Positions 1-64,000 of a stretch of DNA of 64,000 nucleotides are shown piece after piece. Below the pieces are notes generated by a model. That model ran no database searches. It saw only the letters and a list, made by a program, of their open reading frames with translations, and was not told where the DNA came from. The stretch is from the NCBI RefSeq assembly GCF_009905215.1, contig NZ_CP047593.1, positions 2,236,900-2,300,899 on the forward strand, read 5' to 3'. The stretch is from Tichowtungia aerotolerans (GTDB lineage: Bacteria; Verrucomicrobiota; Kiritimatiellia; Kiritimatiellales; Tichowtungiaceae). A program made the translations under genes and the position numbers. Each line of letters opens with the position of its first letter. Positions within the stretch are counted from its first letter, which is position 1.

Positions 1-1110
1 GTGTTTGAGCCGCGTGTTCCGGTGATTGAAAATGACATTATCGGCAATCCGGACATGGTGATGATGGTCACCAATGCTCTTTTGATTTTTGACCGGGTCA
101 ACCAAACGGTGAAAGTGCTGTCGAATGCGTATGTGGATGACGACGCGAATGCGGCGTATGATGCGGCCGTGGCGGATATTGATGAACTGTGCGAAGCGCT
201 TCAGCAGCCGGTTCAGCGGGTGCTGATTGATGCGCACCAGGATGTCGAACAGATGATTCCTGAATCGAATATGACGCTTCCGGAATATCGTCAGATGATT
301 GAAACGGGAAAAGAGTATATTCGCGCCGGAGATATTATTCAGGTGGTGCTATCCCAGCGTTTTGAAGTGGAAAACCACGCCGACTCGCTGGATGTTTACC
401 GTGCACTGCGGGCGATTAATCCTTCTCCTTACATGTTCTGCCTTGATTTGGGCGAAAGTGCACTGGTCGGCTCGTCGCCGGAAGTGCATGTCCGCTGTGA
501 GGATCGTCGGGTCGAGCTGCGTCCGATCGCCGGAACCCGTCCGCGCGGAAAAACCGAAGAAGAGGATGTGGCACTGGAAACAGAGCTGCTGGCGGATCCG
601 AAGGAAATCGCTGAGCATGTAATGCTGGTCGATCTGGGCCGCAATGATGTCGGCCGCGTCTGTGAATTCAATACGGTCGGTGTGCCGGAGCAGATGATTA
701 TTGAGCGTTACAGCCATGTGATGCACATCGTTTCCGATGTGACCGGGACACTGCTTCCGGAACATGACGCCTATGATGTGATGAAAGCAACGTTCCCCGC
801 AGGAACCGTCAGCGGTGCACCCAAAATCCGGGCCATGGAAATTATCGCTGAGCTCGAAAAAACCAAGCGCGGTCCATATGCCGGTGCGGTTGGGTACTTC
901 AGTTTCGACGGTAACCTCGATTCCTGTATCACCATTCGCACGGTGGTGCTGGACAAGGATAAAGCCTATGTACAGGCGGGTGGCGGCATCGTCGCCGATT
1001 CGGTGCCGGAAACCGAATACTGGGAAACCCGCAACAAAGCCGGAGCGGTTCTGAAAGCTCTTTCTCTGGCCAGGCATTATGCGGCAGCCCGGGAAAGGGG
1101 AAACAAATGA
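1..1110 (+). CDS. trpE: Anthranilate synthase component I, 5' truncated by the window edge
   Basis: Converts chorismate plus ammonia or glutamine nitrogen to anthranilate, the first committed step of tryptophan synthesis. The visible 369 residues are the C-terminal chorismate-binding domain: GTRPRG near residue 177, the [10 protein letters not shown] segment near 211, [11 protein letters not shown] near 265 and the terminal [11 protein letters not shown] region. The family is about 490-510 residues, so roughly 130 N-terminal residues lie upstream of base 1 and the GTG at base 1 is probably internal. The stop overlaps the trpG start as ATGA, indicating translational coupling. PabB or menaquinone-type chorismate enzymes are alternatives; the trpG partner and DIIGNPDM-type N-terminal text favour TrpE. 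Confidence 0.93.
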
Positions 1111-1670
1111 TCCTTATCATCGATAACTACGATTCTTTTACTTACAATCTCGTGCAGTATCTGGGCGAGCTGGGCGCGGAAATGAAGATTTTCCGCAACG
1201 ATAAGATTACCGTGGCGGAAGCTGTTGCTCTCAAACCGGATAAAGTGATGGTCAGTCCCGGTCCGTGTTCGCCGAAAGAGGCCGGTATATCCTGCGAGAT
1301 TATTCGCGAGTTCGGGCATCGTGTGCCGCTGCTTGGCGTCTGCCTCGGACACCAGTCTATCGGCGATGTGTACGGCGGCAAAGTGGTTCGGGCCGAACGC
1401 CTGATGCACGGCAAGGTTTCTCCGATTCTGCATCAAGGTGAGAGCGTCTTCAAAGGACTCCCCAGTCCGTTTAATGCCACACGGTACCATTCTCTGATTG
1501 TTGAGCGTGAGAGCCTGCCGTCCTGTCTGAAAATCACGGCGGAAACCGCTGAAGGCGAAATTATGGGCCTGCAGCATACAGAATTCCCGGTTCACGGAGT
1601 CCAGTTCCATCCGGAATCCATCCTGACCGAAAACGGCAAGCAGCTTCTTCAGAACTTTCTGGATTTGTAA
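1107..1670 (+). CDS. trpG: Anthranilate/aminodeoxychorismate synthase glutamine amidotransferase
   Basis: Class I glutamine amidotransferase subunit that releases ammonia from glutamine for TrpE and possibly PabB. The 187-residue length is normal. The start [19 protein letters not shown] is the family signature; the nucleophile Cys lies in [10 protein letters not shown] near residue 79 and the catalytic His/Glu in FHPESILTE near 171. It overlaps trpE by 4 bp and ends one base from the convergent pterin dehydratase gene. In many bacteria one protein serves both tryptophan and folate synthesis; the sequence alone does not separate TrpG from PabA, but position after trpE supports TrpG. Confidence 0.94.
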
Positions 1671-1671
1671 T

Positions 1672-2004
1672 TCAGAACAGTTCGTCGGTTTTTGCGGCCA
1701 TGATGAAATCATTCATGTGCAGCCCGCCGATTTTATGCGTCCACCATTGCACCGTCACTTTTCCCCATTCTGTGAGAATGGCGGGGTGATGGTTGTTTTC
1801 TTCAGCCAGTTTGCCGACGCGATTGGTGAAGTCGAGCGCCCCGGCGAAATCAGGAAATTTAAAAACGCGCTCAAGCCGTTTCATCCCCTCCTGTTCGACA
1901 ATGTTCCAGTCAGGGATCAGTTTGTTGAGTTTGTCGGCATCCTCGTGTGTAACCAGAGGAGCGCCCGTCAGACAGGCTTCGCATTTCATGCCGTGCAGTT
2001 CCAT
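1672..2004 (-). CDS. phhB: 4a-hydroxytetrahydrobiopterin dehydratase (pterin-4a-carbinolamine dehydratase)
   Basis: Dehydrates 4a-hydroxytetrahydropterin; in bacteria it recycles the cofactor of aromatic amino acid hydroxylases or takes part in related pterin chemistry. The 110-residue product carries the diagnostic [16 protein letters not shown] stretch near residue 69 followed by [11 protein letters not shown] and [13 protein letters not shown] at the C-terminus. The start at 2004 is chosen because GGGAGG lies a few bases upstream; a longer in-frame start at 2046 has no such site. The N-terminal CEAC pair is unusual for the fold but seen in some members. The promoter side holds a perfect copy of the 19-bp palindrome at 2039-2057. 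Confidence 0.9.
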
Positions 2005-2038
2005 GGTTTCCTCCCTGTTTTTCAAGAAGCATAACAGA

Positions 2039-2057
2039 TTTTCCAAGCATTGGAAAA
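2039..2057. repeat. 19-bp interspersed palindrome, both arms perfect, intergenic
   Basis: TTTTCCAA-GCA-TTGGAAAA, 35 bp upstream of the pterin dehydratase start codon. Both 8-bp arms match perfectly. It lies where an operator or promoter element would sit. The same unit recurs across the window. Confidence 0.85.
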
Positions 2058-2305
2058 TGAAACCAGATCAGGCATTTGTAATGCCTGAAAAGTTCATTAG
2101 TCCAGCCACTTAATTCATGGAGAAGATATCGTGAGATCCAGTTTTCAGGGTGAACATCAGCAGTCTTTTTTTCATCGGAATGCCAAGCATTTCCGTTCTC
2201 CCCCTAGGGGGGAGACGCGCCGCGAACACCGCAGGCGCTAAACTGTACGGACGCTGTTCGTTATAGTCAACCCTCTCCGGTGATGCCGCTGCAATCACCG
2301 GAACT
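2058..2305. other. Gene-poor interval downstream of the Rnk operon
   Basis: No convincing gene. A possible TTG-started 71-codon frame on the minus strand (2110-2325) overlaps the rnk-like 3' end and has no recognisable features. A C/G-rich inverted repeat, TCTCCCCC-TA-GGGGGGAGA, sits at about 2197-2215 and could fold when transcribed; it has no T-tract on the minus strand. Confidence 0.4.
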
Positions 2306-2761
2306 TTATGGATATACGGATTCAAGCTGATCTCTTTTTTTCATATTGCTATATGTTATGTTGTGTTCCGGTTGAAACAGAACTTCTTCAATGCGCAGGC
2401 GACAGGTTCCCTCGGGCAGGGGCCATTCGATGTGCTGACCAACCCGGCTGCCTAACAAGGCCATTCCCAGCGGGGCCAATACGTTGATTCGGTCATCTAC
2501 CGTCTTTTTCTGGTTTGGCCAGGACAGCGTGAAGACATAGCGGTCTCCCATTTCCAGATCAAAGACCTGAACCTGAGAGTCCATGGTTACGACATCTGGG
2601 GGGATATCTTTTTCTGCAACCAGCTGGGCTCGTTCCAGTTCATGACGCAGTTTTTTAAATGCTTCAGAGTCTGCGCCCTGATTGGCGTAATGATGTTCTT
2701 CAACCAGTTCGGTCAGCCGGGCATGGTCCGGCCATGTCATAATGATGGATTCTTCTCTCAT
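2306..2761 (-). CDS. Rnk-like protein with GreA/GreB C-terminal domain (second copy)
   Basis: 151 residues with a short N-terminal helical arm (residues 1-55) and a GreA/GreB-type C-terminal domain (about 58-140), marked by VFDLEMGDRYVFTLSWP and the INVLAPLGMALLGSRVGQ segment. Family knowledge: Rnk binds RNA polymerase near the secondary channel without GreA's cleavage activity because its coiled-coil arm is short. The start at 2761 has AGGAGA five bases upstream. It is the last clear gene of a minus-strand run that includes a paralogue at 3006-3434 and a small basic protein between them. The -24/-12-type promoter upstream of the run probably drives it. Its specific target is not evident. Confidence 0.8.
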   Translation of the reverse strand: MREESIIMTWPDHARLTELVEEHHYANQGADSEAFKKLRHELERAQLVAEKDIPPDVVTMDSQVQVFDLEMGDRYVFTLSWPNQKKTVDDRINVLAPLGMALLGSRVGQHIEWPLPEGTCRLRIEEVLFQPEHNITYSNMKKRDQLESVYP

Positions 2762-2777
2762 TGCGTCTCCTTTGTCG

Positions 2778-2972
2778 TTATACCCAATAGGTTTTGATTC
2801 TCTTTTTAATTCTTCTCAATCTGGCGTGTTGCTTCTGGTGTCTGATTATCCGGATGAGGGATGGAATCAGGCGCGGAATTTTTACGCCGGAAAACGAGGG
2901 AAGCCATCGTGAGTTGCGCGCAGACTGCTCCTGAATCGCCTTTTTATATTTTGAAAGCATATCTGAATACAT
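2778..2972 (-). CDS. Small basic protein between two Rnk-like genes
   Basis: A 64-residue product I do not recognise. It is strongly basic, especially the C-terminal third (about residues 42-62: IRRHQKQHARLRRIKKRIK in part), and has no signal peptide or clear membrane span. An AGGAG site lies six bases before the ATG at 2972. It is 33 bp after the first rnk-like gene and 16 bp before the second, so it is probably co-transcribed with both. The charge suggests nucleic acid or ribosome binding, but that is inference only. Confidence 0.6.
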   Translation of the reverse strand: MYSDMLSKYKKAIQEQSARNSRWLPSFSGVKIPRLIPSLIRIIRHQKQHARLRRIKKRIKTYWV

Positions 2973-3005
2973 TTTCCACTCCTTCGATCTTGTTAGTCAG
3001 ATGTT

Positions 3006-3434
3006 CTATAATTCGTATTGTTTTGCTGTTTCGGGCTGAAAGTTAATCCAGTCGATCCGGGTGATCTGGTGTCCTTCCGGAGATTCCCAGTCGATTATGC
3101 TGCCGGCAGAAAACCCGATAAGAGCGATACCCTGTTCGGAGAGAACAGACAGTTTGCCTTGCAGTTGGTTGGCCTCGCCGGGAAAGACCAGTGTATAATC
3201 CATACTTTTTCCGGAGGTCATGTCGGTCAGCCGGGCGCAGGTGTTCATGGTGAGGATATGGCGCGGGATTGCATGTGACGTGACCACGACGGCACGATTC
3301 AGTTCTGCTTCCAGCTTATTGACCAAAGTAAACGGTTGAAACCCCATGGCCCTGGCGGCTCTCAATAAATCCTGCAAATGAATGTAGTCAGAAAACGTAA
3401 GCGTAATTGTTCTGTTTATTTTTTCGTTTTCCAT
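3006..3434 (-). CDS. Rnk-like protein with GreA/GreB C-terminal domain (first copy)
   Basis: 142 residues with a short helical N-terminus and a GreA/GreB-like C-terminal domain (about 50-130) containing the GKSMDYTLVFPGEAN and LSVLSEQGIALIGFSAG segments. The start at 3434 is chosen for AGGAGG eight bases upstream; a longer frame would begin at 3464, inside the promoter element. A clear -24/-12 (sigma-54) promoter lies at 3464-3482, about 20-30 bp upstream of the start. It heads a small operon with a basic peptide and a second Rnk-like gene. An RNA polymerase secondary-channel role is inferred from the fold. Confidence 0.8.
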   Translation of the reverse strand: MENEKINRTITLTFSDYIHLQDLLRAARAMGFQPFTLVNKLEAELNRAVVVTSHAIPRHILTMNTCARLTDMTSGKSMDYTLVFPGEANQLQGKLSVLSEQGIALIGFSAGSIIDWESPEGHQITRIDWINFQPETAKQYEL

Positions 3435-3463
3435 GATGCGCACCTCCTGATGGCGAATTTTCA

Positions 3464-3482
3464 CTGCAACAGGTATGCCAAG
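3464..3482 (-). promoter_or_regulatory. Sigma-54-type -24/-12 promoter before the Rnk operon
   Basis: Minus strand reads CTTGGCATACCTGTTGCAG. GG and GC elements are separated by exactly 10 bp, as in the consensus TGGCAC-N5-TTGCW. Predicted start of transcription is near 3454. A sigma-54 activator is encoded immediately upstream (3656-4978). Confidence 0.75.
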
Positions 3483-3655
3483 AGGAAGGCCGGAGGGCTT
3501 GAGGCAGGTGCTCGGGGTGCAAGGTGTTCATTGCGAGCGGCTTGACGTGTTCTGCCTTCTGGGTTTTGCGGCGTATGGTTTATGGTAAGACGGAATTCGT
3601 CTGCAGGAACTGAGGCAGATTTCCTCAATCGCAGAAGATTTACGCGATTGTCTTG

Positions 3656-4978
3656 CTACGCTTTGAGTCTGTTTTGAAGCGTTTTTCGGTCAATGCCCAG
3701 AATGGCTGCAGCCCGGGTCTTATTGCCCGCAACACTGGCCAGCACAGTTTGAATGTGTTCTGCTTCCACCTGCGCCAGAGAGCGCCGAACATTTCCGCTT
3801 TGCGAGACAGAAAAACGCATCAGTTCCGGCAGTTCCGGTGCGGTGATCACATCGCTCTCTGTCATCAGCACTAATCGTTGAACCACATTCTCGAGTTCCC
3901 GCACATTGCCGGGCCAGGCATATGTCTGAAACATCTGCAGAACACGATCATCAAACTCCGGTGTCGGCTTCCCCTGTTCTTTGGCGAAGCGGTTGGCAAA
4001 GTGACGAATCAGCAGCGGAATGTCGTCCGTCCTTTCACGCAGGGGCGGAAGACATAGAGGAATTACGTTAATGCGATAGTATAGATCTTCTCGGAATTCA
4101 CCTTTTTCAACCATCGTTTCCAGTCTTTTATTGGTTGCGGCCAGAATCCTCACATCCACTTTGCGCGGTTCGCGTGCCCCAACCATGAATACGACCTTGT
4201 CCTGTAAAACACGCAGCAGAACCGCTTGCATCGCCAAAGTCAGTTCGGCGATCTCATCCAGAAAAATACTGCCGCCCTCTGCGGCCTGGAAAAAGCCGGG
4301 GCGGGATTCATGGGCTCCCGTAAAAGCACCTTTTCTTGCGCCAAATAATTCACTTTCAAGCAGTCCGTCGGGAATTCCGCCGCAATTCACCGGAATGAAC
4401 GGTGCTGAGGCACGGTCGCTGCTGTAATGAACCGCACGGGCGACCAGTTCCTTGCCAGTCCCGCTTTCTCCCAGGATCAATACGGTGGCAGAGCTTTGAG
4501 CCGCTTTCCCAATGTCCCTCCCCAATGCTTTCATCGGTGCCGATTCGCCTAAGATGCCCCGGGCTGCAGACGGAACGGTTCCGTTGCCGGAAGCCGCGCG
4601 GCGAAGCCGAAGCCGTTGGACTGACCGCTGTACCGCCTGCAGCAGTTCTTCATCGGTAAACGGCTTGGCAAGATACTCCTGAGCCCCGGTCTGCATGGCC
4701 GTTACCGCACCGGGAACCGATGCGTAACCGGTAATCATAATAACTTCCGTGTCGGCATGATTTTCCCGGATGTGCCGAATCAGGTCCATTCCGCTGATTT
4801 TCGGCATGCGCAGATCGGTAATGACCAGATCGACCTGTGCCGAATTTAATGTCCGAATGGCTTCTTCCACTCCGGATACCGTTTGCACCGAATATCCGGC
4901 AGAAGTCAGATTGCGCCGGACAACCTCCAGTGTATCCGGAGAATCATCCACGACTAATACATGCTCAGGCTTGTTCAT
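3656..4978 (-). CDS. Sigma-54-dependent response regulator, NtrC/AtoC type
   Basis: 440-residue transcription activator: N-terminal receiver (about 5-120, phosphoacceptor Asp in DLVITDLRMP, conserved Lys in LAKPF), AAA+ sigma-54 interaction domain (about 145-375, Walker A GESGTGKE, intact GAFTGA loop in ARKGAFTGAHES, Walker B GSIFLDE) and a Fis-type helix-turn-helix ending LGIDRKTLQNRLKA. The start at 4978 has GGAG seven bases upstream and overlaps the kinase gene by 14 bp. Intact GAFTGA means it should open sigma-54 promoters. Three such promoter sequences lie close by (3464, 6967, 8103), making them likely targets; the upstream binding sites are not identified. Confidence 0.93.
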   Translation of the reverse strand: MNKPEHVLVVDDSPDTLEVVRRNLTSAGYSVQTVSGVEEAIRTLNSAQVDLVITDLRMPKISGMDLIRHIRENHADTEVIMITGYASVPGAVTAMQTGAQEYLAKPFTDEELLQAVQRSVQRLRLRRAASGNGTVPSAARGILGESAPMKALGRDIGKAAQSSATVLILGESGTGKELVARAVHYSSDRASAPFIPVNCGGIPDGLLESELFGARKGAFTGAHESRPGFFQAAEGGSIFLDEIAELTLAMQAVLLRVLQDKVVFMVGAREPRKVDVRILAATNKRLETMVEKGEFREDLYYRINVIPLCLPPLRERTDDIPLLIRHFANRFAKEQGKPTPEFDDRVLQMFQTYAWPGNVRELENVVQRLVLMTESDVITAPELPELMRFSVSQSGNVRRSLAQVEAEHIQTVLASVAGNKTRAAAILGIDRKTLQNRLKA

Positions 4979-6146
4979 GAGATTCTCCATGAGTGGGCGG
5001 ACGGTGAATAGGCAGTTGAACAGTGACTGCAGTGCCGCAGTCCGGCGTGCTTTCAAGGGAAATAGTTCCCTCATGACCCGTTACAATGCCGTGTACAATC
5101 GACAGGCCGAGTCCCGAACCTTCATTCACATCTTTAGTCGTAAAAAACGGGTCGAAAAGGCGCGGGAGAAGCTCCGGAGCAATTCCGATTCCCTCATCTT
5201 TAACAAGCAGCCGGATCCACGTGCCGTTGCGCGAGGTTTCAATCTTCAACGAGCCGCCATTCGGCATGGCCTGGATTGCGTTTACAACCAGATTGGTCAC
5301 GACTTGCCGAAGCTGCCGGTCATCCGCAATAATTTCCGGAATGTCGGGATCGAGCGCGTAGACGAGCTGAACTCCGGCCGCTGCGCAGCGAGCTCCCCAG
5401 ATTGCCTCGCTGTCGCGGATCAGCCGGTTGAAATCGACCCGCTTATCGCAGGGGGGCGTTTGGCGGGCGAATACCATCAGATGGCGGATAATGTCGCGGG
5501 CATGCAGTGTTGCAGCCTCGATTTTTGAAATATCCGCTCGCGCCTGATCGGGCAGGTCCGGCGTTTTGGCGAGCAGCTGTGCAAATCCGAGGATTCCGCC
5601 TAGCGGTTCGTTGAGCTCATGCGCCACCCCGGCGGCCAGCCGACCGATTGTGGCGAGTCGATCCGCATGGCGCAGCTTTGCACGGAGACGCTCCTGTTCC
5701 GCCGCAGTTTCGCGACGGTCAACAATTAGTCCCACCTGGCGGGCGACTTCCCCCAGCAGCCTGTCTTCTTCTTCGAGAAAAGAGGGAACTGAATCCGGTG
5801 GCAGCGAGGGATATCCGACGGCAACTTCACCCCGGCATTCGCCGCGAACCATGATGGGTTCAATCCGACCCCTGTCGGGGGGCAGCATGGCTCCGCTGCA
5901 GAATTCTGCGCCGTCGAGCATCACTCGCGCTGACGCATTTTTCGACCGCTGCCAGGCAGCAGGAAGCGCTTCGGCAACCCCTTGCAGGATCTCAGGCAGT
6001 GACGCGGCAGGGCGACCTGAAATCTGCGCAATTTCGTAGAGGCAGCTGAGTTCTTTAACCCGCTCTCTGAGCTTGTGCGCGGCACTGCCGGATTTTTTTT
6101 GTGATGTCGTATTCATTGCAATGATGTTACTGAAGGTAGCACACAT
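4965..6146 (-). CDS. Soluble sensor histidine kinase partnered with the NtrC-type regulator
   Basis: 393 residues and no membrane span. A GAF-like sensory region covers about residues 35-165. The DHp domain has the H-box GVAHELNEPLGGILGF near 200, and an HATPase domain follows (N-box NLVVNAIQAM near 290, DEGIGIAPE G1, GSGLGLSIVHGI G2). The kinase ends inside the start of the regulator gene, a typical cognate pair. The start is uncertain: 6146 and 6116 are both ATG and neither has a good Shine-Dalgarno site. The lack of membrane segments points to a cytoplasmic signal. It begins 32 bp after the UPF0316 gene, so it may belong to the same transcript. Confidence 0.9.
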   Translation of the reverse strand: MCATFSNIIAMNTTSQKKSGSAAHKLRERVKELSCLYEIAQISGRPAASLPEILQGVAEALPAAWQRSKNASARVMLDGAEFCSGAMLPPDRGRIEPIMVRGECRGEVAVGYPSLPPDSVPSFLEEEDRLLGEVARQVGLIVDRRETAAEQERLRAKLRHADRLATIGRLAAGVAHELNEPLGGILGFAQLLAKTPDLPDQARADISKIEAATLHARDIIRHLMVFARQTPPCDKRVDFNRLIRDSEAIWGARCAAAGVQLVYALDPDIPEIIADDRQLRQVVTNLVVNAIQAMPNGGSLKIETSRNGTWIRLLVKDEGIGIAPELLPRLFDPFFTTKDVNEGSGLGLSIVHGIVTGHEGTISLESTPDCGTAVTVQLPIHRPPTHGESHEQA

Positions 6147-6178
6147 AAATGGCTTGTCTATAGGTTCCAGACCGGCCG

Positions 6179-6742
6179 TTATTTCCCAAGGCGCAATGCC
6201 GGAAAGCCTCGGACGGGCATGGAAGGATGAATCCCCTCCCGTGTCAAGCGCACATCTTCAACGGTGTAAAAGACCTTGTGATGGTATTTCCGGACTGAGT
6301 TTAAAATCTTCGTCAGCTTTCTGCGTCGAACCACGGTGAACAAAATCGCAATCCGTCCTGTTGATCCCTCTCCATCCACCTGTGTGACACCAAAACCTTG
6401 TTGGCGCAAGATCTGTGCGAATTCGTTAGGATCTTTGCCGGGGATCATGCGTACCAGCACAAAGCCCATGGCGATCCATCGCTCAATACAGATCCCTACA
6501 TACGCACCCAGCGCATATCCTGCGGGATACGCGATAAAACAAATCCAGTTATCCAGGTTCGACATAATCTGGGACACAGCCAGCAGCCAGACTAAAACCT
6601 CGAAAAAACCGGTGAGTGGAGCCAGCAGCTGATGTCCGCGAGCAACAAAAATAACCCGCAATGTTCCCAAGCTGACATCCACCGTTCGTGCCAGCAGAAT
6701 AAACAGCGGCAGAACCCACCACGATTCTTTTAGCGCCTCCAT
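6179..6742 (-). CDS. UPF0316 / DUF2179-type membrane protein
   Basis: 187 residues: an N-terminal membrane part with about three spans (PLFILLARTVDVSLGTLRVI..., EVLVWLLAVSQIM..., FIAYPAGYALGAYVG...) and a soluble C-terminal domain (about 105-170) of the DUF2179 type, found in membrane proteins of unknown function. The RTVDVSLGTLR motif near residue 20 is characteristic of UPF0316. A longer frame begins with TTG at 6787, inside a perfect hairpin at 6764-6790, so the ATG at 6742 is preferred although it lacks a clear ribosome-binding site. It lies between the small basic peptide gene and the kinase. Confidence 0.75.
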   Translation of the reverse strand: MEALKESWWVLPLFILLARTVDVSLGTLRVIFVARGHQLLAPLTGFFEVLVWLLAVSQIMSNLDNWICFIAYPAGYALGAYVGICIERWIAMGFVLVRMIPGKDPNEFAQILRQQGFGVTQVDGEGSTGRIAILFTVVRRRKLTKILNSVRKYHHKVFYTVEDVRLTREGIHPSMPVRGFPALRLGK

Positions 6743-6763
6743 ACAATGATCAATATGTAAGCC

Positions 6764-6790
6764 CCTTTGCCGCAGAAGGTGCGGCAAAGG
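6764..6790. terminator. Perfect 11-bp hairpin between the small peptide gene and the UPF0316 gene
   Basis: CCTTTGCCGCA-GAAGG-TGCGGCAAAGG. It starts 12 bp after the stop of the peptide gene (minus strand). There is no long T-tract on the minus strand, so it may attenuate transcription or stabilise RNA rather than terminate fully. Confidence 0.6.
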
Positions 6791-6801
6791 AGACTCTTTT
6801 G

Positions 6802-6915
6802 TTAACGGGTAACCAGACGCCCGGCGACAATTCCTGCTTTCTCACGCTGAATGCGTTTTTTTTCCTTCAACGTCAATTTGGGCTTTTTACGAGTCTCTTT
6901 CTGTTTCTTCGGCAT
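6802..6915 (-). CDS. 37-residue highly basic peptide related to the N-terminus of the next membrane protein
   Basis: A very short gene beginning MPKKQKETRKKPKLTLKEKK and ending GIVAGRLVTR. About 14 of 37 residues are Lys or Arg. AGGAGG lies five bases upstream of the ATG at 6915, and a near-consensus sigma-54 promoter (6967-6984) stands about 50 bp upstream, so expression is likely. The sequence aligns with the first 27 residues of the protein at 7237-8052 (MSNKKKDTRKNQLILNSKR...), implying a shared origin. I do not know its function; charge suggests RNA or ribosome binding. Confidence 0.65.
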   Translation of the reverse strand: MPKKQKETRKKPKLTLKEKKRIQREKAGIVAGRLVTR

Positions 6916-6966
6916 AGCATCCTCCTTTCAATGTACTAGATCGCTATCCATACTTGCCGTCGCTCA

Positions 6967-6984
6967 TTGCAACAAGCATGCCAA
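6967..6984 (-). promoter_or_regulatory. Sigma-54-type -24/-12 promoter before the 37-residue peptide gene
   Basis: Minus strand reads TTGGCATGCTTGTTGCAA; GG and GC are 10 bp apart. It closely matches the consensus and the element at 3464-3482. Predicted transcription start is near 6957, leaving a leader of about 40 nt. Confidence 0.78.
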
Positions 6985-7236
6985 CGGGAGGGGGGCGAAG
7001 ATTGCTGCGAACGGCAGGATGTCTTAAACTCTATTGAGCAGGTGGCCGCGAAACAGAATCATAAAAACAGTTCCTGAACCCGTGTATTGTGAACACGGAC
7101 AATAGCCCTGAAATATCGGGAAAAATTACCCGCTGCGACGTATTTCCCCGCCGGGCTGTTGTCGGAAACGCAAGCTCTATAAGAATAAACATTGATGAGT
7201 GGGGCTCATCCTTTAGATCGTGCAGAAGCATGGACG

Positions 7237-8052
7237 TCAGCCCGTGGAGCGTTTCTTTAGAACAAAGTTGAATGCCCCATAGGCGATAAAGACATAACCA
7301 AACAGTTCCAGCCCTTCCTGCAAAGCGCCTTTAAAAACAGGGGGGCATGTGAAATGATTCCAAATCAGTGTTCCGCTGCCAAAAATACGACTGAATACCA
7401 AAACAACAATCAAACCGAATACAATATACGAAGAAAGTTTTGATTCTAAAAAATACAACATGGGTTTAAGTACTGTGTTTTTATGATGATTCATAACATA
7501 GGCAATGCAGGATATAGATAACAGGATCGCAGGCCAGACCCAGAAACCATGCCTGACATGATCAAAGGCCCAGTCCATCTCACGTACAAACATGCTGCCA
7601 AAGAAGCCTGCTGCTAAAACAAAAAATCCTTTTGAGTCATTATGTTTTCTGGAGCCGTACGCAAACAGGGAGATGGATAAAAACAGCAATGAGGCTTGAG
7701 TTAACTCAGTTAATGATCGTTCTGAAACGCCATCTTCAAATATAAGAAGGTCCAGTATGATGCATACAGGCGCTAAAAGTGTTAATAATGAAAGGAACAA
7801 AACTTGTCCAATGCCAGACAGGATTTTAATAACAATCGTGTCATAGATCTGATCTTGTTCCCGGAACTCTTCTTGAGAAGAGCTGTGGTCAAGTGGTGTT
7901 GAATTTTTAATCAAATTTATCTCCTGTAGTTCAATCTTATGGTGGCTGGACGCTGTCTTTCCGGAAAGAATAAGCAGACCTTTTTTATGCTGAATGCGTT
8001 TTGAGTTCAAAATCAATTGGTTTTTACGAGTGTCCTTCTTTTTATTCGACAT
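7237..8052 (-). CDS. Polytopic membrane protein with basic N-terminal tail, unknown function
   Basis: 271 residues. Residues 1-85 are hydrophilic and basic at the start (MSNKKKDTRKNQLILNSKR), the part resembling the 37-residue peptide at 6802-6915. After that come about six membrane spans between residues 90 and 265, with conserved-looking polar motifs FVREMDWAFDH near 160 and LQEGLELFGYVF near 245. I do not recognise a named family. A sigma-54-type promoter at 8103-8120 precedes it by about 50 bp; the ribosome-binding site is weak. Shared promoter type and shared N-terminus tie it to the peptide gene downstream. Confidence 0.7.
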   Translation of the reverse strand: MSNKKKDTRKNQLILNSKRIQHKKGLLILSGKTASSHHKIELQEINLIKNSTPLDHSSSQEEFREQDQIYDTIVIKILSGIGQVLFLSLLTLLAPVCIILDLLIFEDGVSERSLTELTQASLLFLSISLFAYGSRKHNDSKGFFVLAAGFFGSMFVREMDWAFDHVRHGFWVWPAILLSISCIAYVMNHHKNTVLKPMLYFLESKLSSYIVFGLIVVLVFSRIFGSGTLIWNHFTCPPVFKGALQEGLELFGYVFIAYGAFNFVLKKRSTG

Positions 8053-8102
8053 AGTGTTCTTTCCCCAGTGTCATAAATGACTATTCATGATTGTTGCCTG
8101 TT

Positions 8103-8120
8103 ATGCAGTAAGTATGCCAG
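8103..8120 (-). promoter_or_regulatory. Sigma-54-type -24/-12 promoter before the membrane protein gene
   Basis: Minus strand reads CTGGCATACTTACTGCAT; GG and GC are 10 bp apart. It is the weakest of the three (CTGC instead of TTGC at -12). Predicted start is near 8093. Confidence 0.62.
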
Positions 8121-8286
8121 CGAGGACTGACAAGGGTCTCTGCAAAAAGTTCTCAGGAGGAACCAGAAAAAGCTATGTTGAAGCAACAGAGCTTCGATGC
8201 GCCTGCTCCGCCGCCGCAGCATCACCCCGCGCGTGGGGTGGTGGCCGTACCGTTGAGTGGTTGGAGTCAGAGGGGACGGGGGAGCA

Positions 8287-8852
8287 GCTTTTTTTCTATT
8301 TAGCAGCATAATTCATCCCCATCCGCCGTTTGCTCCGTCGACTCCCTGGCACAAACTGTATCGCGGTCCCGATATGCCGTTGCCAAAAAAGCGGAAGACA
8401 ATGAAAGCCTGTATCTGTATACCAACCGGATTCAAAACCGTTATAAAGGCCGCGATACCGGTCGAGATATCCGTCTGTATCAACCGATTAAAGCTTATTA
8501 CTGGGCATACATTTCCTTTGTCGACTATCAGGTTGGAAAAATCTTCCAAGCATAGGAGGTATATCTGGTCGGCCTCGGACCGCAAAGAGCTGTTTTTGAC
8601 CGCATTAAAGATTCGGAAGAAACCCGTAATCGGGCGTGCAACGTGGCTTATGACGAAGTGGTTCGTGAAGTACGCAGTCTGCTGCAGGGGCATATTCGGG
8701 CTATGCCGGGGTGCGAACAGGTTGTGGATGATGAGGGATGGATCGTCAAAGAGCCGGTCACACTGCCCGACGATCCCGATGCGGGCCTCATCGTGCAGGA
8801 TCCGCCGTGTTTTCTGGATCGTCTGCAAATCCCCGGCTATTCTGAGGCATAA
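8287..8852 (+). pseudogene. Remnant of a secreted sulfatase, frameshifted with an internal deletion
   Basis: Three pieces of a sulfatase-like sequence survive. The first reads FSSIIHPHPPFAPSTPWHKL. After a frame change near 8380 the second contains IKAYYWAYISFVDYQVGKI, the conserved segment before the C-terminal half of sulfatases, and stops at TAG 8555-8557. From about 8563 an open stretch ending at 8852 resembles a sulfatase C-terminus (DSEETRNRACNVAYDEVVRE). The catalytic CxPSR region is absent. The deletion junction coincides with a degraded copy of the 19-bp palindrome. Identification rests on recognised motifs, so the exact limits are approximate. Confidence 0.6.
8542..8560. repeat. Degraded 19-bp palindrome at the sulfatase remnant's break
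   Basis: TCTTCCAA-GCA-TAGGAGGT. The left core is intact and the right core has TAGGA for TTGGA, creating the in-frame stop after GKIFQA. Confidence 0.5.
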
Positions 8853-9004
8853 ACTGTACCGCAGGCCGCGACCGGTTCCGGTATTGCTTTCTTTAAAAAG
8901 GAGCAGCGTCCTCGCTTATTTGGGGATCCTTCAGAAGAGTCTCTGGTGCCTGTCGAAGCTGTGCAGTTTTGCTGTCGCGTTATTTGCTCGGCCGGAAAAT
9001 AATT

Positions 9005-9553
9005 TCAGCTGTGTTTTGGGAGAAGTCTCCGAAAAATCAATAAACCCATGCCGGACAAAGAAGCTAATGCGATTACACTTGGTTCAGGAATGACACCCAT
9101 CGTGGTTAGACCCTCTGTATATGAACTGGTTAGGTAAACCTTATTTTCGTTCAGAAGAGTCGGGGATTCGAAATCTGTTACTTCAAGCATGTCGCTATCG
9201 TTGTTCATGCCGGCAGTATCAAAGTCGATCGCAAAGCTCTCAGATGTTTGAGGAGCAATTGCTCTGAGTGTGAGCGGGGCGTCCCATGCAGGCCAAAAGT
9301 CCAATGCATTGCTGTTGAGACCAGTATTACGGTAGTAGCTGTCGACGTCGATTAGAAGAAGGAGATCGTCCTGAACTTCTTTCGGCCCGTTGATATTAAC
9401 TTCAAAGCTGAAGGATGGAGCCGGAATCACAGAGCTGCCGGTAACTACTTTCTGATGAGGAAGTGTATCTGATTGTTCGATAACAGCACTGAAAAGAGGT
9501 GCTGCGCAACACAGCACTGACATCATAAAAAAACGGTATGTAGCTCTTTTCAA
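9005..9553 (-). CDS. PEP-CTERM sorting-signal protein
   Basis: About 182 residues. The N-terminus (KRATYRFFMMSVLCCAAPLF) is a signal peptide and the C-terminus has the PEP-CTERM tripartite signal: VIPEPS, a hydrophobic span ALASLSGMGLLIF, then RRLL. Known biology: such proteins are processed by an exosortase and linked to exopolysaccharide or envelope functions. The middle is low-complexity and unrecognised. A TTG start at 9553 is chosen because AGGAG lies eight bases upstream and it puts the signal peptide at the very N-terminus; an ATG at 9583 would add ten residues. No exosortase gene lies in the window. Confidence 0.82.
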   Translation of the reverse strand: MKRATYRFFMMSVLCCAAPLFSAVIEQSDTLPHQKVVTGSSVIPAPSFSFEVNINGPKEVQDDLLLLIDVDSYYRNTGLNSNALDFWPAWDAPLTLRAIAPQTSESFAIDFDTAGMNNDSDMLEVTDFESPTLLNENKVYLTSSYTEGLTTMGVIPEPSVIALASLSGMGLLIFRRLLPKHS

Positions 9554-9647
9554 ACTCTGATAACTCCTAAATTGAGCAACCATGCTATCTTAATCGGGAA
9601 GAAGAAATCAATAGAAAGTAGCATGTATTTGTATTTAATTTTTTTCA

Positions 9648-10172
9648 TCAACTGCTCTTGTAAAGACACCACGCTGCAAGGGTTTTTGCGTCCTGAATAT
9701 CCCCCTGTTGAATCATTGCTTTGACTTGTTTTTCGGTGAGCAGAACCGTTTCGATTTCTTCATCGTGATCGAAGTCTGTTTCTCCGGGTTCATTGCCGAC
9801 TTCGGCGTAGAAAATATCGATTCTCTCAGTGCAATACCCGACAGACGGATAGATGGAGCCGAGAGGATGAATGCTGAGAGCTGCATAGCCTGTTTCCTCT
9901 TTGAGTTCGCGAATGGCGGCGACTTCGGGATCTTCCCCGGGATCGCAGTTTCCGGCCATGACCTCAAAGCAGGTGCGTTCCATTGCTTTTCGAAACTGGC
10001 GAATGAAAATAAACTGTTTGTCCGGTCGGCGGGCGATCACTGCAACGGCTGGGCCATGGCGAACGATTTCCCGGGTGGAGGTTCGCCCGTCGGGAAGAGC
10101 AACTTTCAGCACATCAACTGACAGGATGCGGCCTTCAAAAACCGTGTTCGATTCGAGTGTTTTCTCGCGCAT
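9648..10172 (-). CDS. Nudix hydrolase, ADP-ribose pyrophosphatase type
   Basis: 174 residues. The complete Nudix box begins GNCDPGE near residue 74 and continues to RELKEETGY near 88, matching GX5EX7REUXEEXGU. The N-terminal VFEGRILSVDVLKVALPDGR and the FIRQFRKAMERTCFEVMAG segment are typical of ADP-ribose/NudF-type enzymes, which hydrolyse ADP-ribose or similar nucleoside diphosphate sugars in the cytoplasm. The gene is divergent from dgt, with about 100 bp between starts. Substrate is inferred from family resemblance. Confidence 0.88.
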   Translation of the reverse strand: MREKTLESNTVFEGRILSVDVLKVALPDGRTSTREIVRHGPAVAVIARRPDKQFIFIRQFRKAMERTCFEVMAGNCDPGEDPEVAAIRELKEETGYAALSIHPLGSIYPSVGYCTERIDIFYAEVGNEPGETDFDHDEEIETVLLTEKQVKAMIQQGDIQDAKTLAAWCLYKSS

Positions 10173-10273
10173 ATTTTGTGCCCTTCGTGAAGCGTGTGTA
10201 CTAAATGCAGACCCTAGCTGTTTTTTGTTTTTGTGTCATTTGTCAAATCGGTTCATGGCATTAAAATGCGCGT

Positions 10274-11422
10274 ATGACACATAACCGTCAGCAATGGGAG
10301 GCTCTGGAAACCAATGATTTGGCTCCATATGCAGCGCACAGTGCAGAAAGCCTTGGCCGCAGGTTTATAGAGCCGCCGCATCCGGTGCGCCCCTGTTTTC
10401 AGCGCGATCGCGACCGCGTACTGCACAGTCGCTGTTTCCGCAGGCTGGAATATAAAACGCAGGTGTTTGTGAATGGAACTGCCGACCATTATCGAACCCG
10501 CCTGACCCACACAATCGAAATGGCTGCGGTGGGGCGTACTTTAGCCCGGGTATTTCGTGTGAATGAGGATCTGACGGAGACCATTTGTCTTGCCCATGAT
10601 GTCGGACACAGTCCGTTTGGCCATCGGGGCGAGTATGTGCTGAATGATCTGATGAAGGAGCATGGCGGCTTCGATCACAACCTGCAAAGCCTGCGGGCGG
10701 TTGAAAAGCTGGAATATCAATACCCCGGATTTGCCGGTCTTAATTTGACATGGGAAGTGCGCGCCGGACTGCTCAAACACGAGGCGGCAGCGCCAGAGGC
10801 TCATCTGGATGGTTATCCGATCGGTCCGTTTCAATATTTAGAAGCCCAGATTGCCGATGTTGCCGATGATATGACCTATCATGCTCATGATGTTGACGAC
10901 GGCCTTTCCGCCGGCCTGATTACGCTCGACCAGCTCCGGGAGCTTGCATTTTGGAAAATGGCAGCCGCTCGTGCTGAAGAGCAGTATGCAGCTTTAGATG
11001 AAGATCAGCACCGGAGGATTACGATCAGGAATCTGCTTGATCTGCAGGCCCAGGATGTTCTTTCAGAGGGTCGTGCGCGGCTTGAGGAGTATCGCCCGGA
11101 ACGCATTGCGGATGTTATGAGGGCACCCCGGCGGATGATCTGTTTCAGCAGTGAAATGTCCGGTATGCTTCAGGAGTTTTCCGATTTCCTGTATCAGCAG
11201 CTCTATTATCACCCGGCCGTTGCCGATGCCAACAGTGAGGCTGTAGAGCTGATGCGAGGACTTTTCCTGCATTATGTTGAGCGTCCGGAGACCATGGGGG
11301 AGAAGGCGAAGGAACGTCTTGAAACCGAGGGGCTGATGCGGACGGTGTGCGATTATGTGGCCGGTTGTACGGACCGTTACGCGCTGGAAGAGTGCGAGAA
11401 ACACTGTGTTTGCCTGAAATAA
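10274..11422 (+). CDS. dgt: Deoxyguanosinetriphosphate triphosphohydrolase-like protein
   Basis: 382 residues of the HD superfamily. The metal-binding residues are visible in RLTHTIEMA near 77 and AHDVGHSPFGHRGE near 106; the N-terminal FQRDRDRVLHSRCFRRLEYKTQVF is the family signature. Known enzymes remove triphosphate from dGTP or related dNTPs and affect dNTP pools and mutation rate. The length suits the shorter Dgt type 2 class. It is convergent with the amidase gene, with 12 bp between stops. Confidence 0.93.
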   Translation: MTHNRQQWEALETNDLAPYAAHSAESLGRRFIEPPHPVRPCFQRDRDRVLHSRCFRRLEYKTQVFVNGTADHYRTRLTHTIEMAAVGRTLARVFRVNEDLTETICLAHDVGHSPFGHRGEYVLNDLMKEHGGFDHNLQSLRAVEKLEYQYPGFAGLNLTWEVRAGLLKHEAAAPEAHLDGYPIGPFQYLEAQIADVADDMTYHAHDVDDGLSAGLITLDQLRELAFWKMAAARAEEQYAALDEDQHRRITIRNLLDLQAQDVLSEGRARLEEYRPERIADVMRAPRRMICFSSEMSGMLQEFSDFLYQQLYYHPAVADANSEAVELMRGLFLHYVERPETMGEKAKERLETEGLMRTVCDYVAGCTDRYALEECEKHCVCLK

Positions 11423-11434
11423 CCTCAGCAGCTC

Positions 11435-12421
11435 TTATTGCTTCGCCCGCTTGACATCATTGAAATAAGCCACGATTCCATCAGCAATTCCCCGGGCCAG
11501 CTTGTCCTGCCCGTTTTGACTGAGCACAAAGCGCTCTTCTTTAGGGTTGGTGAGAAAGGCCATTTCAACCAGTGTTGCAGGGCAGGGCGCTTCGCGCAGC
11601 ACCTGAAAACGGGCCCGTTTAACTCCCCGGTCGGTTTGCTGGGTCGACTTGATTAAATGCTGTTGAATGCGGGTTCCCAGCGCCTGATTCGCCACATCAT
11701 ATTTGTTTCCGGGATATCGGGTTGTCGGGGCGGAATCTTGGCCGTAACTGTGCGTGCTGTACTCGCCGGGCAGCGAAAGAACAAATGTCCCCGCTCCTTC
11801 TGCACTGCTGGTTCCGGAATCGGCGTGCAGGCTCACAAAGACATCTGCCCGGTAACGGGAGGCAATTTTGCAGCGTTCGGAAAGACTGACTTTTTTGTCG
11901 GTTTCCCGTGTGAGGTAAACGGTCAGTCCACGGGCCTGCAGCAGATTGCGCACGCGATTGGCAATATTTTTTGTCAGCAGTTTTTCATAGATTTTGCGTG
12001 GGCTTGTCGCTCCTTTGTCCGAGCCGCCGTGGCCGGGATCAAGCACGACAATGCGGTTTCCGGCCTGTTTTAAGAATGCGTAGGGACGAATCGCAGGCTC
12101 TACCGTTTTTGAAAAATCAGGTTCCTTCAGTGTCCATTGCCAGCCGATTTTCTGGACCGGGTTATTCAGCCAGAGAAGAGTGCCGTTGACCCAGCAGCGG
12201 CGGCTGTTGGTCTCGAACTCCATGGTGTGCCATTTGTTGCGGAGGCGGAGACGGTCCTTGGACGGCTGCGAGAACTGCATTCCGTAGTAGGAGACAATAT
12301 TGTTCAAAGGAACGTAGGTGTTTCCTTTTGAGGTGATCGTGCGTACTGCAGACTGGCCGGTGGCAGCCCAAAGGAGAAGTGTTGCGAGAATCGGCAGGAG
12401 CGTATTTATCTTCGGTTTCAT
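11435..12421 (-). CDS. N-acetylmuramoyl-L-alanine amidase, secreted
   Basis: 328 residues. A signal peptide covers about residues 1-24 (TLLPILATLLLWAATGQSA). Residues 26-95 resemble a copper-amine-oxidase-like N-terminal fold seen in cell-wall enzymes. The Amidase_3 domain spans about 125-320: zinc ligands in VVLDPGHGGSDKG and VSLHADSG, and the catalytic Glu in LVEMAFLTNPKEE. It cleaves the amide between MurNAc and the stem peptide in the periplasm, usually in cell separation or recycling. Divergent from the EEP lipoprotein gene. Confidence 0.92.
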   Translation of the reverse strand: MKPKINTLLPILATLLLWAATGQSAVRTITSKGNTYVPLNNIVSYYGMQFSQPSKDRLRLRNKWHTMEFETNSRRCWVNGTLLWLNNPVQKIGWQWTLKEPDFSKTVEPAIRPYAFLKQAGNRIVVLDPGHGGSDKGATSPRKIYEKLLTKNIANRVRNLLQARGLTVYLTRETDKKVSLSERCKIASRYRADVFVSLHADSGTSSAEGAGTFVLSLPGEYSTHSYGQDSAPTTRYPGNKYDVANQALGTRIQQHLIKSTQQTDRGVKRARFQVLREAPCPATLVEMAFLTNPKEERFVLSQNGQDKLARGIADGIVAYFNDVKRAKQ

Positions 12422-12483
12422 GGAATAACCTTCTTGTAAAATCAGCTGATCTGTATAGTTCTTTAACTATTATCACGGAAAAA

Positions 12484-13416
12484 ATGACTGCGCGAGTCTT
12501 ATATCATATAGGTCCAATACTGAAAAGGCGGGCAGGCTTCCTGGCTTTTTCAGCCCTGTTGGCTGGATGCGGCAGGCTCCCGGAGCCGGACACATTTTCT
12601 GTTATGACCTATAATGTGCATCAATACGCCCTGAGGGACCGGGATAAAGATGGACAGGCGGATGATCCCAAGTCGCCGGAAGAATGTGATGCCGTCATTC
12701 AGCTGATCGCCAACTGCCGCCCGGATGTCCTTGCGCTGCAGGAAATGGGAGACGAAATTACTTTTTTTAAGTTCAGAAAGGTTCTGACACGTGCCGGAGC
12801 CGGCTATCCGTATGCCGAACTCCTGCGTAATGATCGAAAAGTGGAATCCAATCTGGCATTGCTCAGTCGTTTTCCAATTGTTTCTGTGCAGAACTGGACC
12901 AATGAGTGGTACAGCATTGGTCCGGCGAAAATTCCGGTAGCCCGCGGTTTTATGGATGTTGATATTCAAGTGAACTCGTCATATCGCTTTCGCCTGATCA
13001 ACGTCCATTTGAAATCCAAAGTCTACAGTCCGCTGGGACAGACCGAAATGCGCCGCAATGAAGCCCGGCTCCTGAATAAAGCCGTTCGTTCGATTCTCGA
13101 TGAAAACCCAGACATCAATCTGCTGGTCGTCGGAGACATGAACGACAGCTATGCCTCGGCTCCCTTGCGCGAAGTAAGGGGCCGGCGCGGCGGTGAGCAG
13201 CTGATCGATCTGCGTCCGGTGGATGAGACGGGCAGTGCATGGACCTGTTTCCAGGCGACCACCGACCGTTACAGTCGCTTTGACTACCTTTTTGTCAACG
13301 GCGGAATGAAGTCGGAAGTCGTTCCGGGGCAAACCCGGGCGGTCCTGGATCCTCTGACGTGGAAGGCCTCTGACCATCGTCCCGTTATTGGCGTTTTTCA
13401 TGCCCTGGAAAAATAA
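12484..13416 (+). CDS. Endonuclease/exonuclease/phosphatase-family lipoprotein
   Basis: 310 residues. The start at 12484 gives a lipoprotein signal with the lipobox LLAGC (Cys near residue 27). The rest is an EEP-fold domain: MTYNVHQYA, the metal-binding Glu in VLALQEMG, VHLKSK, VVGDMNDSY, DYLFVNGG and the catalytic ASDHRPVIG near the end. The family includes nucleases, phosphodiesterases and phosphatases; the substrate cannot be told. The last codons (VFHALEK) coincide with a degraded palindrome copy at 13394-13412. It ends about 160 bp before a strong bidirectional terminator. Confidence 0.85.
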   Translation: MTARVLYHIGPILKRRAGFLAFSALLAGCGRLPEPDTFSVMTYNVHQYALRDRDKDGQADDPKSPEECDAVIQLIANCRPDVLALQEMGDEITFFKFRKVLTRAGAGYPYAELLRNDRKVESNLALLSRFPIVSVQNWTNEWYSIGPAKIPVARGFMDVDIQVNSSYRFRLINVHLKSKVYSPLGQTEMRRNEARLLNKAVRSILDENPDINLLVVGDMNDSYASAPLREVRGRRGGEQLIDLRPVDETGSAWTCFQATTDRYSRFDYLFVNGGMKSEVVPGQTRAVLDPLTWKASDHRPVIGVFHALEK

Positions 13417-13572
13417 AAACGCTATGCATGACTTTTTCAGGGATGCGGCATCAGGCTGCACCGGGATCGCCATTAATTGGCTTTGGGGGGTAAAACGCGA
13501 GAGCCAAGCGCCTGCTCTGTGCAGCGCGAAGACCGGTATCTGCAGGCTTGGAGGATGCAGACACAATCAACA

Positions 13573-13607
13573 AAAAAACCGCCGTGCAAACTGCACGGCG
13601 GTTTTTT
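13573..13607. terminator. Bidirectional intrinsic terminator between the EEP lipoprotein and nifJ
   Basis: A perfect 16-bp stem with a 3-nt loop: AAAAAACCGCCGTGCA, AAC, then its complement ending in six Ts. The A/T tracts on both sides let it serve both convergent genes. Confidence 0.93.
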
Positions 13608-13632
13608 GCGGTTCTGTGAAGAACCGGTCGGC

Positions 13633-16600
13633 TTACATGATTTCGCCCATGGCTTTGTAGAAGGCCATGCGTTTTTTCGCGTCTTCTTCAGCTTCCGTCA
13701 GAAGTGCTTCCGCAGCTTCCGGGTTGGTTTTGAAGAGGGCGGTGTAGCGGCGCTCGGAACGGATGAACTCCTGGAAGTCTCCGGTCGGTTCGCGTGCTTC
13801 CCATGTGAAGCGTTTTTCCGCAGTCGGGTTGTAGCGGTAGAGCGGCCAGTAACCGCAGTCTACAGCGCGTTTGGCTTCGGTCTGCGTTTTCATCATGTCG
13901 ATACCGTGAGCAATACACGGAGCGTAAGCCATGATGATGGACGGTCCCGGATAAGCGGCTGCTTCCATGAAGGCTTTCTGAGTCTGCATGCGGTTTGCGC
14001 CCATGGAGATGGATGCAACGTATACATTGCCGTAGCTCATGCACATGAAGCCGAGGTTTTTCTTCGTGTTCGGCATTCCGCCGTTGGCGAATTTGGCCAC
14101 AGCACCGATCGGGGTGGCTTTGGAGGCCTGTCCGCCGGTGTTGGAGTACACTTCGGTGTCGAGCACGAGAATGTTGACGTTTTTGCCGGATGCGACCGCA
14201 TGGTCGAGTCCGCTGAAGCCGATGTCGTAGGCCCAGCCGTCACCACCAATAATCCATACGGATTTGTCGACGAAGTAATCCTGCAGCTCGATGATCTTGG
14301 CAACGATTTCTTTTTTGTCGCCTTCCGCAGCTTCCAGTTCAGCCGGAAGCAGCAGCTTCACAGCGGTTTGGGCGGCAACGGCTTCATCGCTGATGCAGTT
14401 GGCTACGCAGATTTCGATCGCTTTTTTCAGCGCGGCTTCGAGATCGACGCCGCAACCTGCTTCGAGCAGTTTGTTGACGTAGATCTGCAGCTGTTCGCGG
14501 TTGCTGTCGACGGCGAGGCGCATACCCAGTCCGTATTCGGCGTTGTCTTCGAACAGGCTGTTGGCCCAGGTCGGTCCGCGTCCGTCTTTGCTGGTGCAGT
14601 ACGGCACGGTCGGGAAGGTTCCGCCGTAGATGGAGGAGCAACCCGTGGCGTTGGCCACAACCATGTGCTCACCGCAGACCTGGGTCAGCAGTTTAACGTA
14701 GGGTGTTTCACCGCAACCTGCGCAGGCACCGGAGAACTCAAAGAGCGGTTTTTTGAACTGCATGCCTTTGAGGGTTGTTTCGGCAACACCATCGAGGACG
14801 TTATCCGGCAGAGCGTCGAAGAATTCGGCGTTTGTGCGTTCGCCGGCTTCGCGTTCGTGTTCGAGTGTGCTGAATTCCAGAGCCTTGGTTTTGGCCGGGC
14901 AGGTTTCCACGCAGACTCCGCAACCGGTACAGTCTTCGATGTAGACCTGAATTTTGTACTGCAGGTCTTTTTCGTTTTTAGTGTTCGACTTCAGGGTGTT
15001 GAAGGTTTCCGGTTTGTCGGTCAGGTCCGCCGGATCGATCTGCTTGGCGCGGACGACGGCGTGCGGACAGGACATGACACACTGGTTACACTGGATGCAG
15101 TTTTCGGAAATCCACTTCGGAACGCGCGGAGCAATCCCGCGTTTTTCGAGGCAGCTGGTGCCGGTCGGAAGGGTTCCGTCGACGGACATTTTTGAGACCG
15201 GGACATCGTCCCCTTTCTGCAGCATGCCGGGCAGGATGATGTTTTTGGTGAATTCATCAGCGTCTTCGGCGATCAGTGCGGCAGGAACATAAGACTCGGT
15301 GATGGTTTCCGGAACGGCGACTTCTTCGATGGCGTCCACCGAAGCGTCAATGGCTTTCCAGTTCATCTCAACGATGTCCATGCCCTTCTTCTCGAAGGCT
15401 TTTTTCGCAGCGTCTTTGATCAGCTGGATGGCTTCGTCGGCCGGAATAATGCCGGACAGTTTGAAGAAGGCAGTCTGCATGACGGTGTTAATACGTCCGC
15501 CAAGGCCGACGGCTTCCGCAATTTTCAGCGCGTCCATGTTGTAGAACTTGATCTTGCGGTCGATGATGATCTGCTGCTCTTCTTTGGTGAGGTGATTGAA
15601 CACTTCGCTGGTCGGGATTTCCGAGTTCAGCAGGAAGGTTCCGCCTTCTTTCAGGGCGGAGAGCATGTCGTAGCGACCGATGTAGGCCGGGTTGTGGCAG
15701 GCTACGAAGTCGGCGTGGGAGATCAGGAACGGGTAGTTCACGGAGCTGTCGCCAAAACGCAGGTGGGAGACGGTTACGCCGCCAGACTTCTTGGAGTCAT
15801 AGGAGAAGTAGGCTTGTGCGTTTTTGTCGGTGTTTCCACCAATGATTTTGATGGAGTTTTTGTTCGCACCGACGGTTCCGTCAGCACCCAGTCCCCAGAA
15901 CATGCAGGACACAACGTCGGCCGGCATGATGTTGAGGGATTCGCCGATTTTGAGCGAAAGGTTTGTGACGTCGTCGTTGATGCCGACGGTGAAACCGTGG
16001 AAGGCTTCGCCGTCGAGGTGATCGAAGACGGCTTTGACCATGGCGGGTGTGAATTCTTTGGAGGAGAGGCCGTAGCGTCCGCCAATGATCTGGATGTCTT
16101 TGCCTTTCAGCGCGCCGACCACGTCGAGGTAGAGCGGCTCACCGATGGATCCCGGTTCTTTGGTGCGGTCGAGCACTGCGATTTTTTTGCAGCTGGCCGG
16201 AATGGCGTCGATGAAAGCTTCTACGCCGAACGGACGGTAGAGGCGAACTTTGATCAGACCCAGTTTCGCACCCTGTGCGTTGAGGTGGTTGACCGTTGCT
16301 TCAATCGTGTCGCAGCCTGACCCCATTGCGATGATTACTTTTTCAGCATCTTCGGCGCCGACATAGTCGAACAGTTTGTATTTGCGACCGATTTTTTCGC
16401 CGACGATGTCCATGTATTTCTGAACGAGAGCCGGAACAGCGTCGTAGTACTTGTTGCTGGTTTCGCGTCCCTGGAAGTAAACGTCCGGGTTTTGAGCAGC
16501 GACTTTAAGAATCGGAGCTTCCGGCTTCATGGCGCGGGCGCGGAAGGCTTCGATCATTTTCATGTCGACGAGTTCTTTCATGACGTCGTAGGAAACCTCT

Positions 16601-17151
16601 TCCACTTTCTGGATTTCGTGGGAGGTGCGGAATCCGTCGAAGAAGTTCAGGAAAGGAACGCGTGCTTCGAGTGTTGCGAGGTGAGATACAATGGCCAGGT
16701 CCATTGTTTCCTGAATGCTGTTTGCGGACATCAGGGCAAAACCGGTCTGGCGAACGCTCATGACGTCGGAGTGGTCGCCGAAGATCGACAGCGACTGTGC
16801 AGCCAGTGAACGGGCTGAAACGTGGAAGACGGTCGGGATCATTTCCCCGGCAATTTTGTACATGTTCGGGATCATCAGCAGGAGACCCTGCGAAGCAGTG
16901 AAGGTGGTCGTCATGGCACCGGCGGAGAGGGCTCCGTGGACGGCACCGGCAGCACCGGCCTCTGATTGCATTTCAACGATATCGACTTTCTTGCCGAACA
17001 GGTTGGTTTTTCCCTGGGATGCCCAGACATCAGATACTTCTCCCATCGGAGTGGAAGGGGTAATCGGATAAAGCGCCGCGACTTCGCTGAACGCATAGGC
17101 CACATGGGCGGCCGCTGTGTTACCATCAATGGTTACCATTTTTTTGCTCAT
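13633..17151 (-). CDS. nifJ: Pyruvate:ferredoxin (flavodoxin) oxidoreductase, single chain
   Basis: 1172 residues, the usual size of the homodimeric enzyme. It oxidatively decarboxylates pyruvate to acetyl-CoA and CO2, reducing ferredoxin or flavodoxin. Domain I near the N-terminus has LYPITPSTPMGE; two [4Fe-4S] motifs, CIQCNQCVMSCP and CTGCGVCVETCP, lie around residues 690-755. The C-terminal TPP domain has ACAGCGETPYVK, GGDGWAYDIGF and the SNTGGQASKATPIG loop. The start at 17151 follows AGGAGG; the longer reading begins at 17199. It indicates fermentative or anaerobic carbon metabolism and is monocistronic with its own terminator. Confidence 0.97.
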   Translation of the reverse strand: MSKKMVTIDGNTAAAHVAYAFSEVAALYPITPSTPMGEVSDVWASQGKTNLFGKKVDIVEMQSEAGAAGAVHGALSAGAMTTTFTASQGLLLMIPNMYKIAGEMIPTVFHVSARSLAAQSLSIFGDHSDVMSVRQTGFALMSANSIQETMDLAIVSHLATLEARVPFLNFFDGFRTSHEIQKVEEVSYDVMKELVDMKMIEAFRARAMKPEAPILKVAAQNPDVYFQGRETSNKYYDAVPALVQKYMDIVGEKIGRKYKLFDYVGAEDAEKVIIAMGSGCDTIEATVNHLNAQGAKLGLIKVRLYRPFGVEAFIDAIPASCKKIAVLDRTKEPGSIGEPLYLDVVGALKGKDIQIIGGRYGLSSKEFTPAMVKAVFDHLDGEAFHGFTVGINDDVTNLSLKIGESLNIMPADVVSCMFWGLGADGTVGANKNSIKIIGGNTDKNAQAYFSYDSKKSGGVTVSHLRFGDSSVNYPFLISHADFVACHNPAYIGRYDMLSALKEGGTFLLNSEIPTSEVFNHLTKEEQQIIIDRKIKFYNMDALKIAEAVGLGGRINTVMQTAFFKLSGIIPADEAIQLIKDAAKKAFEKKGMDIVEMNWKAIDASVDAIEEVAVPETITESYVPAALIAEDADEFTKNIILPGMLQKGDDVPVSKMSVDGTLPTGTSCLEKRGIAPRVPKWISENCIQCNQCVMSCPHAVVRAKQIDPADLTDKPETFNTLKSNTKNEKDLQYKIQVYIEDCTGCGVCVETCPAKTKALEFSTLEHEREAGERTNAEFFDALPDNVLDGVAETTLKGMQFKKPLFEFSGACAGCGETPYVKLLTQVCGEHMVVANATGCSSIYGGTFPTVPYCTSKDGRGPTWANSLFEDNAEYGLGMRLAVDSNREQLQIYVNKLLEAGCGVDLEAALKKAIEICVANCISDEAVAAQTAVKLLLPAELEAAEGDKKEIVAKIIELQDYFVDKSVWIIGGDGWAYDIGFSGLDHAVASGKNVNILVLDTEVYSNTGGQASKATPIGAVAKFANGGMPNTKKNLGFMCMSYGNVYVASISMGANRMQTQKAFMEAAAYPGPSIIMAYAPCIAHGIDMMKTQTEAKRAVDCGYWPLYRYNPTAEKRFTWEAREPTGDFQEFIRSERRYTALFKTNPEAAEALLTEAEEDAKKRMAFYKAMGEIM

Positions 17152-17411
17152 ACCTGCTATTCCTCCTAAGATTTGCAGTTTGTTCATTAAATCTGTCAAA
17201 ACGGCTGTTGCCAGTCGTTGAGATTATTCGCTTTTTGCTGATTTTTCGTAAAAAATAGAGATTCCATCTCCCCCGATTTTACAAAATTTCTAGCAAAGCC
17301 GAGAGAGTTCCAGAAATTAGCCACTAAAAGAAGCCTTTTTTGGCAAAATCGGGCCCTGTTTTGGAATTTATACTGGGTATAAAAAACGGCTGATTCGGTA
17401 AAGGTGCCTCT

Positions 17412-18869
17412 TTAGAAAGGCCATATATGTGGAGCCAGTTTGATTGCTGTGATTCCCACTAATAAGGTGAGTGGAATGCCAATGTTTAAATAATCAGAAA
17501 AACGGTATCTTCCGGGGCCAAAAATCATCAGGTTGGTTTGGTAGCCGATCGGCGTTACAAAACTTGCGGACGCGCCGGCCGCTGCATTCAGCATGCTGGT
17601 GATCTGGAAGGCGACTGAAAGAATCATGCCGAGGAGAATCAGAGCCGCCAGCGGAGCCCGATGATGGTTTACGAGTATGGCATCCTGCAGTTCGCAGATC
17701 AGAAGGAAGTCGCGCGAGTCTTTTTGGCGAGGAATAAAGCCTGCGTGAGATTCCACGAGCAGGGTGTCTCCGGCTTGCAACCGAATATTACCGATTCGTC
17801 CCTCTACTCTCCGGCCATTGCGGGCCAGCGCCAGAATTGCGGCATTGTAGCGTTTGCGGAAATTGCAGTCTCGGATTTTAAATCCGATTTCCGGGCAGGT
17901 TGGTGAAACCACCGCTTCGACAATTCGGCGGTCGCTGAGCGGAACGGTCAGGGAAAAGCGGGTATCTTCTGAGATTCGAAGATTTTTAGAGTTTCGCAAC
18001 TCGACAATGGATTCAACATCCCCTGCAAAAACCAGTCGATCCAGATCCTGCAGAATCATGGCCGGCTCAACCGGGGCAATCACCTGTTTTTCGCGAATGA
18101 TTTCCACGAGATACCCGCCCGGCAGTTGCCGCAAACCGGCCGCCTGAACCGTTTGTCCTGAGATGTCGCTGCCGGACTGTACGATCATTTCGACCATATA
18201 CTCTCTTGGGTTGGAAAAATCCTCTTTGGTTCGATCCCTTTAAGGGAGCAGTTTTTTGCTGAATAAAAGCAGGTAACCAATTCCTGCTATCGCACAGGGA
18301 AGGCCGATCCGCGTAATTTCGAACATGCCCAGGCTTTCTCCGGAGTGCGCAATATAAAGACTGTTCACAACCAGGTTCGTGCTGGTGCCGATCAGTGTTC
18401 ACATGCCGCCGAGGATGGACGCATAGCTCAGTGGAATCAGAAACTGCGATGCGGATCGTCCGAGTCGGCGAACCCACTGCATCAAAACCGGGATAAACAT
18501 GGCAACGACCGGAGTGTTGTTCAAAAAACCACTCAGAATGAAAACAGGAAACATCAACCTCGATTGGGCTCGTCGAAGGGTGGCGGGGTGCCCCATGACT
18601 CGGGTGTAAATCCATAGCAGTGCTCCTGTTTCCTGCAGTCCGGAGACAATAATGTAAAGCACTCCGACTGTGATGACGCCGGGGGAACTGAATCCGGCCA
18701 ATGCGGCTTTTGTATCCAGAATGCCGCAGATCATCAGCAGGCCCGTCCCGCCCCAAAAGACAACATCGGTGCTGAGACGTGTAAGTACGGCGCTTAAAAA
18801 AATACCGCTCACGACAGCGAGGGTAAGCCAAGCGTCCCAGCCCAGCGACCCAACGGCGCTTGTATCCAT
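17412..18869 (-). pseudogene. SLC13-type (divalent anion/Na+) transporter with TrkA-C domain, two in-frame stops
   Basis: One continuous reading frame of 486 codons encodes an SLC13-like permease: N-terminal spans, the motif SILGGM-x-TLIGTSTNLVVN, more spans, a TrkA-C (RCK_C) pair around the middle and C-terminal spans (ITSMLNAAAGASASFVTPIG). The frame is interrupted by TGA at 18399-18401, at the residue following GGM where relatives often have Cys or Leu, and by TAA at 18240-18242 after FSKKLLP. Frame is otherwise intact and conserved, so decay is recent, or the stops are sequence errors or are read through. AGGAA precedes the ATG at 18869. Family members import sulfate, dicarboxylates or similar anions. 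Confidence 0.8.
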
Positions 18870-18896
18870 GGTTTTGTTTCCTGTCGAGAGAATGGG

Positions 18897-19298
18897 CTAC
18901 GCCAGATCTGCCAGTGTTTTGCCTTCCATTATGTTGGCCGTGTAATCGCGAATATCCTGCATGACATTCATCACGCCGGTTTCTTTCTCAAGCAGAGAAC
19001 GACATGGGAAGTATTCACTGATTGCGCCGATTGGAGCCAAGGCGCCATCCATAAGACGCACAATCTCTGCCATGGAAATTTCGGCGGCTGGTCGGGCGAG
19101 CTGGTAGCCTCCCGCCACGCCGCGTCGCGCAGCAACCAGTCCCGACTTTTTCAATGTGCTGGTCAGCTGTTCCGCATATTTTTGTGACAGGTCGTATGTC
19201 GCGCAGATATCTTCCAGCCGCGCAAACTGGTCCGCTTCGGTTCGCGCTAGAAAAATCATGATCAACAGGGCGTATTCGCTTTTCGTGGTTAACTTCAT
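18897..19298 (-). CDS. Rrf2-family transcriptional regulator
   Basis: 133 residues. The N-terminal winged helix begins MKLTTKSEYALLIMIFLA and continues through the LSQKYAEQLTSTLKKSGLV recognition region and RGVAGGYQLARP wing, typical of Rrf2 proteins. Only two Cys are present, so the three-Cys cluster binding of IscR is not evident, but other ligation cannot be excluded. It is 27 bp upstream of the interrupted transporter and probably controls it. An inverted repeat, CCTAGTCAAAAGGTAGG (19306-19322), lies directly before the start and is a candidate autoregulatory operator. Confidence 0.88.
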   Translation of the reverse strand: MKLTTKSEYALLIMIFLARTEADQFARLEDICATYDLSQKYAEQLTSTLKKSGLVAARRGVAGGYQLARPAAEISMAEIVRLMDGALAPIGAISEYFPCRSLLEKETGVMNVMQDIRDYTANIMEGKTLADLA

Positions 19299-19305
19299 TT
19301 TATTT

Positions 19306-19322
19306 CCTAGTCAAAAGGTAGG
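19306..19322. promoter_or_regulatory. Candidate Rrf2 operator
   Basis: CCTA-N9-TAGG inverted repeat 8 bp upstream of the Rrf2 start codon. Placement over the translation/transcription start fits autoregulation. Confidence 0.4.
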
Positions 19323-19387
19323 TTATTGGGGCCAAAACCGTCAACGCCTAATCTCGGAGAGATTATTGGTGTGCAGTGAAATTGGCT

Positions 19388-20266
19388 TCAGGTGCGGTTC
19401 TGCAGTTTTTTCCGAAGTTTGGAAACCGCAACCGCATCAATCAGCGCCGCGGGCAGAAACCGACGGGCGAATGCTCCGAAATGAGCCGGGGCAGTAACGC
19501 GGACGCGGATCGGCGGACGGGATTTTTCCAAACATTGGAAAACGGCTTCCGCGACCGCTTCCGGTGGTTTCATAAATCCTTCGGCGGTGCGGCCGGCGGT
19601 GCCGTTTTTTCGTGTTTCAATCGCTTCCTTATAAAAGGATAAGAAGGGGGAGGTCGGGTTCCCGGCAAATTCATCGGTTCGGTGAGCCAGATTTTTTGAA
19701 AATCTGCTGTCGATCGGACCGGGTTGAATGATGGAAACCGCAACGCCGGAATCGAACAGTTCGCGACGCAGGGCGTCTGATGCGGCTTCGACCGCGAATT
19801 TGGATGCCGAGTAAGCTCCGGCAAAGGGCAGGGACAATTCGCCCAGTACCGAGCTGACATTAACGATGCGGCCGTATCCCTGTTTGCGGAAAACTGGAAC
19901 AAACCGGTTCGTCAGTTCCTGCATTCCGAACAGGTTGACTTCAAAGACCGCGCGCAGCATGTCGCGAGAACAGTCTTCCATTGCCGCAGTGATTCCGAAT
20001 CCGGCATTGTTGACCAATGCCCCGAGTTGTCCGTTAAAGCGGTTCATCACTTCGGCGGACGCATCGGCAATCGATGCGCTGTCGGTCACGTCCAGCCGTA
20101 CCGGGGCGAATTCATCACGGCGGAGCATGTCGAGGTCTTCCGGTTTGCGGGCGGTCGGCACTACCTGCCAGCCGCGGTTGCGCAGCAGTTTTGCTGTCGC
20201 CAGTCCGATGCCCGACGAACAGCCGGTGACCAGAACGGTTTTGGGATGTACTTTGGGAGTTTTCAT
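19388..20266 (-). CDS. Short-chain dehydrogenase/reductase
   Basis: 292 residues with a Rossmann fold. The cofactor-binding motif TGCSSGIGLATA is near residue 15, NNAGFG near 88, and the catalytic YSASK near 152 with Ser in NVSSVLGEL. The Arg after the second strand (PTARKPE) suggests NADP(H). It oxidises or reduces an unidentified alcohol/carbonyl substrate. The region FQCLEK near residue 246 is encoded by a perfect 19-bp palindrome copy. A GTG start at 20281 would add five residues. No partner genes point to a pathway. Confidence 0.88.
   Translation of the reverse strand: MKTPKVHPKTVLVTGCSSGIGLATAKLLRNRGWQVVPTARKPEDLDMLRRDEFAPVRLDVTDSASIADASAEVMNRFNGQLGALVNNAGFGITAAMEDCSRDMLRAVFEVNLFGMQELTNRFVPVFRKQGYGRIVNVSSVLGELSLPFAGAYSASKFAVEAASDALRRELFDSGVAVSIIQPGPIDSRFSKNLAHRTDEFAGNPTSPFLSFYKEAIETRKNGTAGRTAEGFMKPPEAVAEAVFQCLEKSRPPIRVRVTAPAHFGAFARRFLPAALIDAVAVSKLRKKLQNRT
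19524..19542. repeat. 19-bp interspersed palindrome, perfect arms, inside the SDR gene
   Basis: TTTTCCAA-ACA-TTGGAAAA. Read on the gene strand it encodes FQCLEK. Confidence 0.85.
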
Positions 20267-20296
20267 TTCTTCAAGTTCCACAATCTAGCATTAGAT

Positions 20297-20315
20297 TTTT
20301 CCAATGTCTGGAAAA
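20297..20315. repeat. 19-bp palindrome, one arm change, upstream of the SDR gene
   Basis: TTTTCCAA-TGT-CTGGAAAA, intergenic, 30 bp before the SDR start. With the copy inside the gene, the SDR has two. Confidence 0.75.
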
Positions 20316-20341
20316 AAGGATGAGTCCGGAAGGGTCGGCAT

Positions 20342-20533
20342 ATGAAAAGATGGTCTTTATGCATGGTGTGGATTCTGACCGGATTTTTGTTTGCGCCCGT
20401 TTGGAGGCTGTCGGGAGGGCGCCTGCCGCAACGGTTGAATCCCGGTCCACAGAAGTGTCTGGATGCTGTTCGGGCTGTTAAAAGTTCAGAAGAGGTCGCG
20501 GCTCTCTGTATTTTCATAACCCCGGATTTTTGA
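20342..20533 (+). CDS. Possible small secreted or membrane protein
   Basis: A 63-residue frame beginning with a hydrophobic stretch (RWSLCMVWILTGFLFAPVW) that could be a signal peptide. GGAAGGG lies about nine bases upstream. The stop codon lies within a strong terminator hairpin (20518-20550), which is unusual and lowers confidence. No recognised family. Confidence 0.3.
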   Translation: MKRWSLCMVWILTGFLFAPVWRLSGGRLPQRLNPGPQKCLDAVRAVKSSEEVAALCIFITPDF

Positions 20534-20550
20534 AGGAAAAATCCGGGGTT
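20518..20550. terminator. Perfect 14-bp stem terminator
   Basis: AACCCCGGATTTTT, loop GAAGG, then the complement. It lies 35 bp downstream of the minus-strand repeat protein gene (ends 20586) and on the plus strand is followed by a T-rich run. Confidence 0.85.
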
Positions 20551-20585
20551 GTTGATTTTTCGCCGGAAAGTTTCCGGGATGTTGT

Positions 20586-21326
20586 TTAAAGCGGGATGTC
20601 ATCCGTTATGTCCAGAACCTCAGGCTCATCAATACCGAACGATTCCTCTTCTTCAAGATTTCCTGCATTTTCATCCTCCCACGTGATGCTTTGTATCTGC
20701 AGGATGAAATAGTACATCAGATAATCTGTCGGCTGGAAATCATCCGGGGGCAAAGGAATAATATGACCGTCGGGACTTTCTTCGAAGTCACTGAACGGAG
20801 GAACGGCAACTGCCCGCCCGTTTTTTCCGATTGCCGGAGTCCAGGCATCCGGAACGGCAATCAGCCTGCCATCCTTGCCGTAGACGAACCGACCTTCAGG
20901 TGGAATGGCTACAGCTCGCCCATCAACCCCGATTTGGTAACTCCAGCTTCCTGGCACCGCAATGGTGCGGTGGTCGTATCCGGTCACTGTTATTCCGTAT
21001 GGAGGAACCGCTACACCTCGATGGTCGCTTCCTACAACGAAACTCCATTTTTCCGGAATTGGAATGATTCGTCCGTCGGCCCCGGCCTCGCCCCGGCCTT
21101 TCGGTGGAATGGCCACCAGCCGTCCGTCGGCTCCTTTTTGTGTATACCATCCATCTGGTACGCGAATCATGCGCCCGTCAGGGCCGCGCTCTAATGAACA
21201 TTGAGGACCATAACTGACGAGGTGTCCGTCAGGGCCTTTTTGGGTCTTCCAGGCCGCGTGGACTGTGATAACGGCGCTGAATGCGGCAACGATCAGCGCG
21301 CAAGTTATGAATAATCGAGCACGCAT
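20586..21326 (-). CDS. Secreted protein of ten tandem 17-residue repeats
   Basis: 246 residues. A signal peptide (about 1-24, ending VITVHAA) precedes about ten 17-residue units of the form xDGRxIAVPxxWxxxxG between residues 30 and 195. Units alternate in part between VPxxW (for example DGRMIRVPDGWYTQKG) and IPPxG (ADGRLVAIPPKGRGEAG). The C-terminal 45 residues are acidic (WEDENAGNLEEEESFG...). AAGGAGG precedes the ATG at 21326. I recognise no named family. Regular short repeats with G-D-G-R turns suggest a beta-structured extended or solenoid fold and an extracellular binding role; this is inference. Confidence 0.8.
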   Translation of the reverse strand: MRARLFITCALIVAAFSAVITVHAAWKTQKGPDGHLVSYGPQCSLERGPDGRMIRVPDGWYTQKGADGRLVAIPPKGRGEAGADGRIIPIPEKWSFVVGSDHRGVAVPPYGITVTGYDHRTIAVPGSWSYQIGVDGRAVAIPPEGRFVYGKDGRLIAVPDAWTPAIGKNGRAVAVPPFSDFEESPDGHIIPLPPDDFQPTDYLMYYFILQIQSITWEDENAGNLEEEESFGIDEPEVLDITDDIPL

Positions 21327-21494
21327 AACACCCTCCTTATCTTCAATCGACTATTTAGACTCGATTTTAGTAACTGACGTTCAGTTTTTAATGGGAGGTT
21401 TTTCAGTCAAAAGGGCGTGTCAGGCAGTGTGTTTGATCTTCTGTCGGCAGATTCTTAAAGGGTACAATTCTGTATTATGATATTCCGGAAGGTG

Positions 21495-22313
21495 CTATTT
21501 CCTGCCGGAGGTGACAAAAATTCCCAGTGCGCCCCATGCCTTGGGATCTTCTGCTGCTTTTTTGATTGTTCGCAGCTGAGGCAGGGCCAGCAGTTTCTGG
21601 ACTTTATTAAGCATTTCGACGCGAAAAAGGACGGCGACCCCCAGGAAATAGCGGATACCGAGGTCTTCGGTTGTAATGGGATGAATTTGGGTCGAAATAT
21701 TCTGATAGCTGGTTTCATTGAGCAGTCCGTAAAGCTGGCTTCCGATCAGGCGGTTGCCGCCTTTTTGTTTCTGCCCGGCGCCCGCTTTGCGAATAAATTT
21801 GATGAATGCGTCGCTTCCCGGCGAGAAACTGGTCCAGTTGTCGTCAATGTCCAGAATGCAGAGAATGCCGCCGGGTTTCAGGATTTTTCGAATATTGGAG
21901 AGCGCCAGCTCCGGCTTTTCCAGATGTTGGAAAACGAAGCGGGCGTAGACAAAGTCGAAGCTGTTTTCCGGCAGGTCGAGCTCGTAGAGGTTGCCAAGCG
22001 TGAATGAGACGTTTTTAACCCCTTCGGATTCTTTGGCCTGATGGGCTGTGGCGATCAGTTCTTCGTTGATGTCAATGCCGGTGACCTGCCCATCGTCGCC
22101 GACGATTTTGGCGAGTTCGCAGGCGGTGAAGCCCGGGCCGCACGCAAGGTCGAGCACATTCATGCCGGGTTTGAGCCCAGTCTGTTCCCAGATTTTCTGC
22201 TCATGTTTCAGCGCGATGGTCGCCTGCAGTTTGAGGCGTTCGAGCTCTTCGGCGTTCTTTTCAAAGCGGCCGAATTTGTAAGAGCCGGCGTCGGAGAGGT
22301 TTTGCGTATTCAT
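21495..22313 (-). CDS. SAM-dependent methyltransferase
   Basis: 272-residue class I methyltransferase. Motif I VLDLACGPGFTACELA is near residue 54, the acidic post-motif GIDINEEL near 79, motif FDFVYARFVFQHLEKPE near 123 and LKPGGILCILDID near 148. The substrate is unknown. It is the last gene of a leftward run (FadL-like, REC-kinase, H-box protein) and starts 22 bp after the H-box gene. A GTG start at 22379 would add 22 residues and overlap that gene. FQHLEK is encoded by a one-mismatch copy of the palindrome, though Q-H-L-E is common at this site in the family. Confidence 0.87.
   Translation of the reverse strand: MNTQNLSDAGSYKFGRFEKNAEELERLKLQATIALKHEQKIWEQTGLKPGMNVLDLACGPGFTACELAKIVGDDGQVTGIDINEELIATAHQAKESEGVKNVSFTLGNLYELDLPENSFDFVYARFVFQHLEKPELALSNIRKILKPGGILCILDIDDNWTSFSPGSDAFIKFIRKAGAGQKQKGGNRLIGSQLYGLLNETSYQNISTQIHPITTEDLGIRYFLGVAVLFRVEMLNKVQKLLALPQLRTIKKAAEDPKAWGALGIFVTSGRK
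21916..21934. repeat. 19-bp palindrome, one arm change, in the methyltransferase gene
   Basis: TTTTCCAG-ATG-TTGGAAAA; encodes FQHLEK on the gene strand. Confidence 0.65.
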
Positions 22314-22335
22314 TCGTTTGCTTGAGGAGGAGAGG

Positions 22336-22587
22336 TTATGTTCCCGGAGGGTCAGGGATGAGTTTGTCAGCTTGAGCACGCCAGTCTTTCATGATGGTCT
22401 GGCACTGGTCGGCGGCGACCTCAATGCGCTTGATGTTTGTCTGCGTTTCTTCATCGCTGTGGGTTTCTTTGATAAACTGGCTGTAGCTGCTGATTACAAA
22501 CAGCATATTGTTCAGGCTGTGAACCATCTGGCGGGAGATCAGTTTCAGCTCAACGCCGGGATCGTTGTGTTTGTCAGGATCACTCAT
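22336..22587 (-). CDS. Stand-alone histidine-kinase DHp (H-box) protein without ATPase domain
   Basis: 83 residues. The segment LISRQMVHSLNNMLFVISSY (about 18-37) matches the H-box of the neighbouring kinase (FVHDLNNPLSVINGYVQIL) and the following helix ends in a similar CQ-motif (DQCQTIMKDWR against SRCQDMLTLWR). No HATPase or receiver domain follows. The His is retained while the adjacent Asp and Pro are changed to Ser and Met. AAGGAA precedes the ATG at 22587 and the gene starts within about 10 bp of the kinase stop. It may be a phosphotransfer or dimer-titrating partner of the kinase; this is inference. Confidence 0.7.
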   Translation of the reverse strand: MSDPDKHNDPGVELKLISRQMVHSLNNMLFVISSYSQFIKETHSDEETQTNIKRIEVAADQCQTIMKDWRAQADKLIPDPPGT

Positions 22588-22597
22588 GTTGTTTCCT

Positions 22598-23728
22598 TCA
22601 TTTAAGCAGCGGGAATGCAAGGGTGACGAGTGCTCCGGTGCCGCTGTTGTTGTTTGCCAGAATCAATGAGCCGCCGTGCGCTTCGACAATGTTTTTCGTA
22701 ATGAACAGGCCGAGCCCCATGCCGCCGGACTGGCCTTTGGTGGTGTAGTACTTCGTTTGCATGTCCGCGAGCTTTTCAGAAGGAAAGCCGCCGCCGTTGT
22801 CTTCCACTTCCACCAGGGCGCGTGTACCATCAATTCGCCAGCTGATGTTGATGTTCCCGCCTTCTTCAGGGAGTGCTTCGAGAGCATTTCCGACAATATT
22901 CTGAATTGCGCGGAAGATCTGGACATCATCTCCTTCGACGAGGCAATGGTCCGGTCCGTCGTTCAGCAGAACATGGGCCTGTTTTTGTACGGCGAGGGTT
23001 TTTGCGTTTGCCGCGACTTCTGTAACGGGGTTTTTCAGTTCAATTTTCTGGATAGAAGAGGAGGCTCGCTGAGAACGCTCTCTCCACAACGTCAGCATAT
23101 CCTGGCAGCGTGAGACGCTTTTTTCGATTTGTTCGAGATAATTGACGTTGATTTCTTTTTGCTGGTTTTTTTTGTCCCTGATGTCCTGGATTAAAATCTG
23201 GACATAGCCGTTGATGACGCTGAGCGGATTGTTCAGATCGTGAACGAATTCAGAGGATTTCTCTCCAAGCTGAGCCAGTTTTTCCTTGGCGTTGAGCTGG
23301 TTCTGCAGTTCTGCTGTAAGGCTTTCGAGGTGGTCGGCTGCGGCAATCTGTTTCCGATTGAGTTTGGTGCGTTGAACATAGCGTGCGACAACGTCCCGGA
23401 TTTCTTTGGTATTGAAAGGTTTCTGAAGGTAGTCGGTTGCTCCGTGCCGGATGGCCTCCTGAGCGGTTTCCAGTGAGCCGAATCCGGTGAGCATGATGAT
23501 GGAGACCTGCCGGTCAATGACGCGGATTTCTTTAAGACCTTCAATGCCGCTTTTTCCGGGCATTTTAATGTCGGTGATAATGCAGTCTGGAGACTGTTGT
23601 TTCAGTGCCTCAACACCTTTGTCAACCGAGTCGGCACATACAACATTGTACGTGTCTTTGAAGAGAAAGCGCAGGCTTTCTCTCGGCCCGAGTTCGTCAT
23701 CGATTACAAGCAGGTGGTCTTTTGCCAT
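22598..23728 (-). CDS. Receiver-histidine kinase (REC-DHp-HATPase), soluble
   Basis: 376 residues in unusual order: receiver first (about 5-118, acidic DDE cluster, phosphoacceptor Asp in CIITDIKMPG, Lys in LQKPF), a coiled-coil linker, DHp with EFVHDLNNPLSVING near 160, and an HATPase (NIVGNALEALPEE, VEVEDNGGGFP, GGMGLGLFITKNI). No membrane span and no DNA-binding domain. The receiver at the N-terminus suggests that an upstream kinase controls its activity. It lies nine bp after the FadL-like gene and before the H-box protein and methyltransferase, as one leftward operon. Confidence 0.9.
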   Translation of the reverse strand: MAKDHLLVIDDELGPRESLRFLFKDTYNVVCADSVDKGVEALKQQSPDCIITDIKMPGKSGIEGLKEIRVIDRQVSIIMLTGFGSLETAQEAIRHGATDYLQKPFNTKEIRDVVARYVQRTKLNRKQIAAADHLESLTAELQNQLNAKEKLAQLGEKSSEFVHDLNNPLSVINGYVQILIQDIRDKKNQQKEINVNYLEQIEKSVSRCQDMLTLWRERSQRASSSIQKIELKNPVTEVAANAKTLAVQKQAHVLLNDGPDHCLVEGDDVQIFRAIQNIVGNALEALPEEGGNINISWRIDGTRALVEVEDNGGGFPSEKLADMQTKYYTTKGQSGGMGLGLFITKNIVEAHGGSLILANNNSGTGALVTLAFPLLK

Positions 23729-23737
23729 AGCAGTTCC

Positions 23738-24952
23738 TCAGAATTTATAGCCGCAGGAAAGGCTGATCAGATGAACATTATAATCGTAGTCTCCATCGGG
23801 GCTGTTAACGGATCCGGAAACGGCTCGTCCTCCAAACAATCCAACCGCATACCCAATGTCGAACAGATATTTTTCATTTTCATAGCCAAGCCCAAGAGAA
23901 AGAACTCCTTGGTTTTCATCCGGACCGAGAGTTCCGTAGGTTTTGTTGGGAGTTGGATTTTTGAGATACATAAACCCTGATCGGGCAGTCCAGTGCTCGG
24001 AAAAATCCCATTCGCCGCCGATTCCGATTGTCCAGGTATCTTTTAGCTTTTGCTGAGCTACCACAGCGACTGGAAGAGCTGAATCATTAATGGTTAAGTT
24101 TTGATATTGGGAGAATTCGAGCCACTCGGCGTTTATTTCAGTGCGAAGGGTATCGGTAAGTTCGAGTCCGTAAGCCAGCCCAACGATGGTCGGATACTCG
24201 ATTTTTGCATTCACATCGCTTTTCAACAGGGTGTTCCCGCCGTATGAGTATTCATTATCGCCCTCATATTTAATGGTAAAGGGAGACCGGTAGGTTGCGG
24301 CCAGTCGCTGGCGATCAGTCATCTTCCATGTGAGGGCGCAATTCCAGCCAAGTGCGGTGCCGTCGGCTGTGAGTTTTGAGTGGGTTCCGGCGGGTAAACC
24401 TGCAAAACCGTATAGAAACTGTTTTTGTTCAACTTCGCCATAATAAATATCAGGGCCTATACCAAAGGAGATAGAGTCGGTTAAGCGTATGGCGAAATTA
24501 GGAGTAAAATCAGCAACCATCATGCTGCCTTCATAAGGATAGCCATTGAGAGCGAACGGGCTAGAGCTGCCCCATTGGACGGAGCGCCCAAAAGCGATGT
24601 AGGAGGAGAACCCAAAGGCATATTTTCCGTCTTTGATCGGGGTCGCAATGGAAAGCCCGGGAATGGCGAACCATGGATTCTCGGTGCGGTCACTGCCAAT
24701 GGTATTTTGAAATTCCGTTTCTCCATAACCAATGGTTGTGTTGATTTGCAGCATTGGTTCTTCCAGATCAACCAGGTTGGCCGAGTTGTGGATCGTTGCA
24801 TTGGCGTCATCGGCGAAAGCCCGATGCCCCCCAAAAGCCCCGATTGCAGCAGCTCCTTCCGGAGGGTTTCTATATCCGTCAGCAAAAATACAGGTCTGTG
24901 CGAAAATGGACAGAAGAATACTGGAGGTGAGTATCCGGTTGGGATGGAGCAT
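23738..24952 (-). CDS. FadL/OmpP1/TodX-family outer membrane transport protein
   Basis: 404 residues. Signal peptide (about 1-24), then the mature N-terminus GYRNPPEGAAAIGAFGGHRA and FADDANATIHNSANLV, which match the family hatch region. The rest is beta-barrel in character and ends with an aromatic (SCGYKF), as outer membrane barrels do. Family members carry long-chain fatty acids or other hydrophobic compounds across the outer membrane. It is divergent from the ketoacyl synthase operon across a 259-bp region and heads a signalling operon, so ligand uptake and sensing may be linked. Confidence 0.88.
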   Translation of the reverse strand: MLHPNRILTSSILLSIFAQTCIFADGYRNPPEGAAAIGAFGGHRAFADDANATIHNSANLVDLEEPMLQINTTIGYGETEFQNTIGSDRTENPWFAIPGLSIATPIKDGKYAFGFSSYIAFGRSVQWGSSSPFALNGYPYEGSMMVADFTPNFAIRLTDSISFGIGPDIYYGEVEQKQFLYGFAGLPAGTHSKLTADGTALGWNCALTWKMTDRQRLAATYRSPFTIKYEGDNEYSYGGNTLLKSDVNAKIEYPTIVGLAYGLELTDTLRTEINAEWLEFSQYQNLTINDSALPVAVVAQQKLKDTWTIGIGGEWDFSEHWTARSGFMYLKNPTPNKTYGTLGPDENQGVLSLGLGYENEKYLFDIGYAVGLFGGRAVSGSVNSPDGDYDYNVHLISLSCGYKF

Positions 24953-25072
24953 TTTATATCCTTACTTTGTTCTTAAATTTTAGTCGTTTCTTTTATTATT
25001 GAAATTCAACATGCAAACAGTCTCAGAGGGTAACTTCTGAAGACAAATATCACAAATAAAAAATGGGTGGTC

Positions 25073-25178
25073 TGTACATCATGTGGTGCTTTGTTCGGGG
25101 TCCTCTACCATCGGTTGGACAGGAAGGGGTGAACAATTTTGTACACTATTGCGTTGATGAGTTAGTAAATTTTGTACA
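25073..25178. promoter_or_regulatory. Divergent control region with repeated TGTACA sites
   Basis: The 259-bp region between the FadL-like and ketoacyl synthase genes holds two direct copies of AATTTTGTACA (25135-25145 and 25168-25178, start-to-start 33 bp, about three helical turns) and a third TGTACA at 25073-25078. This looks like a multi-site operator. No regulator is assigned, but the response regulator at 30908 is a candidate. Confidence 0.5.
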
Positions 25179-25211
25179 GACTTCAGCGTTTATAAAGGGA
25201 AATACCGTATT

Positions 25212-26459
25212 ATGATTTCTTCATCTTCAAATAGAGTGGTTGTTACAGGCATGGGAATTGTCTCTCCTTGTGGTATAGGGCTTGATGCCTATTGGGATGC
25301 TCTGATCAACTGCAAGAGCGGTATTGGGCCGATTACTTTATTCGATACGAGTGATTATCCTCTAAAAATCGCTGGAGAAATCAAGGATTTCGATTTGCGA
25401 GATCATTTTGAAAGGGATTGTAAACCAAACCGGTTGGGCAGACAGACTCAGTTAGGTTTAGTTGCATGTAAGATGGCCGTTGAGCATGCCGGTTTGGATG
25501 GTAATTTCCGAGGAGATGCACCATTACGATTGGTGGTCGGAGTTTGCAGTGCGGCTGCCGATATTATCGAAAAAGCCAAAGAAATTATCATGACAAAAGG
25601 AGCAGATCGTGTTCGCCCTTATATGGTAGGGGCATGCCAGCCCCATGCGATTAGTGCAGCGTTAGTAAGTCTGCTTAATACTCAGGTTTCAGTAACAACT
25701 TTGTCGTCAGCCTGTCCATCAGGATTAGATGCCATGTCTACGGCCTTTAAAATGATCTCTCGAGGAGAGTCTGATATTGTGATTGTTGGCGCTACAGACT
25801 CTCCATTGAGTAATACAGGTGTCGCGGGATTTGCTGCGGCTGGAATACCTTCTTGTTCGACAGATTTTCCTCCTGAAGAAATCAGTCGCCCTTTTGATGA
25901 GAAGCGAAGTGGGGTTGTGATTTCTGAAGGAGCAGGTTTTGTTGTTCTTGAACGATTTGATTCTGCTTTGGCACGTGGAGCAAAACCTCTAATGGAAATT
26001 CTTGGTGGTGCTACAGTCACGGATACTCCCGAAGCAACAGAAGGGATGGAAGGTCTTTATCACTCGATGGATATGGCTCTGAAAAATTCCGGCCTCTGTC
26101 CTGGTGAAGTGGATTATATTTGTGCAAATGCTTGTAGTGATCAATTTGGTGATATTGCGGAAGTTCAGCGGATAAAAAAGCTTTTTGGCGAATATGCATA
26201 TCAACTGCCGGTTAGTTCGATTCGAGGTGTAACCGGACATCCCTTAGCTGCAGCAGGAATGTTTCAGGTCATTGCGTGTGCATTGATGATGAAACATCAG
26301 AAAGTTATACCTACCGCTAATCTTCATTTCTCAGATCCTGAATGTGATCTAGATCATGTACCTCTTTTTGCGCGGAATATTAGTATATCTACTGCGATTG
26401 CCAATGGTCATGGAATGGGTGGAGAAAACAGTTCCATAGTGATGAAGAGTGTAGAGTGA
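25212..26459 (+). CDS. FabF-like 3-oxoacyl-ACP synthase with altered catalytic site
   Basis: 415 residues of the KAS I/II thiolase fold. The nucleophile Cys is present in LSSACPSGLDAM near residue 165 and the second His in VTGHPLAAAG near 347. The first catalytic His of the usual NAHGTS motif is replaced: the aligned text is CANACSDQFGD near 309, giving Asn for His. The active-site Lys region is IRGVTGH (Arg for Lys). So condensation or decarboxylation may differ from FabF; it may be a specialised or chain-length-type subunit. It heads a tight operon with two kinases and a regulator and is noticeably more AT-rich than its surroundings. Confidence 0.85.
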   Translation: MISSSSNRVVVTGMGIVSPCGIGLDAYWDALINCKSGIGPITLFDTSDYPLKIAGEIKDFDLRDHFERDCKPNRLGRQTQLGLVACKMAVEHAGLDGNFRGDAPLRLVVGVCSAAADIIEKAKEIIMTKGADRVRPYMVGACQPHAISAALVSLLNTQVSVTTLSSACPSGLDAMSTAFKMISRGESDIVIVGATDSPLSNTGVAGFAAAGIPSCSTDFPPEEISRPFDEKRSGVVISEGAGFVVLERFDSALARGAKPLMEILGGATVTDTPEATEGMEGLYHSMDMALKNSGLCPGEVDYICANACSDQFGDIAEVQRIKKLFGEYAYQLPVSSIRGVTGHPLAAAGMFQVIACALMMKHQKVIPTANLHFSDPECDLDHVPLFARNISISTAIANGHGMGGENSSIVMKSVE

Positions 26460-28912
26460 ACCTTTTTCAGATAATTATATTCATTGGATTGATCGGGAAT
26501 ACTGTACTCGGTCTCTTTGTTTTGTTATCCAACCCAAAGCGTGCCGCAAATATTGGGTTCTTTTCATTAACTCTATCCATGATGTTATGGTTAGGGTCGA
26601 TGTTCTTTTGCTCTTATCAGCATTCTCCAAGGATGCTGCTTTTTTGGATTCGGCAAACATCAATGTTCGCAGGGTTAATTCCTTTGGGAGTCAGTATATT
26701 AAAATTAACGATTGTTCATGATTCTTTAAGTCTGAGGCGTGGTTTTTATGAATTGCGATATTGGTTGTTGGTATCCTTTTCAATAATCATTTTATGTCAT
26801 TCTTCTGTATTCGTCCTCTCAGCTAGCAATCCTACAGCAAGCGAGTTGGTTCCTCCCACTGAGTATGGATGGGGATTTATCGTTTATATGGCATTTTTTA
26901 TAGGTGCCATTATTAATTTTATTTTTTCTTTTTGGAGGATTGCCAAAGGGCGGGGCGGGGCTCAGAAGACGGAAATTCAGTTTCTACAACTGGGGTGTGT
27001 CGCCAGTTTCATAATTGGTGTCTTTCTTATAGCTTTTGCAGAGATTTTAGGCGACCAAGAACTTAGTTTGTTTGTTCCCCTTTCTGTTCTGGCTTTAGAT
27101 GGATTTGTTGCTTACGGGATTGCTACGCGCCGTATTCTTGCCGCGCCTGAAGTTTTACAGCGAGTGGTATCCTATCTTCTGATGTGCCTGTATTTGTCTG
27201 TCTTGTATATTTGCGCAGAATGGGTGGGTAGCCATATATTTCGTTGGTTTGTAATTGATACGACTTATTTTTCAGGTTTGTTGGCAGCCTTGGTTGTCGC
27301 GTTTTCTGTGGTTCCTGCACAACGTTGGATGCAACGGTTTTCTTACCATTTATTCTCCTCTTCACATCAATTTGATGTTGATCAGGTATTGGAAGAAGCG
27401 GGGCATGTTTTTCAGGAAGTTTCTACCGATGAAACTCTGATGGCGTTGTTTTCCGGATTTATTATTCGGGCTTTTCAGACAACTCGGGTGGTTTTGCTTA
27501 AAGTTGGAGCAGATGGAGTATTTCGGCACCATTACGCTTTTCCAGAATGGGGCGAGAAAACAGACTTATCTCTCAGTTCTCAAAGCAGCCTTGTGGAGTT
27601 GGTGCGTCGTGACGCAGAACCTTTTACGGAGGATACTCTGGAGCGGATGCGTCCTTCGATTCTGGTGAATGGTGCTCGCAGGGACATGAGGGCGCTTGGC
27701 GCTTCCGTCGCGGTTGGCAGTTTTACTCATAAAAAACTGCAAATGGTTGTTCTATTGTACCCTAAAACAAGCAGGGCTATTTATGACCTCCGTGAGCAAA
27801 AGGCGTTGCAGCTGGTTTGCAACCAGCTTGCTGTGGCTTTAGAAAATGCTAACCTTTATACAGCTGTCCAGAATGGGAAGATTTACAACGAAATTCTGCT
27901 CGATTCTCTGACCAGCGGGATTGTCGCGGTGGATGATGCTCGTCAGGTAACCGTTTTTAATCAACGGGCTCAGACAATCACTCATCTGCCTGTTGAAGAT
28001 ATTGTTAACGAATCAATGGAACAGCTGCCAGCGGCGTTGACTGAGATTGTCGAAAAGATTTTAACCACTGGGGCAGGCGTCCGGGATTACGATACTTTTA
28101 TTGATACAGGAGAAGATCGGGTTCCTGTTCGGGTCAGTGGATCGGCTTTTCATGGGCACACTGGCAAACATCTGGGAGCTCTCCTGGTGTTCAGTGATAT
28201 GACCCTTTTGCGTAAAATGGAAGAGAGGATTCGCCGAACGGATCGTTTGTCCAGTATCGGAACTCTGTCTGCCGGTATGGCTCATGAGATACGAAACCCT
28301 CTGGTAACGATTAAAACCTTCACAGAGCTTCTCCCTGAACAATATGGAAATCAGGAGTTCCGGGAAACCTTCTTTGATCTGGTCGACCAGGAAGTTCAGC
28401 GAATTGATGCAATTGTTAACCGGCTGTTAAATTTTGCACGCCCGGCCAAGGCTTCTTTAAAGCCGGTTTACTTGCATGACATCATTGAAAACTCCATTCG
28501 TCTGGTCGAACAGCAGGTCATTAATAACAAGATTCAATTGCAGACAAATCTGGCTGCTGAGCATCACTTGATTTTGGCAGATGCTGAGCAGATCAACCAG
28601 ACGCTGGTTAATTTTTTCCTGAACGCCATTCAGGCCATGGACCTCGGCGGAACTTTAAGTGTCGAAACCATGCTGAATAAATCAGCCATTTGTATCGATG
28701 TCCGTGATACAGGCTGTGGTCTTTCTGAAGAGCATGAAAAACATATTTTTGACCCGTTTTTTACGACAAAAGAAAGTGGAGTGGGACTTGGGCTTTCTGT
28801 GTCACACGGAATTATTCAAGAGCATCAGGGCACCATTCACGTGGATAGTGAACCGGGCAAAGGAACGGTTTTTCATGTAGAATTGCCCCTGATTGATGAG
28901 AAGGAGATCTAA
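26456..28912 (+). CDS. Membrane histidine kinase with 7+-TM sensor, GAF and PAS domains
   Basis: 818 residues, starting with GTG in a 4-bp overlap with the ketoacyl synthase stop. Residues 1-300 hold about eight to nine membrane spans, similar to 7TM-type kinase sensor regions. A GAF-like domain (about 330-470), a PAS domain (about 475-590), a DHp with SAGMAHEIRNPLVTIKTF near 605 and an HATPase follow (NFFLNAIQAMDL, DTGCGLSEE, GVGLGLSVSHGI). The layout resembles the PrsK-type kinases of PEP-CTERM systems, but that assignment is inference. Likely autophosphorylates in response to a membrane or lipid signal. Confidence 0.9.
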   Translation: MNLFQIIIFIGLIGNTVLGLFVLLSNPKRAANIGFFSLTLSMMLWLGSMFFCSYQHSPRMLLFWIRQTSMFAGLIPLGVSILKLTIVHDSLSLRRGFYELRYWLLVSFSIIILCHSSVFVLSASNPTASELVPPTEYGWGFIVYMAFFIGAIINFIFSFWRIAKGRGGAQKTEIQFLQLGCVASFIIGVFLIAFAEILGDQELSLFVPLSVLALDGFVAYGIATRRILAAPEVLQRVVSYLLMCLYLSVLYICAEWVGSHIFRWFVIDTTYFSGLLAALVVAFSVVPAQRWMQRFSYHLFSSSHQFDVDQVLEEAGHVFQEVSTDETLMALFSGFIIRAFQTTRVVLLKVGADGVFRHHYAFPEWGEKTDLSLSSQSSLVELVRRDAEPFTEDTLERMRPSILVNGARRDMRALGASVAVGSFTHKKLQMVVLLYPKTSRAIYDLREQKALQLVCNQLAVALENANLYTAVQNGKIYNEILLDSLTSGIVAVDDARQVTVFNQRAQTITHLPVEDIVNESMEQLPAALTEIVEKILTTGAGVRDYDTFIDTGEDRVPVRVSGSAFHGHTGKHLGALLVFSDMTLLRKMEERIRRTDRLSSIGTLSAGMAHEIRNPLVTIKTFTELLPEQYGNQEFRETFFDLVDQEVQRIDAIVNRLLNFARPAKASLKPVYLHDIIENSIRLVEQQVINNKIQLQTNLAAEHHLILADAEQINQTLVNFFLNAIQAMDLGGTLSVETMLNKSAICIDVRDTGCGLSEEHEKHIFDPFFTTKESGVGLGLSVSHGIIQEHQGTIHVDSEPGKGTVFHVELPLIDEKEI

Positions 28913-28916
28913 GCCA

Positions 28917-30911
28917 ATGAGTGCAGCATTGCCAACCAGCATTATATATACGCAGGACGAGGTCCTTCTTCAGCGTTTTCGTGGTTACCTGTATGCCCGG
29001 GCCTCTCTGCAGCAGGTGACGGATCCGGATGAACTGGAACTGATTTTGCATCAGCACAGTTCTACGCTCTTATTTGTCGATCTATGCGGAACAGAGAGCC
29101 AGCGTTTAATTGAAGAGATCCGAACCGACTTTCCCTTTGTCTTGATTGTTGCGCTGGGATCGGCCCGCTCTGAGCCCGCACTGCGAGTCGCGTCTTTGAA
29201 TATCTATGCGATTGAATCTGTTGATCCGGGACGGCTCAGGTTGCAGGGACTTTTTGATCAGGCTCAGGCACACTTAAAGCTTAAGCATGAGAACCGGGTG
29301 TTGAAAGAAAACCTGCAATCAGTACCGGCAGCGCCGGTCGGGCCGCCGCGTGAAAATATCGCGCCGTCACTGCATCATTTTTCGAGCGCATTTCGCCGCT
29401 TCGACAATGTAGGTATCATGCTTGAGAGTATTGTCGAAGGCGTTGCCGCCTGCGCCCGGGTTTCGCGGGTTGCCATTTTTTCGCTGACATCTGATGATGT
29501 GTATGTATTTCGTTCAGGCATCAAGTGCATGGAGGAAACCCGATCCCTAAAGCTCGGTAAAACACACCCCTTTGTGCGCTGGTTCCAGGTCCATGCACAC
29601 AGCATTTCCCGTTCTATGCTTCGTCATATCGAGTCCATGGACGAACGGTTGCTGATCGAGCAAATGCTCGAGCAGACCGGGGCGGAAGTGATTCTCCCGT
29701 TGTTCGGGCGTGAGCGACTCAACGGGTGGCTTTGCCTCGGGCGCTCCTGTTCCGGTGCCCCGTTCGAACAGCGCGATATCGAAGAGTTGACCCAGCTGGC
29801 AGAACAGGTATCGGTTGCCATCGAAAACTCTCTGCTTCATGAAAATATTGCATTGCAGAAGGCCCTGGCTGAAAACCTGTTGCAGGCGATTCCGGTGGGA
29901 ATCATCGCCACCGGCCCTGAAGGCACGGTTCGTTGGTTCAACAGCGGGGCTGAGCAGCTCTTACTTCGTTCTTCAGAAGACGTTATCGGCCGTCCCATTG
30001 AAAAAGTTTCGACGGTGATTGCTTCACTGATGAACCGTTGCATGACCGGGGAAAACTGCGGAGAAGGGCAGGAGTGGACGGAGCCGTCTTCGAAGAGGAC
30101 CTTGTCCATACAGACTCGTCGTCTCGCACAGAACGGAGTTTGTATGGGCGCTATGGCGGTGCTGAATGACCTGACAGAGGAGCATATTCTTCGCGAAAAG
30201 CAGAATAATCTGGAACGCGCTAAATTCTGGAACGAACTGGCTGCGGCAATTTCCCACGAAGTACGAAACCCGCTGGTTGCAATCAGCACCTTTGCGCAGC
30301 TGCTTCCAGAGCGATACAGCGATGAGGAGTTTCGTGAACAGTTCCAGGAGCTGGCTACGCAGGAAGTCGGCCGTCTCAATGGGATGATCGACCAGCTTGA
30401 TGAATATGCCAATCCGCCGACCCTGTATTTTTCCAGTGTGGATGTCGCTGAATTGTTGGATCACTCGGTTCACAACGCCCGTCGGCGCGGTGAAACATCC
30501 GATACACCGGTTCAGATTCAAACAGAGCCCGGTCTGCCGAATATTTATGGCGATTCCGATGTGCTTGCCGATTCCGTCAGTCGCTTGCTGCTCAATGCAT
30601 TTACTGCCGTGGAGAAATCCGCCAGTCCGAAAATCACGCTGCGTGCTTCTCGCGGGGAAATCGGTATCGCCCGCTTAGCCGTCGTTATAGAGGTTGTCGA
30701 CAACGGCATCGGCATTCCCGAGGGACTTCAGCCCAAAGTATTTTCGCCGTTCTGCACAACCAAGGTCCGCGGGATCGGTCTGGGTCTCCCTATTGTGCGC
30801 CGTACAATGATCGATCACGGCGGCTTGCTTTCCATTGAAAGCAGCGCGTCGGGAACGGTTGTCAGTCTGACTCTTCCGGCCGCGACCCAGTCCGTCGGAG
30901 TTGCCTCATGA
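28917..30911 (+). CDS. Second histidine kinase of the operon (receiver-like, GAF, PAS, kinase)
   Basis: 664 residues, no membrane span. The N-terminal 110 residues resemble a degenerate receiver (LLFVDLCGTES); a GAF domain spans about 155-320, PAS about 325-440, DHp with AAAISHEVRNPLVAISTFAQ near 450, and HATPase (LLLNAFTAVEKS, VVDNGIGIPE, GIGLGLPIVRRT). AGGAG in the previous gene's 3' end, about ten bases upstream of the ATG at 28917, supports this start. Its DHp is close to that of the preceding membrane kinase, suggesting duplication and possible heterodimerisation or a shared regulator. Confidence 0.88.
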   Translation: MSAALPTSIIYTQDEVLLQRFRGYLYARASLQQVTDPDELELILHQHSSTLLFVDLCGTESQRLIEEIRTDFPFVLIVALGSARSEPALRVASLNIYAIESVDPGRLRLQGLFDQAQAHLKLKHENRVLKENLQSVPAAPVGPPRENIAPSLHHFSSAFRRFDNVGIMLESIVEGVAACARVSRVAIFSLTSDDVYVFRSGIKCMEETRSLKLGKTHPFVRWFQVHAHSISRSMLRHIESMDERLLIEQMLEQTGAEVILPLFGRERLNGWLCLGRSCSGAPFEQRDIEELTQLAEQVSVAIENSLLHENIALQKALAENLLQAIPVGIIATGPEGTVRWFNSGAEQLLLRSSEDVIGRPIEKVSTVIASLMNRCMTGENCGEGQEWTEPSSKRTLSIQTRRLAQNGVCMGAMAVLNDLTEEHILREKQNNLERAKFWNELAAAISHEVRNPLVAISTFAQLLPERYSDEEFREQFQELATQEVGRLNGMIDQLDEYANPPTLYFSSVDVAELLDHSVHNARRRGETSDTPVQIQTEPGLPNIYGDSDVLADSVSRLLLNAFTAVEKSASPKITLRASRGEIGIARLAVVIEVVDNGIGIPEGLQPKVFSPFCTTKVRGIGLGLPIVRRTMIDHGGLLSIESSASGTVVSLTLPAATQSVGVAS

Positions 30912-31486
30912 AAAACCTGCTGATTGTCGATGATGATCCTCACCTGCTTGAATCTCTCGCGATTGTCTTTTCCGGGATCTATCAGGTGTTTTCCGCTCTT
31001 TCAGCCGAAGATGCAGTCCGAATTGTCCGGAACGAGAAAATGGATGTGGTTTTGCTTGATGTGGTTCTTCCCGGAATGGACGGTATTGAATTCCTGAGCG
31101 TATTACGATCGGAAGCTCCCGACCTTCCGGTTGTGATGATCAGCGGTTCGCCTTCTGTTCAGCCGGTCCTCAAAGCGTTGGAATTAGGTGCTCGTGACTA
31201 TGTTCGCAAGCCATTTGACATCGCAGAACTTCGACTGGTGGTCGGACGAGCCTTGAAAAATGCCAGTTTGGAGCGGCGAGTGAAAGAGCTGGAAGAAAAG
31301 CTGTCTGTCAGCCCGGTAGTGGATCTGCAAAAACCACTCAAAAAAGCGGTCGAGGAATATGAAAAAAAACTGATTCAGCGGGCTTTGCGCCGGACCGGTG
31401 GCGTTCAGACGCGGGCGGCCGAGGAATTGGGCACAACCCGCCGCATTTTGCGCTATCGCATCGAAAAGCTGCAGATCAAATCCTGA
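30908..31486 (+). CDS. Response regulator with receiver and Fis-type HTH, lacking an AAA+ domain
   Basis: 192 residues. Receiver (about 1-118): DDDP acidic pocket, phosphoacceptor Asp in VVLLDVVLPG, Lys in VRKPFD. A linker of about 25 residues leads to a Fis-type helix-turn-helix (about 150-190: LIQRALRRTGG...AAEELGTTRRILRYRIEKL). No sigma-54 interaction domain is present, so it probably acts with ordinary sigma factors, like RegA/ActR-type regulators. It overlaps the second kinase by 4 bp and is the natural output of the two kinases; candidate targets are the TGTACA sites upstream of the operon. Confidence 0.9.
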   Translation: MKNLLIVDDDPHLLESLAIVFSGIYQVFSALSAEDAVRIVRNEKMDVVLLDVVLPGMDGIEFLSVLRSEAPDLPVVMISGSPSVQPVLKALELGARDYVRKPFDIAELRLVVGRALKNASLERRVKELEEKLSVSPVVDLQKPLKKAVEEYEKKLIQRALRRTGGVQTRAAEELGTTRRILRYRIEKLQIKS

Positions 31487-31513
31487 CCTGCCGGTTCTTG
31501 GAACATGTCGGTC

Positions 31514-31532
31514 GTTTCCAAACTTTGGACAT
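31514..31532. repeat. 19-bp palindrome, exact core, between regulator and transporter genes
   Basis: GTTTCCAA-ACT-TTGGACAT. It lies in the short space between two convergent genes and ends at the transporter stop codon. Confidence 0.65.
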
Positions 31533-32746
31533 CAAAGAAGCATCCCGGCGATGCACGCCGTCATAAAGCAGGCCAGTGTCCCGGCGATCAGTGCGCGGAT
31601 CCCCAGTCGCGCCAGATCGTGGCGGCGTTCCGGGGCCAGAGTGCCGATCCCGCCGATCTGAATGGCGATTGAGCTGAAATTGGCAAACCCGCACAGGGCA
31701 TAGGTGAGAATCGTTGTCGTGCGTGGTGAAAAGGTTTCGAGTTGCTCATGGAGATGCGCATAGGCCACGAACTCGTTCAGGACGGTTTTTTCGCCCAGCA
31801 GTGTTCCGGCGGGAATGGCGTCCTTCCAGGGAATGCCGAGCAGCCACGCCAGCGGGCTGAACAGCCAGCCGAGAATCTGCTGGAAGCTCAGCGTTTGCAG
31901 ACCGAACAGTCCGCCGATCCATCCGATCAATCCGTTCAGCATAGCAATCAGTGCAACGAATGCCAGCAGCATGGCCCCGACGTTCAACGCAAGCTTCAGG
32001 CCGTCTCCGGCGCCAGTGGTTGCTGCGTCGATCACATTGACAGTGGTTTTTTCAAACTTTGCCTTCACAGTCCCAGTGGTTTCCGGATCTCCGGTTTCCG
32101 GAACCATCAGTTTGGCGCAAACCAGCGCTGCCGGTGCGCTCATCACGGATGCGGCCAGCAGATGCCCGGCATCGATCCCCATCCCGGCGTAGGCAATCAG
32201 TACGCCGCCCGCGATCGTCGCAAATCCGCCACTCATCAGCGCCGTCAGCTCGGAGTCGGTCATTTTTTTGATGTACGGCTTCACAATCAGTGGAGCTTCA
32301 GTCTGGCCTACGAAGATATTGGCGGCCGCAGACAGGCTTTCCGCCCCGGACGTTTTCAGCAGGCGGACCATCACCCATGCGCATCCCTGGACGATTTTCT
32401 GCATAATGCCGAGATGATAGAGAATGCCGGTTACTGATCCCACAAAAACAATGGTCGGCAGCACCTGGATTGCAAAGATATAGCCCAGATTTGTGTCAAT
32501 AGCCAGCGGACCGAACAGAAAGGCCGATCCTTCCTGCGTATATCCGGTCACCTGATTGACAAAATTTTTGGCCCCTTCAAAAAATGAACGGCCCAGTGTG
32601 GTTTTCAGCACAATCACTCCCAGCAGAACCTGTAAAAGCGTTCCGGCCAGAATCGGGGTCCACTTGATGGACTTGCGTTTCGTACTCAATCCAAATGCAA
32701 TCGCAACCATGCAGATCAGGCCGAATGCAGAAATAAGTCGTTCCAT
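31532..32746 (-). CDS. nupC: Concentrative nucleoside transporter, NupC type
   Basis: 404 residues with about ten membrane spans. The motif [19 protein letters not shown] near residue 145 is the CNT family nucleoside-binding signature, and [14 protein letters not shown] and [11 protein letters not shown] are conserved core segments. It imports nucleosides with H+ or Na+. The start at 32746 has AGGAGA a few bases upstream. It is divergent from efp and appears monocistronic. Confidence 0.93.
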
Positions 32747-32868
32747 AAAAAATCTCCTGATTCGCCGATCCTATCGGGAGCCGCTGCTTCTGACGAGTAA
32801 TATTCAGACTTGGCAGTCCGGCTCTTCGCTGGCATAATTGATCGCTTAATTTTTGTAAGGAGAATCCC

Positions 32869-33435
32869 ATGTACAGTGCATCTGATTTAAGAAAAGGACT
32901 GAAAATCGAGATCGATGGCGACCCATGCGTCATTACCGATTTCCAGTTTTCCAAACCCGGAAAAGGTCAGGCGATTTACCGGTGTAAGATCCGTAACCTC
33001 AACACCGGGAACAGCTTCGAAAAAAGCTACCGTTCGGTCGACAAGGTGAAAAAGGCTGCGCTCGAATCGCGCGACTTTACCTTCTCATACGAAGCCGGAG
33101 ACGATTACATTTTTTCTGATAACGAAACCTATGAAGAAGTGCACCTCTCTGCCGAACAGCTCGGTGATCAGCGCTTTTTCATTGTTGAAGATATGCAGGT
33201 CGAAATTCTTTTCCACAACAACAAGGCACTCGACATCACGCTGCCCAACTTCGTTGAAAAAGCGATTGCCGAGACCGAGCCCGGAGCTCGCGGTGACACC
33301 GCCACCAACGTCACTAAACCGGCAAAAATCGACAACGGCTATGAAATCAACGTGCCGATCTTCATCAACGAAGGCGACATTGTTCGCATCGACACCCGTA
33401 CCGGTGAGTATTCAGATCGCGTTGCCAAAGGATAA
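32869..33435 (+). CDS. efp: Elongation factor P
   Basis: 188 residues, normal length. The KOW-like N-terminal domain has the modification loop SKPGKGQAIY with the presumptive modified Lys at residue 32, followed by the two OB-fold domains (ALESRDFTFSYEAGD..., FINEGDIVRIDTRTGEY). EF-P relieves ribosome stalling at proline stretches. AGGAG precedes the ATG. The next gene encodes the EpmA-type lysyl ligase, so lysylation at Lys32 is expected. Confidence 0.97.
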   Translation: MYSASDLRKGLKIEIDGDPCVITDFQFSKPGKGQAIYRCKIRNLNTGNSFEKSYRSVDKVKKAALESRDFTFSYEAGDDYIFSDNETYEEVHLSAEQLGDQRFFIVEDMQVEILFHNNKALDITLPNFVEKAIAETEPGARGDTATNVTKPAKIDNGYEINVPIFINEGDIVRIDTRTGEYSDRVAKG

Positions 33436-33438
33436 TTC

Positions 33439-34293
33439 GTGATCGAAGCGCTCAAAGCAAGAGACGCCCTGATGCAGAGCATCCGGGCGTTTTTTCATTC
33501 AGAAGGGTTCATCGAAGTTGAAACCCCGGTGCGGCTTCGGACTCCATGCATGGAGCTGCACATCGACGCGGAACCGTCCGGTGACCATTATCTGCGCACC
33601 TCGCCTGAGCTGTGCCACAAAAAGCTGCTTGCGCGCGGTGCAGAGAAAATCTTCGAAGTCGCCAAATGTTTTCGGCAGGGCGAACGGGGACACCTGCACA
33701 ACCCCGAATATACTATGCTCGAATGGTATCGAACCGGCGGTGACTACATGACCGCATTGGCCGATACACAGAATTTGTTGCAGGCGGTTAGATGCGCCGT
33801 CCCCGTCGCGTTAACTGGGGAGTGGCAGATCTTTTCGGTTGAAGAAGTTTTTGAAAAATTTGCGGGCTGGAATCCAGTCGAAAACTTTGACGCAGACCGA
33901 TTTGATTTTGATTTGGTCGAAAAGATCGAGCCGGAGCTTCCCAAAGACTGTCCGGTTGTGCTGAAAGATTATCCGGCCGAGCTGTGCGCGCTGGCGCGGC
34001 TTAAGCCAGGCCGCCCGGAGGTCGCTGAGCGCTGGGAGCTCTACCTGAACGGTATCGAGATCGCCAACGCCTACAGCGAACTGACCGATCCGATCGAGCA
34101 GCGTGCCCGTTTCGAAAAGTGGGGGGCGCAGCGGCACTCATTCGGCAAACCGGTCTATGATCTGGATGAAGAGTTTTTTCAATGTCTGGAAAAAATGCCG
34201 CAGGCCTGTGGTGTCGCGCTTGGTCTCGATCGCCTCCTGATGATCCTTGTAAGCGCAAAGTCTCTGGATGAAGTTTTGCCGTTCCGTGAATAA
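33439..34293 (+). CDS. epmA: EF-P--(R)-beta-lysine ligase
   Basis: 284-residue class II lysyl-tRNA-synthetase-like protein without an anticodon-binding domain. Motif 2 is FEVAKCFRQGERG...HNPEYTMLEWY, and motif 3 is GVALGLDRLLMIL near the end. It attaches beta-lysine (or lysine) to EF-P. It begins with GTG three bases after efp, so the pair is co-transcribed. EpmB (lysine aminomutase) is not in the window. FFQCLEK near residue 247 coincides with a palindrome copy. Confidence 0.93.
   Translation: MIEALKARDALMQSIRAFFHSEGFIEVETPVRLRTPCMELHIDAEPSGDHYLRTSPELCHKKLLARGAEKIFEVAKCFRQGERGHLHNPEYTMLEWYRTGGDYMTALADTQNLLQAVRCAVPVALTGEWQIFSVEEVFEKFAGWNPVENFDADRFDFDLVEKIEPELPKDCPVVLKDYPAELCALARLKPGRPEVAERWELYLNGIEIANAYSELTDPIEQRARFEKWGAQRHSFGKPVYDLDEEFFQCLEKMPQACGVALGLDRLLMILVSAKSLDEVLPFRE
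34175..34193. repeat. 19-bp palindrome, two changes, in epmA
   Basis: TTTTTCAA-TGT-CTGGAAAA; encodes FQCLEK. Confidence 0.6.
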
Positions 34294-34298
34294 GCAGG

Positions 34299-34327
34299 TT
34301 GCATTTTCAACGGATTATGGCATTATT
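34299..34327 (+). promoter_or_regulatory. Candidate promoter of the tmRNA gene
   Basis: TTGCAT at 34299 and an AT-rich -10-like element (CATTAT/ATTATT) 16-17 bp further on, placing transcription start close to the tmRNA 5' end at 34344. Confidence 0.4.
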
Positions 34328-34343
34328 CTCTTCCCTTTCGATT

Positions 34344-34700
34344 GGGGATGACTGGTTTCGACGGTTAGGTTGAAGCGTCAGTCGCGTGTCGAGGTTGGTC
34401 TCCTGGCCTCGTAAAAAGGAGCCCGAAACAATAAATGCTGACGAAAGTTACGCACTCGCTGCCTAAATAAAGGCGCGACGTCTTTACCCTGACGCCTGTT
34501 AAGGGATAAAGGCGACGACAACAGGCTGGTGCTGAAGCCGGGGATCCGGGTGGATGCGCGAGAAAAGTTCAGGATTCTAGCGACCAAGGTGGCCTTGTTG
34601 ACCGGCAGCTGCGGCGGCGAATCTTTGTAGGTCGACTACACACGTAGAAGCTGCCGTGACTCTTAATCGGACGCGGGTTCAATTCCCGCCATCTCCACCA
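34344..34700 (+). ncRNA. ssrA: tmRNA (single-chain)
   Basis: It begins GGGGATGACTGGTTTCGACG, the standard tmRNA 5' end, and ends with a T-arm-like GGTTCAATTCCCGCC and CATCTCCACCA, whose CATCTCC pairs with the 5' GGGGATG to form the acceptor stem with an encoded CCA. The internal tag frame ends at TAA 34464-34466 and encodes a peptide finishing INADESYALAA. tmRNA rescues stalled ribosomes with SmpB. About 357 nt, a normal length. The exact resume codon is uncertain (near 34428-34431). Confidence 0.96.
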
Positions 34701-34750
34701 TTTCACTCGCGTTGCTCGCTCAAAGCGGGCCGCGCGAGTTGGTTGGAGGG

Positions 34751-35860
34751 TTACTCCACTGGGTTTGTAACCCGCCCGATGAACAGAATTTTGCCGGCTT
34801 TGTTTTCCCGGATCAGGAAAATAAACGGGTGGTCTGCGCGAAAGACGGCCGGCGGTCGTCCAATGGATGTTGCGCGCATAATCACTCCGGTGGCTGCTGC
34901 GGCTTCCGTTCCTTCTTCGTTCACTTCGACGAATGATTTGTGGATCACGTCGGAGATAAACAGCGGCTGTTCGCTGATGCCGGAGAAATCAGCGCGTTGA
35001 GCGTCGAATGCATCGGTCAGTCCCAGCGCTGTTAAAGTGCTCTTTAATGACGGGAAAGAGGATTCGATTTTAAAGCGTGGCAGGAATACGTTGACTTCCC
35101 TTTGACGCAGATCTTCAGTACAGGTCTTGAAATTCCCGGCGGCGAAGCATTCTTCAATGGGCTTCAGGCCGTCTCGCTCTCGCGGCAGGATCAGTAGCAT
35201 GGAGACAGCCTCTCCTTCGTATGGAAGCTCCAGAGTTTGGAAGCAGTCATTTTCGCTGTAGCGGAAACGTTTGCCGTTCAGTCGCATCATTGGAACAGGG
35301 ATGCTCTCGTCCGGTGAAATCCAGAATGGTGTATCCTGGGTTTGTTCCGGTTTGAACGCGTGCAGCCAGTCGCCTTTGAAATAAATCGCATTAACCAGTA
35401 CCATGCGGGTCATGGAGCTGACGGAGCCGGTTGGAAGCAGATCCCGGATTTTATCCCGGGTTTTTTCCTCCACCCATTGGTTAATGGCTTGTCGTTCCGT
35501 GTCGGGCTGATGGACGAAATCGGCCGAGCGAATCTCTGCCGCATATTTTTCGGTGACGGCGGTTTTAAAACTTCCAAGGATTGGAAATTTTTGATCCGCC
35601 CAGAGCGCATTCGCGCTCTCCAAAGTCACATTTGTTCCAGCCATTGGAAATCCATTTTGCTGCAGCAATAGGTTTTCAAACTGGCGCAATGTTTGGCCTT
35701 TCGCGCCCTCGCGGGTCATTGCCAGTGCAGCTTCAATGCTGGCCGGCGAGAAAAACAGGTTGCCTTCCTGCTTCGCCAGTTGGTCGTAGAGCTTAAACGT
35801 CAAATCTTCAGCTCGCGCGAACGCGGCAGCCATGGATAGAACACACAGAATTTTTTTCAT
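34751..35860 (-). CDS. Secreted serpin (serine protease inhibitor)
   Basis: 369 residues, full length for the family, with a signal peptide (about 1-17). Serpin signatures visible: NLFFSPASIEAALAM near 34, LVNAIYFKGDW near 158, LELPYEGEAVSMLLILP near 215, and the C-terminal DHPFIFLIRENKAGKILFIGR. The hinge EGTEAAAATGV before the reactive-centre loop has small residues, so an inhibitory serpin is expected. Counting from the hinge puts the scissile bond near RAT-S. GGAGG lies inside the peptidase gene's last codons; ATG starts one base after that gene's stop. Two palindrome copies lie in it (FPILG, FPMAG). Confidence 0.93.
   Translation of the reverse strand: MKKILCVLSMAAAFARAEDLTFKLYDQLAKQEGNLFFSPASIEAALAMTREGAKGQTLRQFENLLLQQNGFPMAGTNVTLESANALWADQKFPILGSFKTAVTEKYAAEIRSADFVHQPDTERQAINQWVEEKTRDKIRDLLPTGSVSSMTRMVLVNAIYFKGDWLHAFKPEQTQDTPFWISPDESIPVPMMRLNGKRFRYSENDCFQTLELPYEGEAVSMLLILPRERDGLKPIEECFAAGNFKTCTEDLRQREVNVFLPRFKIESSFPSLKSTLTALGLTDAFDAQRADFSGISEQPLFISDVIHKSFVEVNEEGTEAAAATGVIMRATSIGRPPAVFRADHPFIFLIRENKAGKILFIGRVTNPVE
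35570..35588. repeat. 19-bp palindrome, exact core, in the serpin gene
   Basis: ACTTCCAA-GGA-TTGGAAAT; encodes KFPILG on the gene strand. Confidence 0.65.
35633..35651. repeat. 19-bp palindrome, one core change, in the serpin gene
   Basis: TGTTCCAG-CCA-TTGGAAAT; encodes GFPMAG. It lies 63 bp from the previous copy. Confidence 0.5.
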
Positions 35861-35861
35861 C

Positions 35862-37025
35862 TCAAACCTCCGTTGCTAAGGCTGTGGCCAGTCTGCACCC
35901 TTCGAGATAGCGCGGAATGTGTACGCATTCGTCCAGCGAGTGCGCATGGTCGTTGCCTGCATCAAATGTGACAGTCGGGACGCCGCTTTCGTTCAGAATA
36001 TTGGCGTCGAGTCCGGCATTGATCGTTTGGACTTTAGCTTCGCGGCCGGCTTTCGGCGCAGCTTTCAAAAATCGTTTCACGACCGGATCACTCTTTTTGA
36101 GCTTAAAACTGCGGTAGTCGCTGTCTTCGATAAAGTCGACGGCGCCGCATTCGCCGGCAGCATTTTTCAGATCAGCGGCCGCTTTTTCAAAAGCGGTTTT
36201 CCAAACCTTGGAAATTTTTTTCAGCGAGGTCGGATTGTGGCTGCGGCATTCGCCGGTGACGGTCAGCGAGTCCATCACCTGATTGTCCGCTTCGCCGCCG
36301 TGCAGCGAACCGACATTGGCGGTTCCCTTGATGGACCCTTTGTCGATGCGCCCGAAATATCCGTTGGCTTTGATTTCCGCGATGGCGTTGGCTGCAATGA
36401 TCGCGGCGGAAACTCCGCCTTCAGGGTTGTTTGCTGCGTGAACGCTGATTCCGTGGATTTCGGCCCGCCAACGGTTCGCGCCCAGCGCGCCGATTACGCC
36501 GCCGCGCTCGCCGCTTCCGTCGATGTTGAAACACATGGACGGATTCCCTCCGTCCTGAGGGCGGAACGCCTTCGCGCCATACAGTCCGTTTTCTTCTCCG
36601 ACGGTGAAGAGCAGGGTGATAGGCGGGCGGGGCAGGTCGTTTTGCAGGATGGTCTGGGCCATTGTCACGACGGCTGCAACAGACGCACGGTTATCGCCGC
36701 CCAGGCCGGTTTTTCCTTTCGGGACAATAAGGTCGCCTTTCAGGACAGGAACTGCGCCCTGACAGATCGGAACCGTGTCGAGATGAGCCGAAAACATGAT
36801 ACGCGGCGCTTTGATTGTTCCTGGAATTTTGACGACCAGGTTGCCGACGGTGAAGTTTTTCGGCAGGCGGCTTTTGCCTTTGACAGAAAACCAGGATTCT
36901 TTGGCTCCTGCGGCCATCAATTGTTTTTTGACCAGTTCGGCGACCGGTCCTTCGCCGCCGCTCGGTCCCTCGGCCGCCAGCAGCTCCATGAGGTTTGAGA
37001 TTGCCTGTTTTTCGTTAATGTTCAT
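35862..37025 (-). CDS. M20-family metallopeptidase, peptidase T-like
   Basis: 387 residues. Zinc and catalytic motifs: FSAHLDTVPIC near 80, GLGGDNRASVA near 110, VGEENGLYGAKAF near 145, FNIDGSGE near 166, and the final His in GNDHAHSLDECVHI near 365. The mid-section (about 180-290) is the M20 dimerisation domain. It probably removes N-terminal residues from short peptides in the cytoplasm. The start at 37025 is inside the ligase gene's end (11-bp overlap). A palindrome copy encodes ISKVWK. Confidence 0.87.
   Translation of the reverse strand: MNINEKQAISNLMELLAAEGPSGGEGPVAELVKKQLMAAGAKESWFSVKGKSRLPKNFTVGNLVVKIPGTIKAPRIMFSAHLDTVPICQGAVPVLKGDLIVPKGKTGLGGDNRASVAAVVTMAQTILQNDLPRPPITLLFTVGEENGLYGAKAFRPQDGGNPSMCFNIDGSGERGGVIGALGANRWRAEIHGISVHAANNPEGGVSAAIIAANAIAEIKANGYFGRIDKGSIKGTANVGSLHGGEADNQVMDSLTVTGECRSHNPTSLKKISKVWKTAFEKAAADLKNAAGECGAVDFIEDSDYRSFKLKKSDPVVKRFLKAAPKAGREAKVQTINAGLDANILNESGVPTVTFDAGNDHAHSLDECVHIPRYLEGCRLATALATEV
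36197..36215. repeat. 19-bp palindrome, one end change, in the M20 peptidase gene
   Basis: TTTTCCAA-ACC-TTGGAAAT; encodes ISKVWK on the gene strand, a different frame from the FQxLE copies. Confidence 0.75.
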
Positions 37026-38544
37026 TGGTTTCGATTCCTCTCTCAATTTCGCCCTGCTTGCGCAGTTCGCGTTTTACAATTTTTCCGGCTGCATTTTTCG
37101 GCAGGTCACCGACGAGATGCACCTTTTTCGGAACCTCATGGCGCCCCAGATGTTCGAGACAGAACGCGCGGATTTCTTTTTCCGAACATTGGAAGCCGTC
37201 TTTGAGCGAGATGTAGGCCACGGGCACTTCGCCGTGCAGTTTGCTCGGCTCGCCGATGACGGCGGCTTCGCGCACGGCTTCGTGTTTGTAGAGCACTTCT
37301 TCGACGACGCGCGGGTAGACGTTCATGCCGTTGACGATGACCATGTCCTTGATGCGGTCGACGATGTAGAAATAGCCGTCTTCATCCTCCGTGCCGATAT
37401 CGCCGGTTCGGAACCACTCTCCGAAGAAGGATTCGGCGGTTTCTTCGGGCTGCTTCCAGTAACCCTTCATTACATTCGGACCGCGCACGCAGATCTCGCC
37501 CGGTTCGTTGAGCGGAAGTTCTTTGCCGTGTTCGTCCATGATCTTCATTTCGACGCCGGGGATCGGCAGTCCGACGGACTGCGGCTTGCGCAGTCCGTCG
37601 ACCGGATTAAAGCATGTGACCGGCGCGCACTCGGTCGGACCGTCGCCTTCGATAATGAACACGCCGAAACGCTCCTCGAACTGCTTCATAATTTCGACCG
37701 GCATGGCCGCGCCGCCCGAGACGGCGAAGCGCAGTTTCTGAATGTGTGCGGTGTGTTTTTCCGGCAGGCGCAGCAGCAGGTTGTACATGCTGGGCACGCC
37801 AAGGAAAATCGTGGCGTTGGTCGCATCGATGGTTTCCGCCGTCAGGGTCGGATCAAATTTGGGGAGTGGCACCAGCGAGGATCCGTGGAGCAGCGGGATC
37901 AGGACTCCCGCCAGCGATGCAAAGGCGTGGAACATCGGAAGAACAACCAGAAACCGGTCCCCGTCGGGGCGCAGTTTGAGTGCATTGCCGGCGGAGAGTG
38001 CATCAAAGCACAGGTTGCGGTGGGTGAGCATTGCGCCCTTCGGGTGGCCGGTTGTGCCGGACGTATAAATAATCACAGCGACAGAGTCGCTGGAGATTGG
38101 GAGTTCAAGGCCAGGAATTGGTGTGCGGAGCATTTGCGGCAGTTCCTGTTCGACGCCGATGAACGTTCCAATGGTTGGAAGTTTTTCACGGATGGATTCA
38201 ACCGCCGGGGTGAACGGCTCAAAGTAAAAGAGCGTTTTCACGCCGGCATCGTTGAGAATCCATGCGACTTCTTCCGGGTTGAGAAGCAGGTTGATCGGAA
38301 CAACCGTGGCACCCGCTTTTTGAATACCGAAATAAATGGCGATAAATTCCGCGCTGTTGATGCCGTACAGGCCGACGTGGTCGCCCGGCTGCGTGCCGCG
38401 TTCGATCAGGTTGGCGGCAATGGCGTCGGACATTTGGTTCAGTTCGGCATAGGTGACGCTTTTCTGCGGGGTCACAACTGCCGGTTTGTCCGCGTGTGCT
38501 TCGGCGCTTTTGCGAAAAAGGAAAGGGATGGTTTCTGTGTTCAT
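37015..38544 (-). CDS. AMP-forming acyl-CoA ligase
   Basis: 509 residues of the adenylate-forming superfamily. The AMP motif VIIYTSGTTGHPKGAML is near residue 155, followed by GDGPTECAPVTCFNP, the YYFIVDRIKDMVIVNG-type hinge (YIVDRIKDMVIVNGMNVYP) near 410 and the catalytic Lys in KNAAGKIVKRELR near the C-terminus. It likely activates a fatty or carboxylic acid to its CoA thioester. ATG 38544 is preferred to the longer GTG at 38580, but neither has a clear ribosome-binding site. It leads an operon with the M20 peptidase and serpin. Substrate unknown. Confidence 0.9.
   Translation of the reverse strand: MNTETIPFLFRKSAEAHADKPAVVTPQKSVTYAELNQMSDAIAANLIERGTQPGDHVGLYGINSAEFIAIYFGIQKAGATVVPINLLLNPEEVAWILNDAGVKTLFYFEPFTPAVESIREKLPTIGTFIGVEQELPQMLRTPIPGLELPISSDSVAVIIYTSGTTGHPKGAMLTHRNLCFDALSAGNALKLRPDGDRFLVVLPMFHAFASLAGVLIPLLHGSSLVPLPKFDPTLTAETIDATNATIFLGVPSMYNLLLRLPEKHTAHIQKLRFAVSGGAAMPVEIMKQFEERFGVFIIEGDGPTECAPVTCFNPVDGLRKPQSVGLPIPGVEMKIMDEHGKELPLNEPGEICVRGPNVMKGYWKQPEETAESFFGEWFRTGDIGTEDEDGYFYIVDRIKDMVIVNGMNVYPRVVEEVLYKHEAVREAAVIGEPSKLHGEVPVAYISLKDGFQCSEKEIRAFCLEHLGRHEVPKKVHLVGDLPKNAAGKIVKRELRKQGEIERGIETNEH
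37178..37196. repeat. 19-bp palindrome, one core change, in the acyl-CoA ligase gene
   Basis: TTTTCCGA-ACA-TTGGAAGC; encodes FQCSEK on the gene strand. Confidence 0.55.
38164..38182. repeat. 19-bp palindrome, exact core, in the acyl-CoA ligase gene
   Basis: CGTTCCAA-TGG-TTGGAAGT; encodes LPTIGTF. Confidence 0.6.
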
Positions 38545-38887
38545 GAGGCGCAGAATAGCGGACCTGCCTTGTCGGATCACTTCTTTTTTATATTGCCTGT
38601 TCGTTATGCTCGCTTAAGCCGCCAAGGCTCAGAACCCGCCGAGTCCGGGCGGTGGAAAGCGGCCGGTTTTTCAAACATTGGAACCGTGAGAATGACCGGT
38701 GCTGCCAGAATTACCACAACAGGAAAAAGACCCGGGCAGACCGGAATCCCCAACAGGACTTTGCAATGACTTCAAGGGATATGGCCATGGCTGCCCTCAG
38801 CCGGAGCCAGGGTATACCGCCAGCAAAAAGTGGCTGTGTGATGTCTCTGTTGTTAAAGGCTCTGAGCCTTTGCCGGAGAATTTATTC
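38545..38887. other. Intergenic region upstream of the acyl-CoA ligase
   Basis: About 340 bp without a convincing gene. It holds a palindrome copy at 38667-38685, a short AAGCCGCCAAGGC tract near 38617 reminiscent of the GxxExxY element ends, and a small AAAGGCT-CTG-AGCCTTT hairpin at 38855-38871, 17 bp beyond the rsgA stop, which may act as its terminator. Confidence 0.45.
38667..38685. repeat. 19-bp palindrome, one core change, intergenic
   Basis: TTTTTCAA-ACA-TTGGAACC, upstream of the acyl-CoA ligase. Confidence 0.6.
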
Positions 38888-39907
38888 TCACTTGTTTTTC
38901 CAGTGCTTGCGGCGGTGGGCTTCTGCGGCTGCATCCGATTCCTGCCTCATGTGAATGAAGTTTTCGTAGCGCTCTCTGGAGATTTCTCCGGCTTCGACGG
39001 CGGCTTCGATGGCACAGCCCTTGGTGTTGACGTGGGCGCAGTCGCGGAACCGGCACTGGTCTTCGAGGGCGGTGATTTCGTCGAATGTTTCGTCGATGCC
39101 GGTAGTCGAGTCAAGATGGCCGAGTTCGCGCATGCCGGGGGTATCAATCATCAGTGCGCCGGTATCGAGTTCGATCAGCTCGCGCCAGGTGGTGGAATGA
39201 ATTCCTTTTCCGTCTTTTTCGCGGACAGGCAGGGTGAAGTAGAGATCCTCTTCTCCAATGACGCTGTTGATGAGCGAGGTTTTTCCAACACCGGAAGCGC
39301 CGATGAGGCAGTATGTTTTTGAGGGTTCGAGCAGGTCGTGCACTTCGTCGAGCCCGTCGCCGGTGATGTTGCTGATGGGCAGCACCGGCACATTGGGAAT
39401 ACGGGTTCTGACCTCGTCGATGCGCTCGTTGAGCAGGTCGTCCGGAAGCAGGTCCTTTTTGGTCATCAGGATGACCGGATCGATGCCGCTGTCGAGCACG
39501 ATGGAAAGGTAGCGTTCAAGCTTGCGCAGATTGTAGCCTTTATCCAGCGTGTGAACGACGAAGGCGGTGTCGATGTTGGCGGCAATGAGCTGATAGCTGA
39601 CGACGCGGCCGACGCTCTTCCGCTTCAGTGCGGTTTTTCGATCAAAGATCGAGTGGATGACGGCAAAGTCGCCTTTATCAAATTTTTTGCAGCGGACCCA
39701 GTCCCCGACCGTCAGGTAGTTGTTGGTATGGCGCGCCTCGCGGCGCAGCCTGCCGGTTGAGCGGGCGGGGCGGGTGGTTTCGCCATCACTGATGTCGGCC
39801 CACCCCTTGTGCACGGCCGTGACGCGCGCAAGGGTCCATTTGCCCTCTTCGGACGGATCGATTTGGTTCTGAAACCACTCGCAGAATCCGAATTCTTCCA
39901 GCGTCAT
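38888..39907 (-). CDS. rsgA: Ribosome small-subunit GTPase A
   Basis: 339 residues with an OB-fold N-terminus, a circularly permuted GTPase core and a zinc knuckle. The G4 motif (MTKKD) precedes G1 (GASGVGKTSLIN) and G3 (DTPGMRE), the order unique to this family. Zinc ligands CRFRDCAHVNTKGC lie near residue 285. It checks the maturing 30S subunit. It lies 18 bp downstream of pyrG on the same strand. The C-terminus is basic (HRRKHWKNK). Confidence 0.95.
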   Translation of the reverse strand: MTLEEFGFCEWFQNQIDPSEEGKWTLARVTAVHKGWADISDGETTRPARSTGRLRREARHTNNYLTVGDWVRCKKFDKGDFAVIHSIFDRKTALKRKSVGRVVSYQLIAANIDTAFVVHTLDKGYNLRKLERYLSIVLDSGIDPVILMTKKDLLPDDLLNERIDEVRTRIPNVPVLPISNITGDGLDEVHDLLEPSKTYCLIGASGVGKTSLINSVIGEEDLYFTLPVREKDGKGIHSTTWRELIELDTGALMIDTPGMRELGHLDSTTGIDETFDEITALEDQCRFRDCAHVNTKGCAIEAAVEAGEISRERYENFIHMRQESDAAAEAHRRKHWKNK

Positions 39908-39925
39908 ACGTGAAGGGGAGTTGGG

Positions 39926-41620
<1,695 letters not shown>

Positions 41621-41662
41621 TCAAAACCGCTCTGAAATTTTTGTCCGGTCGAATTTCAGGCG

Positions 41663-42622
41663 CTAAAGGTGTTTTTTCCTGTAGGTTTCAATTACTTTAA
41701 TATAATTGACTCGCTCAAATTCTTCGGGGTTTTCGACGCCTCGCTGGCTCATCAGGCCCTGGAGTTCGTGGACGGATTCATACTGGTTGGACGTCATCCA
41801 GCGTTCAAGATCACGAAGGATCGAGCCGATATATTCCGGTCCGTGCTGAAGCAGGGCAGAGGCTGTCATGACCGCATCGGCGCCTGCCAGAAGGTATTTA
41901 ATGACTCCCACACCGGACTGGACGCCTGATGTGGCTGCCAGTGATGCTTTGACATTTTTGTAGAGCATGGCGATCCAGCGCAGCGGCAGGCGGATATCTC
42001 CTGCGGCGCTCAGGGACAGGCTGGGTTCCACTTCCATCGCAACCAGGTTGAAATCCGGTTGGTAGAAGCGGTTAAACAGAACCAGGGCATTGATGCCGGT
42101 CTCGTCCAGTCGCCGGGCCATATTCCCGAATGAACTGAAAAAAGGAGTCAGCTTGACGGCAACCGGAATCTGTACAGAATTCCGGACGGCCAGAACGGTG
42201 TCGATGTAGCGTTGCTCAATCTCCTGCGCGCTGACGAGCGGGTTGGCAGCAACATGGTACAGGTTGAGCTCCAGCGCCTGTGCGCCGGCTTCTTCAATCT
42301 GCTTTGCATAAGAGGTCCAGCCGTCCGGGGTCACCCCGTTCAGGCTTCCAATGATCGGGACGCCGCTGTGGGAGGCCGTGCGTCGGACCAGTTCCAGATA
42401 GGCGTCCGGCGACATCAGGTAGTCGTCGGCCATTGGAAAATACGGATTGATTTCGCCGGTATTGTTCAGCTGTTCTTCAAACAGGGATGGGAGAACAACG
42501 GCTGCGGCTCCGGCATCGACGGCCTTTTTGATTTTTTCCTCTCTCGCCGAAATCGGCGAGGAGGAAACGATCAGCGGGTTCTTCAACGCCAGACCCATAT
42601 AGGTGGTGGTTAAATCCAACAT
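41663..42622 (-). CDS. Dihydroorotate dehydrogenase-like FMN protein
   Basis: 319-residue FMN TIM-barrel. It starts MLDLTTTYMGLALKNPLIVS and has LELNLYHVAANP near 120, PVAVKLTPFFSSFGNMA near 160 and the phosphate-binding TSGVQSGVGVIKYLLAGADAV near 235. The barrel lacks an evident PyrK-type partner nearby, and the family is annotated as dihydroorotate dehydrogenase-like. Pyrimidine synthesis is plausible because pyrG is the next gene downstream, but a related FMN reductase role is possible. Confidence 0.8.
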   Translation of the reverse strand: MLDLTTTYMGLALKNPLIVSSSPISAREEKIKKAVDAGAAAVVLPSLFEEQLNNTGEINPYFPMADDYLMSPDAYLELVRRTASHSGVPIIGSLNGVTPDGWTSYAKQIEEAGAQALELNLYHVAANPLVSAQEIEQRYIDTVLAVRNSVQIPVAVKLTPFFSSFGNMARRLDETGINALVLFNRFYQPDFNLVAMEVEPSLSLSAAGDIRLPLRWIAMLYKNVKASLAATSGVQSGVGVIKYLLAGADAVMTASALLQHGPEYIGSILRDLERWMTSNQYESVHELQGLMSQRGVENPEEFERVNYIKVIETYRKKHL

Positions 42623-42649
42623 TATCCCGGCTCCGCTGATAAGACCAAT

Positions 42650-42811
42650 TTAAGACTGCGGTTCAAAGTATTCTTTTTCAGCACCGCATTCCGGACAGCA
42701 CCAATCATCAGGCAGGTCAGCAAAAGCAGTGCCCGGGGCTACGCCGTTGTCGGGATCTCCAACTGCCGGGTCGTAAATGTAACCGCAAGGTGTGCATACG
42801 TATTTTTCCAT
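42650..42811 (-). CDS. Rubredoxin
   Basis: 53 residues with both iron-binding knuckles, [10 protein letters not shown] near residue 6 and CCPECGAEK near 38, and the DLPDDW segment between them: a classical rubredoxin. AGGAGG is five bases before the ATG at 42811; an alternative ATG lies one codon upstream. It carries one electron in the cytoplasm, usually in oxygen or superoxide defence of anaerobes. It is 27 bp upstream of the DHOD-like gene in transcription order. Confidence 0.97.
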
Positions 42812-42905
42812 CATCTCCTCCTTTTTTATTGATGAAAACTGCCTGACTTTAGAAAGGGACATCGCGGATGTCGAATAGAAATCTTTAAATCCACGGAGAC
42901 GATAT

Positions 42906-45800
42906 TCATTTTTCTTTCAGCAGTTCGTTCGGTTCGATGGCTTGTGTGCGGCAGATGTGGGAATAATCTTCGTAGCCTGCGATCAGCGGCTCGGCCGCGA
43001 GGTCGCCGGCGCGCAGTTTCCGAACATTGGAAAAAAGAGTTTCAAGGAATGTTTCGGTCAGCTCCGGAGTCATCGTCAGTCGTTTGCGTCTGAAGTGCGA
43101 TTCCATTTTTTTCAGGGCTCGCTCCTGCAGATGATAAAGCGCCTGAACCCTCTCGTTCAGCTCCGGAGTATTGTGTGCTCCGAAGAAAAACTGCTGGGCG
43201 GCAAGGGTGTAGAGCGCGAGCTGGCAGTCGAGGTTCAGTCCGATTTTTTTCTCCAGAGTTTCAATGCTGTCGGAGCGCGATTTGCTTTTGTAGTCGATCA
43301 CCAGAACCCGTTCCAGTTCGCCGTCGTTGAAAACCAGATCAATGCGGTCGATTTTTCCTTTCAGCCGCACCTCTTCACCGTTGTGTTCCAGGGTCAGCGG
43401 CAGATCGTGCTTTTCATCAAATTTCATCTCGAACAGCGCCGGATAGCGGTTTTCGGACAGGGCGGTTTCGCAGTCCATGCGGATAAAGTTTTCGATGACG
43501 TTCAGGATTTTTTCCTTTTCCGTATTCCACACCGTCGGATGACCCAGGTGGCGGCTCGGCCGTCGTTCGGCTTTTATGAATTCGTCCGTCGCGATTTCGC
43601 GGGCCAGTGCAATCAGTTCATCTGCTTTAGATGGCTCAAACACTGCCAGCAGGATGTCGCCTTCCTGGGAGAGTTTCCAGCCATCGGAAACTTTTTTTGC
43701 GTACCATCCGCTCTGTGCCGCAATCTCGTGGTAGACTTGGTCCAGAATTTCGTGAATCACGTTTCCGCGGTCCATCGGATCGGTGTCATCCTCGTGAGTG
43801 CGGTCCGGTTTGATTCCGAGCACTTTTTCGAGGAAAAAGACAAATCGGTTGCGTGCGAGCGATTCCAGCGCGGTCGCGCTGAACTCCGGGTTGTTGTTCA
43901 GCCATGCCTGGATGGCGGACGCAACGTTCCCGTTGCGTTCAGTTTTTCCAATGTCTGGAGGCTTCGACGGGGCCGCAGCGCCTGTATTGGAGGACAGCCA
44001 TGCCCGGGTTTGTTGTGCCTCGTCTTCCGCCCGAACGGCTTCCGGTGGAAGAATGGTGTGGAACGATTCGCCGTGGGCAGGAGCTTCGCCTCCGGACAGC
44101 TTGCGCATACGCTCAAAAAATTCTCCGGGCGTACGTTCTTTGCCATCGGCGTCACACTGCGTGTGCGACAGCGTCAGCTTTTCGGATGCTGTGCTCAGAG
44201 CGGTCAGAAACAGGATTTCCTCCTGGACCAGCGCCTCGCCGGTTTCGGACAGCGCCAGTCGCGGGCAGGGGATTTTTCTCTCGTCCAGAAAGGTGCGTAG
44301 CGCAAGGCGTTCTGTGCGGGTGAGCAGCGAGTCGGCTTTCGGGATCTTCGGGAAGCTTCGGTCATCCATGCCGGCAATAAAAACCGTGTCGAACCGCAGC
44401 CCTGCCGCATCCATCGGGTTGAGAATCCATACGCCGCTTTCGGTGCTCAGCTCATCCTTGAGCGTTTCATTATTGAGCAGTTCCTCAAACAGAGAAACCA
44501 TCCTTTCCCGCGGCAGGGGCGGAAGAGTCGCCAGTTCTTCAAGCAGGGAGTGGACCTCTTCGGGCAGATTCAATTTGTGCTGTTCAATCACACATTGAAC
44601 CTGTTCTGGAAAATCCAGCGAAGGGAAGAATCCGGAAAGCTCTTTCGGCAGGCGTCGGAGTTGCGGCGGTTCGGTTTTCCGGATCTGCTGAACAAGGGCT
44701 TCGCGGTCTTCGATGCCGGGCCAGTCGATGCCGGGCTGAAGAAGCAGGTCGCACAGCCGGTCGCGGGACCGGCGCTGCGGAAACTCGAGCAGGGCGAGCA
44801 GCGCTTTCACCGGCGGATGGGCCGCGGCCGGCGTGCCGCGCCGGAAATAATACGGGATACCGAAGCGCTGAAACACGTTGGGAACAATGTCCGTGTACGG
44901 GCTGAGGTCGCGCAGAATCAGGGCGATTTCCTCCGGCGCGGTGCCTTGTTCAATATCGGCGGCAACTCGCCGGGCGGCGTCTTCGATTTCTCCATATGGA
45001 TGGGCCGAGACAAAGAACGAAACCCGTTCTCGCGACTCGGCTTCCAGAATATTGCTGTCGTCCGTTTCGTAGGCGTCGGCAAAATCTTCGGTCCACTGTT
45101 TCCACTCTTCTTCTGAGCCGAGTTCACTGCGTACTGCGGCGCACAGGCGGTCGCCCGCGGCATCGGCGTGCGCGGACGGCAGGACCGAGAAAATCTGAAC
45201 CGGATCGTCACCCAGTCTTGTTTTCAGTGCGGCAACAAAGCGCTCTTCGAACGGGTTGAACCAGCGGACGGCCCGAAAATGGATTCCGGCTCGCAGTTTA
45301 GGCGGCAGTTCGCCGCTTGCGATCAGGTTCAGCAGAGCGGCATTGACTTTAAAACGGTCGGCAATCCCGGACTGTTCACATTCGTGATGCCACGCTTGCA
45401 TCAGCTGACCGAATCCGTACAGTTTGTGGCCGGGGGCATGGGCCAGAAGCCAGCGTTGCAGGGCGGCGCGGTCGTGGGCCAGAAATGCAAATTTCTCGAC
45501 CAGCTTCTCGAGCAGTCCCGCGCGGGCGGAAATGGAAAGCCGCGCCAGCGGCTGTTCTGGAGCAAACGAAACGGCTTCAGCGGTTCTTTGCAACAGCAGG
45601 GCCAGTTCAGCAGATCCGGGGGACCTGCCTTTCAGCAGGTTTTGTCGTCGGGCGGCGTGTTCACAGAGATCGAGGAGCTGTTTAAAAGTCAGCAGGCAGG
45701 ATGTATCGAGAACACCGTTTTCCTGGACGACTTTTCGCTCGAACCGGCGTTTGGCCAGTTCGGTCGGGAAAACAGTCTGTACGCCGTTGCTTATCTTCAT
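42906..45800 (-). CDS. AddB-like PD-(D/E)XK nuclease / inactive helicase
   Basis: 964 residues. The N-terminal two thirds resemble a RecB/AddB-type SF1 fold with no clear Walker A ([21 protein letters not shown] is the conserved later segment). The C-terminal nuclease (about 660-940) has [27 protein letters not shown], the PD-(D/E)XK core, and a final [10 protein letters not shown] motif. The four Cys that bind Fe-S in AddB are not apparent: the position before the nuclease reads [11 protein letters not shown], and only one Cys (HICRTQ) is near the end. Probably part of double-strand break processing; no AddA gene is adjacent. Two palindrome copies lie in it. Confidence 0.8.
43016..43034. repeat. 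19-bp palindrome, one core change, in the AddB-like gene
   Basis: GTTTCCGA-ACA-TTGGAAAA; encodes LFSNVRK. Confidence 0.6.
43944..43962. repeat. 19-bp palindrome, one core change, in the AddB-like gene
   Basis: TTTTCCAA-TGT-CTGGAGGC; encodes PPDIGK in a variable linker before the nuclease domain. Confidence 0.6.
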
Positions 45801-45863
45801 GGTTGATGAACCTAGCAGAGGTCTGTACTGTTTCCAACCTTATGGAAACCGACGAGACCGGTT

Positions 45864-45882
45864 TTTTCCAAACCTTGGAAAC
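45864..45882. repeat. 19-bp palindrome, exact core, in the addB-like/kdsD divergent region
   Basis: TTTTCCAA-ACC-TTGGAAAC, 14 bp before the kdsD start. A second dyad with a 6-bp spacer, GTTTCCA-N6-TGGAAAC, lies at 45830-45849 in the same 95-bp region. Confidence 0.8.
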
Positions 45883-45895
45883 TGTAGGAGAGGCG

Positions 45896-46867
45896 ATGGA
45901 TTTTAAGCAGCGTGCAAAAGAGATTATGGATGTGGAAATCGCGGGTATGGAGAAAGTCCGCGATCAGATTGACGGCGGATTCAGCACGGCCGTCGAATGG
46001 ATACTGGACACCCTGAAAAACGGCGGCAAAGTGGTCGTGACGGGGGTTGGCAAGAATTTTCACATCGGTCAGAAAATGGTGGCTACGTTCAACAGCACCG
46101 GCACCAAGGCCGCGCTGCTGCACCCGATTGAAGCGATGCACGGCGATTTCGGCGTGGTCGGCGAAAAAGATATTGTGCTGGCGCTGAGCTACAGCGGAGC
46201 ATCCGACGAGCTGATTGCTCTGCTTCCCGCGCTGAAGCGGCAGGGGCTCAAAATTATTGGAATGACTGCCGATGCTACCAGTCCGCTCGGCGTGGAAAGC
46301 GATCTGATTCTGCCGATCGCCGTCGATAAAGAGGCGTGTCCGTTCGGCATGGCGCCGACGACCAGCACAACTGTGACGCTGGCTCTCGGCGACGCGCTGG
46401 CGATTGTGCTTCTCGAAGCGCGCGGCTTCAAAAAAGAGGATTATGCCAAACTGCATCCCGGCGGCGCGATCGGCCGCACGCTGCTGCTGAAAGTGTCCGA
46501 TGTGATGCGTACCGGCGACCGGCTTGCCAAGGTGTCCAGCGGCGCCACGGTGAAAGATGCGGTCATGGCGATGACCGGTGCGCGTTCCGGTTGCGTGGCG
46601 ATTGTTGATTCCGACGAAACACTGCTCGGCATCTTTACCGACGGTGACCTGCGCCGCCATTTGATGGATACGCCGGATATTACCAATGTGGAAATTGATT
46701 CGGTGATGACCGCAAACCCGATTACGCTGAAGCCTGAACAGCTGGCCGTCGATCTTCTGAAAATCTACGAAGAGAAAAACATCGACGACCTCGTTGTGGT
46801 GGATGACGCCGGACGCATTGCCGGTACGGTCGATATTCAGGACCTGCCGAAACTGAAAATTCTGTAA
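45896..46867 (+). CDS. kdsD: D-arabinose-5-phosphate isomerase (KpsF/GutQ family)
   Basis: 323 residues: an SIS domain (about 30-175, GKVVVTGVGKNFHIGQKM and LALSYSGASDELIAL) followed by two CBS domains (about 205-320). It isomerises ribulose-5-phosphate to arabinose-5-phosphate, the first step of Kdo synthesis for lipopolysaccharide. The start at 45896 is supported by GGAGAGG upstream and family length; an open frame extends to 45701 but runs through the divergent promoter region. Supports an LPS-bearing cell envelope. Confidence 0.95.
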   Translation: MDFKQRAKEIMDVEIAGMEKVRDQIDGGFSTAVEWILDTLKNGGKVVVTGVGKNFHIGQKMVATFNSTGTKAALLHPIEAMHGDFGVVGEKDIVLALSYSGASDELIALLPALKRQGLKIIGMTADATSPLGVESDLILPIAVDKEACPFGMAPTTSTTVTLALGDALAIVLLEARGFKKEDYAKLHPGGAIGRTLLLKVSDVMRTGDRLAKVSSGATVKDAVMAMTGARSGCVAIVDSDETLLGIFTDGDLRRHLMDTPDITNVEIDSVMTANPITLKPEQLAVDLLKIYEEKNIDDLVVVDDAGRIAGTVDIQDLPKLKIL

Positions 46868-46922
46868 ACGGGCCGTGTTTTGAATCACAGGCGGCCGTTT
46901 TGCGGGGAAAAGGAGGGACGGG

Positions 46923-47414
46923 ATGAAAGCTGCAATGATTCTGTTCAGTACTGCTTTTTTGCTGCTGGCAGGCTGCAAATATGACGCACCGTTTGTTGTG
47001 GAGCACCGGATTGCGGTTGACGCCTCGGTGCTTGGGTTGTGGGCGAACGCGGACCGGCCGGACGAACAGATGATGGTCCTGAAATATTCGGACACCGAAT
47101 ATATGGTTCATTATCCCGTCGGCGAAGACGGATTATACTATCGTGCATGGCCGGTGAATCTCGGAGGCGTGTCGTTTGTTCAGATCCAGGTGATCGGGAC
47201 GGGCGCCGGCCTTCCCGAGCCGGAAGATACCGAGCTTTTCTATGCGGTTTCCTATCAGGTAAGTGGTGAAACGCTGGAGCTGAAAACCCTGAATACAGAT
47301 TTAGTGCCGGAGTCCCTTCAAACGACGGATGATTTGAAAAATGCATTTTTACAGGTCAAAGAGAACGGTGAGTTGTTTGACAATCCGCTGACCTTCAGGA
47401 GAGTTGAAAAATAA
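46923..47414 (+). CDS. Small lipoprotein of unknown function
   Basis: 163 residues. A lipoprotein signal with lipobox LLAGC puts the lipidated Cys near residue 18. The mature part (DASVLGLWANADRPDEQMMVLKYSD and following) reads as an all-beta domain with an SVLGLW start seen in small lipocalin-like lipoproteins. AGGAGG precedes the ATG. It ends one base before prmA's start codon. No specific function can be given. Confidence 0.75.
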   Translation: MKAAMILFSTAFLLLAGCKYDAPFVVEHRIAVDASVLGLWANADRPDEQMMVLKYSDTEYMVHYPVGEDGLYYRAWPVNLGGVSFVQIQVIGTGAGLPEPEDTELFYAVSYQVSGETLELKTLNTDLVPESLQTTDDLKNAFLQVKENGELFDNPLTFRRVEK

Positions 47415-47415
47415 T

Positions 47416-48267
47416 ATGAGTACAGAACAGGCAGCAGGGGGGGCGATTCTGACGCTGGCGACGAAGCAGAGCCATGCGGAAGAAATCAGTGACTGGATTG
47501 CAGAGAATCTCGTAAAAACTGTGGTGGAGCTGAAAAAGCCCGGCGGGAAAGAGGTCCTGCTGGAGGTCTATTTTGATAATACGCTCGAGGCCGAGGTGGC
47601 TGCCAAAGCACTCGAGGAATTTCCAATCTTTGGAAAATCGATCCGCGAATATGCCGCGGAAGAATGGACGGAGAGCTGGAAGAAACACTTCAAGCCGATG
47701 GATATCGGCCGAAACCTCCGTGTCTGTCCGCCGTGGCTGGCCGGCGAAAGCGACCGCATGGAACTGGTTATCAACCCGGGCCTGAGTTTTGGAACCGGCA
47801 ATCATTTCACCACGCGTTTTTGTCTGGAGCAGCTCGACCGGCTGGTGCCGGAAAGCGGAGCGAAAACCATGGCGGATATTGGAACCGGTTCTGGAATCCT
47901 GGCGATTGCCGCCGTGAAACTCGGAGTGGACCATGCGGTCGGTGCAGATTTTGACCCGCTGTGTGTAGAGCAGTCGATTTTGAATGCTGCTGCGAACGGT
48001 GTTGCAGGCCGGACCGAATTTTTTCAGCACGATATCACCGAGGGCTGGAAGGATGAAACGTATGACATTGTCTGCGCCAATATCTACTCATCCCTGCTGA
48101 TCGACAATGCGTCGACTCTGTTGGGGATCACCGGAAAATATCTTTTGCTGACGGGAATCCGGGAGGTGGAACTCGATGGCGTGGCTGATACGTTTGTGCA
48201 GCTCGGCGGTAGTGAGATCATTCGCGACTGCGGCGGCGAGTGGGGCGGATTGGTTTTTGAAGCATGA
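47416..48267 (+). CDS. prmA: Ribosomal protein L11 methyltransferase
   Basis: 283 residues. N-terminal substrate-binding domain (about 1-95) then a class I methyltransferase with GLSFGTGNHFTTRFCLEQL near 122 and MADIGTGSGILAIAA near 152, GADFDPLCVEQSILNA, and the NIYSSLL active-site motif (canonically N-P/I-x-x). It trimethylates L11 residues. The start at 47416 is the ATG after the lipoprotein stop; an earlier in-frame codon overlaps that gene. FPIFGK near residue 69 is encoded by a palindrome copy. Confidence 0.93.
   Translation: MSTEQAAGGAILTLATKQSHAEEISDWIAENLVKTVVELKKPGGKEVLLEVYFDNTLEAEVAAKALEEFPIFGKSIREYAAEEWTESWKKHFKPMDIGRNLRVCPPWLAGESDRMELVINPGLSFGTGNHFTTRFCLEQLDRLVPESGAKTMADIGTGSGILAIAAVKLGVDHAVGADFDPLCVEQSILNAAANGVAGRTEFFQHDITEGWKDETYDIVCANIYSSLLIDNASTLLGITGKYLLLTGIREVELDGVADTFVQLGGSEIIRDCGGEWGGLVFEA
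47619..47637. repeat. 19-bp palindrome, exact core, in prmA
   Basis: ATTTCCAA-TCT-TTGGAAAA; encodes FPIFGK, in a third reading frame. Confidence 0.75.
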
Positions 48268-48278
48268 TCATCATACAA

Positions 48279-48301
48279 AAATGCCGAAATATGCGGCATT
48301 T
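48279..48301 (+). terminator. Hairpin after prmA
   Basis: AAATGCCG-AAATATG-CGGCATTT, with outer ATGATCA repeats on both sides. It lies 12 bp after the prmA stop and is a likely weak terminator. Confidence 0.55.
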
Positions 48302-48406
48302 ATGATCAAATCAGCAATATCGTTATATTTATGAGCCCGGGTGTTCTATCGGTTTGGTCCGGTTCTGCTACCGTTTTCCGGTCTGGATTTTACAACGGAG
48401 GAGACG

Positions 48407-49765
48407 ATGAACGGAAAAGAACTGCTGCTGAAAGCCCTTGCGGGTGAAGATACCTCGCGCCCGGCCTGGCTTCCCTTTGTGGGGTGTCATGGTGGATTTT
48501 TGATTAATAAGACGGCCACCGAATATCTGCAGTCTGCTGATCTTCTGGTTGAAGGGCTCAAAAAAGCCAAAGAGCTTTACAGACCCGATGGACTGCCGGT
48601 GATGTTTGACTTGCAGATCGAAGCGGAAATTCTCGGCTGCCGCTTACACTGGGCCGATGAAGTGCCGCCGGCCGTCATCAGCCACCCGTTGGCTGAAGGA
48701 CAGAAAATCGCTGATCTGCCGGAAATCGATGAAACCAAAGGCCGTTTCCCGATCGTTGTCCAGGCATTGGAAACGCTGAAAACAGAGATCGGTGACGATA
48801 CGGCTCTGTATGGGCTTATCTGCGGTCCGTTCACCCTTGCGCTGCATCTGCTCGGAAACGACATCTTTCTCGACATGTACGACGACGAAGACGCCGTCGC
48901 CGAAGTGATCAACTATTGTGCCGAGATCTGCATCAAGTCCGCGGACATCTATTTGAAACACGGTGCAGATGTGATCGCCGTGGTGGACCCGATGACCAGC
49001 CAGATTTCTCCTGATCATTTTGAGCAGTTTGTCACGCCGGCCATGAATAAAGTATACGACCACATTCGCGAACAGGGAGGCATTTCAGCCATCTTTGTCT
49101 GCGGAGACGTTACCCGCAATCTGGAGGTAATGACTCAAACCACAGCGGACAGCATTTGTGTTGATGAACAGATCGACATGACGCATCTGCGTGAGCTGTG
49201 CGTGGCACAGGGCAAATCATTCGGTGGCAATATCAAACTGACCTCTGTTCTGCTGCTCGGCGACGAAAACGACGCCAAAATGGAAGTCCTCGACATCATG
49301 GAAAAGAGCGGCACCAAAGGCTTTATCCTTGCTCCCGGCTGCGACCTCCCGTACGCCGTGCCGCCCGAGAACCTGCAGGCGGTTGCCGAGATGGTTCACG
49401 ACGAATACGTCCGTGAAACAGCCAGAACCCTGACTGCCAAAGAAACTGACAGTTTTGACGACATTGAGTTGCCGGACTACAAAGCGTCCGATGCTGTATT
49501 GATCGACGTCATTACGCTCGATTCCACATCCTGCGCTCCCTGCCAGTACATGATGGAAGCCGTTCAGAAAGCCGTCGCATCCGCGCATCCGGTCTGCAGT
49601 GTCAGCGAGCACAAAATCAAAGAGCGTCGTGGAATCGGAATGATGGTCAAGCTCGGCGTCAAAAACCTTCCGACCATCTGCATTAACGGAGAAGTCAGAT
49701 TTGCTTCCATCATTCCCGACCAGAAAACCCTTGTCGGCGCCATCGAGGAAGCGGCCGGAAAGTAA
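48407..49765 (+). CDS. UroD/MtaA-type methyltransferase fused to a thioredoxin-fold domain
   Basis: 452 residues. Residues 1-345 are a uroporphyrinogen-decarboxylase-family TIM barrel of the methylcobalamin:CoM-type (MtaA/CmuA) branch: FVGCHGGFLINKT, GPFTLALHLLGND, ADVIAVVDPMTSQISP, FVCGDVTRNL and PGCDLPYAVPPENLQAVAEMV, the last a zinc/thiol-binding signature. Residues about 385-450 add a glutaredoxin-like fold with a CAPC motif (STSCAPCQYMMEAV). The start at 48407 is preceded by GGAGGAG. The partner gene is a CobW GTPase, pointing to corrinoid or metal cofactor use. Methyl donor unknown. Confidence 0.82.
   Translation: MNGKELLLKALAGEDTSRPAWLPFVGCHGGFLINKTATEYLQSADLLVEGLKKAKELYRPDGLPVMFDLQIEAEILGCRLHWADEVPPAVISHPLAEGQKIADLPEIDETKGRFPIVVQALETLKTEIGDDTALYGLICGPFTLALHLLGNDIFLDMYDDEDAVAEVINYCAEICIKSADIYLKHGADVIAVVDPMTSQISPDHFEQFVTPAMNKVYDHIREQGGISAIFVCGDVTRNLEVMTQTTADSICVDEQIDMTHLRELCVAQGKSFGGNIKLTSVLLLGDENDAKMEVLDIMEKSGTKGFILAPGCDLPYAVPPENLQAVAEMVHDEYVRETARTLTAKETDSFDDIELPDYKASDAVLIDVITLDSTSCAPCQYMMEAVQKAVASAHPVCSVSEHKIKERRGIGMMVKLGVKNLPTICINGEVRFASIIPDQKTLVGAIEEAAGK
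48756..48774. repeat. 19-bp palindrome, degraded, in the UroD-type gene
   Basis: TTGTCCAG-GCA-TTGGAAAC; encodes VQALET. Confidence 0.45.
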
Positions 49766-49797
49766 GACTGTCTTCCAGCCTTGCGGAAGGAAATTCA

Positions 49798-50664
49798 ATG
49801 CTGCCAATCTGTTTAGTAACCGGTTTTCTGGGGACGGGGAAAACGACGTTGTTGAAAAACATCGTCGCCCAAAACCGTGACCGGAAGATCGTTTATCTGA
49901 TCAACGAATTTTCAGCGCACGATATCGATGGAGCTATTGTGTCGGCTGAAAATCCGGATGTGGTTTCCATTCCCGGCGGCAGTATTTTCTGTCACTGCCT
50001 CGTCACTGAATTTATCGGTCAGCTCAAAAAAATTACGGAAGAGCGGAGCGGCGTTGACGGCGTGGTGATCGAAGCCAGCGGGATGGCCAACCCCAAGGTG
50101 ATTGAGCAGATGCTGGTCGAAACCAGGCTCGATCAGCATTTTCGGCTGGCAACTGTTATCAGCGTGCTCGATCCCAACAGCTTTCTGAAGCTGCGGCGCA
50201 CATTGCCCAACATTCTGGCGCAGGTGGAGACCGCCGATGTGGTGCTCATCAACAAGACCGACTGCAATCCGCCGGAAAAAATTGAGGAAACGTTGAAAAC
50301 GGTCCATGAACTGAATCCGGTTGCCGGTTGTATTCCGACGGTGCTGTGCGATGTTGAGCTCGATCTGTTTGCTGAACACGTCCCGCGCGGACTGCAGGGC
50401 GAATACGCCAGGTGTCGCGATCCGAACTATGAAACCTTCGTCACCGAACAGCCGTTTGACGGCGGTAAACTCGAAGCGTTTGTGCAGAAACATGCCGACG
50501 ATATCTATCGCGTCAAAGGAACGCTGACGGATGAGTTTTTTGACTGTTCGACTGCCGGAGTCATCCGCACCTCGCAGCCCGGGGCAACGCCGGCGCTTGC
50601 ATGGATCGTCAAAGGCGGTTTGCAGGAGAGCATCTGCAAAGCGCTGGAAACAGTGGCGTTATAG
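49798..50664 (+). CDS. CobW/COG0523-family GTPase
   Basis: 288 residues. Walker A GFLGTGKTTLLKNI near residue 9; metal-site sequence PGGSIFCHCLVTEF near 60, a CxC in place of the usual CxCC; G4 NKTD near 158. COG0523 proteins act as metal chaperones or insert metal into cofactors and enzymes. It follows the UroD-type methyltransferase by 32 bp, with an AGGAA site, so it may metallate that protein or its corrinoid partner. It is shorter than many homologues at the C-terminal domain. Its stop overlaps the convergent hrpA stop by 6 bp. Confidence 0.87.
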   Translation: MLPICLVTGFLGTGKTTLLKNIVAQNRDRKIVYLINEFSAHDIDGAIVSAENPDVVSIPGGSIFCHCLVTEFIGQLKKITEERSGVDGVVIEASGMANPKVIEQMLVETRLDQHFRLATVISVLDPNSFLKLRRTLPNILAQVETADVVLINKTDCNPPEKIEETLKTVHELNPVAGCIPTVLCDVELDLFAEHVPRGLQGEYARCRDPNYETFVTEQPFDGGKLEAFVQKHADDIYRVKGTLTDEFFDCSTAGVIRTSQPGATPALAWIVKGGLQESICKALETVAL

Positions 50665-53600
50665 ATGCTTCTGCAATGATTGGAACTTTTCCTCGAGGCG
50701 TTTGGCGGAAATTTTTCCGTCGGTACCGACTTCCGGCGCGAAGCGGTTGATGCGGAACTCTTCGATCATCATCGCCAGTTCCGTCAGCTCGTGCGCGTTT
50801 GTCAGATCGTCGCTGGCGAGCAGCATCTCGGTGAGCCGGTTCTGGAACGGCTCAATCTCCGCCATCTTGCCCGGATCGGCTGTCGGGTTATGCGCCATGC
50901 GCTCGATACGGGTGAGGGCGGCGCGCAGATAGCGCGGAAGCCGCCCGAACAGATCTTCGGTTTTAAGAAAGCCGGGCCGGAACAGATATTCGAGCTGCAG
51001 CTCAATATCTTCGCGCGCGTCGGGCGGCAGGTCGTCGAGCTGTTCGATCACTTTCTGCCGGCGTTCGAGAAGCTGTTCGAGTTCTTCGGCAAATCCGGCG
51101 ACGGCATCATAGAGTTCGCCGCGCGCTTCAGCCGCGCGTTTTTTAAACGTGTCCGCGTCGCGGATATCGTCGCCGAGCGCTTCGACGATGGACATATCGA
51201 CGAGGTCGGCGGAAAAATGTTCGTCGATGGCCGCGAGCGTCAGTTGCAGCATCGGATTGAGCGGCAACCGCTTTTCGACATATTTCACCTGATCGGCCTG
51301 CACAATGCGGAACAGCGCCGCGAGTCCGGCGCGGTGCGCGTAGCGCGCATTTATTTCGCTGAGGAATACGCGAATTCCAACCCCGGCGGCTGAGGCGTAC
51401 AGCGCCGGGTAGCCGACGGTTTGCTCCGGCCCATCGGCCGTTACCTGCTGCGGCAGTTCGCCGCCCGGCCAGCTTTGCTTCGGAGGGTGCTCCCATTTTG
51501 CAAAAACCGCCTCGGCACCGCTGCGGCGGAGCTGATCGCGGTGTTCGTCCGAAATGGCGGAGTGAATGCCGACAATTTCCTCGCCGTCGGTTTCGACGAT
51601 TTTCATCTGCAGGTCGTCCGGAAGCTCCGAAGGTTGGAAATCTCCGGCATCGACCGGCATCGAATAGTTTTTCTGGAGGTAGTGGGACAGGACCTCCGTC
51701 AGCGGTTTTTCCGAACATCGGAAACTTCCGGAAAACGCTTTCGCGGTCTGGTCGATCGACGGCAGGCGTACGCGCAGTTTTTTGGGAAGCGTGCGCAGCA
51801 GCGCGGCCACTTTTTCTTCGAGGCGTCCGGGAACGAGCCAGTCGGTTGCGCCTTCGGGAATCAGGTTGAGTTTGTCGCTCGGGCAGAGCACGGCGACGCC
51901 ATCGAGCTCGTCGCCGGGCTCAAAGGTGTAATGAAGCGGAAAGGACTGTCCGCCGAACGAAATTCGTTCGGGAAAGTCGTTGGGGTTCAGTTCGTCGAGC
52001 TGCGGGAAGACGGCGTCTTCGCGGCGCATGGCGATGCGCGCTCTGGTCTTTCGAATCCATTGTTCCAGGGTTTGGACGGAATAAACGTTGTCCGGAAGAA
52101 CGTGGTCGAAGTGGCGGAAGATAGCTTCGGTATCGAGCAGGGCACCGGGGCGGCGCAGCTTTTCTTCGTCCTCCTGAATGCTTTCGAGCATTTGGCGGTG
52201 AAGCTTCAGCCAGCCGCCGCGCGTGTTCAGGTTGCCGGGGACCATTGCGTCGCGAATGAAGATTTCGCGGGCGGCGGGCGGATTGACGGGCCCGAAGTGG
52301 ACGCGGCGTCCATCGACCAGCCGCAGTCCGCCGGACATGATCGACTCTTCGGCATATACGAAACCTTTTTCGGCGTTCCAGTACGGGCGGTGATAGACCT
52401 TTTTGCAGAGGTGCGGCGCGACCTGCGAAACCCAGATGGGATCAATCGCCGCCACGGTGCGGGCATAGAGACGGGTGGTTTCGACCAGCGCAAAGGTCAT
52501 CACCCATTCCGGCGGCTTTTTGAACAGGGCCGAGCCGGGAAAAATAAAGAAGTGCCGGTCGCGCGCGCCGGTGAATTCGGCGGTTTCACCTTTCACGCCG
52601 ATGTTGGCCGGAAGTCCTGCCAGCAGGCTTTTGTGCATCAGGTCCGCATGGACATTTTCGCTGGCTGTGTATTTCCAGCCGAGGTCTTTGATGGATTGGT
52701 TCAGTTCGCGGCGGAGGTTGATCCATTCCTGGATGCGGCGAAAGTTGATGAAATTTTTCTGGCAGAGTCGGCGCAGGCGCGTGTTGGATGTGCCGGATGC
52801 TTTTTCGTTCTGCAGGAAATTCCAAAGGTTGATGATGGTGATGAAGTCGGACGTCGGATCGGCCCACTGTTTGTGGGCGAGGTCGGCCGCGTCGGCTTTT
52901 TCGGCCGGGCGTTCGCGCACATCCTGAATGGAGAGAAATGCGACGAGTGTGAGGACTTCGTTGAGTGCGCCTTCTTTGTGCGCCTGGAGAATCATGCGGG
53001 CGAGGTGCGGATCGACCGGGAAGGAGGCGATGTCGCGGCCCATCGGGGTGAGGCGGCGTTTTTCGTCGATGGCGCCGATATCGAAGAGCGCTTTGTAGCC
53101 TTCGTTGATGAGCGAGGACTGCGGCGGATCGATGAACGGGAATTCGTCAATCGACGGCAGGCGCAGCAGGTCCATCTGCAGGATGACACCCGCGAGTGAA
53201 GTGCGGCGGATTTCGGGGTCGGTGAAGGCGGCGCTGTTTTCGAGCGTTTCTTCGTCGTAGAGATAAATGCAGATGCCGTCGGTGATACGTCCGCAGCGGC
53301 CGCGACGCTGGCGGGCGGCCGCCTGCGAAACCTGTTCGACCTGCAGGCGCTGCACCTGCGTGCGCGGGTTGTAGCGGCTGAGGCGGACCTGTCCGGAGTC
53401 GATGACGTAGTGAATGCCGGGAATGGTGATCGAGGTTTCCGCGACGTTGGTGGACAGAATGATGCGCCGCCGCCCGCCGGTTTTAAATACGCGCTGCTGT
53501 TCACTCATGCTGAGCCGGCCGAAGAGTTGAAGGATTTCGGTGTTCCGCAGTTTGTGGCCTTCGAGCTTTTTGGCGGCATCGCGGATTTCGCGCTCGCCGG

Positions 53601-54453
53601 GCAGGAAGACCAGAATGTCGCCTTCGTCGTCGTATTCCGAGATATAGCGGACGGCGCGGGCGACATGGTCGGCGGTGTCTTCATCGTCACGGGGCGGCAG
53701 AAACTGATCTTCGATCGGGAAGGTGCGGCCTTCGACGCTGATGACGGGGGCGTCGTCGAAAAAGGCGGAAAAGCTTTCGGCGTCGAGTGTGGCGGAACTG
53801 ATGATGATTTTCAGGTCGGGTCGGCGCGACTGTATGGTTTTGAGATAGCCGAGCAGGAAGTCGATGTTGAGGCTGCGTTCGTGGGCTTCGTCGATGACGA
53901 TGCAGTCGTACTGCAAGAGATGGCGGTCGTTCTGCGTTTCGGCCAGCAGGATGCCGTCGGTCATGAACTTGACGATGGTTTCATCGCAGGTCTGGTCATC
54001 GAAGCGCACCTGGCAGCCGACGCCTTTGCCGTACGGAGTCTGCATTTCTTCGGCGACGCGGCGCGCCATGCCCGTGGCGGCCAGTCGGCGCGGCTGGGTG
54101 ACGCCGATGCGGCCGCTTTTGCCGAGTCCGGCGTCGATGACGATTTTGGGAAGCTGTGTGGTTTTTCCCGAGCCGGTAGTTCCGCAGACGATAACGACCG
54201 GGTGAGTTTCGATCAGTTTGCGGATTTCGTTGCGTTTTCCCGAGATTGGAAGATCTTCGGGGTAGGAAATCTTCAGAGACGTCTGCGCGCGCTTTTCTGC
54301 GCGGGCCGCGGCTTCTTTTTCCAGGGTTTGGAAGGTTTGTTTCAGCCGGTCGGTCGGCTGGCCGCTCTGTTCGCGTGCATGGATTTTACGCAGCAGCGCT
54401 TTCAGGCGCTGGCGGTCCTGTGCGAGCAGATGATCTGGGCGGTTTAAATTCAT
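50659..54453 (-). CDS. hrpA: ATP-dependent RNA helicase HrpA
   Basis: 1264 residues, typical length. DEAH-box helicase core: motif I GTTGSGKTTQLPK near 90, DEAH in IVIDEAHERSLNID near 180, SSATLD, and QRRGRCGR near 370, followed by helicase-associated and OB domains and a long C-terminal DUF3418 region (about 680-1264). It unwinds RNA and is linked to ribosome rescue. The start at 54453 (MNLNRPDHLLAQDRQRLKAL) matches family N-termini although no ribosome-binding site is visible; a 13-residue extension to 54492 is possible. Five near or degraded palindrome copies lie in it. Confidence 0.95.
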   Translation of the reverse strand: MNLNRPDHLLAQDRQRLKALLRKIHAREQSGQPTDRLKQTFQTLEKEAAARAEKRAQTSLKISYPEDLPISGKRNEIRKLIETHPVVIVCGTTGSGKTTQLPKIVIDAGLGKSGRIGVTQPRRLAATGMARRVAEEMQTPYGKGVGCQVRFDDQTCDETIVKFMTDGILLAETQNDRHLLQYDCIVIDEAHERSLNIDFLLGYLKTIQSRRPDLKIIISSATLDAESFSAFFDDAPVISVEGRTFPIEDQFLPPRDDEDTADHVARAVRYISEYDDEGDILVFLPGEREIRDAAKKLEGHKLRNTEILQLFGRLSMSEQQRVFKTGGRRRIILSTNVAETSITIPGIHYVIDSGQVRLSRYNPRTQVQRLQVEQVSQAAARQRRGRCGRITDGICIYLYDEETLENSAAFTDPEIRRTSLAGVILQMDLLRLPSIDEFPFIDPPQSSLINEGYKALFDIGAIDEKRRLTPMGRDIASFPVDPHLARMILQAHKEGALNEVLTLVAFLSIQDVRERPAEKADAADLAHKQWADPTSDFITIINLWNFLQNEKASGTSNTRLRRLCQKNFINFRRIQEWINLRRELNQSIKDLGWKYTASENVHADLMHKSLLAGLPANIGVKGETAEFTGARDRHFFIFPGSALFKKPPEWVMTFALVETTRLYARTVAAIDPIWVSQVAPHLCKKVYHRPYWNAEKGFVYAEESIMSGGLRLVDGRRVHFGPVNPPAAREIFIRDAMVPGNLNTRGGWLKLHRQMLESIQEDEEKLRRPGALLDTEAIFRHFDHVLPDNVYSVQTLEQWIRKTRARIAMRREDAVFPQLDELNPNDFPERISFGGQSFPLHYTFEPGDELDGVAVLCPSDKLNLIPEGATDWLVPGRLEEKVAALLRTLPKKLRVRLPSIDQTAKAFSGSFRCSEKPLTEVLSHYLQKNYSMPVDAGDFQPSELPDDLQMKIVETDGEEIVGIHSAISDEHRDQLRRSGAEAVFAKWEHPPKQSWPGGELPQQVTADGPEQTVGYPALYASAAGVGIRVFLSEINARYAHRAGLAALFRIVQADQVKYVEKRLPLNPMLQLTLAAIDEHFSADLVDMSIVEALGDDIRDADTFKKRAAEARGELYDAVAGFAEELEQLLERRQKVIEQLDDLPPDAREDIELQLEYLFRPGFLKTEDLFGRLPRYLRAALTRIERMAHNPTADPGKMAEIEPFQNRLTEMLLASDDLTNAHELTELAMMIEEFRINRFAPEVGTDGKISAKRLEEKFQSLQKHL
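51707..51725. repeat. 19-bp palindrome, two symmetric changes, in hrpA
   Basis: TTTTCCGA-ACA-TCGGAAAC; the two core changes compensate, keeping the dyad. Encodes FRCSEK. Confidence 0.55.
54317..54335. repeat. 19-bp palindrome, one core change, in hrpA
   Basis: TTTTCCAG-GGT-TTGGAAGG; encodes TFQTLEK. Confidence 0.55.
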
Positions 54454-54527
54454 GGAGCGGAGAGGGTAGTTGAGCCTGTTACGGACGAACAAGGATTTTC
54501 TCTTTCAGCCTCATCCTTCAAATCAAT

Positions 54528-54612
54528 AGCCACAAAAAACACGAGAAAACACAGATAAGCCGGATGCGGGATTTTTTTAACCGCGAATCTCGCGAATGGA
54601 CGCGGATTTCCA
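54528..54612. repeat. Repeat-like tract CCACAAAAAACACG / CCGCGAATCTCGCGAAT
   Basis: Two short repetitive stretches, AGCCACAAAAAACACGAGAA and TTAACCGCGAATCTCGCGAA, lie in an otherwise gene-free 200 bp upstream of hrpA. In my memory such tracts flank GxxExxY elements in many genomes, so this may be an empty or decayed site; I cannot check this here. Confidence 0.4.
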
Positions 54613-54651
54613 ATTTGGATCCTGCGGATCCGGGAATCCTGTCCGGAATTT

Positions 54652-54846
54652 TTAAAATAAGCCGGCCTGGCGCAGGAAGTAGGCGATCAGCAGGAGCATG
54701 ACGGCGATAACCGCCAGTTTGAGTGTAAGCTTGATCGCTTTGGCAAATAGGATGAATGCGATGATGGCTGCGGCGGATAGGAGGATAATCCATGTCATGC
54801 TGTCGATGGACTGAAGCGATTCCGGGATGATTGTACTGAGGATCAT
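54652..54846 (-). CDS. Small two-span membrane protein
   Basis: 64 residues with two hydrophobic segments (about 17-36 WIILLSAAAIIAFILFA and 42-58 LKLAVIAVMLLLIAYFL) and basic loops. ATG at 54846. The ribosome-binding site is weak and no family is recognised. It stands alone between hrpA and hom on the minus strand. Confidence 0.45.
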   Translation of the reverse strand: MILSTIIPESLQSIDSMTWIILLSAAAIIAFILFAKAIKLTLKLAVIAVMLLLIAYFLRQAGLF

Positions 54847-55068
54847 AAACTGGCTCTTTTCATTGTGTTTTCCATTCGTATTATGACGGGCTGGACCGTT
54901 TTTTGGTAGCGATTCTTCCGGGAGAATTGTTGTCGGAAACCAAATTTGACGGTATGGCGGGGTGGAAAAGGTCGTTTTGTGGCGCAGACTGCTGGAAAAT
55001 GCGGCTTTCGCCTTGTGTCCGTTGGGCGTTCGGGTAAAGTTTGCGCTCCGTAAAACAGGGAATTTGCT

Positions 55069-56373
55069 ATGAAAGAAGTAAAAATCGGTATTTTGGGGTT
55101 CGGCACGGTCGGCGCGGGCGTGGTCGAAGGGATTTTGAAAAATGGCGATCTGATGGCTGAGCGAACCGGCATTCGTCCGGTGGTGGCAAAGATTGCGGAT
55201 CTGGATGTTGAAACGGATCGTGGTGTTGCTGTGGCGGATGGGGTGCTGACCACAGATGCAGTTGCTGTGATTGATGACCCGAATATCGATGTGATTGTGG
55301 AGCTGATCGGCGGCGTGACCATCGCGAAGAATTTTGTGCTGCGTGCGCTGAAGAACGGCAAGCAGGTGGTGACGGCGAATAAGGCGCTGCTGGCTGACTT
55401 CGGCGAAGAGATCTATCGAACCGCGCAGGAAAACGGTGCAGGTATTTATTACGAGGCGGCTGTCGGCGGCGGGATTCCGGTTCTGCGTTCACAGCGTGCC
55501 GGCCTGATCGGCAACCGGATCGAAAGCATTTACGGGATTCTGAACGGAACCTGCAATTACATCCTGACCCGCATGGAGCGTGAAGGCCTTCCTTTTGATG
55601 AAATTCTGGCCGATGCCCAGGCGCTCGGTTATGCCGAAACTCCGCCGGATCTCGATATCGACGGAGTTGACACGGCGCACAAAGCGGTGGTGCTCGCTTC
55701 GATGGCCTATGGAGCACCGGTTCCGATGGATGCCTGTCCGACGGCCGGAATCCGTGGTTTGTCCAGTCAGGAGATCGATAATGCTGAAGAGCTGGGGTAT
55801 CGCATCAAGCTGCTGGCCATTATTAAGGACAATGACGGCGAAGTGGAACTGTCTGTGGAACCGACACTGGTTCCGGAAGGTCACATGATTGCTTCGGTCA
55901 GCGATTCGTTCAATGCTGTGTTTGTGAAGGGCGACATTGTTGATGATACCATGTATTACGGCCGCGGTGCGGGGCGTCTGCCGACCGGCAGCGCGGTCAT
56001 CGGCGATATCATGGAAGCCGCAGCGGACCGGTTGAATGAAGCCGGGGTGCCCGTCAGCGTGACCATGATGCTCCAGAAAGAAACGCTCGCGTACTGTCCC
56101 GCAGAAAAAATTGAGAAACGCTGCTACATTCGTCTCAGTTTGCTGGATCAGCCCGGCTCAATGGGAAAAGTGATGGAGAGTCTGGGGCGCTATAACATCA
56201 GTATTGCCTCGGTTGTTCAGAAGGAACGTCATACAGGCGGATATGTGCCGGTCGTTATTTTGACGCACAAGGCCAAAGAAGTTGAGTTTGCGTCTGCCAT
56301 TCAGGAAATTAACAGCCTCAGCGTCTCAGAAGCCGAGCCTGTACGTATGCGCATTGAGGATTTTGAATCATGA
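55069..56373 (+). CDS. hom: Homoserine dehydrogenase
   Basis: 434 residues. The N-terminal NAD(P)-binding domain starts MKEVKIGILGFGTVGAGVVE; the catalytic domain carries NKALLADFGEEI, YYEAAVGGGIPVLR and GILNGTCNYILTRM near 160, and LDIDGVDTAHKAVVLASMAYG near 200. A C-terminal ACT domain (about 350-430, YIRLSLLDQPGSMGKVMES) is consistent with threonine feedback. It reduces aspartate semialdehyde to homoserine. It overlaps lysC by 4 bp, coupling two steps of the aspartate pathway. Confidence 0.97.
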   Translation: MKEVKIGILGFGTVGAGVVEGILKNGDLMAERTGIRPVVAKIADLDVETDRGVAVADGVLTTDAVAVIDDPNIDVIVELIGGVTIAKNFVLRALKNGKQVVTANKALLADFGEEIYRTAQENGAGIYYEAAVGGGIPVLRSQRAGLIGNRIESIYGILNGTCNYILTRMEREGLPFDEILADAQALGYAETPPDLDIDGVDTAHKAVVLASMAYGAPVPMDACPTAGIRGLSSQEIDNAEELGYRIKLLAIIKDNDGEVELSVEPTLVPEGHMIASVSDSFNAVFVKGDIVDDTMYYGRGAGRLPTGSAVIGDIMEAAADRLNEAGVPVSVTMMLQKETLAYCPAEKIEKRCYIRLSLLDQPGSMGKVMESLGRYNISIASVVQKERHTGGYVPVVILTHKAKEVEFASAIQEINSLSVSEAEPVRMRIEDFES

Positions 56374-57719
56374 AAATTGTAAAGTTCGGCGGGTCTTCCG
56401 TCGCCAACGCGGCGCAGATTTCTAAAATCATTGATATTGTAACGGGCGATGTTGATCGACGGATTGTGGTGGTGTCTGCGCCGGGAAAACGGAACAGCAG
56501 TGACATTAAAGTGACGGATTTGCTGATTGCGTTGGCAAATACGGTGTTGGCCGGCAACGATTATGAGGCCGAGCTGAGCACGGTTGTCGGGCGCTATGCC
56601 GAAATCCAGCGGGATCTTAATCTGTCTGAGGATGTGGTGGATGTGATTGAAGCCGACCTCCGCGGCCGCATTGAGAATCGCGGTTCCAGTGATGCGCAGT
56701 TCATGGATTCCATGAAAGCCTCCGGTGAGGACAATAACGCCAAAGTGATTGCGGAAGCTTTCACCAAAGCGGGCTTTCCGGCCGAATATGTGAATCCCGG
56801 TCCGGCCGGCATGCTGCTTTCCGATGAGTTCGGCAATGCAGAAGTGCTGCCGGAATCCTTCGAAAAACTGGCGACACTCAAACAATCTGACAAAATCCAG
56901 ATTTTCCCCGGATTTTTCGGCGAAACCAAAAACGGCGAAGTCGCTACATTTCCTCGGGGCGGCTCTGATATTACCGGTGCGATTCTCGCTGCAGCTGTTA
57001 ATGCTGACGTATATGAAAACTTTACGGATGTCGATTCCGTCTGTGCGATGGACCCGCGTGTGATTGATAACCCGCCGGCCATTGACTGCATGACCTACCG
57101 CGAAATGCGCGAGCTTTCTTATGCCGGGTTTGGCGTTTTTCATGACGAAGCCATTGTTCCGGCAGTTCGTGCACAGATTCCGATCTGTATTAAAAACACG
57201 AATAATCCGTCGGCACCCGGCACTATGGTCGTCCCGCAACGCTCCCCGGATGAACGGACTGTTGTCGGTATTTCGAGCGCGCCGGGCTTCTGCTCCATTT
57301 ACATCGACAAATATATGATGAACCGCGAAGTCGGTTTTGGCCGCCGCCTGCTCTCCATTCTGGAAGAAGAAGGTGTTTCTTTTGAGCATACACCGTCCGG
57401 GATCGATAATATTTCGGTCATTATGGCGTCAGCCAACCTCAGCAAAAAAGAAGAGACGGTCGTGAACCGGATCAAGTCTGAGTTGAAACCGGACGCAGTA
57501 ACCGTCGAGCATGGACTCTCACTGGTCATGGTCGTCGGAGAGGGCATGCAGTATACGCCGGGTCTGGCAGCCAAAGCCACGGGTGCGTTTTCCAGCGCGG
57601 GCGTCAACCTCGAAATGATCAATCAGGGTGCTTCTGAAATCAGCATGATGTTTGCTGTAAAAGACGCTGACCGCGAAAAAGCGTTGCGTGCTCTCGGCTC
57701 AGAATTTTTTGGGGTCTGA
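56370..57719 (+). CDS. lysC: Aspartate kinase
   Basis: 449 residues. Kinase domain starts MKIVKFGGSSVANAAQISKI, with SGEDNNAKVIAEAF near 115 and FPRGGSDITGAILAAAV near 195; two ACT domains (about 305-445, VGISSAPGFCSIYIDKYMM and LVMVVGEGMQYTPGLAAKATG) give amino acid feedback. Monofunctional. It phosphorylates aspartate at the head of lysine, threonine and methionine synthesis. Start overlaps hom as ATGA. Confidence 0.96.
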   Translation: MKIVKFGGSSVANAAQISKIIDIVTGDVDRRIVVVSAPGKRNSSDIKVTDLLIALANTVLAGNDYEAELSTVVGRYAEIQRDLNLSEDVVDVIEADLRGRIENRGSSDAQFMDSMKASGEDNNAKVIAEAFTKAGFPAEYVNPGPAGMLLSDEFGNAEVLPESFEKLATLKQSDKIQIFPGFFGETKNGEVATFPRGGSDITGAILAAAVNADVYENFTDVDSVCAMDPRVIDNPPAIDCMTYREMRELSYAGFGVFHDEAIVPAVRAQIPICIKNTNNPSAPGTMVVPQRSPDERTVVGISSAPGFCSIYIDKYMMNREVGFGRRLLSILEEEGVSFEHTPSGIDNISVIMASANLSKKEETVVNRIKSELKPDAVTVEHGLSLVMVVGEGMQYTPGLAAKATGAFSSAGVNLEMINQGASEISMMFAVKDADREKALRALGSEFFGV

Positions 57720-57774
57720 TCGCCACCTGATCGCTTTTTATTGTTTCCGTTCAACAGAAGCTGAGACGGGCGTG

Positions 57775-57798
57775 TCCTATACATTTAAATGTATGGGA
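57775..57798. promoter_or_regulatory. 24-bp palindrome upstream of the ABC ATPase pair
   Basis: Its 16-bp centre, ATACATTTAAATGTAT (57779-57794), is a perfect palindrome; with one mismatch it extends to 24 bp. It lies about 155 bp before the oppD-like start and may be an operator. Confidence 0.4.
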
Positions 57799-57951
57799 TA
57801 AGTTCACATGTAAGCAGTTAAAAGAAATATGCTTATATAAATTCATTAACGATGCCGTTCGAGTCTCTAGGGGAAATCTGGAGAGCGGTGCTTCCGATGT
57901 GGAAACAATATAGACAATGCGGTGCGGGCAGGGCATATTGGACCGAGTTTA

Positions 57952-58782
57952 ATGGAAACGAAGCAGAACAGTGCGTTGTTAAGTGTTGAGGATCTGGAGG
58001 TTCATTTCGGACCGGTTGATGATCCGGTCCGGGCGGTTGATCGTGTGGATTTTAATATTTTTCCGGGCGAGATTGTTGCGCTGGTCGGCGAGAGCGGCAG
58101 CGGCAAAAGCATCAGTGCGCTGTCGATTGCCAAGCTGATTCCTCAACCCGCCGGGCGGATTGTCGGCGGAAAAGTGGTTTTCCAAGCATTGGAAACGTTG
58201 GGGCTGAAAGATTCTGAACTTCGGAAAGTTCGTGGTGATAAAATTTCCTATATCTTTCAGGAACCGGCGACGTCGCTCAATCCGGTGTTTACAGTGGGCT
58301 GGCAGATTGGTGAGGCGATTCGTTTGCACCGTAACGATGTACAGGTGAAGCCGGAGGTGGAAAAACTGCTGGCTGCGGTTGGGCTTCCCGATCCGAAGCG
58401 CACGGCGAAATCTTATCCGCATGAGCTGTCCGGCGGCATGCAGCAGCGTGCCATGATTGCAATGGCTCTGGCGTGTGACCCGGACCTGCTGGTCGCCGAT
58501 GAGCCGACGACTGCGCTGGATGTGACGGTGCAGAAACAGATTCTCGAGCTGCTGATTGATCTGCGCGAGAAACGAGGGCTTTCGATTTTGCTGATTACTC
58601 ACAACCTCGGAATTGTCGCGAATGTGGCGGATCGGGTGTATGTGATGAAATCCGGAAAGATCGTTGAGTTTGGCGAAACGAAGACGGTTCTGAAAACTCC
58701 GCAGCACGATTACACAAAAAAACTGCTGAAGGCCGTTCCCCGGCTGCATTCAGTTAACCGCCAAGACGCCAGGAATGTATAG
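57952..58782 (+). CDS. Oligopeptide/dipeptide-type ABC transporter ATPase (first)
   Basis: 276 residues. Walker [17 protein letters not shown] near 37, Q-loop [10 protein letters not shown] near 100, signature [18 protein letters not shown] near 155 and Walker [13 protein letters not shown] near 175: a DppD/OppD-type subunit. No permease or binding-protein genes are adjacent. The last nine residues (VNRQDARNV) are encoded by the left end of the GxxExxY element, so the native C-terminus has been replaced. VVFQALET near 82 comes from a palindrome copy. Confidence 0.9.
58178..58196. repeat. 19-bp palindrome, one end change, in the first ABC ATPase gene
   Basis: TTTTCCAA-GCA-TTGGAAAC; encodes VFQALET. 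Confidence 0.75.
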
Positions 58783-59187
58783 AGAACCATCCAGAAAAGT
58801 CGATGAGATGGCAGCATTGGTAATCGATGCGGCGTTGGAGGTACATAAGGTTTTGGGGCCGGGATTTTTGGAGTCAGTTTATGAAGACGCGCTGTGTCTG
58901 GAATTGTCTTTAAGGAATATTTTTTTCGAGCGGCAAAAGGCTGTGCATGTTTTGTACAAGGGCAGTGCTGTGGGCGAGGGGCGGATTGACATTCTGGTTG
59001 GTGGAGAGCTGATTGTTGAACTCAAGGCTGTAGAAGAGTTGGCTCCGATTCATACAGCCCAGGTTCTTTCATATTTGAAAGCAACAGGTTTTTCTTTAGG
59101 CTTACTGGTCAATTTTAATGTCCCATTGCTGAAGAATGATATAAAGCGGGTGGTTTTATCCTCTTAATCTTGGCGTCTTGACGGTTA
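58755..59187. mobile_element. GxxExxY element with terminal inverted repeats
   Basis: Left end TAACCGCCAAGACGCCA (58755-58771) and right end TGGCGTCTTGACGGTTA (59171-59187) are inverted repeats matching at 16 of 17 positions. Between them lies one gene of the GxxExxY family. It sits exactly between the two ABC ATPase genes: its left end forms the first one's C-terminus and its right end abuts the second one's start codon. No target duplication is obvious. Confidence 0.7.
58775..59167 (+). CDS. GxxExxY-family protein
   Basis: 130 residues. The name-giving motif is visible as GPGFLESVYEDAL near residue 29, and a PD-(D/E)XK-like core follows (GRIDILVGGELIVELKAVEEL near 69, DIL...ELK). The family is common as a small mobile-looking gene in environmental bacteria; a nuclease-like function is suspected. 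It overlaps the end of the first ABC ATPase gene by 8 bp and lies within inverted repeats. Confidence 0.88.
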   Translation: MYREPSRKVDEMAALVIDAALEVHKVLGPGFLESVYEDALCLELSLRNIFFERQKAVHVLYKGSAVGEGRIDILVGGELIVELKAVEELAPIHTAQVLSYLKATGFSLGLLVNFNVPLLKNDIKRVVLSS

Positions 59188-59960
59188 TGAATGAGCTTTT
59201 AGAAGTTGAAAATGTAAGCGTGCGTTATGGCGCGCTGGAGGCGGTACGCAATGTGAGTTTGTCGCTGGCGGCCGGTGAAACGCTTGGGCTGGTGGGTGAG
59301 AGCGGGTGCGGCAAAAGTTCACTGGGTCGTGCCGTGCTGGCATTGGAGCCGGCTGCATCGGGCCGGGTTCTTTTTGAGGGCAGCTGTGTGCACGAGTTGA
59401 GGGGGGCTTCTTTGAAACAGTTTCGCTGCGAAGCGCAGATGGTTTTCCAGGATCCGTTCGGGTCGCTGAATCCGCGCATGAGTGTGGGCGCGGCGATTGA
59501 AGAGGTGCTTTATGTGCATGGCCTCGGCAAAACGAAGGCTGTACGGCGCGAGCGGGCTGCCGAATTGTTCGAAAATGTGGGGCTGAATCCCGACTGGTTG
59601 CGACGCTATCCGCACGAATTCAGCGGCGGACAGCGCCAGCGGATCGGGATTGCGCGTGCGCTGGCTGTGGAGCCGAAACTGCTGGTGGCCGATGAACCGG
59701 TATCCGCGCTTGATGTGTCGGTGCAGGCCGATATTGTTCGTCTTTTGAAAAAACTGCAGCACGAACGCGGGCTGGCGTATTTGTTTGTTGGGCATGATCT
59801 GGCGGTGGTCCGCGATATGAGCGATCGCATTGCGGTGATGTTTAACGGCGAAATTGTTGAAACCGGCAGTGCGGATCAGGTTTGCGACGGCCCGCAGCAT
59901 CCATATACTCAGAAGCTGCTGTCTGCCGTGCCGGATATCGATACGGCTTTGGCTTTATAA
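59187..59960 (+). CDS. Oligopeptide/dipeptide-type ABC transporter ATPase (second)
   Basis: 257 residues, OppF/DppF type: Walker A LVGESGCGKSSLGRAV near 37, Q-loop FQDPFGSLNP near 90, signature EFSGGQRQRIGIARALA near 145 and Walker B LLVADEPVSALD near 165. The start at 59187 lies at the right end of the GxxExxY element, and no Shine-Dalgarno site survives upstream, so translation may be reduced. With the first ATPase it should energise a dipeptide/oligopeptide importer encoded elsewhere. Confidence 0.9.
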   Translation: MNELLEVENVSVRYGALEAVRNVSLSLAAGETLGLVGESGCGKSSLGRAVLALEPAASGRVLFEGSCVHELRGASLKQFRCEAQMVFQDPFGSLNPRMSVGAAIEEVLYVHGLGKTKAVRRERAAELFENVGLNPDWLRRYPHEFSGGQRQRIGIARALAVEPKLLVADEPVSALDVSVQADIVRLLKKLQHERGLAYLFVGHDLAVVRDMSDRIAVMFNGEIVETGSADQVCDGPQHPYTQKLLSAVPDIDTALAL

Positions 59961-59973
59961 AAAGGAGAATTCC

Positions 59974-60663
59974 ATGAAGAGTATAACACCGATTCGTGAA
60001 CTGACTGCAACAGCACGCGCCGGACTTTCCGGCTGCTGGGGAAGGTCCATAGGTGTGATGCTTGTCTATTTTCTGCTGCTTTCCGGATCCAGTCAGGTTC
60101 CGTTTGCCGGCGGAGTTCTTCAACTGATTTTTACAGCTCCGCTGGTGGTCGGTCTGAACCTTTACTTCCTGCAGACGATCCGGAAGGGAAGTAATCCGTT
60201 TGCTCTGCTGTTCGGAGGCTTTGACCGGTTTGGAACCGCATGGTGCGCTCACATGCTGGTCGTACTGATCATTTTTGCCTGGATGATTCCGTTTGTTGTT
60301 GTCGGGGGAGCGGCGGCTTTTTTTGTGCATCCTGATCCGGCGGTTTTCCCCGGGTATACGATGACTGCGCTGTATGTGCTGATCGGTCTGCTTGCAGCCG
60401 TTGTCCTGATCCCGGTTCAGATGCGCTATGCCCTGGTTCTTTATGTTGTTGCGGATGATTCCTCTGCGCGCGCGGTGCAGTCGATTCAGCGCAGTGCCGC
60501 GCTGATGAAAGGCAACTACTGGCGACTCGCGCTGCTTTGGCTGAGATTTGTCGGCTGGCAGGTGCTTGCTGTGCTGACCCTCGGAATCGGGTTTTTATGG
60601 GTGGTGCCTTATATGTCGGCGGCTACAGCCGCATTTTATGATGACCTCACGCGGAACGGCTGA
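59974..60663 (+). CDS. DUF975-type multi-span membrane protein
   Basis: 229 residues with about five membrane spans. The N-terminal ITPIRELTATARAGLSGCWG and the SARAVQSIQRSAALMKGNYWRLALLWL segment near 165 match the DUF975 family, whose function is unknown. The start at 59974 follows AAAGGAG; it begins 13 bp after the second ABC ATPase. Confidence 0.75.
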   Translation: MKSITPIRELTATARAGLSGCWGRSIGVMLVYFLLLSGSSQVPFAGGVLQLIFTAPLVVGLNLYFLQTIRKGSNPFALLFGGFDRFGTAWCAHMLVVLIIFAWMIPFVVVGGAAAFFVHPDPAVFPGYTMTALYVLIGLLAAVVLIPVQMRYALVLYVVADDSSARAVQSIQRSAALMKGNYWRLALLWLRFVGWQVLAVLTLGIGFLWVVPYMSAATAAFYDDLTRNG

Positions 60664-60749
60664 ACAGCCTGTTTCGAGCTTGCCAAGGGCAGAGGCGGAC
60701 TTTAGCATGTTCGCCTTTGTAATTTTCAGAACCCACAGGAGAAACGCGC

Positions 60750-61097
60750 ATGTTTTTACAGATTCTTGCAATGGCTGCAGCACCGGCTGCTGAGGGCGGA
60801 GAAGCCGCCGGTGGAGGACTCCTCCAGTTTATGCCGCTCGTCTTTATGGTAGCAATTTTCTACTTCATCATGATCCGTCCGCAGCAGCGACGCGAAAAAG
60901 AACGCAAGGCCATGATTGCCGCTGTGAAAAGCGGTGAACGTGTACTTCTTTCCAGCGGAATCATCGGCGAAGTCTGCACAGTTAAAGAAAAGACGCTGAT
61001 TGTGCGTATTGCAGAAAACACGAAGGTCGAAGTCTTGAAGTCTGCTGTATCGCAGATTATCGAAAAGGGCGAAACTCCGAACGACGTCAAAGCTTAA
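60750..61097 (+). CDS. yajC: Preprotein translocase subunit YajC
   Basis: 115 residues. One membrane span (about 27-42, FMPLVFMVAIFYFIMI) is followed by IRPQQRREKERKAMIAAVKSG and a small beta domain ending in KGETPNDVKA, as in YajC. It works with SecDF at the Sec translocon. Its position directly before secDF supports the call. It ends 21 bp before the secDF start. Confidence 0.95.
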   Translation: MFLQILAMAAAPAAEGGEAAGGGLLQFMPLVFMVAIFYFIMIRPQQRREKERKAMIAAVKSGERVLLSSGIIGEVCTVKEKTLIVRIAENTKVEVLKSAVSQIIEKGETPNDVKA

Positions 61098-61118
61098 TTG
61101 GGTGGGAAAAGGCAACAT

Positions 61119-63590
61119 ATGAAAAATACATTGTGGAAATGGCTCCTGCTGGCGGGTGTAACGGCTTGGTCGCTGGCGCTGGTTCATCCGTTCAAAGATA
61201 AAGTCAAACTCGGTCTCGACCTGCAGGGTGGTGCCAGTTTTACAGTTCAGGTGGATCGCAGTAAAGTTGAAGAGCTGATTAAGGACGAAAATCCGGAAAT
61301 CGGCGGCTCAAAACTGTCCGCGAAGGTCGATAAAGATGTTCAGACCGCCAAAGATGTTGCGTTGGAAGTGATCCGCAATCGTGTGGACGGCCTCGGGATT
61401 GCCGAGCCGGAAATTTATCCGCAGACCGACACCGACAACATTATTGTGCGTCTGCCGGGAATCGACTCCGAAAATATCCAGGAAGCCACGGACCTGATTC
61501 AGCGTGCCGCGTTCCTCGAATTCCGTTTGGTGCACATGGACAGCGACAAATGGGTGAGCGAACTGTTTGCAGAGCGTCTTGCCCCTCCCGGTTATAAAAT
61601 TCCGGATGCTGCCGGCGGCAACTACTACATTCTCGACCGCAGTGCCGGCAAAGATATTGACACCAAGGACTTCGGGAGTTTCGGTTTCCGCGGTAAAGCG
61701 GAGTTCATGCTGATGAAAGACAGCCTGCGCGACGGTTCCACCATCTATCGTCCGCTGTATGTCGAAATCCGCAACCAGCTGCCGGGCACCTCGCTCAAAG
61801 ATGCTTCCGCGCAGTACGACATGAACAACCAGCCGTACATCTCGCTTTCCTTTGACAGCAAAGGTGCGGATCGTTTTGCTCAGATAACGGCATCCTATTC
61901 TCCGAACGGCGAAAACAATCAGAACAACAATGAAGGTCGCCGCCTGGCGGTCGTCATGGACGGCACTCTGTATTCCGCTCCGAGCATCCGGGAACCGATC
62001 TACGGCGGAAGCGCCCAGATCACCGGGCAGTTCTCTGTGGAAGAAGCGATGAAGCTGGCCAATGCGCTGCGCGCCGGGTCTCTGAAAGCGCCGCTGAATA
62101 TCATTCAGAAAAGCGAAGTGGACCCATCCCTTGGAAGCGACTCCATTCAGAGCGGTATTCGCGCCGTTATTTTCGGCGGCATTCTCGTACTCGTTTTTAT
62201 GGCGCTCTACTACAGATTTGCCGGAGTTATCGCCGACCTTTCCCTGTTGCTCGTCATGATCCTGCTTCCGTTCGGAATGTGGTTTGCTTCAGGAATTTTC
62301 GGGTTGTTCACTTCTGAATCCGGAGCGCAGGCCGGCCTGCCGGTGCTGACACTGCCCGGAATCGCCGGTATTGTGCTGACCATCGGTATGGCCGTGGACG
62401 CCAATGTGCTGATTTTCGAACGTATCCGTGAGGAGCTTCGTTCAGGCAAAAGCGTGCTCGGTGCCATCACTTCCGGTTACAGCAAAGCGTTCAGCACCAT
62501 CTTTGATGCCAACGTAACCACATTGCTGACCGCCGCGATTCTTTTCTGGCAGGGTTCGGGAGCCATTCGCGGTTTTGCCGTGACCCTGAGCGCCGGTATT
62601 CTCGTCAGTATGCTGATGGTGCTGGTCTTCACCCGCATGTTCCTTGAAACGATTGCGGATAAAGCGAAGCTCAAAACCATGAAGATGCTCACGATTATCA
62701 AATCCGGTACCAACATCGACTTTGTAGGGAAACGGATTCCCGCGATTATCTTCTCGCTCATTCTGATTGTAGGAACGTGGGGAGTGTTCGTCATGAAGGG
62801 ACAGGACAACTTCGGGATCGATTTCACCGGCGGTACGTCTTACCTCTTCCGGTTCGAACAGCAGCCTTCCGTTGAACAGGTGCGCGAAGTCCTCGGCAAC
62901 GCCGGCATCGCGGACGCTACAATTCAGTATCAGCGCGGTTTTGGTGAGGCCGGCAAAACGGCGGAAGCCCTTGAAATCAAAATCGGCTTTGAAGAAGGTG
63001 ACGCCGCGTTGACGGCCATGCAGACCGCCTTCTCCGGTAACGGTATAATCGAAGCCGGCGAAGAGAAAATCGGCGCTCAGATTGGGGCCGAGCTCAAGAA
63101 AAAGGGAATTACTGCGATCCTTGTGGCCATGGTCGGAATCATTATTTACATCTCTATCCGCTTTGAGTTTTCCTTCGCGGTAGGGGCCATCATTGCGTTG
63201 CTGCATGACGTGCTCATTACGGTCGGAATCTACTGTCTGTGCGGTCGCCAGCTCAGTCTGACGATTATTGCCGCATTGCTGACCATTGTCGGATACTCGG
63301 TCAACGACACCATTGTGGTGTTCGACCGCATTCGTGAGGACATCAAGCTGATGAAGGGCAAAGCCTCCTACAGCGAGATCGCCAACCTGTCCATCAACCA
63401 GACGCTGTCCCGTACACTGCTGACGTCACTCACCACGCTGCTCACGGTCGTGATGCTGGTGGTTGTCGGCGGCGGAGCCATCAACGACTTCGCCTGGGCC
63501 CTGCTGATCGGTGTGGTCGTCGGTACCTATTCCTCCATCTTCATCGCCACGCCGGTTGTACTGCTGTGGCACAAGGAGAAAAAGGTTTAA
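61119..63590 (+). CDS. secDF: Protein translocase SecDF, fused SecD and SecF
   Basis: 823 residues. SecD half: GLDLQGGASFTVQVD near 30, the large periplasmic P1 domain, then GIVLTIGMAVDANVLIFERI near 425. SecF half (about 545-823): NFGIDFTGGTSYLFRF and LTIVGYSVNDTIVVFDRIRE. It has about twelve membrane spans and uses the proton gradient to assist Sec secretion. Fused SecDF is normal in several phyla. The start at 61119 is the ATG after yajC; a TTG at 61098 would add seven residues. Its stop overlaps the recJ start (TAATG). Confidence 0.96.
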   Translation: MKNTLWKWLLLAGVTAWSLALVHPFKDKVKLGLDLQGGASFTVQVDRSKVEELIKDENPEIGGSKLSAKVDKDVQTAKDVALEVIRNRVDGLGIAEPEIYPQTDTDNIIVRLPGIDSENIQEATDLIQRAAFLEFRLVHMDSDKWVSELFAERLAPPGYKIPDAAGGNYYILDRSAGKDIDTKDFGSFGFRGKAEFMLMKDSLRDGSTIYRPLYVEIRNQLPGTSLKDASAQYDMNNQPYISLSFDSKGADRFAQITASYSPNGENNQNNNEGRRLAVVMDGTLYSAPSIREPIYGGSAQITGQFSVEEAMKLANALRAGSLKAPLNIIQKSEVDPSLGSDSIQSGIRAVIFGGILVLVFMALYYRFAGVIADLSLLLVMILLPFGMWFASGIFGLFTSESGAQAGLPVLTLPGIAGIVLTIGMAVDANVLIFERIREELRSGKSVLGAITSGYSKAFSTIFDANVTTLLTAAILFWQGSGAIRGFAVTLSAGILVSMLMVLVFTRMFLETIADKAKLKTMKMLTIIKSGTNIDFVGKRIPAIIFSLILIVGTWGVFVMKGQDNFGIDFTGGTSYLFRFEQQPSVEQVREVLGNAGIADATIQYQRGFGEAGKTAEALEIKIGFEEGDAALTAMQTAFSGNGIIEAGEEKIGAQIGAELKKKGITAILVAMVGIIIYISIRFEFSFAVGAIIALLHDVLITVGIYCLCGRQLSLTIIAALLTIVGYSVNDTIVVFDRIREDIKLMKGKASYSEIANLSINQTLSRTLLTSLTTLLTVVMLVVVGGGAINDFAWALLIGVVVGTYSSIFIATPVVLLWHKEKKV

Positions 63591-64000
63591 TGTCCAGAGT
63601 CTGGAAGTTTAAGCCATGTGAAGAGGCGCTCGTTGAGCGCCTTTTCCAATGTTTGGAAAATGTTCCAAAACCGCTGGCTGCACTGCTGGTTCAGCGCGGG
63701 TGCACGACGGCTGAAGACGCGTATGATTTTATGAATCCGGCGCTGTCGACGCTGCGCGATCCGTTTGAGCTTCCGGACATGACCCCGGCGGTCGAACGCG
63801 TCCGCCGCGCGCTGGCCGACGGAGAAAAAATCACGGTTTTTGGTGACTATGATGCGGACGGGGTTTGCTCGACCGCGCTGATGGTCCGTGTTCTGCGCGG
63901 ACTTGGCGGCAATGTGTCCGCCTACATTCCCGGACGGCTGGAAAACGGCTACGGCCTTTCGCCCGATGCGCTCCAAACCTGCGTTGAACTGCACGGTCCG
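63590..64000 (+). CDS. recJ: Single-stranded-DNA exonuclease RecJ, 3' end outside the window
   Basis: 137 codons are visible. After a short N-terminal region (KFKPCEEALVERL) comes LVQRGCTTAEDAYDFMNP, typical of RecJ, then the first DHH-superfamily motif ITVFGDYDADGVCSTALMVR and the start of the next conserved stretch (IPGRLENGYGLSPDAL). RecJ degrades 5'-ended single-stranded DNA in repair and recombination. FQCLEN near residue 19 is encoded by a perfect palindrome copy. Start overlaps the secDF stop by one base. Confidence 0.93.
   Translation, partial: MSRVWKFKPCEEALVERLFQCLENVPKPLAALLVQRGCTTAEDAYDFMNPALSTLRDPFELPDMTPAVERVRRALADGEKITVFGDYDADGVCSTALMVRVLRGLGGNVSAYIPGRLENGYGLSPDALQTCVELHGP
63642..63660. 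repeat. 19-bp interspersed palindrome, both arms perfect, in recJ
   Basis: TTTTCCAA-TGT-TTGGAAAA; encodes LFQCLEN. Confidence 0.85.

Follow-up and report, generated by a model that had tools for sequence, protein, structure and literature searches.

A Kiritimatiellota locus with joint replacement of a ketoacyl synthase and a kinase sensor half, as would be expected of a chemical language

Described synthase-receptor systems and layout of the locus

In the CqsA/CqsS (CAI-1) and LqsA/LqsS (LAI-1) systems, the gene of a synthase acting on an acyl substrate adjoins that of a membrane histidine-kinase receptor, and the same arrangement is found in the locus described here. The synthases differ, as CqsA, which forms its product from SAM and acyl-CoA, is not a ketoacyl synthase, whereas the candidate synthase of this locus is a ketoacyl synthase (KS) and not a CqsA homologue; moreover, neither described system includes a FadL channel or a REC-kinase, both of which are present here. 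Condensing enzymes do make the signalling molecules in the case of photopyrones (PpyS) and dialkylresorcinols (DarB), but these are sensed by LuxR-type proteins and not by membrane kinases. The specificities of synthase and receptor coevolve in CqsA/CqsS (PMC3285556). Identity within the CqsS sensing domain is above 70%, whereas entire sensor halves are replaced in the present locus. In ComQXPA of Bacillus, ComP has a variable N-terminal sensor and a conserved cytoplasmic part, and the specificity block is formed by the signal-making genes and the variable N-terminal half of the membrane kinase, as here (PMC4008528). That system differs in its peptide pheromone, prenyltransferase, LuxR-type regulator and Gram-positive background. 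Finally, PhcBSRQ of Ralstonia employs a fatty-acid methyl-ester signal and includes a methyltransferase, a sensor kinase and a soluble protein that joins REC and kinase domains but has no DNA-binding domain (PMC8578825). Counterparts of these three proteins are also encoded here, but the operon as described lacks KS, FadL and HTH_8 regulator.

The locus lies within a 64,000-nucleotide stretch of the Tichowtungia aerotolerans genome (the window) and consists of two divergent arms separated by a common control region (24953..25211). On the minus strand are encoded a FadL/TodX-type (Toluene_X) outer-membrane channel (23738..24952; PF03349, 149 bits), a REC-HisKA-HATPase kinase (RECHK, 22598..23728), an 83-aa stand-alone HisKA (H-box) protein (22336..22587; HisKA 25.6 bits, just below the 26.9 cut-off) and a class-I SAM methyltransferase (21495..22313). 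The plus strand carries the FabF-like KS (25212..26459), which is the proposed signal synthase, and a membrane kinase (MK, 26456..28912) with 7TM sensor, GAF, PAS, HisKA and HATPase domains, which is the proposed receptor. These are followed by a soluble kinase (SK, 28917..30911) with a degenerate receiver, GAF, PAS, HisKA and HATPase domains, and a response regulator (RR, 30908..31486) with REC and Fis-type HTH_8 domains. KS and MK overlap by 4 bp, as do SK and RR, and SK starts with ATG after a 4-bp gap from MK. The position and order of these eight genes, their tight spacing and the altered KS active site agree with the first-pass annotation of this DNA.

A core of six genes is found repeatedly in Kiritimatiellota, with RECHK and FadL in one arm and KS, MK, SK and the regulator in the other; Pontiella sulfatireligans F21, a cultured relative, also has the locus (L065). 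Among 40 loci, each fetched through its KS, KS is followed directly by MK in 35, FadL is divergent from KS in 32, and 30 retain the full set of five core genes other than the regulator (the synthase, the three kinases and the porin), so the predicted conservation of gene order in relatives is borne out well beyond two genes staying together. The prediction of eight genes acting as a single unit did not hold, as the methyltransferase and the H-box protein are lineage-specific: a methyltransferase adjoins RECHK in the window and in only 7 of the 40 other loci (all from other families), which separates the locus from a PhcBSRQ-type association, where a methyltransferase acting on a 3-hydroxy fatty acid would be conserved with the REC-kinase, and the H-box protein has a single clear homologue, in a congener (L030, 71%). 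Several congeners show no intact locus, which counts against a signalling role, although their genomes are drafts. Reduced forms occur in Chthoniobacterales (where FadL is absent), Omnitrophota and others, and related KS-kinase clusters were found in Elusimicrobia, Brocadia, Dethiobacter, Syntrophaceae and Rokubacteria. Chance neighbourhood, or generic clustering of kinase genes with no common function, might be considered in a genome with 42 receiver-domain matches, but it is refuted by the KS-MK adjacency, the retention of the five core genes and the recurrence of the locus across phyla, and we regard its probability as negligible.

Ketoacyl synthase and kinases

KS is homologous to FabF (KAS II) over its full length, but its score against the FabF equivalog TIGR03150 (346.8 bits) falls under the 493.75 cut-off, and the Cys-His-His triad and conserved Lys of FabF are not preserved. 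In the window KS, Cys168 and the second His (His343) are kept, whereas the first catalytic His is replaced by Asn306 and the Lys by Arg338, giving Cys-Asn-Arg-His. None of the 78 members of the subfamily has the canonical Cys-His-Lys-His set, whereas all 78 have the Cys. Most relatives show Cys-His-Lys-Asn; Tyr, Asn or Asp can occupy the first His position and Asn, Cys or Ser the second, so that triads of the types Cys-His-Asn, Cys-Tyr-Asn and Cys-Asn-His surround the invariant Cys. The loss of catalytic His makes ordinary decarboxylative condensation by KS doubtful, which counts against its being a synthase, as the lack of any exporter gene in the core counts against a signal. This lack, and the invariance of the Cys beside variable histidines, would suit an intracellular sensor of acyl status, in which KS would be a non-condensing acyl-binding protein (through acyl-Cys or acyl-ACP docking) contacting MK directly. 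We consider this unlikely, since FadL and modifying enzymes (FAD oxidases, methyltransferases and B12-radical SAM proteins) recur with KS.

The N-terminus of MK corresponds to a HisKA_7TM-type domain followed by GAF, as seen in relatives. When the structure predicted for 7TM (mean pLDDT 79.6) was compared with known folds, it showed only a weak likeness to eukaryotic 7TM receptors (TM about 0.47), which we take as a common helical-bundle shape rather than homology. SK begins with a receiver-like domain in which the Asp is kept and the Lys site lost. In RECHK, the receiver Asp and Lys and the ATP-binding residues are conserved in 51 of 51 sequences, and the H-box His in 39, with Arg in its place in 11.

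The kinases had been said to recall PrsK/PrsR, the regulators of PEP-CTERM/exosortase systems. TIGR02916 (PrsK) does appear among the weaker kinase matches, and a PEP-CTERM-like protein is encoded 12 kb away (9005-9583). However, the scores of MK (106.7 bits), RECHK (82) and SK (82.8), and even the best in the genome (109.5), are far from the cut-off of 300 and involve the kinase domain only, and RR reaches 82.7 bits against a cut-off of 502.6 for TIGR02915 (PrsR). No exosortase or exopolysaccharide genes were recognised in the locus, and its full regulators accompany KS and FadL across the class, making a PrsK/PrsR role highly improbable.

Exchange of the synthase and the sensor half

Sequence comparison of close relatives shows that KS and the 7TM-GAF half of MK are replaced as a single block with sharp boundaries, near aa 40 of KS and near aa 430-440 of MK. 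Mapped from relatives onto the window, this cassette would extend approximately over 25330..27776 of the plus strand, from about aa 40 of KS to the end of the MK GAF domain. Between L029 and L048, from the same genus, SK (88%), RECHK (86%), the MK kinase half (85%) and FadL (75%) are conserved, whereas identities drop to 44% in KS, 34% in 7TM and 39% in GAF. Similarly, L014 and L135 share 95% in RECHK, 93% in SK and 91% in the kinase half, versus 45% in KS, 28% in 7TM and 43% in GAF. AU tests on the KS data rejected the pairings of the SK tree (p 9e-49 and 4e-6), and in L135/L145 both KS and 7TM group with those of other families. Partial correlations were 0.50 for KS-7TM and 0.38 for KS-GAF (p 0.001), versus 0.02 for KS-PAS, and GC3 is lower in KS/7TM than in the rest of the locus in 53 of 65 loci. 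Fast evolution of the L048 KS without exchange was rejected because this protein is 54% identical to that of L017, from another family, versus 42-45% to those of congeners, and because the AU test rejects a congeneric KS clade.

The signal gene and the sensor half thus vary together while the kinase half is conserved, as in a ComQXP-type cassette, with the exception of a mosaic lineage (L139/L146) in which KS is of type III but the 7TM domain of type II. The KS-7TM pairing is therefore not absolute, and since the two are adjacent, a single recombination tract could carry both passively. If KS were part of an acyl-status sensor, the covariation, which includes GAF besides 7TM, would arise from KS-MK protein interaction and not from a diffusible signal; this too we find unlikely, as the repeated replacement of the membrane part and the diversity of types fit private extracellular signals better than lipid homeostasis. 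Sensing and uptake of an environmental lipid or aromatic compound through FadL, with KS modifying the nutrient or being incidental, would agree with the FadL/TodX nature of the channel (PF03349) and with the FAD-linked oxidases present in 16 loci. Nevertheless, the core contains no degradation genes, the sensor half is tied to KS and not to a catabolic enzyme, Chthoniobacterales dispense with FadL, and FadL stayed in place in the L029/L048 swap. This explanation is consequently quite improbable. The weak covariation of FadL with KS (partial r 0.22), for its part, counts against the signalling reading.

Regulator, operator and proposed circuit

RR consists of REC and HTH_8 without AAA+, as the first-pass annotation had proposed, and so does not qualify as an NtrC-type sigma-54 activator (REC-AAA+-HTH_8 with a sigma-54 interaction domain). 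Because most families carry the full REC-AAA+-HTH_8 form (PF00158 at 229.9 bits in the L034 orthologue), domain comparison identifies this state as derived from a sigma-54-type ancestor. In Pontiellaceae the regulator is reduced to the HTH alone, a series indicating that AAA+ is dropped first and the receiver next, while the operator and the recognition helix (LGTTRRILRYR in RR) persist. The rpoN gene is present in 14 of 14 congeners. Upstream of KS, no consistent -24/-12 sigma-54 promoter was detected across loci, the best matches being scattered and strongest in a few Chthoniobacterales loci, and matches in a simple sigma-70 scan were no commoner than in shuffled sequences.

The palindrome TGTACA-N4-TGTACA is found upstream of KS in loci with an HTH regulator. 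The control region of the window contains TGTACA boxes at 25073..25078 and 25173..25178 and, at 25130..25145, TGAACAATTTTGTACA, a single mismatch away from the class palindrome. The arrangement TTTGTACA-N25-TTTGTACA occurs exactly once in its own genome, at this control region (25173..25178 box), and a regulon search with the strict TTTGTACA pair gave three further matches with two mismatches. Across loci, TGTACA is 24-fold enriched upstream of KS (2.23 versus 0.094 per kb elsewhere), and in this comparison the full palindrome appears 13 times upstream of KS versus 0. Within the taxonomic order, 15 palindrome sites were inspected, and 11 of them immediately precede KS. A TGTACA box is missing, however, from the sequence upstream of KS in about half of the loci, which counts against a signal circuit. 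From the common control region we infer that the two arms are probably co-regulated.

On balance we favour, with modest confidence, a private, autoregulated, quorum-sensing-like two-component system in which KS would contribute to the synthesis of an acyl-type signal and the 7TM kinase would perceive it. An acyl chain would be loaded onto the invariant Cys of KS, and catalysis, aided in some lineages by pathway-specific enzymes, would yield a lipid- or polyketide-like signal. This hydrophobic ligand would act extracellularly, crossing the outer membrane probably via FadL, and be recognised by the 7TM-GAF half of MK. Phosphate would then be relayed by the MK kinase half, SK and RECHK to the HTH_8 regulator, which may bind the TGTACA-type operators between the arms and control KS and probably FadL; the proposed circuit would therefore feed back on itself. 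Divergence and movement between lineages of KS and sensor together would give rise to different signal types. The proposal of the first annotation that a lipid-like signal is made and sensed here is thus supported by the co-exchange of KS and sensor half and by the conserved operator, while the eight-gene unit and the PrsK/PrsR likeness fall away. More tentatively, the locus may represent an undescribed, multi-phylum communication class, in which KSs with modified active sites would make private signals read by 7TM kinases and both would be exchanged as a cassette; its membership could, with similar reservation, span Kiritimatiellota, Verrucomicrobiota and Omnitrophota as well as the related KS-kinase clusters of the other groups named above.

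We know of no cell-cell signalling system in Kiritimatiellota, and literature searches found none; likewise, searches for a system combining KS, histidine kinase and FadL gave no match, although a missing paper is not proof of novelty. In any case, the locus documents the stepwise loss of regulator domains and a KS family with rearranged catalytic histidines, and its swap of KS and sensor half is the pattern expected of a chemical language with a lipid-type signal. If the proposal is true, the natural swaps would be ready for testing specificity, the defined operator would serve to build reporters, and a whole class, together with parts of several other phyla, would have a candidate chemical language derived from fatty-acid-type enzymes.

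Organisation and recurrence of the locus

All eight genes that the first-pass annotation had placed at this locus were confirmed, in a source genome made up of one 3.88-Mb contig. The leftward arm (minus strand) comprises a FadL/TodX outer-membrane barrel (FadL, 23738-24952), a REC-HisKA-HATPase kinase (RECHK, 22598-23728), a HisKA-only H-box protein (22336-22587) and a class-I methyltransferase (21495-22313). The rightward arm (plus strand) comprises a FabF-like ketoacyl synthase (KS, 25212-26459), a membrane kinase with a 7TM-GAF sensor half, a PAS domain and a kinase half (MK, 26456-28912), a soluble kinase (SK, 28917-30911) and a REC-HTH_8 response regulator (RR, 30908-31486). A 259-bp control region is common to both arms, and the tight packing that had been described was also found, with 4-bp overlaps at KS/MK and SK/RR and a 4-bp gap between MK and SK.

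In the window, MK has an intact HisKA His, N-box Asn and G1 Asp, and SK an intact HisKA His and N-box Asn. A degenerate receiver lies at the SK N-terminus, its Asp retained in 58/58 and its Lys site gone; in an Omnitrophota relative a receiver is still recognisable at this position. Across all loci the H-box His of RECHK is replaced by Arg in 11/51 and by Asp in one, suggesting from sequence that RECHK is a pseudokinase in one clade.

Genomes of the class (146) were searched for KS homologues, revealing a KS subfamily separate from housekeeping FabF. A profile built from it (A1) divided the candidates cleanly, with members at 514-622 bits and all others at ≤464. Forty loci, each from a different genome, were picked by KS alone, and co-occurrence of the other genes therefore constitutes independent evidence. 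MK lay immediately 3' of KS in 35/40 and SK followed MK in 35/40, while FadL and RECHK were each found upstream of KS on the opposite strand in 32/40. The conserved order sought in relatives was thus present, with KS, MK, SK, RECHK and FadL together in 30/40 loci, some absences being caused by contig ends. As a unit of eight, the proposal stood in part: the core (these five and the regulator) recurs, and the methyltransferase (adjoining RECHK in 7 other loci) and the H-box protein (one clear homologue, in locus L030) lie outside it.

The locus is also present in Pontiella sulfatireligans and in Lentisphaerae. Chthoniobacterales/Spartobacteria MAGs have RECHK divergent from KS-MK-SK, with FadL not seen there, the Omnitrophota locus reads B12-radical SAM, KS, MK, SK, RECHK and FadL in one direction, and relatives extend to Elusimicrobia. 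Genes near the locus encode FAD-linked oxidases (16 loci), B12-radical SAM proteins (8) and O-methyltransferases (4). In the RECHK arm of L044:872-3085 (minus strand) and other Pontiellaceae loci, a FeeM-like N-acyl amino acid synthase/GNAT protein and a PlsY-type glycerol-3-phosphate acyltransferase adjoin the FAD oxidase. Genome G330, assigned to Pontiellaceae, has two RECHK copies of the window-genus type (contigs C350 and C383; 73% and 65%), attributable to contamination or horizontal transfer.

Immediately downstream of the locus, 20586-21326 (minus strand) encodes a 246-aa secreted-type protein with about ten short repeats (GxDGRxIxxP/GxDGRxVAxPP). At 32869-34293 (plus strand) an EF-P gene precedes an EpmA/GenX-like lysyl-tRNA synthetase paralogue, and this pair is near the locus in further genomes of the genus as well. 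As a PEP-CTERM-like protein is encoded at 9005-9583 (minus strand; C-terminus VIPEPSVIALASLSGMGLLIFRRLLPK), an exosortase system may exist in this genome, separate from the KS-kinase locus. The resemblance to PrsK/PrsR suggested earlier did not survive membership tests, which also ruled out CqsA/CqsS, ComQXPA and Phc as the identity of the locus; a literature search for a comparable KS-histidine kinase system found none.

Active site of the synthase

Alignment to FabF bore out the altered active site claimed for the window KS: Asn306 replaces the first catalytic His and Arg338 the conserved Lys, with Cys168 and His343 retained. Among 78 non-redundant subfamily members the Cys was invariant (78/78) and the canonical set absent (0/78). 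The sets were Cys-His-Lys-Asn (48), Cys-Tyr-Lys-Asn (13), Cys-His-Lys-Cys (7), Cys-Asn-Arg-His (4, the window's clade), Cys-His-Lys-Ser (3), Cys-Asn-Lys-Asn (2) and Cys-Asp-Arg-His (1); Tyr at the first His position occurs in Chthoniobacterales loci (e.g. L050-L058). KS examined that have no kinase neighbour (e.g. L080, L081, L087, L094, L102) have a canonical active site. The KAS III triad is Cys-His-Asn, which the commonest set resembles. Acyl loading on the Cys is probably retained, and the second step would be unlike that of FabF.

Joint exchange of the synthase and the sensor half

Two loci of the window's genus, L029 and L048, are conserved in SK (88%), RECHK (86%), the MK kinase half (85%), PAS (78%) and FadL (75%) and divergent in KS (44%), 7TM (34%) and GAF (39%). 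The Pontiellaceae loci L014 and L135 behave likewise (RECHK 95%, SK 93%, kinase half 91% vs KS 45%, 7TM 28%, GAF 43%). The drop in identity starts at about residue 40 of KS and ends at MK residue 430-440, immediately ahead of PAS; the control close pairs L037/L041 and L027/L156 exhibited no comparable drop. In quick trees, SK paired L029-L048 and L014-L135 with high support; by AU test, the KS data rejected either pairing (p 9e-49 and 4e-6) and also a clade of the window's genus (p 0.004). With SK, RECHK and MK kinase-half distances removed over 46 loci, residual correlation with KS was 0.50 for 7TM, 0.38 for GAF and 0.02 for PAS, and 0.22 for FadL (35 loci with FadL). In Pontiellaceae, KS type matches 7TM type except in L139/L146 (KS type III, 7TM type II). 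GC3 of KS/7TM is below that of RECHK/kinase/SK in 53/65 loci (window: 0.31 and 0.38 vs 0.58-0.59 for SK and RECHK).

Co-exchange of KS and the MK N-terminal half is inflated by their physical adjacency; a functional link is suggested by the block stopping at the sensor/kinase boundary and by KS and 7TM going to the same donor groups. In ComQXPA, too, the signal genes and the N-terminal sensor vary and the kinase half is conserved (PMC4008528), and synthase-receptor coevolution is published for CqsA/CqsS (PMC3285556). By analogy, the locus would operate like such quorum-sensing pairs. In the chief alternative, the system senses acyl groups inside the cell and KS itself touches MK; the evidence is compatible with this direct contact and with a diffusible signal.

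Operator, regulator and proposed circuit

Among palindromic hexamers upstream of KS, TGTACA ranks first, with 63 occurrences vs 6 expected in 82 regions and a density of 2.23 per kb vs 0.094 in the remainder of the loci. TGTACA-N4-TGTACA occurs 13 times upstream of KS vs 0 elsewhere in 1.26 Mb of loci; in 43 genomes of the order this exact palindrome occurs 20 times, and 11/15 fetched sites lie directly upstream of KS. The window has three boxes, one within TGAACAATTTTGTACA (25130-25145), and the Omnitrophota/Ratteibacteria loci L067 and L068 have them upstream of KS too. Where an HTH with an LGTTRRIL-type helix follows SK, boxes are present in 26/40 loci; they are rare where this HTH was not found. 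Most families have a REC-AAA+-HTH_8 form of the regulator, and the window's clade has REC-HTH. In the Pontiellaceae loci that were read (L014, L025, L044, L065) it is a stand-alone HTH_8 of roughly 75 aa downstream of SK, its receiver gone. Pontiellaceae with this form still keep all three kinases. All 14 congeners keep rpoN, so a missing sigma-54 does not account for the lost AAA+ domain.

In the circuit we propose, KS and lineage-specific helpers would make an acyl-type signal that the 7TM-GAF half of MK would recognise; phosphate would pass from MK/SK/RECHK to RR, which would act through the TGTACA sites on KS and probably FadL.

More loosely organised clusters of KS and kinase genes were seen in Brocadia, Dethiobacter, Syntrophaceae and Rokubacteria. 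In the Candidatus Brocadia loci L089, L091, L096 and L099 the KS-MK pair adjoins a B12-radical SAM protein, and L096 and L099 have two extra KS genes, one of them strongly altered in its active site (SxGACSGNY / ASGISG). These Candidatus Brocadia clusters may bear on anammox lipid chemistry.
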